Source of the DNA: Bacteroidota bacterium
GTDB taxonomy: Bacteria; Bacteroidota; Bacteroidia; Bacteroidales; B18-G4
Length of the DNA stretch: 32,250 bases
Direction: 5' to 3'
Assembly: GCA_018831055.1 (NCBI GenBank)
Contig: JAHJRE010000219.1
Location: forward strand, 1-32,250
In this document: positions 1-32,250 of the stretch, in pieces
Numbering within the stretch: position 1 is the stretch's first letter
Layout: the number at the start of each line of letters is the position of its first letter
Translations under genes and position numbers: made by a program
Notes under the pieces: model-generated
Databases searched by the model: none
What the model was told of the DNA's origin: nothing
Seen by the model: only the letters and a program-made list of their open reading frames with translations

Positions 1-3000
1 CCGGTTCCCGAGTAATTGATGGGAGAGGAGACGTAATGGAATTTCCCGGAACTAAGGTAGCGTTTGGCGGTAACGGAGCCGGAAGAAGAGCCTGTGATGA
101 TGACGGAGCCGGTTCCGGATTCAGAGCTTTCTATGGTAAAACTAGCCGCATCTTTTGCATCAACAATGGTTAAATTTCCTTCAATTGTGAGTGATTTACC
201 TGGATTGATAATAAGTGAGGCACTGGTACCCAATACAAGATCATAACATGTCGCAGCCGCTCCATCGTTTATTATTGGGTCATTAACTACGTTTGGAATA
301 ACTACATCGTTTGAGCTTCCGGGAATGGCATCAATATCCCAATTGGAAGATGTGTTCCACTCATGATCTGTTGTTCCATTCCAAGTAAAAATCGTTGAAG
401 GAGGATTGGTACCCTGTAAATATGGATATCCATTATTATATGAGCTATTTATAGTCCATGTACTAGTGAAATCCCATCCTGCATTAGAAAATGTTGATTG
501 GGTTTTCATTTCCGAAGTGTTTTTCCCAACAATACCGGTTAAGTAATTTCCTCCGGCACCCACTGTAACTATATCTGTATTCCAAAAGCAAGCTGATGGT
601 CCCGGATTAACACTATTGTAGTCAAGAAAACCGTATGATGTGCCACTTGCAGTAACGGGGCTAACACTATAACAATTTGAGATAGTAGCGTTTCCATCAC
701 TATTTCTTCCTACAAATCCACCCACATTTGTTGATGAGGGAGCATTAACTGAGCCTTTACTAAAGCAATCGCTGATGGAAGTTCCTGTATTGACATTATA
801 TCCCACAAAACCCCCAATATATCCTGTTCCAGTTGACGATACATTTCCCAAAGAATAACATTCTGCGATTATACCACCGTAATAATTATAACCAGCAAAC
901 CCACCAGTAAAACTAGTAGTACTGCTAACATCAACATTTACGTAGCAATTTGAAACTGTATTGGCTTGTGTAATTCTACCAATTAGTCCACCAACAATGG
1001 ATGCTCCTGATGCAGTACCTGTAGCATAACATCCTGAAATTGCGGTAGAATTGGTTAAGTTTCCTGCAAGCACGCCAACATATTGATCTCCAGTAACATT
1101 GGCATTTTCAATTCCAATGTCTTGAATGGTAGCACCATTAGTATATCCGAATAAACCTTGATAATATGAAGAAGGATTGTTTATATATAGACCAGAAATT
1201 ACTTTTTCATTACCATCAAAAGAACCAGTAAATGCTCCAATATAAGATGCAGAGCCACTAATATATCGGTATCCTGAAATTCCGATAGGAATAAACCCAA
1301 TTCCACCGTTCCAAGAAGAAGTTGAAGAAGCATTGATGTTATCTGATAATTGGTAATATGCATCCCAATCCCACAAAGCATATTGTAACCAAGCAAGATT
1401 ATCAACTGAAGCGATCAGGTATGGATCACCTGATGTTCCTGATCCACTGGGTGCAGTGGAAGACATTTGTGTATACTCGTAAGCTCCCATGTCAGGATTT
1501 GTACCTGCCGGTAATGGTCTTGAGTTTCCATCAATATCATCTGAAGGAGCCCCTGTGGAAGTACCGGAATTGATACAAGGAGAATTAACCAAAAGTGAAA
1601 AATTGCCAGAAGTAGTAGGAGGATCATTCTGAGCATCAATCCCCTGGGTGAATTTGGGATCAATCCAAATGATATTACTTCCTGTCATGCTTCCAAAACC
1701 TTGATTTACAATGCAATTATTATATGTAGGAGTACAACCATTATGATATATTTGCGAACTTGCAGAACCGTGGTCATAGTTGTTATATAAAATACTATTT
1801 GTCACGGTAGCAGTGAGTGTTCCGTTATCTTCAAGGAAATAGATTGCACCACCTCCAGAGCCTCCTTCATCAACTGTTAGACAATTGCCAGTGAAGGTGC
1901 AATTCATAATTTGTATGCTTAATATTGAGGAAGATCCTCCATTGTCACAGTACATTCCACCGCCACCTCCTTCATAATCGTAGTCTGAAGATGTTTGCTT
2001 ATTTCCAGTAACAAGGCAGTTTGTGAAGGACATATTATTAGTGAAACTTCCGGTGCTATAATTATAAATTCCTCCGCCTCTACGCACTGCGGTATTTCCT
2101 TGTACCTTACATTTTGAAAAAGTTGGACTACATGTCCCATAATATCCTTTATTGATTATGGCACCTCCGTTGTATCCAGCCGAATTATTGGTGAATGTAC
2201 ATCCAGTAATTTCTGGTGAACATATTCCATCATTGCCAATGTTGAATAAAGCTCCTCCATCACGATTCGCACTGTTGTTATTAAAAGTACAATTGTTAAT
2301 TGTCGGACTACATACACCATAAACACTTCCAGAATGACCAGCCCAGTTCATTATTGCACCTCCTCCGTACCATGAAGAAGACGTTGTTGTAACAGAATTG
2401 TTTTCAAAGGTGCAGGATGTAATACTTGGACTACAGATTGCTGCTATGACATCCCCACTCGCAACATAAGAATTATTTACCATTGCTCCACCTTGTCCAC
2501 GGCTTGTATTGTTGGTAAATTCACAATTAAGGTAGGTTGGATTTACAATTGCGTTATCTCTATAAGCATAGTTATAAACTGCACCGCCACGACCAACATT
2601 ATCTGTTTGAATTGTTGAATTATCACTAAAAGTACAATTAGTAAATGTTGGACTGGCTGTTCCTTGATTACCATAATTATACATACCGCCACCATGCCAC
2701 TCTGCATAGTTGTCTAAAATATTACAACTAATAAACTGGGGGCTACTGGTATTTCCTGCTGTGGCTTGATTATTGATACCTCCACCTTTTTTGTCATCAC
2801 TGGATGAAGAATTGGCGTAACCTTTAGTTATTGTAAAGCCATCCAAACGGGTAGATGAATTAGCATCACTATATGTTACCACATGGTATGAATTATCTGT
2901 ATCAGTTCCCTGTGTTCCAATATCACCGCTAAGAATGGTTTCATTAGCTTCTCCTACTCCATAATTGGTTCTCTGGATTGTGGATGTTTCGGTTCCAGCA

Positions 3001-3266
3001 AACCCTCCATAAACAGCAACTCCACTAACCATTTCAAAGTAAATGGTTCTTGTCGTTGTTGCTGTGGGATAATAAGTTCCTTTAGCGACCCAAATTTCAT
3101 TACCTGATGTTGCTGCCGAGATGGCAGTTTGTAAATCATTGTATGCATCTTCCCATGAGCTACCATCATTATTGCCTGTTGCATTAACATCAACAAAGAT
3201 TTGAGCATCAAGAGTAATTGAAAACACCAATAATAATGCTGTAAAGAAAAGCGTAATTTTTTTCAT
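1..3266 (-). CDS. Giant secreted beta-helix / GLUG-repeat surface protein (3' end outside the window)
   Basis: Reading from ATG at 3266 the minus strand stays open to base 1, at least 1088 codons, with no stop; I checked the frame triplet by triplet. The start gives a clean signal peptide (MKKITLFFTALLLVFSITLDAQ-like, cleaved near DAQ). It is followed by 'DVNATGNNDGSSW' and 'VYGGFAGTET', the usual opening of Bacteroidota parallel beta-helix proteins. Residues about 100-590 carry many degenerate helix coils of the 'PTFTNCTFSDNS' and 'GGGMYNYG' type, closing with 'DMGAYEY' near residue 592. Residues about 650-920 are GLUG-like repeats ('GNLTNSTAISGCYATG', 'GGFVGRNSDG'). From about 958 there is a 'TWNG...W' module and then a 'YLSSGKFHYVSSP' segment resembling one in the neighbouring 1438-aa protein. 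The C-terminus, presumably a T9SS tail, is outside the window. Likely an exported adhesin or glycan-binding protein; its ligand is unknown. The DNA looks AT-richer than its neighbours. Confidence 0.85.
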   Translation of the reverse strand, partial: MKKITLFFTALLLVFSITLDAQIFVDVNATGNNDGSSWEDAYNDLQTAISAATSGNEIWVAKGTYYPTATTTRTIYFEMVSGVAVYGGFAGTETSTIQRTNYGVGEANETILSGDIGTQGTDTDNSYHVVTYSDANSSTRLDGFTITKGYANSSSSDDKKGGGINNQATAGNTSSPQFISCNILDNYAEWHGGGMYNYGNQGTASPTFTNCTFSDNSTIQTDNVGRGGAVYNYAYRDNAIVNPTYLNCEFTNNTSRGQGGAMVNNSYVASGDVIAAICSPSITSCTFENNSVTTTSSSWYGGGAIMNWAGHSGSVYGVCSPTINNCTFNNNSANRDGGALFNIGNDGICSPEITGCTFTNNSAGYNGGAIINKGYYGTCSPTFSKCKVQGNTAVRRGGGIYNYSTGSFTNNMSFTNCLVTGNKQTSSDYDYEGGGGGMYCDNGGSSSILSIQIMNCTFTGNCLTVDEGGSGGGAIYFLEDNGTLTATVTNSILYNNYDHGSASSQIYHNGCTPTYNNCIVNQGFGSMTGSNIIWIDPKFTQGIDAQNDPPTTSGNFSLLVNSPCINSGTSTGAPSDDIDGNSRPLPAGTNPDMGAYEYTQMSSTAPSGSGTSGDPYLIASVDNLAWLQYALWDWDAYYQLSDNINASSTSSWNGGIGFIPIGISGYRYISGSASYIGAFTGSFDGNEKVISGLYINNPSSYYQGLFGYTNGATIQDIGIENANVTGDQYVGVLAGNLTNSTAISGCYATGTASGASIVGGLIGRITQANTVSNCYVNVDVSSTTSFTGGFAGYNYYGGIIAECYSLGNVSSTGTGYIGGFVGYNVNTGTSISDCFSKGSVNAPSSTNVGGFVGRNSDGNATISNCYSVSPVTASGTSYGFLDYNSVNPGPSACFWNTDIVTVGAGGNYLTGIVGKNTSEMKTQSTFSNAGWDFTSTWTINSSYNNGYPYLQGTNPPSTIFTWNGTTDHEWNTSSNWDIDAIPGSSNDVVIPNVVNDPIINDGAAATCYDLVLGTSASLIINPGKSLTIEGNLTIVDAKDAASFTIESSESGTGSVIITGSSSGSVTAKRYLSSGKFHYVSSPINYSGT

Positions 3267-3441
3267 ATAACAGGTTTTTTATTAATTATTCTAAATTGTA
3301 TTTCTTTGTTGCTATGTTCGTCCAAAAAAATAAAAATTTCTCTGGCTATGTGAGAAATTGTGCTGATAGATTGTCATCAAACAAAAAACCCTCCACCCAC
3401 AAAATCCATTTTGTGCGATGAAGGTAATTTCTCGTTGAATT

Positions 3442-3491
3442 GTATCCTCACGTACCCAATAATTAGCCTGGCTAATATACAACAAGGATAC
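3442..3491. other. Nested inverted repeats upstream of the beta-helix gene
   Basis: An outer 7-bp inverted repeat (gtatcct at 3442-3448 with aggatac at 3485-3491) encloses a perfect inner one (attagcc t ggctaat, 3462-3476). It lies about 175 bases upstream of the giant beta-helix start, so it could be an operator, a leader hairpin or a remnant of a repeat element. The base pairing is seen directly; a function is not shown. Confidence 0.35.
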
Positions 3492-3548
3492 TATGTAATC
3501 AAGTAGATTGTATATTATTTTCGGAAATTTATTAACAATTTACGTGAA

Positions 3549-3692
3549 TAGGGAAGGGGCGGGGGGTGAGTTACTTAGGGTAGGGAGAGGGGGGAAAGGA
3601 GAGGGGAGAGGGGAGAGGGGAGAAAGGAGAGATGAGAGATGAGAGATGAGAAATGAGAAATGAGAAATGAGAAATGAGAAGGGAGTGGGATG
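3549..3692. repeat. Purine-only tract with GAGATGA/GAAATGA heptamer repeats
   Basis: The plus strand is almost entirely G and A for about 140 bases. The first half is variants of ggggaga; from about 3627 to 3680 it becomes 7-base units, gagatga drifting to gaaatga, about seven copies. Strong purine/pyrimidine strand asymmetry of this kind can form triplex or slipped structures and is prone to copy-number change. It is not coding in any convincing way. Confidence 0.8.
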
Positions 3693-3706
3693 GCTTGTGC
3701 CTTGTA

Positions 3707-3790
3707 GCTTGTGACCTGAAGCTTTCGGCTTGTGACTTGAAGCTTGCGGCTTGTTACCTGAAGCTTGCGGCTTGTTACCTGATTCGTCAC
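3707..3790. repeat. Four tandem 21-bp repeats
   Basis: Four head-to-tail 21-base units start at 3707, 3728, 3749 and 3770. Each begins gcttgtgacctgaagct or a close variant; the fourth diverges in its second half. There are no spacers between units, so this is a minisatellite, not a CRISPR. One minus-strand frame translates it as repeated VTSRKLQ, which I regard as spurious. Confidence 0.85.
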
Positions 3791-4026
3791 CCTTCAGCTT
3801 TGTAAGTTGTTGATTGCCGGACGAGGCACCGGTTTGGTTAAGGACTGTTGTTAATAACTTCTGAATGGCACGCAGTTACCGGGAAATTTATGGCGCTGCA
3901 GCAGATCAAATTCAATCCCATGCAAAAAAGAAGAATACCCTATTCCGGAAAATGTAATCTCTCAATCAATGAAAAGATAGTATGCCCTTATCTTCACACT
4001 CACACTCACACCCCAACTCCAGCAAC

Positions 4027-4118
4027 CAGTGCCTAGTTCCTAGTGCCTAGTACCTAGTACCTAGTTCCTAGTTCCTAGTTCCTAGTTCCTAGTACCTAGT
4101 ACCCAGTACCCAGCACCC
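4027..4118. repeat. 7-bp tandem repeat (CCTAGTT/CCTAGTA)
   Basis: About twelve consecutive heptamers, cctagtt, cctagtg, cctagta, then cccagta and cccagca, degrading towards the right end. It is non-coding and follows a short cactcac/cacacc stretch at about 3996-4015. Each unit contains the palindrome ctag. Confidence 0.85.
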
Positions 4119-4142
4119 TGTGCCGAGCGAAGCCGAGGCATC

Positions 4143-4373
4143 TCACTCCACCAACGCTTTTCTCCTCGCCCTATACACCTTCATCCCGGCATATCCCAGT
4201 CCAAGCGATAAGAGTATGGCAATCCCGCCTTCAATGGGTGCACCGCCTCCGGGGACGTTACCTGAGGAGCCATGTCCTGGCGGTGGTGGCGGGGGAGAAG
4301 TGGCAAAAGCAGTTCCTGATACGAAAATGGTCAGAAATAAGGCTATGATTAGGGTTGAAATGAGGTGTTTCAT
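4143..4373 (-). CDS. Small exported protein with PID-CTERM-like C-terminal sorting signal
   Basis: A 76-aa protein in three parts. The N-terminus is a signal peptide (MKHLISTLIIALFLTIFVSGTAFA). A short linker rich in Pro and Gly follows (a run of six Pro, then GHGSSGNVPGGG). The C-terminus has the motif 'APIEGGIAILL', a hydrophobic helix and a basic end (KVYRARRKALVE). This arrangement resembles the short Bacteroidota proteins described as having a PID-CTERM sorting motif (a P-I-D/E-G-G motif, a transmembrane stretch and a basic tail). They are thought to be processed at the envelope by a sorting enzyme; the enzyme is not in this window. The gene sits alone between repeat arrays. Tail anchoring in the inner membrane without sorting is the alternative. 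The three-part architecture, embedded in non-coding repeats, is the main reason to accept it as a gene. Confidence 0.7.
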   Translation of the reverse strand: MKHLISTLIIALFLTIFVSGTAFATSPPPPPPGHGSSGNVPGGGAPIEGGIAILLSLGLGYAGMKVYRARRKALVE

Positions 4374-4408
4374 GGTTATATTGTTATTATGTTTGACTTG
4401 ATGTATAG

Positions 4409-4506
4409 AGGGTTACTGGGTTACTGGGTTACTGGGTTGCTGGGGTACTGGGGTACTGGGGTACTGGGGTACTGGGGTACTGGGGTGCTGGGGTGCTGGG
4501 TGTCTG
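4409..4506. repeat. 8-bp tandem repeat (GGGTTACT/GGGGTACT)
   Basis: About twelve 8-base units: three gggttact, one gggttgct, five ggggtact, two ggggtgct and a degraded end. The array lies between the miniprotein start (4373) and the stop of the 1438-aa gene (4557). In one plus-strand frame it reads GYWGTGVLGYWGTG, a typical spurious translation. It is G-rich on the plus strand. Confidence 0.85.
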
Positions 4507-4556
4507 GTCATTTTGCTTTTTTGTTTAATCAAAGTATTAGTAGCTGGGCCATATTG

Positions 4557-7500
4557 CTATTTATCAACATATACTTTCCCGGATTTGTTCATTTTTTCGC
4601 TTATTAGCTGCACTATGTAAATCCCATTTTCGAGGTTTACAGGGATTTGCTGTAGTCCGGAATTATTTAATTTTCGGCTTTTCAGCAAGCGCCCGCGGGT
4701 GTCGTAGAGATTTAAGGTACAGTTGGTTTCGGGTGCAAAGATACTAATTATATGGTTATGATAGTACACATAAAGCTCATTTTCCTGCTCCGGATCAGCA
4801 ATACTCACCTGTCCTGTATGGATGACAAAGCGGTTTGGGTCATCCCAACTATCTGAAATAAAGTGATATGCAGGATTTTTGCTGAGGTTCTGAACGACCC
4901 CGGTCTTCAGGTCGCTCAGGTATACCTCAGGGCTTTCGATCGATTTTTCTTTGATCATCTCCAGGACAAACTCACCTGCTTCATTCTTCTCAAATCCAAA
5001 GGGGATAGCCTGTACCTGGGTAAAATCCTTCACAGCGTAGGTGGATAATGGCTCACTCCCTTTCATCGAGTAAAATTTGGGCGCATATCCTGCGTAAAAT
5101 TTCGAGTCACAGTCTGGATTAAAGCTTCCCGATGCGGCTTCATGCGGCATGATCCTGCTTTCCTGGGCCGATCCGCCTCCTGCTTCGCTGACTTTCAGGA
5201 ATATACCCAGAGTTTCATCGGATTTGTAAAATGCAGTGGAACTGATCAGACGGGCATCCGGGGGAATACTAAGCTGTACGGTAACATTTGCATAAATGCC
5301 TTCTCCTAAAGCCATAAATGCATTGGTGGCCGGGATGATATCACCGGGCATCAGATCGGTATAACTCAGGTTTGCCCGGTTCCATATCTTTGCAATATCC
5401 GCAACACCATCCAGCATCCAGCTTGCTCCGGCACCGTTCCATCTTATGGCGCAGGCAAAGGGATTGCCCGTCAGAACATAGGTGTCTTGATTTATGCTAC
5501 GGCTCCAGCTTACGCCGCCAACATTGAGTTCACCGCTGAAAACCTGCGTTTTGTCCTGCTGGTAAGCCACCAGGTAGCCTGTTGCTTCTTCAAAATTGGT
5601 AATGCTGTTTTCCGGGAGTTTTTGATTCAGCCAAAGATCCAGTCCTCCATCATAACCAAAGAAATCATAATCATCGCCGCCGCCCACCGGTGTCCAGTTT
5701 CCGGATATCTCAGCGTTGATCACCGGAGAAGAGACAAAATGATAGTCGCCCGTGCCATTTACCCAATCACTGGCTGCAATATAGCGCTGAAAGACTCCCC
5801 TTACGGCGGCATTATTGTGTAAGAGGCTTCCTGTCCCGGTATTGTCGCTGAGAATAAGCAAACCTGCTTCCAATCCCGGGTTAATAATGCTTGCGGTAAC
5901 ATGCAAACCCATCCCCGGATTAATGGTCAGCTTGGCACCGTTCTGTATGGTAAGATTTCTGCATGTTGCATCGGGAATGTCAACAATTACCTGGTGAGGA
6001 CTGGTAATACTGGCATTTGTAGCGGAAGTGGGGACATATCCCGAAGCCCAGTTACCCGGATTGCTCCAGTATTGATTTATCAGGCCTGACCAGGAATTAA
6101 TCATTTCGAATTCAATGTCATCTACATACAGAGAGTACATGTCCGCATTGCTGAATCCGTGCCAGCCAATATAATAAATGCCTGTTACCGATGGGGTAAG
6201 CTCACACTCTGCTGTTTCAAACATGGTATTGGTGATGTTGGTGTTGCTGAAAATAGCGGAGGATGTCATGGCTGCCGAGTTGTTTGCATCGCCGTATTTA
6301 ACTTCCAGTTTATGGGGTCTGGTTTCATCATCAACAGCGTAGGTGAACCCAAGCCTGTAGGTAACACCGGCTGTAAGACTGATCGCGGGTGTAAAAAACC
6401 AGTCGTCCATTGCTTCCGTGCCAAACGAATAGGTTGCCATCATATAAGAGTAGTTTTCCCATGCAACTCCGTTCATGTTTGCATCTTCCACTGTCCATCC
6501 ACCGGGTAAGAGTGGTGGTTGGTAGCTATCGAAGTTTTCACTAAAGGGAACGTTCAGCATGACCGGGGTGATGTTCAGCACTCCGGAGATATTTGTTGTG
6601 CCATTCCAGAATCCGCCTCCGGCATCACTATAGCCTCCATAGACGGGGGCATCGTTGCACAATGTGAAGCGGCTGGCATAATAATACGTTCCCTGGGCCA
6701 ATCCGGTTCCCAGTGTGGCGACATATTCATGATGGTTGCCGTCGCGCTGGTTAAAGGTAGCTTCTTCCCAGTCGCTCCAGGTAGAAGGATCGGTGTCCTG
6801 GTCGCTCCAGCCAATATAACAAACAATGCCCGTTGATGCGCTATCTAAGCTTGTAACATTCGGAACCTCAAGCCTGGCGTATATTTCCGTGGTATTGCCG
6901 TCCATTACATCGACCGTATCCGGTGAGTGGATATTTGCCCAGCTAACGCTGTTGTTGCTCACGGTCAATTCCCCGGACACATAATAGTTTCCGTCCCAGA
7001 AATCACCACCACCGACGGAATAACCTCCGTACTGGTAATTACCATCGGTGATCCTGAAACGGCTTGCAAAGTAATAGTCTCCCGCATCAAAATCCCCGGA
7101 GATCAAGGCCGTATATTCATCGTTGTTGCCGTCGTCACCGCTGTAACTTGCTTCAACCCAGTCCGACCAGGTAGATGGATCCGTATCGGAGGTACTCCAG
7201 CCTATCCAGGCTTCTATGCCCGCTCCCTGCCCCTGTCCTGTGGTTACCCCGTTTTCACGTACCTGAGCGGTTACACTTAGGGTCGTTCCTTCCGGTGCCG
7301 TCGCGGAAGCTGGGGATTCCAGGTTGGCCCAGTCGAGCGTAGGAATGACATAGGCTTCTTCATAGGCTCCCATGGTGGGAGTAGTGGCATCACGTGTGAC
7401 TCCGAGGTAATCGGTGGTTACAGCGGCCAGCGGTGTGGCTTCATCCAGTACAGGCGACCCGGTTACAGGCTGAGGCTGGCTGGATGAACGGAACAGGGGA

Positions 7501-8873
7501 TCAACAGCCAGGGAGTTATCGTCTTCTCCGGTTGCTGTTTGCCATTGTTCCAGCGTAGTTTTATCGGACGATAGGTAACCCAAAATGCCCTGTGTTCCTG
7601 ATACATAATAGTCGTTGTAATCTATTTCCGTGTAGATGGCACTGCTGGATGTTTCATTATATATGGCATATGCTTTGGCACCGCTGTGGTTACTGTTGTA
7701 AATGCTGTTGCAGAAGATATTGTTCCGGATATCAAGTCCTGTTGGTCCGTTATCAGTGTAAAAGGCGGCAGATTTGGTTGCTGAGTTTTTACTGTATGTC
7801 CCGTAAAGGTTAACAGTGTTATAGTATATTTTTATTCCATCGTTTGCGCCATAAATATATATTCCTAATGTTCCGTAAGTCTCGGGACTGCTGTCGCCCG
7901 GCCCTCCGATATCATAGATCAGGTTATTATACAAAATTATACCGCATGATGCAGAAGTGTTATACGCCCTTATGCCCTTGACGCCTCCGGTGTTGCTGTA
8001 TATTCCGTGAATCGTATTTTCGGAAACTTCCGTGTTGAGCACTCCGGTATGGATCCAAATACCATTTAAGCTGTTTTTGGTGCCGGTAAAATTTGTTATA
8101 TTATTATGGCTGATTTCAGCACCGTCGGCATATTCCACGTAAATACCGGTATATCCTATGGAGCTTGAGGTGGTTCCAAAGCTATTTCCGCTGATCACGA
8201 GGCCATCGACCCAACCGCTGGAGTTTCCTTTGACGTAGATCCCGTAATAAGCATCGTTTATGATATTGTTTTCAAAAGTGTTGTTGTCATTATCCGGGCC
8301 AGGATAGGAGGTGCCAAGGTTGGAGCCACCCAGGTATATTCCATAGCTGTCTCCATCTTTATACCCGGTTTTAATGATGCAATTTCTTATGGTATTGTTG
8401 GTACATCCCAATCCTGCACCGGTGCTGGTAAACTGTATAGCTGCCACCTGGTTGTTCCAGTATGAATTCTCAATAGTCAGATAATGTCCCGAACCACCGT
8501 AACTTCCGTCGATGGTGACTCTGTCTGCTCCATTCAGTTGTACGATTCCACGACTGAATGTGCAATTTCCTGCAATTCTGCGCTCTTCCGCTGCATCAGG
8601 CCTGATGGTCAGGGTGTATGGAGCGGCAAATTCATTAAGGGGGATGGAACCGGTTTCGGGGGTATTGGAGGTGATATACACGGTTATATCCCCTGTTACC
8701 GTTCCGTTGTTCAGCGCTTTGAACAACCCGGCATCACTATCCTGGGTGAGGGAGGTATACGTTTGGTCGCTCCCTACATAAATATCTCCGCTGAAATCTG
8801 TTGTTTCTGCGAATGAGTTCATTATAAAGGCTATTGCCAAAATTAAAGAGAGGGTAAATGCTTTTTTCATCAT
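4557..8873 (-). CDS. T9SS-secreted multidomain beta-helix protein with Ig-like and choice-of-anchor J-like domains
   Basis: 1438 aa. The signal peptide is MMKKAFTLSLILAIAFIMNSFAE; two adjacent ATGs (8873 and 8870) are possible starts. Residues about 60-500 form a right-handed beta-helix ('NCTFSRGIVQLNGADRVTIDG', 'NNTFENNIINDAYYGIYVKG'), ending at 'MGAYEE' near 502. Two similar Ig-like modules follow (about 510-640 and 643-770), each with 'IGWS..DTDPSTWSDW' and 'YYxASRF...YGGYS'. Residues about 776-925 resemble a choice-of-anchor J/cleaved-adhesin domain ('FSENFDSYQPPLLPGGWTVED'). Next is a 'WSNPGNWASGYVP' module and a segment with 'DYHFVSSPV' near 1046. The last 70 residues are a T9SS type A sorting domain ('NLYDTRGRLLKSRK', 'LENGIYIVQLISEK'). 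Probably a cell-surface adhesin or glycan-binding protein with no visible catalytic site. Confidence 0.9.
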   Translation of the reverse strand: MMKKAFTLSLILAIAFIMNSFAETTDFSGDIYVGSDQTYTSLTQDSDAGLFKALNNGTVTGDITVYITSNTPETGSIPLNEFAAPYTLTIRPDAAEERRIAGNCTFSRGIVQLNGADRVTIDGSYGGSGHYLTIENSYWNNQVAAIQFTSTGAGLGCTNNTIRNCIIKTGYKDGDSYGIYLGGSNLGTSYPGPDNDNNTFENNIINDAYYGIYVKGNSSGWVDGLVISGNSFGTTSSSIGYTGIYVEYADGAEISHNNITNFTGTKNSLNGIWIHTGVLNTEVSENTIHGIYSNTGGVKGIRAYNTSASCGIILYNNLIYDIGGPGDSSPETYGTLGIYIYGANDGIKIYYNTVNLYGTYSKNSATKSAAFYTDNGPTGLDIRNNIFCNSIYNSNHSGAKAYAIYNETSSSAIYTEIDYNDYYVSGTQGILGYLSSDKTTLEQWQTATGEDDNSLAVDPLFRSSSQPQPVTGSPVLDEATPLAAVTTDYLGVTRDATTPTMGAYEEAYVIPTLDWANLESPASATAPEGTTLSVTAQVRENGVTTGQGQGAGIEAWIGWSTSDTDPSTWSDWVEASYSGDDGNNDEYTALISGDFDAGDYYFASRFRITDGNYQYGGYSVGGGDFWDGNYYVSGELTVSNNSVSWANIHSPDTVDVMDGNTTEIYARLEVPNVTSLDSASTGIVCYIGWSDQDTDPSTWSDWEEATFNQRDGNHHEYVATLGTGLAQGTYYYASRFTLCNDAPVYGGYSDAGGGFWNGTTNISGVLNITPVMLNVPFSENFDSYQPPLLPGGWTVEDANMNGVAWENYSYMMATYSFGTEAMDDWFFTPAISLTAGVTYRLGFTYAVDDETRPHKLEVKYGDANNSAAMTSSAIFSNTNITNTMFETAECELTPSVTGIYYIGWHGFSNADMYSLYVDDIEFEMINSWSGLINQYWSNPGNWASGYVPTSATNASITSPHQVIVDIPDATCRNLTIQNGAKLTINPGMGLHVTASIINPGLEAGLLILSDNTGTGSLLHNNAAVRGVFQRYIAASDWVNGTGDYHFVSSPVINAEISGNWTPVGGGDDYDFFGYDGGLDLWLNQKLPENSITNFEEATGYLVAYQQDKTQVFSGELNVGGVSWSRSINQDTYVLTGNPFACAIRWNGAGASWMLDGVADIAKIWNRANLSYTDLMPGDIIPATNAFMALGEGIYANVTVQLSIPPDARLISSTAFYKSDETLGIFLKVSEAGGGSAQESRIMPHEAASGSFNPDCDSKFYAGYAPKFYSMKGSEPLSTYAVKDFTQVQAIPFGFEKNEAGEFVLEMIKEKSIESPEVYLSDLKTGVVQNLSKNPAYHFISDSWDDPNRFVIHTGQVSIADPEQENELYVYYHNHIISIFAPETNCTLNLYDTRGRLLKSRKLNNSGLQQIPVNLENGIYIVQLISEKMNKSGKVYVDK

Positions 8874-8893
8874 TGGGTTTTTTAATTAGCTGC

Positions 8894-9040
8894 TTATTCT
8901 TTTCCGGTTTGAAGCTGATTATCCTCAATATCCGGCAGATGCATGGAAGCCAGCAGTTTACGCAGTGCTTCGTTTTCTGCGGATTTTTCCATCAGCATAC
9001 GCTGAATTTGTTCGGCGATTTCTTCTTTGCTATGTGACAT
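8894..9040 (-). CDS. Possible 48-aa coiled-coil protein
   Basis: A short frame starting at ATG 9040 encodes 48 residues beginning MSHSKEEIAEQIQRMLMEKS, followed by 'AENEALRKLLASMHLP' and an acidic tail. It looks like a soluble amphipathic helix or short coiled coil. A longer reading from 9115 is possible, but the extra 25 residues look like non-coding translation and lie close to the terminator at 9110-9150, so I prefer 9040. The stop lies 20 bases before the start of the 1438-aa gene, suggesting co-transcription. I do not recognise a family. Charged residues are consistent with a real protein, but the frame is short enough to be chance. Confidence 0.4.
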   Translation of the reverse strand: MSHSKEEIAEQIQRMLMEKSAENEALRKLLASMHLPDIEDNQLQTGKE

Positions 9041-9109
9041 ACAATTGATCCCGTTTTTTTGGCCGGTTTGCAAATATGCGGGAATGGAAAGGGGTTGAGC
9101 AAGAAATGA

Positions 9110-9150
9110 GGGCATACAAAAACAATACGTGACCGTTAAGAGACGGTCAC
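9110..9150 (-). terminator. Hairpin terminator downstream of the TPR/LuxR-type regulator
   Basis: A perfect 8-bp stem, gtgaccgt / acggtcac (9129-9136 and 9143-9150), has a six-base loop. Read on the minus strand it is followed within four bases by a T run (tattgtttttg). It begins about 40 bases after the regulator's stop at 9192, which fits an intrinsic terminator and separates the regulator from the downstream genes. Confidence 0.7.
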
Positions 9151-9191
9151 ATTATTGATACAGGTTTCATAAGTTACAAGGAGAGAGGTTT

Positions 9192-11075
9192 TTAGAAATT
9201 CATCAAAAAATTAATCAGGTTCTCCTCATTATTGGACAGGTTCAGTTTTTTTCGCAGCCGGGTTCGGGCTACATTAATGCTATGAGGTGTCTGATGGGTA
9301 ATGGCAGCAATATCTTTGGTGGTCATATTCAGTCGTAAAAATGCACAAAGTTTTTTCTCGTTGGGGGTTAGGTCTGGGAATGTCGCCTGCAAACGGTCGT
9401 AAAACTCACTATGTACCTGGGTGAACCGGATTTCGAATTCTTTCCAGGCTTTATCATTTTTCATGGTTTTCAGGTGATCCAGGATATCTCCCAGCTTTTC
9501 CGGTGGCTGATCGGCTTGCAGCATCTCTTTTACAGATTCCGTCATGCGGCTGACAGTTTCATTGTTCTGAACGATGCACATGGCATGATAAGCCAGCTCG
9601 TTGTTCTTCAGTTCCAGGTCCTTATGCAGGTTTTCAGCGTGTTGTTCGGCAATAACCTTTTGCTGCCTGAGGTTGGCCGCCCGAAAGCGGAAGATGATCA
9701 GTGTCGAAGCCAGCGCTGTGGCAACCAGGCTGAACAGCACCCAAAGGAATGCATGGTTTTTTCTGCGGAGATCGGCATCTTTTTTCAGGATATCGTTTTC
9801 ATGTTGTATCTGCTCATTTTCATAACGTGCCCTGTATTCGGCCAGTTTCTTGCTGCTTTCGGTAGTAAAAACAGAGTCTTTCATTTCCGAAAAACTCTTA
9901 TATGCCGATAAAGCCTGGGTAGCTTGTCCGGTTTTTTCATAAACTTCCGAAAGGTCTCTCAGGTTGCTCATTAGCAATGGCTTAAGCTTGCCTGATTTGG
10001 CCAGTTCCTGACTTGTCTCAAAGTAATTCAAGGCTTCCCGGTAATTGCCAATTGACAGATAATATTTCCCCATGCTCCTGTACAAGCGTGCGAGGTCATG
10101 ATCAAGTGCCCTTGCCTGAAAGAAGGGGAGAGCCTGCTTAAAATAGGATAGGGCAAGGTTATGATTATCAAGTGCTAACCAGGTCTCGCCAATATAAGCC
10201 AGCCGGCGGCCAATTTTGGCTCCATCACCCACTTGTCGTTCAAGCTCCAGTGCTTTTTCAAAATAATCCAGGGCTTCGTGATATTTTTTCCATGTCAGGT
10301 ATGTCGTGCCTATATTGCTCATCCTGACGGCTATACCGGCCTTGTTACCCCTTGTTTCGTCAATGCGCAGTGCTTCGGTATACCAGGAAATGGCCTCATC
10401 GTATTTGCCCCATAACTCATATACTTTCCCGAGGTTATTGTAGGCTGTGGAAAGATAGGTAGTGACTCCGGCGGCCCTGTCAATCTCCAACGCGCTTTTA
10501 AAATGATCTGCTGCCTCTCCGTAATCGCCCCATTCAGTGTAAATATATCCAAGGTTGTTATGAGCTGTGGCTATTTCATCCTGAAAATTTATTTTTATAG
10601 CCAGATCCAGCTCCTTCATGAAATAATAATAGGCTTTCCCGCTTTGATCCATTATATTATAACAATAGCCGATATCCCCAATTCGCCGGATATAGTCAGG
10701 ATCTTCCTCTCCGTTCATATCAAGAACTACCTCTGCCGATGCGGCATAGTAATCAATAGCGCCGGTAAAATTTTCCAGGTAATACGTAGCATCCGCGAGG
10801 ATTTTCAATGCCAGGGCTTCCTGTTTGCGGTAACCGGCCTTTTGAGAAAGGGCCAGCGCCTCTCCAGCGTACTGAAGAGCTTCCGACGGATTGTCCTCAG
10901 CAATTTCCTGGGCAATGAGGTTAAGCAATTCTACTCTTTCCCTTCCGCTTGTCCCTGGTAACAGCTGAAGCAGACTATCGCTGCTGGCAGCGTGAGAAAG
11001 CATGCCAGTAGATAAAAGTATGAGAATAATGGACAGAAAGTGGCTTTGTCGTGTTAGTAAGCAGGAATAGTTCAT
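9192..11075 (-). CDS. Membrane TPR regulator with C-terminal LuxR-type helix-turn-helix
   Basis: 627 aa from ATG 11075; an upstream in-frame TTG (11096) would add seven residues, but ATG directly precedes the signal-like 'MNYSCLLTRQSHFLSIILILLS'. Residues about 50-400 are tandem tetratricopeptide repeats ('ALQYAGEALALSQKAG', 'TAYNNLGKVYELWGKYDEA', 'RMSNIGTTYLTWKKYHEA'). One transmembrane helix lies near 440-462 ('FLWVLFSLVATALASTLIIF'), followed by a coiled coil. The last 65 residues resemble a LuxR-like DNA-binding domain ('LTPNEKKLCAFLRLNMTTKDIA', then 'TPHSINVARTRLRKKLNL'). This architecture is common in Bacteroidota: periplasmic TPRs probably sense a protein or envelope signal and the cytoplasmic helix-turn-helix acts on DNA or a partner. 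It may regulate the surrounding surface-protein genes, but that is inference. The gene is monocistronic by its terminator. Confidence 0.88.
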   Translation of the reverse strand: MNYSCLLTRQSHFLSIILILLSTGMLSHAASSDSLLQLLPGTSGRERVELLNLIAQEIAEDNPSEALQYAGEALALSQKAGYRKQEALALKILADATYYLENFTGAIDYYAASAEVVLDMNGEEDPDYIRRIGDIGYCYNIMDQSGKAYYYFMKELDLAIKINFQDEIATAHNNLGYIYTEWGDYGEAADHFKSALEIDRAAGVTTYLSTAYNNLGKVYELWGKYDEAISWYTEALRIDETRGNKAGIAVRMSNIGTTYLTWKKYHEALDYFEKALELERQVGDGAKIGRRLAYIGETWLALDNHNLALSYFKQALPFFQARALDHDLARLYRSMGKYYLSIGNYREALNYFETSQELAKSGKLKPLLMSNLRDLSEVYEKTGQATQALSAYKSFSEMKDSVFTTESSKKLAEYRARYENEQIQHENDILKKDADLRRKNHAFLWVLFSLVATALASTLIIFRFRAANLRQQKVIAEQHAENLHKDLELKNNELAYHAMCIVQNNETVSRMTESVKEMLQADQPPEKLGDILDHLKTMKNDKAWKEFEIRFTQVHSEFYDRLQATFPDLTPNEKKLCAFLRLNMTTKDIAAITHQTPHSINVARTRLRKKLNLSNNEENLINFLMNF

Positions 11076-11172
11076 CGTGTAGTTTTGTAAGTCCAAAAAT
11101 AAACCTTTATGGCTTATCCCTGAGTGTTTTTTTTAAGGATGCTTTCTTAAATCACGGTTTATTAGAAATGCC

Positions 11173-11272
11173 AAAACCCCTCTGTGGTTCTCTGTGAAAC
11201 CTCTGTGTAACTCCGTGTAATTATTTCACAGAGTACCACAGAGGTTTCACAGAGTTACACAGAGGGGTTTTT
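11173..11272. repeat. Long imperfect inverted repeat built of 'CTCTGTG' words
   Basis: Two arms of about 48 bases (11173-11220 and 11224-11271) are nearly perfect reverse complements around a tiny centre, with only a few mismatches. Both arms are made of repeated words: cctctgtg, tctgtgaaa and tgtgtaac. The outer ends are aaaacccctctgtg and cacagaggggtttt. On the minus strand it starts 10 bases after the Ig-domain protein's stop and ends in a T run, so it should act as a strong transcription terminator for that gene. Similar CTCTGTG-word repeats occur between genes in several bacterial genomes as far as I know; multicopy occurrence here is untested. Confidence 0.85.
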
Positions 11273-11281
11273 ATTATCTTA

Positions 11282-11920
11282 TTATAACTTTACTATCTGA
11301 TTATAAGTCCAAAACGAATTTTTATGTTCCTGTTTTGACTGCCCGGAGTGGCTTAAAATGGGTAAAGGGAAGATAATCCTGAATACATACAATCCCGGTG
11401 CTAATCCTGAAACATTCAGGGTTTCGCTGGTTTTACCTTCCATAACTTTTCTTCCGGATATATCCAGGATCTGGTAATTGCCATTATAACCGGACGGTAT
11501 GCCTGAAATACTGAGATAATCACCGGCCGGATTGGGATAGATCGTAATGATATGATTTTCAGGTGGGATCTCTTTTTCATTTAATGGATTGCCTACACTG
11601 ATATACAAACAGGCCACTCCTGAATAAAGACCGTTAACAGTATCCTTTATCAGGTATTTTAGCTTTTTAACCCCTGAGAATTCAGGATCGGGCGTAAAAA
11701 TGATCAGACTGTCGTTAAAATTAACCTGCATATCAATGGCATTAAAGATTTTAAGATAATGGCCTTCCATGCCATAATCATTGGCCAGTACGTTCACGGC
11801 AATGGTTTGTCCGGTCGCTGTTGCTGCATAATCATCAACCGCTACCGGAGGTTTTTCCTGGGTAAAACCATGGCTGCATAGACAAGCTATGAAGCATAAT
11901 GTTGATATTTGAGTTTTCAT
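11282..11920 (-). CDS. Secreted Ig-like domain protein with T9SS-type tail
   Basis: 212 aa from ATG 11920. A longer in-frame reading from 11968 overlaps the upstream protease gene and lacks a signal at its start, so it is rejected. The signal peptide is MKTQISTLCFIACLCSHGF. Residues about 22-115 look like a bacterial Ig/cadherin-like domain ('PVAVDDYAATATGQTIAVNV', 'FTPDPEFSGVKKLKYLIKD'). Residues about 130-190 match a T9SS type A sorting domain ('IYPNPAGDYLSI', 'ILDISGRKVMEG', 'LAPGLYVFRI'). Unusually, after 'GLYVFRI' the tail runs on for about 30 residues (HSGQSKQEHKNSFW...) before ending in IVKL. I see no compensating frame that would restore a normal tail. The start codon is one base after the protease stop, so the two are probably translationally coupled. 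The protein may be a partner, inhibitor or substrate of the protease; this is inference. Confidence 0.8.
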   Translation of the reverse strand: MKTQISTLCFIACLCSHGFTQEKPPVAVDDYAATATGQTIAVNVLANDYGMEGHYLKIFNAIDMQVNFNDSLIIFTPDPEFSGVKKLKYLIKDTVNGLYSGVACLYISVGNPLNEKEIPPENHIITIYPNPAGDYLSISGIPSGYNGNYQILDISGRKVMEGKTSETLNVSGLAPGLYVFRIIFPLPILSHSGQSKQEHKNSFWTYNQIVKL

Positions 11921-11921
11921 C

Positions 11922-14390
11922 TTATGGCGTTTTGAGGAGCTTATGGATGCTCCGTTCATTTCCGCCAAGGATTTCCAGGAAATATAAGCCGGGTGGTATT
12001 GGGCTGATGTCCAGCCTTATCTTTTTATTTCCGGGTGAGATTTGTATAGGTGAACATATTTGAGTACCGTTGCAACCGTAAAAGGTTATCTGCATATTTT
12101 GCCGGGTTGGAAAAGAAAATTCAATAAAGACTTCCTCATGGGCCGGCAAAGGGTAAATGCATATGCCTTCTTCCTGTCCATTTTTTGCTATCCCGAAATT
12201 TCCGGTTTGATATTCCGCTTCCCACCCATCTGCATTGATATTGGCATCGGTTGAGAAATAAAGGAGCATAGCCCCGGAAGGGGAGTTCACAGGGGCAGGG
12301 ATTTTCCTTCCTGTGAGGTCGGCAAGGAGGACAGGCGGATTTTGAGAAGGATCATAGATTTTGAGACGATCGTAACCGTTCTCAAGGTCAAAAGCAGTGA
12401 AAGTGAGAGTCAGATCAGTGGCTTCTGCCGGTTCAATGAGCCAGTAACAATCGCTGCCGTTGACATATTTTTTGCTGCCGCTACCGTCGCTGACCGTTCC
12501 TGCAGGTTCAGTGAGGATTACCGTATCAGAACAATATTCAGGATAAATAATCTCATACCGTAATGACCATCCATCGCCTGTTCCGGAACCATCGCTTGTA
12601 AAAACCATGGAAGCGGTCTCCGCAGGAAGAAGGATATCCGAAGGAAGAGTGCTTCCTGAAAGTATCGCTGCTGCTTCCTGCGTTGTATCCGTACCTGAAA
12701 ATATCCTGAGATAATCGTGGTTTTCCTCGGTACCGAATGCACTGAAAACGATATTAATACCGGATATGCTGTCAACCGAAGGGTTATAGGGTTGTATCAT
12801 CCAGGAGCAGTAAGTATTATCGGCATAAGGGTAGGGCCCGCTGTTATCAAACAACCACTGGCTGAGCCATGTATGGGAATTGACCGGCTGACAGAAAGTA
12901 TACTCAAGGCATATATATTCTGCCATAAATCCCTGGCGGTTATCCTCCCCGTTTGTTGTAAACGTAACCAACACCTCGCCGGAATGGGCTATGATATTGA
13001 TCTCATCGCTCTGGCCACTGAGTTCATATAGCAACGGAAAGGAAGTGTCCGGACCTTCGTAAATTCTGATCACATCAATGTTTTCCTCAGTATCCAGGGT
13101 TTTCATGGTAATAATAATCTGGCTGACATCAAGGTTGTCCGGGCTGATCAGCCAGGAGCAACTCTTATTTGGCAGATATGAGTATGGTCCACTGCCATCG
13201 GTGAAGGAGCCTTTGATATCGCTCAGGGTATCACATCCATTGCAATGGCATGGAAAACCCTGCCCGGGATGGATATTCGTCAGAGCAGCCTGCTGCGGGA
13301 CAAGGTTATACCCAAAGGGAGTCAGTCCGTCGAGAAGATAGTACCCATCACCGCTGCCGCTCCAGCCAAAGTTGAAGTGAAAGTAATCACCCTGGTAACC
13401 GTCACAAACGAAGGAATGGCTTTCCCAGAAACTGCCTCCCCGGTATATGACCGGCATTCCTGCATCAATATTCAACTTTAGGCTGTCGGAATAGGCATCA
13501 CCCACATCTGCACGCAGGATGTAACGCATGCCATCCGAATACCCGAAATAATCCTGCAGAGCCGGCATGCAATCAATGGAATAGGCTCCGGAACCATTGG
13601 AAGAGTAAGACGTGTTGATGCTCACTCCACAATGGAACATCAGCTCCGCGATGGCATCATTGGAATAATAGTGGATAGCGTCGCACATCTCTTCCCAGCG
13701 GTAGATAGTATTACCGAAATCTGCCTTTATGGTATCGTAGTGCGTGCTGAAGTAAGCATGACTGCCGCTTCCCTGAGCCGGCCAGCGGTAATAATACATC
13801 ACCTGGGCCATGGCCGTTGCCACACATCCTGCATAGGCGTGGCCTCCGGGTCCATCGGGATCGGCCGGACAGTATTTGTTGTATGGGTAGTTCTGGTTCC
13901 AGGATGAGGTAAGAAGAGGTACCCCTTCGCTCCTGAACAATGCTTCCCTGTCTGCCGGAATCATACCATTATATAATAGGTCCCAATTTTTATCGTTCGT
14001 TTTGCTGGCTTCCTTGTCAGGCAACAATCCTGAAATTAATTCTTCTGCATACTTTTTCAGGAAATAATCCAACGCGGGTGGAAGATTTGCAATATCGAAA
14101 AATCCCTCCGCTGAATACCCCAGGATGGGAGGGAGGTCGCTATCGGTGGATAGAAGCACAAACCCTTCCTGGAATCCGGCAATAAAAAATACGGGGAGAT
14201 CCTGAAAATAATATGTTGAAAGTTCGGGCTGCAGGGATGCGTTTGAAGTCATATCCCCGACAGTGAGGATATGACAATAAAAGTTCTCTGCAACGATGGC
14301 CGCTTTATCCCGTTCAACGGGATTTGCGTTGATTCCGTTACTTAGTAACAGACAGATCAGTAATGATATGACTTTCAATCCACGACCCAT
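11922..14390 (-). CDS. Streptopain-family (C10) cysteine protease with three CUB domains and T9SS tail
   Basis: 822 aa. The signal peptide is MGRGLKVISLLICLLLSNGI. Residues about 25-150 are a Spi-type propeptide ('FVLLSTDSDLPPILGYSAEG'). Residues about 155-375 are a peptidase C10 domain. The nucleophile is Cys189 in 'YAGCVATAMAQVMYYYRWP', the catalytic His is His325 in 'ESHSFVCDGY', and 'FNFGWSGSGDGYYLL' follows as in streptopain and the Porphyromonas C10 proteases. Three CUB-like domains follow (about 386-495, 496-612 and 615-725), each with paired Cys and a 'D.LRIFSG/D.LKIYD'-type strand. A T9SS type A sorting domain ends the protein ('IYPLPAHEEVFIEFSF', 'PPGLYFLEIL'). The expected product is a secreted, self-activating endopeptidase, with the CUB domains probably binding protein or glycan. 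All key residues are present. It is the first gene of a two-gene unit with the Ig-domain protein. Confidence 0.93.
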   Translation of the reverse strand: MGRGLKVISLLICLLLSNGINANPVERDKAAIVAENFYCHILTVGDMTSNASLQPELSTYYFQDLPVFFIAGFQEGFVLLSTDSDLPPILGYSAEGFFDIANLPPALDYFLKKYAEELISGLLPDKEASKTNDKNWDLLYNGMIPADREALFRSEGVPLLTSSWNQNYPYNKYCPADPDGPGGHAYAGCVATAMAQVMYYYRWPAQGSGSHAYFSTHYDTIKADFGNTIYRWEEMCDAIHYYSNDAIAELMFHCGVSINTSYSSNGSGAYSIDCMPALQDYFGYSDGMRYILRADVGDAYSDSLKLNIDAGMPVIYRGGSFWESHSFVCDGYQGDYFHFNFGWSGSGDGYYLLDGLTPFGYNLVPQQAALTNIHPGQGFPCHCNGCDTLSDIKGSFTDGSGPYSYLPNKSCSWLISPDNLDVSQIIITMKTLDTEENIDVIRIYEGPDTSFPLLYELSGQSDEINIIAHSGEVLVTFTTNGEDNRQGFMAEYICLEYTFCQPVNSHTWLSQWLFDNSGPYPYADNTYCSWMIQPYNPSVDSISGINIVFSAFGTEENHDYLRIFSGTDTTQEAAAILSGSTLPSDILLPAETASMVFTSDGSGTGDGWSLRYEIIYPEYCSDTVILTEPAGTVSDGSGSKKYVNGSDCYWLIEPAEATDLTLTFTAFDLENGYDRLKIYDPSQNPPVLLADLTGRKIPAPVNSPSGAMLLYFSTDANINADGWEAEYQTGNFGIAKNGQEEGICIYPLPAHEEVFIEFSFPTRQNMQITFYGCNGTQICSPIQISPGNKKIRLDISPIPPGLYFLEILGGNERSIHKLLKTP

Positions 14391-14510
14391 AACTTAACAA
14401 TTTCCTGGATTAAGTTACAATTGAATTAACCCGTTTGCAATACCCTATCAGTTTACGGCATTGTTGGACCAGTCTGGGGTAAAAATAAAAAAAGATTTTG
14501 TTTCCTGCTT

Positions 14511-16922
14511 TTATTGAACTATGACCTTTCTTACAGTAATGCCCTCGCCGGTGGAAAGACTTACCATGTGTAACCCGGCAGAAAAGTCAGATGTGTTTAT
14601 TTCTACATTGTTTCCGCGGTATTTTTCATGGTAGATTTCCTGACCGAGATGGTTATAAATGGTAATCTCCAATATCTCTTCGTTGGATTCGATATAGAGA
14701 CGGTTGGAGACAGGATTTGGATAGAGGCGGATATCATCTTCAGGAACTTCAATGATTCCAACGGAAGATTCTCCTAATATCGCAAATGATACGTCCTCAA
14801 TAAGAATCATCGCAATCCCGTCCGACTGGTAAGCTATACCATCACCTTCGGGTGAACTCATCCAAAAGAAAATACAATCAGGTGAGGAAATGGAAGTAGC
14901 CTGTACCGATACCCATCCTTCATTCAGTACTACCGGATCCGTTAAATAATACCTGTAGTGGAAGAGCGGGGCAATGCCTGCATTATAGGTATACAATACA
15001 TTGGTTTCAATTCTTTCAATCGTGGGTGAAAAGGAAGCAATCTCAGCTCCCGGTGTTCCGGCATCATCTTCGTAGAACTTAATGAGAAAATCCATTGGAT
15101 CTTCGTTGTTGCATGGTTGATACGATGACCCATCGAGTTTAAGATTTATTCCAAAAAATTCAATTCCATAGATGTTTTCAGTCGATGTGAAGTTGTCATA
15201 TACAGTCATAGGCACCAGTTTATTAGCATCGCTTGAGAATGCCGCCCATGAATTAGCCGGATTGTATGGGGTCTGGGTGTACAATGGATTTTCGATAATC
15301 CAAAGTAGTTCATAGTTCGTTTGATTTGATTCACCCTCATCATACCGGGCTGTTACGTAAAAACTATATAACATGAAATCTGTCAGACTCAACGAATGGC
15401 TGGGAACACTGGTTTGGTCAACTATGCTACCATTCATATAAAAATTAAAATTCTGGAAAGCTCTGTTTCCGGTAAATGTAAATTGGCTTTCAGGAGGATA
15501 TGGAGCCAGCTCAAGCGTGTAATCTTCCGAAGTACACGAGCTGCAATCGGCGCAATCATTGTTTTCCGAAAAAGCCTTTCTGTATTTTGACGGGTTCACC
15601 GGCTGGAATGTATATCCGTCACTAACAGGATTGATCTTAACATAATCGAAGTATCCTTTTCCGGCTCCCGGACTATCATCATAAAGCTTCAATCCGATTT
15701 TTCCTGAATTATAGGTGTCATCATACCAGGTGCCCTCAAGGAAACCATTGAAGAACACTTCAATATATCCATTGTCACGGATGATTCTGACGGTGTTATA
15801 TGAGCCGGCTCCTGTATTCAGGTTTGCACTGAAAGTTATTGCCTGAATGAAATAATAACTTCCATTCTCATAAAGGACAATATTATAATTGCCATTATTG
15901 CAAACAATTAAATGGTAACCATTCATCCAATTACCATTATTATTAATTTCGGAAGGGTCTCCATGGAAATATATTCCTGCATTGCAATCACTACCCTGGC
16001 TTTTTTTCATTTTGACTTCCAGGTCAAAACCGGAGAAGTTATAATTATAGAACGTGGTTGCTGATTTTAAACCCTGGTTTTCAGCAACATATGCTCCAGG
16101 GTCAATGGTCCATTCCCCGGTAACCGGTATCCAGTTGTTGGCATCGTAAAGAAACTCTTCATCAATGCCGTTCATGGTTGCGTATTTCCATTCAAAGTTT
16201 GCCGTTTGTGTACCTGGTAAATAAACCATATCCAGGTCGTCTGGCGCCAGGTAGGTGTCGAAGACAAGGTTGTCGAGAACCAGTCCGTTTCCGCTGAACT
16301 GGATGGTAACTTTAGCAATCCTTTCACCGGTAACGGACATAAGCTGCAAATTATCTGTTCCTGTTAATTGATCGGAATCCAGGAGGTTATCCATTTCGTC
16401 GTAGGCAAACATGTCAATAATACCTGCCCATGATGATCCGGCCAGAATTTCCACATAAGCAACCGGAGGGTCAAAATATATGTCTTCCGGCCCTTTTGGA
16501 ATGCCTCCTCCTGATAATACAGCTAATGTATTGAAAGCAAGATAATTGGGTGGAGAATACCCTGTAACCGCAAAACCGGAACATTCATCAAGTAACGCTC
16601 CGCCATCATAGTCCGTCGGCCCGCCAAATATTACACCATATCCTTCATACTCACCCTGTAAGGGATCAACAGATGCAAATGCACACGGAAGATAAAATTT
16701 ATCGTCAAAATTGATCTCCGTCAAAACTCTGCTGGAACTGTGACGATTAAGCGAAGGGGTCCCATACACAGCAGTATGATTATCTCCGGGATTGACTCCT
16801 TGTGACAACTCCCTGACAAGCTCACCTCCCTGATAATACAAACTGTTATCCTGCGCACCGGAAGTTAAAACCAAACATACAACAGGCAACAACATAGAGA
16901 GATGGGTAATTGTTTTTTTCAT
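14511..16922 (-). CDS. T9SS-secreted protein with LamG/DUF1080-like domain
   Basis: 803 aa with a signal peptide (MKKTITHLSMLLPVVCLVLTSGAQ). Residues about 65-230 form a beta-rich region ('EYEGYGVIFGGPTDYDGGALL', 'GPEDIYFDPPVAYVEILAG') resembling choice-of-anchor modules. Residues about 260-425 look like a concanavalin-A-like fold of the LamG/DUF1080 type ('WIPVTGEWTI', 'GYHLIVCNNGNYNIVLYENG', 'NTVRIIRDNGYIEVFFNG', 'GKIGLKLYDDS'), which often binds glycans. A Cys cluster (DCADCSSC) lies near 455. The last 80 residues are a T9SS type A domain ('RLYPNPVSNRLYI', 'IYNHLGQEIYHEKY'). No catalytic residues are recognised. It is separated by 120 bases from the C10 protease gene, on the same strand, with no clear terminator between. 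Probable cell-surface carbohydrate-binding protein, function unknown. Confidence 0.85.
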   Translation of the reverse strand: MKKTITHLSMLLPVVCLVLTSGAQDNSLYYQGGELVRELSQGVNPGDNHTAVYGTPSLNRHSSSRVLTEINFDDKFYLPCAFASVDPLQGEYEGYGVIFGGPTDYDGGALLDECSGFAVTGYSPPNYLAFNTLAVLSGGGIPKGPEDIYFDPPVAYVEILAGSSWAGIIDMFAYDEMDNLLDSDQLTGTDNLQLMSVTGERIAKVTIQFSGNGLVLDNLVFDTYLAPDDLDMVYLPGTQTANFEWKYATMNGIDEEFLYDANNWIPVTGEWTIDPGAYVAENQGLKSATTFYNYNFSGFDLEVKMKKSQGSDCNAGIYFHGDPSEINNNGNWMNGYHLIVCNNGNYNIVLYENGSYYFIQAITFSANLNTGAGSYNTVRIIRDNGYIEVFFNGFLEGTWYDDTYNSGKIGLKLYDDSPGAGKGYFDYVKINPVSDGYTFQPVNPSKYRKAFSENNDCADCSSCTSEDYTLELAPYPPESQFTFTGNRAFQNFNFYMNGSIVDQTSVPSHSLSLTDFMLYSFYVTARYDEGESNQTNYELLWIIENPLYTQTPYNPANSWAAFSSDANKLVPMTVYDNFTSTENIYGIEFFGINLKLDGSSYQPCNNEDPMDFLIKFYEDDAGTPGAEIASFSPTIERIETNVLYTYNAGIAPLFHYRYYLTDPVVLNEGWVSVQATSISSPDCIFFWMSSPEGDGIAYQSDGIAMILIEDVSFAILGESSVGIIEVPEDDIRLYPNPVSNRLYIESNEEILEITIYNHLGQEIYHEKYRGNNVEINTSDFSAGLHMVSLSTGEGITVRKVIVQ

Positions 16923-17441
16923 GATTGAGGTTTATTAATGAATAAATTATTTAGTACTCGATTGTAAAGATCTCAGGGATTATACAAAGATGGATTAAAT
17001 GGTCAAGCAATTGACATACTGTTAAATAGTAAAATACATAAAGGTGAATTTGCATTCAGATATTTATTAATCTTTCCAAATATACAAAAATTTATATGGG
17101 TTTCCCGTGCATCCGATGTGATTATTATGTTAAGTCTTACCGGAATGATGCGACCCAGGCTTCCCGTATCGTGCCTATAATTATTAGTCGCTGTTTTTCA
17201 AGGACTTTGGTAGCTAACTTAACAAATTAGTAATATTAATAATTTGTTAAAGCCAGCAATCGTCACTTTTACGTTTATTGTATTACGGTATTAATGGGTT
17301 CATAATTATGGCTATATCCATTAGCGGATGGAATCAGTTCAGTTAATAATGTTATCGTAACAGAAGCATAACAATCAGATAATTCACTTCTTATTCATCA
17401 GGTCTAATTTTACCCAAAATTTCAACTTAAATCCATTTATC
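16923..17441. other. Divergent intergenic region
   Basis: 519 AT-rich bases between two divergently transcribed T9SS-cargo genes, so both promoters must lie here or in leaders. I looked for the Bacteroidota pattern TTTG-(19-21)-TAnnTTTG and found only partial matches on each strand, too weak to mark. The one clear structural feature is the palindrome at 17219-17250. No gene or RNA gene is recognised. Confidence 0.6.
17219..17250. promoter_or_regulatory. Perfect 11-bp palindrome in the divergent spacer
   Basis: ttaacaaatta and its exact reverse complement taatttgttaa flank a 10-base AT-rich centre. It lies about 190 bases upstream of the PhoX-like gene and about 300 bases upstream of the divergent gene. 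Symmetry and position suit a dimeric regulator's operator; a leader hairpin is the alternative. No T run follows on either strand, so it does not look like an intrinsic terminator. Confidence 0.4.
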
Positions 17442-20400
17442 ATGAAGAAAATCTACATTTCTTTTCTTATGCTTTTCTGGGCTTTAGCAATGACGGCTCA
17501 GAACGGGCTTCTTTTCAATCCGCATATTGATGTGGACTGGAACTATGACAAATCCATACAGGTTCCTGCTTCTCCGATTATATCGCAGGTCCTTTTTGTC
17601 GGAGGTTACCATGAAGTGGTTGCCCTGGATGATAACGGCAATCCTGTTACAATTATGTCAAAAGAGGACAACGACTTTATCGGAGTTACCCCTGCCGGAA
17701 ACGGTGATTATTTTATTTCAGTAAACCATGAGTCACAGGTACTAGATGAAATCGGTGGTGACGGCGGTGGTATGACAGCCTTCAAGGTTACCCGTGATCC
17801 GAACACCGATACGCTGATCGTTACCGAGCAGACTCTGAACGATGGCAGAAACGGTAAGTTTTTCCTGGTAGATTTTAAACATACTGTTGGAGAAACCAGG
17901 AATAACTGCGGTGGTATTATCGGACCTAACGGTGATATCTGGACAGCAGAGGAATATCCTCCATTCTCCAATCAGGAGATTGCAGGATACATTTCAGACC
18001 TGAACAACTTTAAAATCGGAACCGGTTCTGTTTATGAAGTTAACGGTATGGTTCCTGCTTTTGAAGGCGAAGTGATCAAACGTTACCAGAACATGGGCTA
18101 CATGGTAAAGATTGACCCTGTAAACGCTAAGGCAGAGATGAAACAATACAACTGGGGCCGTATGTCGTTTGAAGGCGGTGTGATGATGCCTGATGAGCAA
18201 ACCTTCTACTTTTTTGAGGATGGGACTCCCGGTATGCTTACCAAATATGTAGGTAATACTCCTGGTGATTACATCAATGGAAAACTGTATATATATAAAC
18301 ATGACCTTAATGATCCGGTTAACGGAAACTGGCTTGAAATCGACAATACCAATCTGGATCTGATGCTTAATATGGCTGATTGGGCATGGACCAATCATGC
18401 AACCATGTTCAACAGGCTTGAGTGGGGTATTGAGATCAACGGATTAGTATATATTGCTGAGACCGGACGTGATGATGTTGGTAATAAATGGGCAGATGAA
18501 TACGCTGATGGTGGTGTAATTGCTCCTTATCACTACGATCGTGCAACAGCCCAGGGAACCGTTGCCCATGCTACCGACTATACCGACCTCTATGGCCGTG
18601 TTTTGGTTTATGACCCCGTAACCGACAGTGTTTGGGTTTACCTCGAAGGTGGTCCTGAATGGCCAAATGAAGTTTCCCAACCGGTTGCCGATTACCCTGC
18701 AGTTCATATGTCAAATGTGGATGGCTTGGGAAAAATTAACATCAATGGTGTTGATTACCTTATTATGAACGAAGACCTTAATGGCAAAACCTATAACCGT
18801 CAACCGGATGGTGTCGTTAGTAATCTTTGCGAAATGTTTCTGGTTGACGTTTCAAATCCAGCACCTGTATATTCAGATCTGATCAGGATTGGCGTTGGTC
18901 CTTTTGGAGCTGAGCTGACCGGAGGAACAGGAACGCCTGACAGCAAAACCATTTTCGTCAATGTACAGCATCCCAAAACCAATCCTAATGGCAATATCTT
19001 CCCATATGAAAGCGATAAAGCTGTAACTGTTGCCCTTACAGGTTTTGACAAACTAACCAATATCCGTGATGCTGAGTTTCCCATCGACTGGGTTGCAGAT
19101 CAGGACTTCCAGGCTCCTACCCATCCTGATATTCAGTATCAGGTTGTTTTTGTCGGAGGACATCACAAGGTTCAGATACTTGACAGGACAGGACAGCCAG
19201 GTGGAAGCATTGTTTCCAAGGAAGACAATGACTTCATCGGATTCACGGCTGCAACCAGCGATGAAGGTTACGGCTGGATCTCTATCAATCACGAATCCAA
19301 TGCCTATGATCCCTTCGGCGGAAACGGCGGTGGTATGACTTCCTTCATGATCGACCGCGAACCGGTTACCGACTCTATTGTGGTGGTTGAAACTACCCTT
19401 GCAGACGGCCGCAGCGGCAAATTCTTCTGTGTTGATTTCATCAATACTGTTGGTGAAACCCGTAATAACTGCGGTGGTATTATAGGACCCAATGGGGATA
19501 TCTGGACAGCGGAAGAGTATCCTCCCGCCGGTAACAATGAGATCGTTGGTTACATTCCCGATACTACGGATTGGATTATTGGCCAGGGAGTAGGAGCCTA
19601 TATGGATCTTCCTGATGCTCCTATGTTTAACGGAACCACTCTTGCCCGTTACCAGAACATGGGGTGGATGGTGAAAATAGATCCTGAAAATGCGGTTGCT
19701 CTTTACAAACAGTATAACTGGGGCCGCATGTCCTTCGAAGGCGGTGTTCTTATGCCCGATAATAAAACTGTTTTCAATTTTGAAGATGGAACCCCCGGTT
19801 TGTTAACAAAATTCGTAGGAAATGCTCCCGGTGATTTCATTAACGGTAAACTCTTCGTTTACAAACATGATCTGAATGACCCGGTAAACGGAAACTGGAT
19901 AGAAGTGGACAATACCGATATGGACAAGATGCTCAACTTCGCAAACTACACCATTCCTATGGGAGTTACCATGTTCAACAGGCTTGAGTGGGGTGTTGAG
20001 ATTGGTGGAAAAGTTTACATCGCAGAAACAGGCCTTGACAATCTGGGCTCCAAGTGGTCGGATGAATATGCTTTGGGTGGCATTATTCCCCAATATCATT
20101 ATGACCGCGCTGCCGCACAGGGAACACAACCTTATGTAAGTGGTTATTCTGATTATTATGGTCGCGTAATCGTTTATGATCCGGCAACCGACCAGGTAAG
20201 TGTTTTCCTCGAAGGCGGACCGGAATACGCCAATGAAACATCCCAGGATATTGCCGATTATCCCGCAAAACACCTCTCCAATATGGACGGCATGGGCAAG
20301 ATCAGCGTTAACAATCGCGATTATATGCTGCTTTGTGAAGACCTTAACGGAAATACCTATAACCGTGTTCCCAACGGTGTTCCCAGCAGACAGTGCGAAA

Positions 20401-20855
20401 TGTACATGCTCGATATGTCTATTACAACTCCGGTTATTGATGACCTGGTCCGTATCATGGTTGGTCCGTTCGGAGCTGAGATCACCGGCGCTGTTGGTAC
20501 TCCCGATGGCAAAACCATCCTCGTTAACCTGCAGCATCCGGGAAATAATCCGCAGGGTGGTGTGTTCCCATACTCCGGTGATCATGGCGTAACCGTTGCT
20601 CTTACCGGATGGGATAAAGGTAACGAAGGCATTATCGATAACAATAACCAGGAAATGGGCTTCAGCGTATACCCGAACCCCGCTTTCCGCCAGCTACACC
20701 TTAACGGTACCTACGATGTTGCTATCTATGACGCTGCCGGTAACCTGGTGTTTATCCGTGAAAACACTAACGTTGTTAATATCTCTAACCTGAATTCAGG
20801 GATCTATTTCATTCGCAACCAGCACGGCGAAACGCAGAAACTCATCATCGAATAA
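17442..20855 (+). CDS. Tandem-duplicated PhoX/DUF839 protein with T9SS tail
   Basis: 1137 aa with a signal peptide (MKKIYISFLMLFWALAMTAQ). Two homologous halves (about 45-540 and 565-1050) each resemble the PhoX/DUF839 family. The motif 'GETRNNCGGIIGPNGDIWT' has Cys156 in copy one and Cys677 in copy two, a period of 521 residues. Both copies also have 'SKEDNDFIG', 'ISxNHES', 'YNWGRMSFEGGV', 'DLNDPVNGNW', 'FNRLEWG', 'IAETG' and 'EDLNG'. In characterised PhoX the Cys of the NC-G-G region ligates iron, alongside calcium ions; retention in both copies suggests both may be active. PhoX hydrolyses phosphate monoesters. The last 75 residues are a T9SS type A domain ('VYPNPAFRQLHL', 'IYDAAGNLVFIREN'), so the protein is exported across or attached to the outer membrane. 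A single-gene transcript is indicated by the terminator just downstream. A lactonase-like or other role for DUF839 members cannot be excluded. Confidence 0.88.
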   Translation: MKKIYISFLMLFWALAMTAQNGLLFNPHIDVDWNYDKSIQVPASPIISQVLFVGGYHEVVALDDNGNPVTIMSKEDNDFIGVTPAGNGDYFISVNHESQVLDEIGGDGGGMTAFKVTRDPNTDTLIVTEQTLNDGRNGKFFLVDFKHTVGETRNNCGGIIGPNGDIWTAEEYPPFSNQEIAGYISDLNNFKIGTGSVYEVNGMVPAFEGEVIKRYQNMGYMVKIDPVNAKAEMKQYNWGRMSFEGGVMMPDEQTFYFFEDGTPGMLTKYVGNTPGDYINGKLYIYKHDLNDPVNGNWLEIDNTNLDLMLNMADWAWTNHATMFNRLEWGIEINGLVYIAETGRDDVGNKWADEYADGGVIAPYHYDRATAQGTVAHATDYTDLYGRVLVYDPVTDSVWVYLEGGPEWPNEVSQPVADYPAVHMSNVDGLGKININGVDYLIMNEDLNGKTYNRQPDGVVSNLCEMFLVDVSNPAPVYSDLIRIGVGPFGAELTGGTGTPDSKTIFVNVQHPKTNPNGNIFPYESDKAVTVALTGFDKLTNIRDAEFPIDWVADQDFQAPTHPDIQYQVVFVGGHHKVQILDRTGQPGGSIVSKEDNDFIGFTAATSDEGYGWISINHESNAYDPFGGNGGGMTSFMIDREPVTDSIVVVETTLADGRSGKFFCVDFINTVGETRNNCGGIIGPNGDIWTAEEYPPAGNNEIVGYIPDTTDWIIGQGVGAYMDLPDAPMFNGTTLARYQNMGWMVKIDPENAVALYKQYNWGRMSFEGGVLMPDNKTVFNFEDGTPGLLTKFVGNAPGDFINGKLFVYKHDLNDPVNGNWIEVDNTDMDKMLNFANYTIPMGVTMFNRLEWGVEIGGKVYIAETGLDNLGSKWSDEYALGGIIPQYHYDRAAAQGTQPYVSGYSDYYGRVIVYDPATDQVSVFLEGGPEYANETSQDIADYPAKHLSNMDGMGKISVNNRDYMLLCEDLNGNTYNRVPNGVPSRQCEMYMLDMSITTPVIDDLVRIMVGPFGAEITGAVGTPDGKTILVNLQHPGNNPQGGVFPYSGDHGVTVALTGWDKGNEGIIDNNNQEMGFSVYPNPAFRQLHLNGTYDVAIYDAAGNLVFIRENTNVVNISNLNSGIYFIRNQHGETQKLIIE

Positions 20856-20875
20856 GCCATAACTAACGCTTTAGT

Positions 20876-20912
20876 GGAAAAAACCGGAATACTCCGGTTT
20901 TTTCCCTTTTTA
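20876..20912 (+). terminator. Strong intrinsic terminator after the PhoX-like gene
   Basis: A 13-bp perfect stem (ggaaaaaaccgga / tccggttttttcc, 20876-20888 and 20893-20905) with loop atac is followed by cttttta. It begins 21 bases after the PhoX-like stop. It separates that gene from the respiratory operon starting at 20987. Confidence 0.9.
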
Positions 20913-20918
20913 TAAGTT

Positions 20919-20932
20919 ATCGGTTTACCGAT
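20919..20932. promoter_or_regulatory. Small palindrome in the respiratory operon's upstream region
   Basis: atcggt-tt-accgat is a perfect 6+2+6 palindrome lying 54 bases upstream of the first cytochrome ATG and just after the preceding terminator. It occupies the only space (about 75 bases) where the operon's promoter can be. It could be an operator half-site pair. The symmetry is short enough to arise by chance. Confidence 0.25.
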
Positions 20933-20986
20933 TTATTTACATATGAAACATGTGGTTTATCAGTAAAATTACAAACTGCAATAATC

Positions 20987-21379
20987 ATGAAGAAGATTTT
21001 CTTGACCCTGATCTTAATGATAACCGTTCTTTATCTTAGGTCACAGAACGTAAATAACCTATTAATCCCCGATGAAGCAGACCAATTGGTCAATCCTTAT
21101 ACAAACGACACAAAAGCCCCCTTACGTGGAGCCAGGGTTTATAAAAAAGTATGCTGGACCTGCCATGGCGACAACGGATCAGGTACAGGGCCTCAGGCCG
21201 CTGAAATAGAAACCAAACCCGCCAACTTCAAAGATCCTTTGGTGGCCGGCCGGTCCGATGGTGCATTGTTCTGGTGGATATCCAACGGCGGCAGCGATAT
21301 GCAGGCTTTCAAGGATGCTCTTACCGAAGACGAGATTTGGGACCTTGTGATGTATATCCGGAAAGTTCAGAACGATTAA
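20987..21379 (+). CDS. Periplasmic monoheme c-type cytochrome
   Basis: 130 aa with a signal peptide (MKKIFLTLILMITVLYLRSQ). The rest is a class-I-like cytochrome c domain: heme motif CWTCH at 56-60 after 'GARVYKKV', then 'GDNGSGTGPQAAEI' and 'KPANFKDP'. A likely distal Met ligand lies in 'GGSDMQAFKDAL', followed by the C-terminal helix 'EIWDLVMYIRK'. The fold matches small soluble electron carriers. It is the first gene of a run of nine closely spaced plus-strand genes ending in alternative complex III, and the next gene starts 11 bases after its stop. It is a natural candidate to shuttle electrons from that complex, by context. Export by Sec and heme attachment in the periplasm are expected from the signal and CxxCH. 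Confidence 0.9.
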   Translation: MKKIFLTLILMITVLYLRSQNVNNLLIPDEADQLVNPYTNDTKAPLRGARVYKKVCWTCHGDNGSGTGPQAAEIETKPANFKDPLVAGRSDGALFWWISNGGSDMQAFKDALTEDEIWDLVMYIRKVQND

Positions 21380-21390
21380 TACCAAATATT

Positions 21391-22302
21391 ATGAAAGTAT
21401 TTCCCCTGCTTGTATCCTGGATACTGATGCTTGGCGCAGGCAGTATTTTATATGGGCAAACGACTCCTTTCGTCCAGAAAACCTTCGAGGGTACTTCCCT
21501 TATCACTTCACAAACTGTTGAACAGCCTCCTTCCAATGGTTTTGAATTTAACCTTCAGCACCGTTTTGGCAGGGTTGACCTTAACGATGAACCTCTCCAT
21601 AAGTTTTTCGGTCTCGACCTGGTTAGTAATATCCGTTTTGGATTCATTTTCCCGGTATTTGAGTGGTGGAGCCTTGGCGCAGGACGCACCAAATACGGAA
21701 AAAACTACGATATCGATACTAAGTTCACTGTTTTCAGGCAAACCAAAGACTGGAAAACCCCGGTTTCATTATCCCTTTACCTTAACACGGCCATTATGAC
21801 CGACGATTTTCCCATTATCCAGGATAACAGTTATTTTGACGACGGAACAACTCCTTTTGAATACAAGTTCCGTCACAGGGTCAGCTATAATGCCCAGGTC
21901 ATCGTGGCTTCAAAGGTCAGTCGTTGGTTCTCCGTCCAGCTTTCTCCGACTTTTGTACACCGTAATCTGGTGGAACCGGAAGAAGAGAATGAAACCTACG
22001 CGCTGCCGCTGGGTGCCCGGTTCAAGATCAGCTTCATGAGTTCCATTATAGTAGAGTATTCGCCTGTTATGCAGGAACCCGGTGAAATCAAAGTCAACCC
22101 GCTGGCAGGACCTGCTATATGCCCCTTTGCCCTTGGTTTCGAAGTCCGGCCGGTAGGACATGTCTTCCAGATCATTCTCTCCAACTCCGACCGCATCCTG
22201 GGACAAAACCTATACACCATGGAACCTGTCAGTCCCTGGGACGGATACTTCTTTCTCGGATTTAACTTACACAGGAATTTATATTATAAAAAACGGAAAT
22301 AG
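21391..22302 (+). CDS. DUF5777-like outer-membrane beta-barrel protein
   Basis: 303 aa from ATG 21391. An upstream in-frame extension to 21274 overlaps the cytochrome gene and is rejected because the signal peptide begins at 21391 (MKVFPLLVSWILMLGAGSILYGQ). The mature protein alternates hydrophobic and polar residues with many aromatic strand ends, as in outer-membrane barrels ('GFEFNLQHRFGRVD', 'RFGFIFPVFEWWSLGAGRTK', 'TPVSLSLYLNTAIM', 'RVSYNAQVIVASKV'). It ends near 'GYFFLGFNLHRNLYY'. It resembles the DUF5777 family of Bacteroidota. Members I know of often sit beside cytochrome genes, and their substrate is not established. Here it sits between a soluble cytochrome and a heme-bearing Cys-rich protein, so a channel or a sheath for a redox protein is possible, by inference only. 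The stop is 2 bases before the next start. Confidence 0.78.
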   Translation: MKVFPLLVSWILMLGAGSILYGQTTPFVQKTFEGTSLITSQTVEQPPSNGFEFNLQHRFGRVDLNDEPLHKFFGLDLVSNIRFGFIFPVFEWWSLGAGRTKYGKNYDIDTKFTVFRQTKDWKTPVSLSLYLNTAIMTDDFPIIQDNSYFDDGTTPFEYKFRHRVSYNAQVIVASKVSRWFSVQLSPTFVHRNLVEPEEENETYALPLGARFKISFMSSIIVEYSPVMQEPGEIKVNPLAGPAICPFALGFEVRPVGHVFQIILSNSDRILGQNLYTMEPVSPWDGYFFLGFNLHRNLYYKKRK

Positions 22303-22304
22303 TG

Positions 22305-23051
22305 ATGAAACCAATATCTTCCCGGTTTTATTATGCCATGATTCTGATAATTGCAGGATGGGCCCTTTCTCGCTGTTCTGATGATAAAGGCCCGCTGATC
22401 GTAACACCACCTCCCGCACCTCCACCTTGCTTCTGCGATACTACTCCATACCTTGACCTGAATTGTCCCTGCGATAAAGATACCGACACTCTGCCATCAC
22501 ATCTCTGTACCTGCGACACTTCCGATTGTATTGAATTTGATTGCTATTGCGACCGCGATACTCTTTGCTGCTGTGATACTTCCACCTACCTCGACCCCAA
22601 CTGCCCCTGTGATCACGATACAGAACCTCATCCCTTGTGCCCCTGTGATACTTCTGATTACCTCGATCCCAATTGCAGCTGCGATACCGATACTATTCCG
22701 CATCCAAGCTCTTGTCCATGCGATATAAGCGAATGGATGGATCCAAACTGCCCATGCGATCCCGATACCATACCGCTGGTCAGCTATAGTAATGATATTC
22801 AGCCATTATGGGACCACTATTGTCTCGATTGCCATTATGAAGGCGCGGATGTTATTTACCTGGATGCTGCAAACTCGTATACTGACCTAAAGGCCATCGG
22901 GGCCATTTACCCTGGATTTCCTTATTCCAGCACAATATACACTATTACGCTTGGTCCGGAAAGCGATATGCCCCCCGGTCTGATCAGCCTTACAGAAGAA
23001 GAATCCGCTCTGGTGTTCTGGTGGATCAAACAAGGTGCATTAAATAATTGA
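22305..23051 (+). CDS. Cys/Asp-rich five-repeat protein with C-terminal cytochrome c-like domain
   Basis: 248 aa from ATG 22305; a GTG at 22302 overlapping the previous stop is a weaker start. The N-terminus is a hydrophobic signal ending in 'GWALSRCSDD', where Cys24 could be lipidated, although Arg just before Cys is atypical for a lipobox. After a Pro-rich linker (PPPAPPP), residues 42-155 hold five imperfect repeats of 20-26 residues with consensus C-x-C-D-x-S-x-Y-L-D-P-N-C-x-C-D-x-D-T, 22 Cys in all. Residues about 160-248 resemble planctomycete-type cytochrome c domains: heme motif CLDCH at 173-177, 'SDMPPGL' with the likely Met ligand, and 'LVFWWIKQGALNN'. I do not recognise a described family for the repeat part. 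It could be disulfide-stabilised, metal-binding or a rigid stalk carrying the heme. The repeat spacing does not match ferredoxin motifs. Confidence 0.85.
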   Translation: MKPISSRFYYAMILIIAGWALSRCSDDKGPLIVTPPPAPPPCFCDTTPYLDLNCPCDKDTDTLPSHLCTCDTSDCIEFDCYCDRDTLCCCDTSTYLDPNCPCDHDTEPHPLCPCDTSDYLDPNCSCDTDTIPHPSSCPCDISEWMDPNCPCDPDTIPLVSYSNDIQPLWDHYCLDCHYEGADVIYLDAANSYTDLKAIGAIYPGFPYSSTIYTITLGPESDMPPGLISLTEEESALVFWWIKQGALNN

Positions 23052-23067
23052 CAATAAATAATCTTCT

Positions 23068-24222
23068 ATGATATTCCTTCAAGGAAAAGTTCAGATACTG
23101 TTACGCATCTTGTCCATGGCCGTATTCCTGGAGTTTAGCACCGGAGAAACGGCCATGGCCTCATTTATGACATCGGATTCCTTAGGATTTGTTTTAACCT
23201 CATCCGACAGCATTCAGGAAGGGAAACGCCTTTTCTTTATGAACATCAATATCGGCGATACACTGCGTTCCTGTGCTTCCTGCCACTATTCAGAACCCCA
23301 GGATACATTTCACTGGAATCCATCAGCTTATGACATCTCTATGAAATTTCGTGATAAATCTGTTGCCGACCTGGAGGAAGCCCTGTTTTTTCCGTTGTCG
23401 GATAAAGCTTTTGAAGCGCATTCGGATCCCGGACTGGAACCGGCCCAACTTGTTATGCTCAAGGTATACATGGATGATCTCGCAGAAAAAAAACATCCTG
23501 ATTATCCGGTCAACTTTATAAAGATGATAATTCTTTATGCCATCCTGGCTGTATTTCTTTTTCTGGCAACCGATTCTTATGTGTTCAATATTTTCCGGAA
23601 AAAAATATTAAAACGCTCGTTAATGCTGATTTTTAGCATAATTATGCTGGCTATGCTTTATGAGGAAGCTATTGCTCTGGGCCTGCAAAGAGGTTACGAA
23701 CCCGATCAACCCCTGAAATTTTCCCATGAAGTGCATTACGAACAGAATGGTATCGATTGCCTGTATTGCCATATGCCGGCCAGGGCAGGAAAGTCAGCGG
23801 GGTTCCCGGCTACGGGAATATGCATGAATTGTCACGCAGTTATCCTGGAAGGCTCCCGTTCCGGCTCCTTTGAAATATCACAATTATCGGGTTATCATAC
23901 CAACCGGGTCCCAATTCCATGGATCCGGGTGTCAAACCTCCCCGATCATGTATATTTTCATCATGCCCTGCATTATGTGAGCGGAGGAATAGAATGCAGG
24001 GAGTGCCATGGTTCTCTTCAGGAATCTCACAGGGCCAGACAGGAAACGGAATTGTCGATGGGGTGGTGCCTCGATTGCCATGCGACAAGGAAATCCGGTT
24101 CTTTCGAAGGTGAATATTACCGCGACCAATACATGGAACTGAGAAAGAACTTGCAATCCACCGGAGATTCTGCGCTGGTAAAAGACCTCGGTGGATGGGA
24201 TTGCGTGCAGTGTCACTTTTAA
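23068..24222 (+). CDS. actA: Alternative complex III subunit ActA, hexaheme variant
   Basis: 384 aa. The N-terminal signal is 'QILLRILSMAVFLEFS'. Residues about 38-140 hold an extra cytochrome segment with CASCH at 69-73. Two transmembrane helices follow (about 150-172 and 182-203). Residues 210-384 are the classic ActA pentaheme domain: 'PDQPLKFSHEVHYEQNGIDC', with CLYCH (231), CMNCH (252), CRECH (310), CLDCH (334) and CVQCH (379). ActA is the periplasmic multiheme subunit that takes electrons from the ActB iron-sulfur chain towards a cytochrome c or oxidase. Textbook ActA has five hemes; this one has six CxxCH motifs because of the N-terminal addition. It starts 16 bases after the Cys-rich gene and is followed by actB. 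The heme ligands look intact. Confidence 0.92.
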   Translation: MIFLQGKVQILLRILSMAVFLEFSTGETAMASFMTSDSLGFVLTSSDSIQEGKRLFFMNINIGDTLRSCASCHYSEPQDTFHWNPSAYDISMKFRDKSVADLEEALFFPLSDKAFEAHSDPGLEPAQLVMLKVYMDDLAEKKHPDYPVNFIKMIILYAILAVFLFLATDSYVFNIFRKKILKRSLMLIFSIIMLAMLYEEAIALGLQRGYEPDQPLKFSHEVHYEQNGIDCLYCHMPARAGKSAGFPATGICMNCHAVILEGSRSGSFEISQLSGYHTNRVPIPWIRVSNLPDHVYFHHALHYVSGGIECRECHGSLQESHRARQETELSMGWCLDCHATRKSGSFEGEYYRDQYMELRKNLQSTGDSALVKDLGGWDCVQCHF

Positions 24223-24238
24223 GATATGGGGAAGCAAG

Positions 24239-27142
24239 ATGGTAAACGAAGATTATAACAAGGAATACCGCTTAGAGACAGGACACGAAAGCCCTTCAGC
24301 TTCCGGGGAGATTTTATCCATGGGAAGGCGTGACTTCATGAAAATGCTGGGCTATTGCATAGGAACCATGACCCTGGTTGCCTCCTGCGAACAGCCTGTG
24401 CGTAAAGCCATTCCCTACCTTGTGCAACCGGAAGAGATAACGCCGGGTGTATCCAATTACTATGCAACATTTCGTTATGAAGGAGGGGAGTTTTCAGCGA
24501 TACTGGTTAAAGTCCGCGATGGCCGTCCCATTAAAATTGAGGCTAATCCTGAAATGAGCGGGCTATGGGGAAGCACTTCCGCCAGAACCCAGGCCTCCAT
24601 ACTGGGATTGTACGATCCCGACCGCCTCGCTAAACCATTGATTAACGGTTTGGTATGCGACTGGGAACCCCTCGACAATCAGGTAAGAGATAAACTAGCT
24701 GAAATCAGCGCTTCCGGAAAAACAATTGTGATACTCACCCCTTCCCTGATCAGCCCTTCACGAACGCGGTTGATGAAGGAGTTCGCCGGTATTTATAATA
24801 ATGTCCAGGTAATTCCATATGATACCGTTTCCTATTCAGCCATACTGGATGCTCACGACCGGCTGTTTGGTAACAGGATCATTCCCTCTCTGCGTTTCCA
24901 TGAAGCAGATATGGTCGTGGGCGTGAACTGCGACTTCCTGGGAAGCTGGTTAAATCCGGCCGGTTTTGCCCGTGAATATATGGACAGGAAAAACTCCGGT
25001 GATCCATTGCTGCACCATCAGTTTGAATCTAACTTCACGCTTACCGGTGCACAGGCAAGCTGTCGTATTCCGGTTAATCCTTCAGAAGAAATCGAAATCC
25101 TTACGGAAATATACAATTTTGTGGCCAGGGAAACCGGTAATACACCCCTGAATCAAAATCCTGGAAATAATACTGCTGCCGCTGAAACTGCCGCTGAATT
25201 ATGCCTCAGGAAAGGCAAATCATTGATAGTCTGCTCCACGAATGACATTAATCACCAGTTGCTGGTTTGCGGTATCAATGCCATGCTCGGCAACTACGGG
25301 ACCGTGCTTGACCTTGAGCGGCCCATTCTTATTAAACAAGGAGATGATAATGCCATCGCTTCTTTTTCAGACCTCATGCAAGAAGGGGAGGTGGGGGCTC
25401 TCATTCTTTTCGGGGTCAATCCCTTATTGAACAATCCTCTCCGGGATAAGTGGAAGAATGGATTTAAAAAAACCGGACTTATATTACAGATTGCAACTTT
25501 TCCCGATGAATGCACCGGGTTCGCAAATTTTGTCTGTCCCGCGCATCATTACCTGGAATCCTGGGGTGACGCCATGCCGGTAAAAGGATTGTATGCTCTT
25601 TCACAACCTCTTATACAACCACTGTTGGACACCCGGCAGCCTGAAGATATCCTCATTTCCTGGATGGGCGGTAAACAATCCTTCCATGAAATATTAAAAG
25701 ATAACTGGGAAACAGTTATACTTCCTTCTGCCTTCTCCACAGGAGCAGATGAAGAATCATGGTATAAAATCCTGCAAACCGGTTTCCTGGAAACCGGTGA
25801 AACAGAAGTTGTCTCCAAGCCTTTTAATCCCGGTACTATTCAATCTCTTTATCAGGATGTTTCTCCTATACTAAAAGAAGGGATTGAGTACCAGTTGTAT
25901 GAGTCTGTGAACCTGGGGGATGGCACTTTACTTAACAATGTATGGCTCAGGGAATTGCCTGATCCTGTCTCCAAAATATCCTGGGATAATTATGCTGCGG
26001 TTTCCCCTGTCCTTGCCGAAGAAATGGGTTGGAAAAACGGGGATATGATCAGGATAAATAACGACCTCGAAATACCGGTATGGGTTCAACCCGGCCAGGC
26101 TTCCCGTACCATTTCCGTTGCGCTGGGTTTTGCAAGGCCGAAAGCCGGAAGAATTGCCTCCTTAGCGGGTTTTGATGTTTCCGGTCTTATGTCGTTTTCC
26201 AATTCTTATCGCATTCTTTCCGGATACTTTGATAAGCTGGAAAAAACAGGAAAACAATATGAACTTGCCTGCACCCAGGCTCATCATTCCATGGAAGGAC
26301 GCCGGATCATCCTGGAATATCCATTTTCAGAAGAATATGAACCGGAGCAGCCGGTTTCACTTTACGCTCCGTACGAACATCCCGGTCATCACTGGGGCAT
26401 GGTGATAGACCTCAACCGCTGCACGGGATGCAATGCCTGTGCGGTAGCCTGTCAGGCGGAGAACAATATTCCCATTGTAGGAAGGGAGGAAGTGCTGCGT
26501 GGCCATGAGATGAGTTGGCTGCGGATAGACCGTTATTACAGGGGGCATGATGAAAACCCTGCGATGCTTTTTCAGCCTGTCATGTGCCAGCACTGCGATA
26601 ACGCCCCCTGCGAAAATGTTTGCCCTGTGGCTGCAACCAGCCATAGCCAGGAAGGACTTAACCAGATGATCTATAACCGCTGCATCGGAACAAGGTACTG
26701 CAGTAATAATTGCCCTTATAAGGTACGGCGCTTCAATTGGTACGATTACACTGGTGCCGATGCGATAGGAGGGAACCTTTATGATCCGCATGGGATGACC
26801 GGTGACCTTCCCAGGATGGTGATTAATCCTGATGTTACCGTAAGGGCAAAAGGGGTTATTGAGAAATGCTCGTTTTGTGTGCAACGTATCCAGGAAGGTA
26901 AACATCGTGCACGTATAGAGAATCGTCCTTTAATGGATGGGGAGATCCAGCCGGCCTGCGTACAGGCTTGTCCTTCCCGCGCCATAGTATTTGGTGATCT
27001 GAATGATCAGCAAAGCGAAATTAGCCGTCTTTTAAAAGATCAGAGGAAATACCATCTGCTCGGGGAATTACAGACTCTGCCTTCTGTTGCTTATCTCGCA
27101 CGCATCAAGCCAAACCCGGATGAACAAATGAATCACTCATGA
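24239..27142 (+). CDS. actB: Alternative complex III subunit ActB (molybdopterin-oxidoreductase-like plus iron-sulfur part)
   Basis: 967 aa from ATG 24239. A GTG reading from 24191 overlaps actA and is rejected. A Tat-type signal (residues 29-45, 'GRRDFMKMLGYCIG', then 'LVASCEQP') resembles the variant Tat leaders of this family. Residues about 60-690 resemble a molybdopterin oxidoreductase (B1). In characterised ACIII this domain has lost the molybdenum cofactor, and no N-terminal cluster Cys motif is visible here. From about 715 the B2 part carries ferredoxin-like clusters: CTGCNACAVAC (from 728), CQHCDNAPCENVCP, CIGTRYCSNNCP, CSFCVQR and CVQACP. Known ActB uses three [4Fe-4S] and one [3Fe-4S] cluster to pass quinol electrons to ActA. 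The actC start overlaps its stop by 4 bases (ATGA). Confidence 0.95.
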   Translation: MVNEDYNKEYRLETGHESPSASGEILSMGRRDFMKMLGYCIGTMTLVASCEQPVRKAIPYLVQPEEITPGVSNYYATFRYEGGEFSAILVKVRDGRPIKIEANPEMSGLWGSTSARTQASILGLYDPDRLAKPLINGLVCDWEPLDNQVRDKLAEISASGKTIVILTPSLISPSRTRLMKEFAGIYNNVQVIPYDTVSYSAILDAHDRLFGNRIIPSLRFHEADMVVGVNCDFLGSWLNPAGFAREYMDRKNSGDPLLHHQFESNFTLTGAQASCRIPVNPSEEIEILTEIYNFVARETGNTPLNQNPGNNTAAAETAAELCLRKGKSLIVCSTNDINHQLLVCGINAMLGNYGTVLDLERPILIKQGDDNAIASFSDLMQEGEVGALILFGVNPLLNNPLRDKWKNGFKKTGLILQIATFPDECTGFANFVCPAHHYLESWGDAMPVKGLYALSQPLIQPLLDTRQPEDILISWMGGKQSFHEILKDNWETVILPSAFSTGADEESWYKILQTGFLETGETEVVSKPFNPGTIQSLYQDVSPILKEGIEYQLYESVNLGDGTLLNNVWLRELPDPVSKISWDNYAAVSPVLAEEMGWKNGDMIRINNDLEIPVWVQPGQASRTISVALGFARPKAGRIASLAGFDVSGLMSFSNSYRILSGYFDKLEKTGKQYELACTQAHHSMEGRRIILEYPFSEEYEPEQPVSLYAPYEHPGHHWGMVIDLNRCTGCNACAVACQAENNIPIVGREEVLRGHEMSWLRIDRYYRGHDENPAMLFQPVMCQHCDNAPCENVCPVAATSHSQEGLNQMIYNRCIGTRYCSNNCPYKVRRFNWYDYTGADAIGGNLYDPHGMTGDLPRMVINPDVTVRAKGVIEKCSFCVQRIQEGKHRARIENRPLMDGEIQPACVQACPSRAIVFGDLNDQQSEISRLLKDQRKYHLLGELQTLPSVAYLARIKPNPDEQMNHS

Positions 27143-28479
27143 GCGAATCCCTGATCACCGGCAATAAATCGTATGCCGATGTCACTGCTGACATCCTGCG
27201 TCCGCTGCTGCATAAGCCCGGCAGGCTTTGGTATCTGGGAATGATCCTGTCTCTGGGGGGCCTCGCTTTCGGATTGATAGCAACCTATAATACTTTGTTT
27301 TATGGCATTGGCGATTGGGGGCTCGACCGCACCATTGGCTGGGGATGGGCGATCACCAATTTCGTCTGGTGGATAGGGATAGGGCATGCCGGGACATTTA
27401 TTTCTGCAATCCTGCTCCTGTTCGAACAACGCTGGAGAAACAGCATTAACCGGGCGGCAGAAGCCATGACCATCATCGCGATACTCTGTGCCGCGTTTTT
27501 TCCGGTGATCCACATGGGAAGAGTCTTTCTGGGCTTCTTTATCTTTCCCTATTTCAATACCCGGAACCTTTGGGTCAACTTTAATTCGCCCCTGCTTTGG
27601 GACGTGTTCGCCATCAGTACCTATTTCATTGTTTCCCTGCTTTTCTGGTACACAGGACTGATCCCCGACCTGGCCCTATTGGCGGAAAAGGTTAAAAGGA
27701 AGACAAGCAGGTTGATCTATCGGAAACTCAGCATAAACTGGACCGGATCATCACAGAATTGGCATAACCATGGCCTTCTTACCTGGATCATGGCGGGAAT
27801 AGCCACTCCACTGGTCATTTCTGTGCATTCCATTGTCAGTATGGACTTTGCGACTTCCATCGTACCCGGATGGCATTCCACCATTTTTCCACCCTATTTT
27901 GTTGCCGGAGCCATCTTTTCAGGATTTGCCATGGTACAGACTCTACTGATCATAACCAGGAAAATGCTGCATCTTGAAGATTATATCACCCGAAGGCATT
28001 TTGAGAACATGAACAAGATTATCCTGGTTACCGGACTGATAGTGGCTGCGGCGTACTTTTCGGAGATTATTCTGGCATTCTACAGTGGTGATGAATTTGA
28101 GATCTATGCCATCCTGAACCGGATGACGGGCCCTTATGCCCCTTACTTCTGGGTAATGTTGTGCTGTAATGTATTGATCCCGCAATTGCTTTGGGTCAAA
28201 AAACTCAGGAGAAGCCTCACTTTTGCCTTTTTTGCCAGCATCCTCATCAATGTTGGAATGTGGCTGGAAAGGTATGTTATCGTTGTTGCTTCTCTCCACC
28301 GCGATCACCTTCCGTCTGCCTGGTCGGTGTTTCATCCGACACTCACAGATATCGGACTGCTGGTCGGCTCATTCGGGTTCTTTTTTGCGGTTTTCCTGCT
28401 TTTTGTCAGGATATTTCCGATTATTTCAATCTATGAAGTCAAACATTTAATCCACGAAAATAAAAACCATGCAATATGA
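27139..28479 (+). CDS. actC: Alternative complex III subunit ActC (NrfD-like membrane quinol site)
   Basis: 446 aa, an integral membrane protein with about ten helices of the NrfD/PsrC family. Examples are 'LWYLGMILSLGGLAFGLIA', 'NFVWWIGIGHAGTFISAILLL', 'AMTIIAILCAAFFPVIHMGR' and 'LLTWIMAGIATPLVISVHS'. The 'WWIGIGHAGTFISA' stretch and 'HMGR' are characteristic of ActC, where this face forms the quinol oxidation pocket next to the ActB clusters. Length is near the family norm. The start overlaps the actB stop in ATGA, and its own stop overlaps the actD start by 4 bases, showing tight translational coupling. The N-terminus is in the cytoplasm by analogy and there is no cleavable signal. Confidence 0.94.
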   Translation: MSESLITGNKSYADVTADILRPLLHKPGRLWYLGMILSLGGLAFGLIATYNTLFYGIGDWGLDRTIGWGWAITNFVWWIGIGHAGTFISAILLLFEQRWRNSINRAAEAMTIIAILCAAFFPVIHMGRVFLGFFIFPYFNTRNLWVNFNSPLLWDVFAISTYFIVSLLFWYTGLIPDLALLAEKVKRKTSRLIYRKLSINWTGSSQNWHNHGLLTWIMAGIATPLVISVHSIVSMDFATSIVPGWHSTIFPPYFVAGAIFSGFAMVQTLLIITRKMLHLEDYITRRHFENMNKIILVTGLIVAAAYFSEIILAFYSGDEFEIYAILNRMTGPYAPYFWVMLCCNVLIPQLLWVKKLRRSLTFAFFASILINVGMWLERYVIVVASLHRDHLPSAWSVFHPTLTDIGLLVGSFGFFFAVFLLFVRIFPIISIYEVKHLIHENKNHAI

Positions 28480-28985
28480 ACATAACCGGTGTGTATGAAA
28501 ACGAACATTACCTGATGAAGGGAATTGAACTTACCCGTCAAAGCAAGGCGGAAGTCAAGGATGTGCTTACACCTTTTCCCATATCCTCCGAAAGAACCCG
28601 GGAAACCGGTTTTTACGATTCCATCCCTGCTGTCGGACTGATCAGCGGATTGCTTGGCATTGTGACAGGTATGCTTTTCCAGATCTGGGTTTCAGTGTTC
28701 GCCTATCCGATGCAATATGGCGGTAAACCCTTTCTCTCAATCTTATCCTATATCCCTGTGATGTTTGAACTGGCCATACTGTTTTCCGCCATTGCCATGG
28801 CCACCCTTTTCTTTGTTAAACTGAAGCAGAGGAAACGCTTGAGCCGCGCACAAGCCGAACAAATCACCGTCGACAGGTTTGTCCTGAAAATCGAATGGAC
28901 AAGAGGCAATGAAGGGGAGGTCGTAAACTTTGTGGAAAGGCTTAAAAAAGAAACCAGTGTGAAAGATGTTGTAATCCAGGTTTGA
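28476..28985 (+). CDS. actD: Alternative complex III subunit ActD (DUF3341)
   Basis: 169 aa. A cytoplasmic N-terminal domain (1-50, 'MNITGVYENEHYLMKGIELT') precedes two membrane helices ('AVGLISGLLGIVTGMLFQIW' and 'VMFELAILFSAIAMATLFF'), then a basic loop (KLKQRKRLSRAQ) and a short mixed C-terminal part ('DRFVLKIEW...VKDVVIQV'). This is the DUF3341 layout typical of ActD, a small subunit at the interface of ActC and the other membrane subunits with no cofactor of its own. Its position between actC and actF, overlapping actC by 4 bases and 2 bases before the next ATG, supports the call. Confidence 0.9.
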   Translation: MNITGVYENEHYLMKGIELTRQSKAEVKDVLTPFPISSERTRETGFYDSIPAVGLISGLLGIVTGMLFQIWVSVFAYPMQYGGKPFLSILSYIPVMFELAILFSAIAMATLFFVKLKQRKRLSRAQAEQITVDRFVLKIEWTRGNEGEVVNFVERLKKETSVKDVVIQV

Positions 28986-28987
28986 TC

Positions 28988-29959
28988 ATGAATATTTTCA
29001 GGATGAGCGGAAATATTTCAAGGATGCTGGTCATCGTAGCCTGGGCATTTACATTGCTTGCTTTACTAACTGTATGGTTGACGGTTGGCCGGATGAATAA
29101 CATTCTTTCAATATTGTTATTAGATGCATTCCTTTTTGCAGGGATGGGGCTTTTTGCAGGATTGTTCTTCAGTATGCATACGTTGGGCAATGCTCACTGG
29201 ATCAATGAAATCCGCTTTGAGCTGAAAGGAATGATGGTATTGCTTATTGCAATGCTGCCGGCATTTGCATTTATCCTTTTCTTCCTGCCGGATCTGTATC
29301 CATGGTTCAATGATACGGAGCTAAGTGTCTTTCAAAAGGCTTATTTCCAATCCTGGACTTTTGTACTCAGGAATGTTATGTACTTTACGGTGTGGGTGAT
29401 CCTGCTGGGAGTTTTTAGACGATACGATCCTTTTTCATGTTATAATGAAGGAATTCGAAAGTATTCTGCAGTTTTTCTTGTTTTTACAGGAATAATGATC
29501 ACACCGTTTTCCTGGGACTGGCTTATGTCGCTTGATATTCACTGGCATAGCACCCTCTACGGGTGGTATGTACTGTCGGGGATACTTTCCGGCGGAACCG
29601 CATTCCTTATCCTGGTTTTCTGGTTTTGCAGGAAGAAGGATAAAGTATGGAAGAACCCTCAGCCGGTGAGGCTCTACCTCGCCAGGTACCTCTTCGCATT
29701 CAGTATTGTTTGGATGTACCTGTGGTATGTTCAGTTTTTCCTGGTCTGGTACGCCAACCTGCCCGGCGAAACCATTTATTATATCGAAAAGATAAGGGAT
29801 TTTCCGGTTTTGTTTTACCTGAACCCTGTGCTGGGTTTTCTGATACCTTTTATTCTTCTGATATCTGTAAAAGGTAAAAAAAATGAGTTGGTTTTGCTGA
29901 TATCGGCATTTTCGTGCCTGCTGGGACAATGGATAGACCGCTTCCTGTTGATCTGGTGA
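28988..29959 (+). CDS. actF: Alternative complex III subunit ActF-like, compact membrane protein
   Basis: 323 aa from ATG 28988; a TTG at 28982 overlaps actD and is not needed. About nine transmembrane helices fill nearly the whole length ('LLALLTVWL', 'LLLDAFLFAGMGLFAGLFF', 'MMVLLIAMLPAFAFILFFL', 'YLWYVQFFLVWY', 'NPVLGFLIPFILLIS'). The sequence 'PFSWDWLMSLDIHWHSTLYG' is the ActF signature also seen in ActC paralogues. It is shorter than the ActF proteins I know (roughly 400 residues or more), so loops or a helix appear to be missing. It lies before actE instead of after it. Predicted role: the second large membrane subunit, proposed to take part in proton movement or assembly. Confidence 0.85.
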   Translation: MNIFRMSGNISRMLVIVAWAFTLLALLTVWLTVGRMNNILSILLLDAFLFAGMGLFAGLFFSMHTLGNAHWINEIRFELKGMMVLLIAMLPAFAFILFFLPDLYPWFNDTELSVFQKAYFQSWTFVLRNVMYFTVWVILLGVFRRYDPFSCYNEGIRKYSAVFLVFTGIMITPFSWDWLMSLDIHWHSTLYGWYVLSGILSGGTAFLILVFWFCRKKDKVWKNPQPVRLYLARYLFAFSIVWMYLWYVQFFLVWYANLPGETIYYIEKIRDFPVLFYLNPVLGFLIPFILLISVKGKKNELVLLISAFSCLLGQWIDRFLLIW

Positions 29960-29978
29960 TATATCCTGAAAATAAACT

Positions 29979-30533
29979 ATGAAAAAAATTATCAGATCAA
30001 TTTTGTTATTAGCAGTTTTACTGGCTTCCTGTGCCAAAGACAGGAATCATCCGGGATATACCTATTATCCTGATATGGCCTATTCCCGTGCTTATGAATC
30101 CTGGTCGGAAAACCCGCTTTCAGAAGATGGAAGAGCCATGCTTAACCCCGTTAAAGGAACCGTTCCGAGGGAAAGGATCCCCTATTTCCTGGATAAGAAT
30201 AAAAATGACAGGACCAGCGCCGGATCAATATTCACGATGGATTCCCCGATGAAAAATGATACTATACCGGGTAAAGCAATGTTCGAACTCATATGCATGC
30301 AGTGTCACGGTATGTTTGGCGACGGCAAAGGCAAACTTTTTACTTCCGGCTGGTATTCATACCCTCCGGCTTCACTTTTATCTGAGAAAATGAAAACGGT
30401 TCCCGATGGGGAAATCTATCATGTGATCACTGTCGGGTACAACCTCATGGGAGCCCATGGATCTTTACTTACCCCACCGGAAAGATGGAGTGTTGTTTCT
30501 TATGTGAGAAAACTTCAGGGAACCGGAAAATGA
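29979..30533 (+). CDS. actE: Alternative complex III subunit ActE, monoheme cytochrome c lipoprotein
   Basis: 184 aa. The signal peptide ends in a good lipobox, 'LLLAVLLASCAKD', so Cys18 or its near equivalent is probably lipidated. 'PGYTYYPDMAYSRAYESW' is the typical ActE N-terminal segment, which contacts other subunits. One heme motif, CMQCH (residues about 105-109), is followed by 'GMFGDGKGK', 'PPASLLSEKMKTVPDGEIYHV' and 'GYNLMGAHGSLLTPPERWSV', with a probable axial Met in 'NLMGAHG'. ActE is an electron exit subunit facing the periplasm. In known operons actE precedes actF; here it is last. It is 19 bases after actF, and its stop lies 25 bases from the convergent gene's stop. Confidence 0.92.
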   Translation: MKKIIRSILLLAVLLASCAKDRNHPGYTYYPDMAYSRAYESWSENPLSEDGRAMLNPVKGTVPRERIPYFLDKNKNDRTSAGSIFTMDSPMKNDTIPGKAMFELICMQCHGMFGDGKGKLFTSGWYSYPPASLLSEKMKTVPDGEIYHVITVGYNLMGAHGSLLTPPERWSVVSYVRKLQGTGK

Positions 30534-30558
30534 TCCCCTGAAGAAGCTTTTCAGATTA

Positions 30559-32250
30559 TTACCTTACCACAACCTTCCCCGAAACCTTCCCGTTTCCTGA
30601 AGTAACCGTATAGAAATAAATCCCCTGGCTAAGGTCATTTACATCCAAGCTATAGGATGCGGAGGTTGATATATTACTGATCTCCTTTACCTTATGCCCG
30701 GTGGGATCGCTCAGGATAATGGAAGCATTGCCTTCCATATCTTTTGGGAAAACGAATTGCACAGTTTCCGTTGCGGGATTGGGAAAAATATTAACACGGA
30801 ACGCATCTTTGGAGACCAGCTCTTGCTGTCCTACCGGCAATTGGTATGCCCCGTAAATGGTGTTATTGGTCTGCCAGCCATGGTCATCCGACCAGGCAAG
30901 TCCCGGCGTGACATCGGTATTGAAAATGTAATGAAGGGTATGTGTGGTGTTGTCGAAACCACCTATCATGGGATAATAGCTCTCATCAAAAATATGAAGG
31001 ATATCGCCGGTCAGGTGGATGAAATCCCCAAAGCCGTCCTTTCCGGTATAAATCGGATGGGTTGTCCGGTACCACAGATGTTTGTAATTGTATACATCAT
31101 ATTCGTAAGTTTCGGTAGTTGAAACGAATAATACATGGATATAACCATCTTCATCCACAAAGATAGAAGGCATGTTTGACGGGCCATGCTGCTGGTAATA
31201 CATTATATCTGTATTCAGCGTGATCTCCCCGTCGCCATTAACATCCTGCATCCATCCGATATAGTTGACATCCTGTATCATTTCCGAATTGGCATAGCCA
31301 TACTGTGGCGGTGCCAGGGCATCCAGGTCGTTGGAGAAGGGATCCATATCCTCATTCCAGTAGCCTACCCCGTCAACGTAAGGGAACAGGCTATATGTCG
31401 TTCCGACCTCAGGATGCATAACCCGGTTGATGCCGAAGACCACATGCACTTTGCCGTCGGGATCTATGGCTACATTGGCCGATCCGTCAACGCAGAAAAA
31501 GGTGTCGGCAATGGTTGTGTTCCAGTCCCAGAGAGGGTAGGGGTGCTCCCAAACGATATATTTATCCCAGGAATCGCCGTTATCATCGCTGCGCATGTAA
31601 AACAGGTCGTGAAACTGGCTTGAAACCAGCAGAACCACTGTATTCCCCCTGGCTGCCAGCGTATAATCATCGGCGCTGATCTCCGTGTAATAATCCGATC
31701 CCATACCATCCAGAATTATATGAAGGGGATCCCAGGTGGCGCCGCCGTCGCTGGTGCGGGAATAAAGAAGTGTCTGGGCTTGTCCTTCGTATTCCACATA
31801 GGAGTTTACAAAAAGATGGGTGTATTCATGATTATCTCCTGAAGCGATGATCCTTGGCCAGGTAATATCATCCTCTATACCGGCCGGACCCAGAAAATTC
31901 ACTTGTGTCCAGTCTCCCGATCCCTTTGTTTCCCTCCACAGGAACTCCATACCGGAAACACCGTTATGAACGGCTACCACTTCACCCGTTGGCCCCCAGG
32001 CTGCATAACTGGGCCATCCGCAACGATTGGTTTCCACTCTTGCCACGGGCATCGCTCCCCAGTTGAATCCGTCGAAATAGTTGTATCCCGTTCCCCTGTC
32101 GGGAAAAGCAGTAGCCTCAAATCCCATGGTCCATACAGCAGCCATCGTCCCGTCTTCGTGGATGTAAAAACGATTGTTTATGCTGGCATTGCTCTGAAGG
32201 TCGTAAACCGTTTCCCCCAGCTTGGTTTCATCCGGACCAAGCATGGCTTC
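30559..32250 (-). CDS. Secreted BNR/Asp-box propeller protein with T9SS tail (5' end outside the window)
   Basis: The reading frame is open from the right edge (32250) to the stop at 30559, 563 codons; no signal peptide is seen, so the start lies outside the window. Asp-box motifs occur at 'TSDGGATW' (about 168) and 'SDDNGDSW' (about 221), with a degenerate 'WSDDHGWQ' near 455, as in sialidase-type six-bladed propellers. The repeated 'HVVFG/HVLFVS' strands fit the same fold. The last 75 residues are a T9SS type A domain ('NIFPNPATETVQFVF', 'LSDPTGHKVKE', 'LSQGIYFYTVTSGNG'). I do not see the Arg triad needed for sialidase activity in what is present, so enzyme activity is uncertain. It is convergent with the ACIII operon. 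Confidence 0.85.
   Translation of the reverse strand, partial: EAMLGPDETKLGETVYDLQSNASINNRFYIHEDGTMAAVWTMGFEATAFPDRGTGYNYFDGFNWGAMPVARVETNRCGWPSYAAWGPTGEVVAVHNGVSGMEFLWRETKGSGDWTQVNFLGPAGIEDDITWPRIIASGDNHEYTHLFVNSYVEYEGQAQTLLYSRTSDGGATWDPLHIILDGMGSDYYTEISADDYTLAARGNTVVLLVSSQFHDLFYMRSDDNGDSWDKYIVWEHPYPLWDWNTTIADTFFCVDGSANVAIDPDGKVHVVFGINRVMHPEVGTTYSLFPYVDGVGYWNEDMDPFSNDLDALAPPQYGYANSEMIQDVNYIGWMQDVNGDGEITLNTDIMYYQQHGPSNMPSIFVDEDGYIHVLFVSTTETYEYDVYNYKHLWYRTTHPIYTGKDGFGDFIHLTGDILHIFDESYYPMIGGFDNTTHTLHYIFNTDVTPGLAWSDDHGWQTNNTIYGAYQLPVGQQELVSKDAFRVNIFPNPATETVQFVFPKDMEGNASIILSDPTGHKVKEISNISTSASYSLDVNDLSQGIYFYTVTSGNGKVSGKVVVR

Follow-up and report, generated by a model that had tools for sequence, protein, structure and literature searches.

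A cysteine-repeat tether in a lipid-anchored monoheme cytochrome encoded between DUF5777 and alternative complex III genes of Bacteroidales

The window analyzed here, a stretch of 32,250 nucleotides from a Bacteroidales genome (GCA_018831055.1, contig JAHJRE010000219.1), carries an operon with the gene order cytochrome c, DUF5777, repeat gene, ActA, ActB, ActC, ActD, membrane subunit, and cytochrome c (Table 1). The initial annotation had placed the repeat gene inside a respiratory operon; it lies directly between the genes of DUF5777 and ActA in an operon for alternative complex III (ACIII). Its frame opens with an ATG two bases past the stop codon of the DUF5777 gene (22302) and closes, with its own stop codon at 23051, 16 bases before actA. 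The order PhoX-like gene, cytochrome c, DUF5777, repeat gene, ActA, and ActB is common to the window's genome (G000) and two others, G045 (locus L153) and G249 (locus L154), all three from uncultured Bacteroidales.

Table 1. Features of the cytochrome–ACIII region in the window.
Feature	Position	Strand	Basis
PhoX-like protein, secreted, carrying a Por secretion tail	17442..20855	+	PF05787, PF18962; all-against-all match
Soluble-type monoheme cytochrome c	20987..21379	+	Pfam PF13442/PF00034; orthologs at the same place in L153 and L154
DUF5777, predicted outer-membrane beta-barrel	21391..22302	+	PF19089, E 1.5e-63
CxCD-repeat lipo-cytochrome, 248 aa (P0001)	22305..23051	+	Open frame and translation; full-length orthologs P0002 and P0003
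Lipoprotein signal with lipobox (residues 1-24), then S-D-D-K	22305..22376	+	Sequence; lipobox Cys also in both orthologs
Strongly acidic array of five CxCD...CxCD units with 22 Cys (residues 42-155)	22428..22769	+	Unmatched in Pfam, NCBIfam, and PDB sequences
Monoheme cytochrome c domain with CLDCH (173-177) and Met222 as the likely distal residue	22770..23048	+	Motif invariance, weak profile matches
ActA, six CxxCH	23068..24222	+	Pfam multiheme cytochrome matches; search for ActA across the order
ActB, iron-sulfur and molybdopterin-like subunit	24239..27142	+	
ActC, NrfD-like membrane subunit	27139..28479	+	PF03916
ActD	28476..28985	+	PF11821
ActF-like membrane subunit	28982..29959	+	Position; no Pfam match; resembles membrane part of the fused L153 gene
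ActE-like monoheme cytochrome c	29979..30533	+	PF13442/PF00034; match to fused genes of L153 and L154

The repeat protein begins with a hydrophobic signal that ends in a lipobox Cys (Cys24; Cys22 and Cys25 in the orthologs), and 22 Cys lie between this residue and the heme motif (C173-H177). The initial annotation correctly described the gene, the 22 Cys, and the heme motif but overlooked the lipobox Cys, as well as a degenerate second unit, the repeat-less relatives, and the PhoX-like gene conserved upstream. The cytochrome domain that it had recognized behind the repeats is borne out by the invariance of both CxxCH and Met222 across the three repeat proteins. Although P0001 by itself has no Pfam match, ortholog P0002 matches Cytochrome_CBB3 at 0.0004, which is under the curated cut-off, and a profile search gave a match to the c-type cytochrome FoxE at 0.0012. 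Together with the motif, these matches identify the predicted domain as a c-type cytochrome. A Cytochrom_C_asm gene is present in G000 and G045 but was not found in G249, whose genome is 87% complete.

Coordinates, reading frame, and Cys count all agree with the five CxCD units annotated at residues 42-155, which start at residues 42, 68, 88, 112, and 137. The consensus that had been proposed for them (C-x-C-D-x-S-x-Y-L-D-P-N-C-x-C-D-x-D-T) fits fully only in units 3 and 4; unit 1 has DLN in place of DPN, unit 5 has Trp in place of Tyr, and in the degenerate unit 2, Tyr is replaced by Cys75 and DPN by EFD. Cys75 and Cys89 are the two residues in excess of four Cys per unit. Each ortholog has six units, and the spacing of the CxC pairs is variable, but the four Cys are kept in all 17 units of the three proteins (68 core Cys), and an aromatic residue and Asp recur between the CxC pairs. 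Synonymous divergence between units is high, with the same codon at only about half of the shared residues, which indicates that the pattern is old and has been kept at the protein level. Because, in addition, two distant orthologs retain all four Cys in six of six units, chance is excluded as its origin.

The orthologs in G045 and G249 are both full length and were recovered from 60 relatives and, by extension, from 393 genomes of the order Bacteroidales, respectively; they belong to one family, which is not that of the window. A profile search of genome contigs with the alignment returned the same two orthologs only, and a contig scan with a single protein as query returned no match. A profile of the array alone retrieved just the three known proteins and a chance match in an unrelated protein, so that, within the genomes sampled, the repeat does not occur elsewhere without the heme domain. 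The repeat is absent from about 1,100 further sampled Bacteroidota genomes, among them the remaining 8 genomes of the window's family, three of the five genomes in the family of G045 and G249, and samples of the class and the phylum. It is thus known from three sequences in draft assemblies, at least two of which are titled as metagenome-assembled, against a partial sample of class and phylum.

The repeat has no significant match among Pfam, NCBIfam, and PDB sequences, in agreement with the initial annotation, which had recognized no described family. The same searches linked it neither to a known disulfide-rich linker family nor to any profile or solved structure of Cys-rich repeat or metallothionein families, and a literature search for Cys-repeat cytochromes gave nothing relevant. 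The gene might also have been an isolated oddity or an annotation artefact, but this is ruled out by the two orthologs, which share the gene order and likewise adjoin ActA and DUF5777. Misbinning of the contig from family f38 was rejected on the basis of tetranucleotide composition, which correlates at r = 0.95 between the window and larger contigs of the same genome but only at 0.46-0.78 between the window and sequences of f38. Although the record of L153 (CAMDBI010000022.1) carries the title Bacteroides fragilis, its contig belongs to G045, and the title looks wrong; the stretches of G045 that were read have a GC content of ~36%, and the genome carries ACIII and an aa3 oxidase gene.

Homologs of the heme domain are far more common than the repeat. 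They occur in 20 of the 60 relatives and in 91 of the 393 genomes of the order; in all but the three orthologs, it is the heme part that is matched. A DUF5777 gene is nearby in 53 of the 57 loci of such relatives that were examined (some of which overlap), usually directly adjacent in the repeat-less loci, and a cytochrome c gene is often present too. The lipo-cytochrome and DUF5777, often joined by a cytochrome c, make up a module that is conserved in Bacteroidales; in L034 (1229-6927), the one repeat-less operon that was fully read, the module continues into a multiheme cytochrome, cytochrome b, an NrfC-like protein, and an NrfD-like protein, not into ACIII. In short relatives such as L018 and L038, which share the lipobox, a homologous monoheme domain, and DUF5777 nearby, the lipo-cytochrome gene precedes that of DUF5777 in the examples read, and the linker lacks Cys repeats. 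Their lipobox is separated from the heme by a median of 32 residues, as opposed to 149, 167, and 156 residues in the repeat proteins.

P0001 thus has the homologous heme domain, the lipobox Cys, and the adjacent DUF5777 gene of a typical DUF5777 partner, but its tether of 149 residues with 22 Cys lies outside the range of the short linkers (about 28-44 residues). Because the relatives combine a short linker with a nearby DUF5777 gene, the repeat proteins are best explained as DUF5777-partner lipo-cytochromes with an inserted Cys array, located between the lipid anchor and the heme, in operons that join the module to ACIII. A possible source of the insert is a motif in L002, a repeat-less, three-domain lipo-cytochrome of the window's genome, in which PCDPDTI stands just before a heme domain in the same letters that end unit 5; a comparable motif with a single Cys occupies this place in several other relatives, and the array may have grown from such a sequence. 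Growth from an existing motif, as well as the variation in unit number and CxC spacing, would also suit a passive low-complexity linker that was extended by slippage and has no structural role. Such a linker is nevertheless very improbable, given that reactive Cys need not be kept in it, whereas the distant orthologs retain every core Cys and the units have diverged strongly at synonymous sites.

The DUF5777 proteins of the three repeat loci form one clade (support 99/93), suggesting that the arrangement of DUF5777, repeat gene, and ACIII probably arose once. Since the window's family otherwise lacks ActA in the genomes searched for it, the present distribution could have resulted from either transfer or loss. 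The ActA tree neither shows nor rejects a single clade for the three operons (p-AU 0.371); all three have very long branches in the ActA tree of the order, which suggests fast or unusual evolution. The repeat protein is not a general subunit of ACIII, as 58 other ActA loci of the order lack it upstream of ActA (five with less than 1 kb readable). In both G045 (L153, 12050-15518) and G249 (L154, 12307-15322), ActF seems to be fused to ActE, and in the same region of G045 ActC likewise seems to be fused to ActD; ActD was not found in G249.

Tethered cytochromes are a recognized way to wire respiratory complexes, and the length of the tether sets which partners can be reached. A tethered monoheme cytochrome is therefore a known kind of protein, but a Cys-repeat tether is new. 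We consider it somewhat probable that the repeat protein is a lipid-anchored, DUF5777-partner monoheme cytochrome whose tether was replaced by a stiff, cross-linked stalk that extends the reach of the heme. Five or six compact four-Cys units would take the place of the short connection between lipid and heme, and cross-links within or between units, most likely disulfides, would turn the array into a stiff, acidic spacer that holds the heme farther from the membrane. The heme would accept electrons from ACIII or the neighboring cytochrome c and deliver them to a partner farther away, either close to the outer membrane or at the cell surface. The presence of an aa3-type oxidase gene with SCO1, in addition to ACIII, in all three genomes makes a chain from menaquinol via ACIII and cytochrome c to the oxidase likely.

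The initial annotation had already suggested a disulfide-stiffened stalk or, alternatively, binding of metal ions or calcium; the role of a spacer gains from the finding that the array is an insert relative to the short-linker relatives, whereas disulfides and metal or calcium binding are putative. The even Cys totals of the repeat proteins (22, 24, and 24) fit disulfides but are also compatible with metal; a search for VKOR, which provides one route to disulfides, was negative in the three genomes but also in the control, Bacteroides ihuae, so that its absence carries little weight. Instead of being stiff, the long acidic array could be flexible or metal-loaded; its AlphaFold model, built on an alignment only three sequences deep, has a pLDDT of 37.7 and is uninformative. 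Three lineages carry a repeated four-Cys module exactly in the tether, whereas the relatives examined keep the tether short, which offers a natural comparison for the tuning of heme reach.

Cytochrome cy, which has bc1 and cbb3 as partner complexes, is anchored in the inner membrane and is not known to carry a Cys-repeat array. It is alike in principle, with a membrane-tethered c-type heme that shuttles electrons between a complex III and an oxidase (PMC7876108). ActE is likewise a lipid-anchored monoheme cytochrome c encoded in the ACIII operon; in F. johnsoniae, aa3 does not require it, and another route for electrons has been proposed (PMC8552683). The repeat protein differs from ActE in its relationship to the DUF5777 partner and in the location of its gene before actA, and the window already has an ActE-like gene farther downstream.

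An unlikely alternative is that each CxC...CxC unit, with Asp nearby, is the site of a single Zn, Cu, or Fe ion and that the array serves as a metal store or buffer or supplies metal to the heme or copper oxidase enzymes. CxC pairs resemble metal-thiolate motifs in general, Asp and no fewer than four Cys are present in every unit, and a copper-handling gene of the SCO1 type adjoins the oxidase in all three genomes. However, SCO1 often accompanies aa3 oxidases and has no link to the repeat gene, and an exported lipoprotein faces surroundings in which Cys often oxidize. The repeat also lacks a match to known metal-binding families; with metallothionein-like CxC proteins it shares the dense CxC motifs, but it differs from them in being exported and acidic and in combining a heme domain with regular units that contain an aromatic residue and Asp. 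If the units do bind metal, the tether could itself be a new kind of conductor. The corresponding reading, in which each unit contains either a metal ion or a disulfide pair that can switch, so that the tether conducts or gates electrons between membrane and heme, is highly unlikely.

The DUF5777 protein, on which no papers were found, is tied to its lipo-cytochrome partner across the order. Its AlphaFold model (pLDDT 86) predicts a small barrel in the outer membrane with about 12 strands, and Foldseek matched it to OmpG, FapF, and KdgM. The consistent pairing of such a barrel with a lipo-cytochrome raises the question of whether the two form an outer-membrane conduit for extracellular electron transfer, with a surface-exposed heme that the stalk lifts through the surface layer. 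Surface export signals of Bacteroidetes lipoproteins consist of a polar residue and a stretch of acidic residues behind the lipobox Cys, as in SDDDD, SDDFE, or XK(D/E)2 (PMC5080379). The CSDDK of P0001 fits this pattern well and may indicate a surface location; the CENDK and CEKDQ of the orthologs resemble it only loosely. A canonical module, moreover, includes multiheme cytochromes and NrfD, but no multiheme surface cytochrome was seen in the window operon. MtrCAB-type conduits, which also combine a barrel with cytochromes at the outer membrane, have barrels much wider than about 12 strands and multiheme rather than monoheme cytochromes. The DUF5777 barrel, as modeled and matched to OmpG and KdgM, looks too narrow for a conduit of this kind, and the proposal is quite doubtful.

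The PhoX-like gene just upstream of the operon was found beside none of the other loci examined, and a literature search for a link between PhoX and ACIII gave no relevant paper. In the three genomes, it encodes proteins with repeated PhoX-like domains of 1137, 1363, and about 1640 residues (2173-6261 in L153 and 1601-6532 in L154). In the window, a terminator-like hairpin is located at about 20878-20903.
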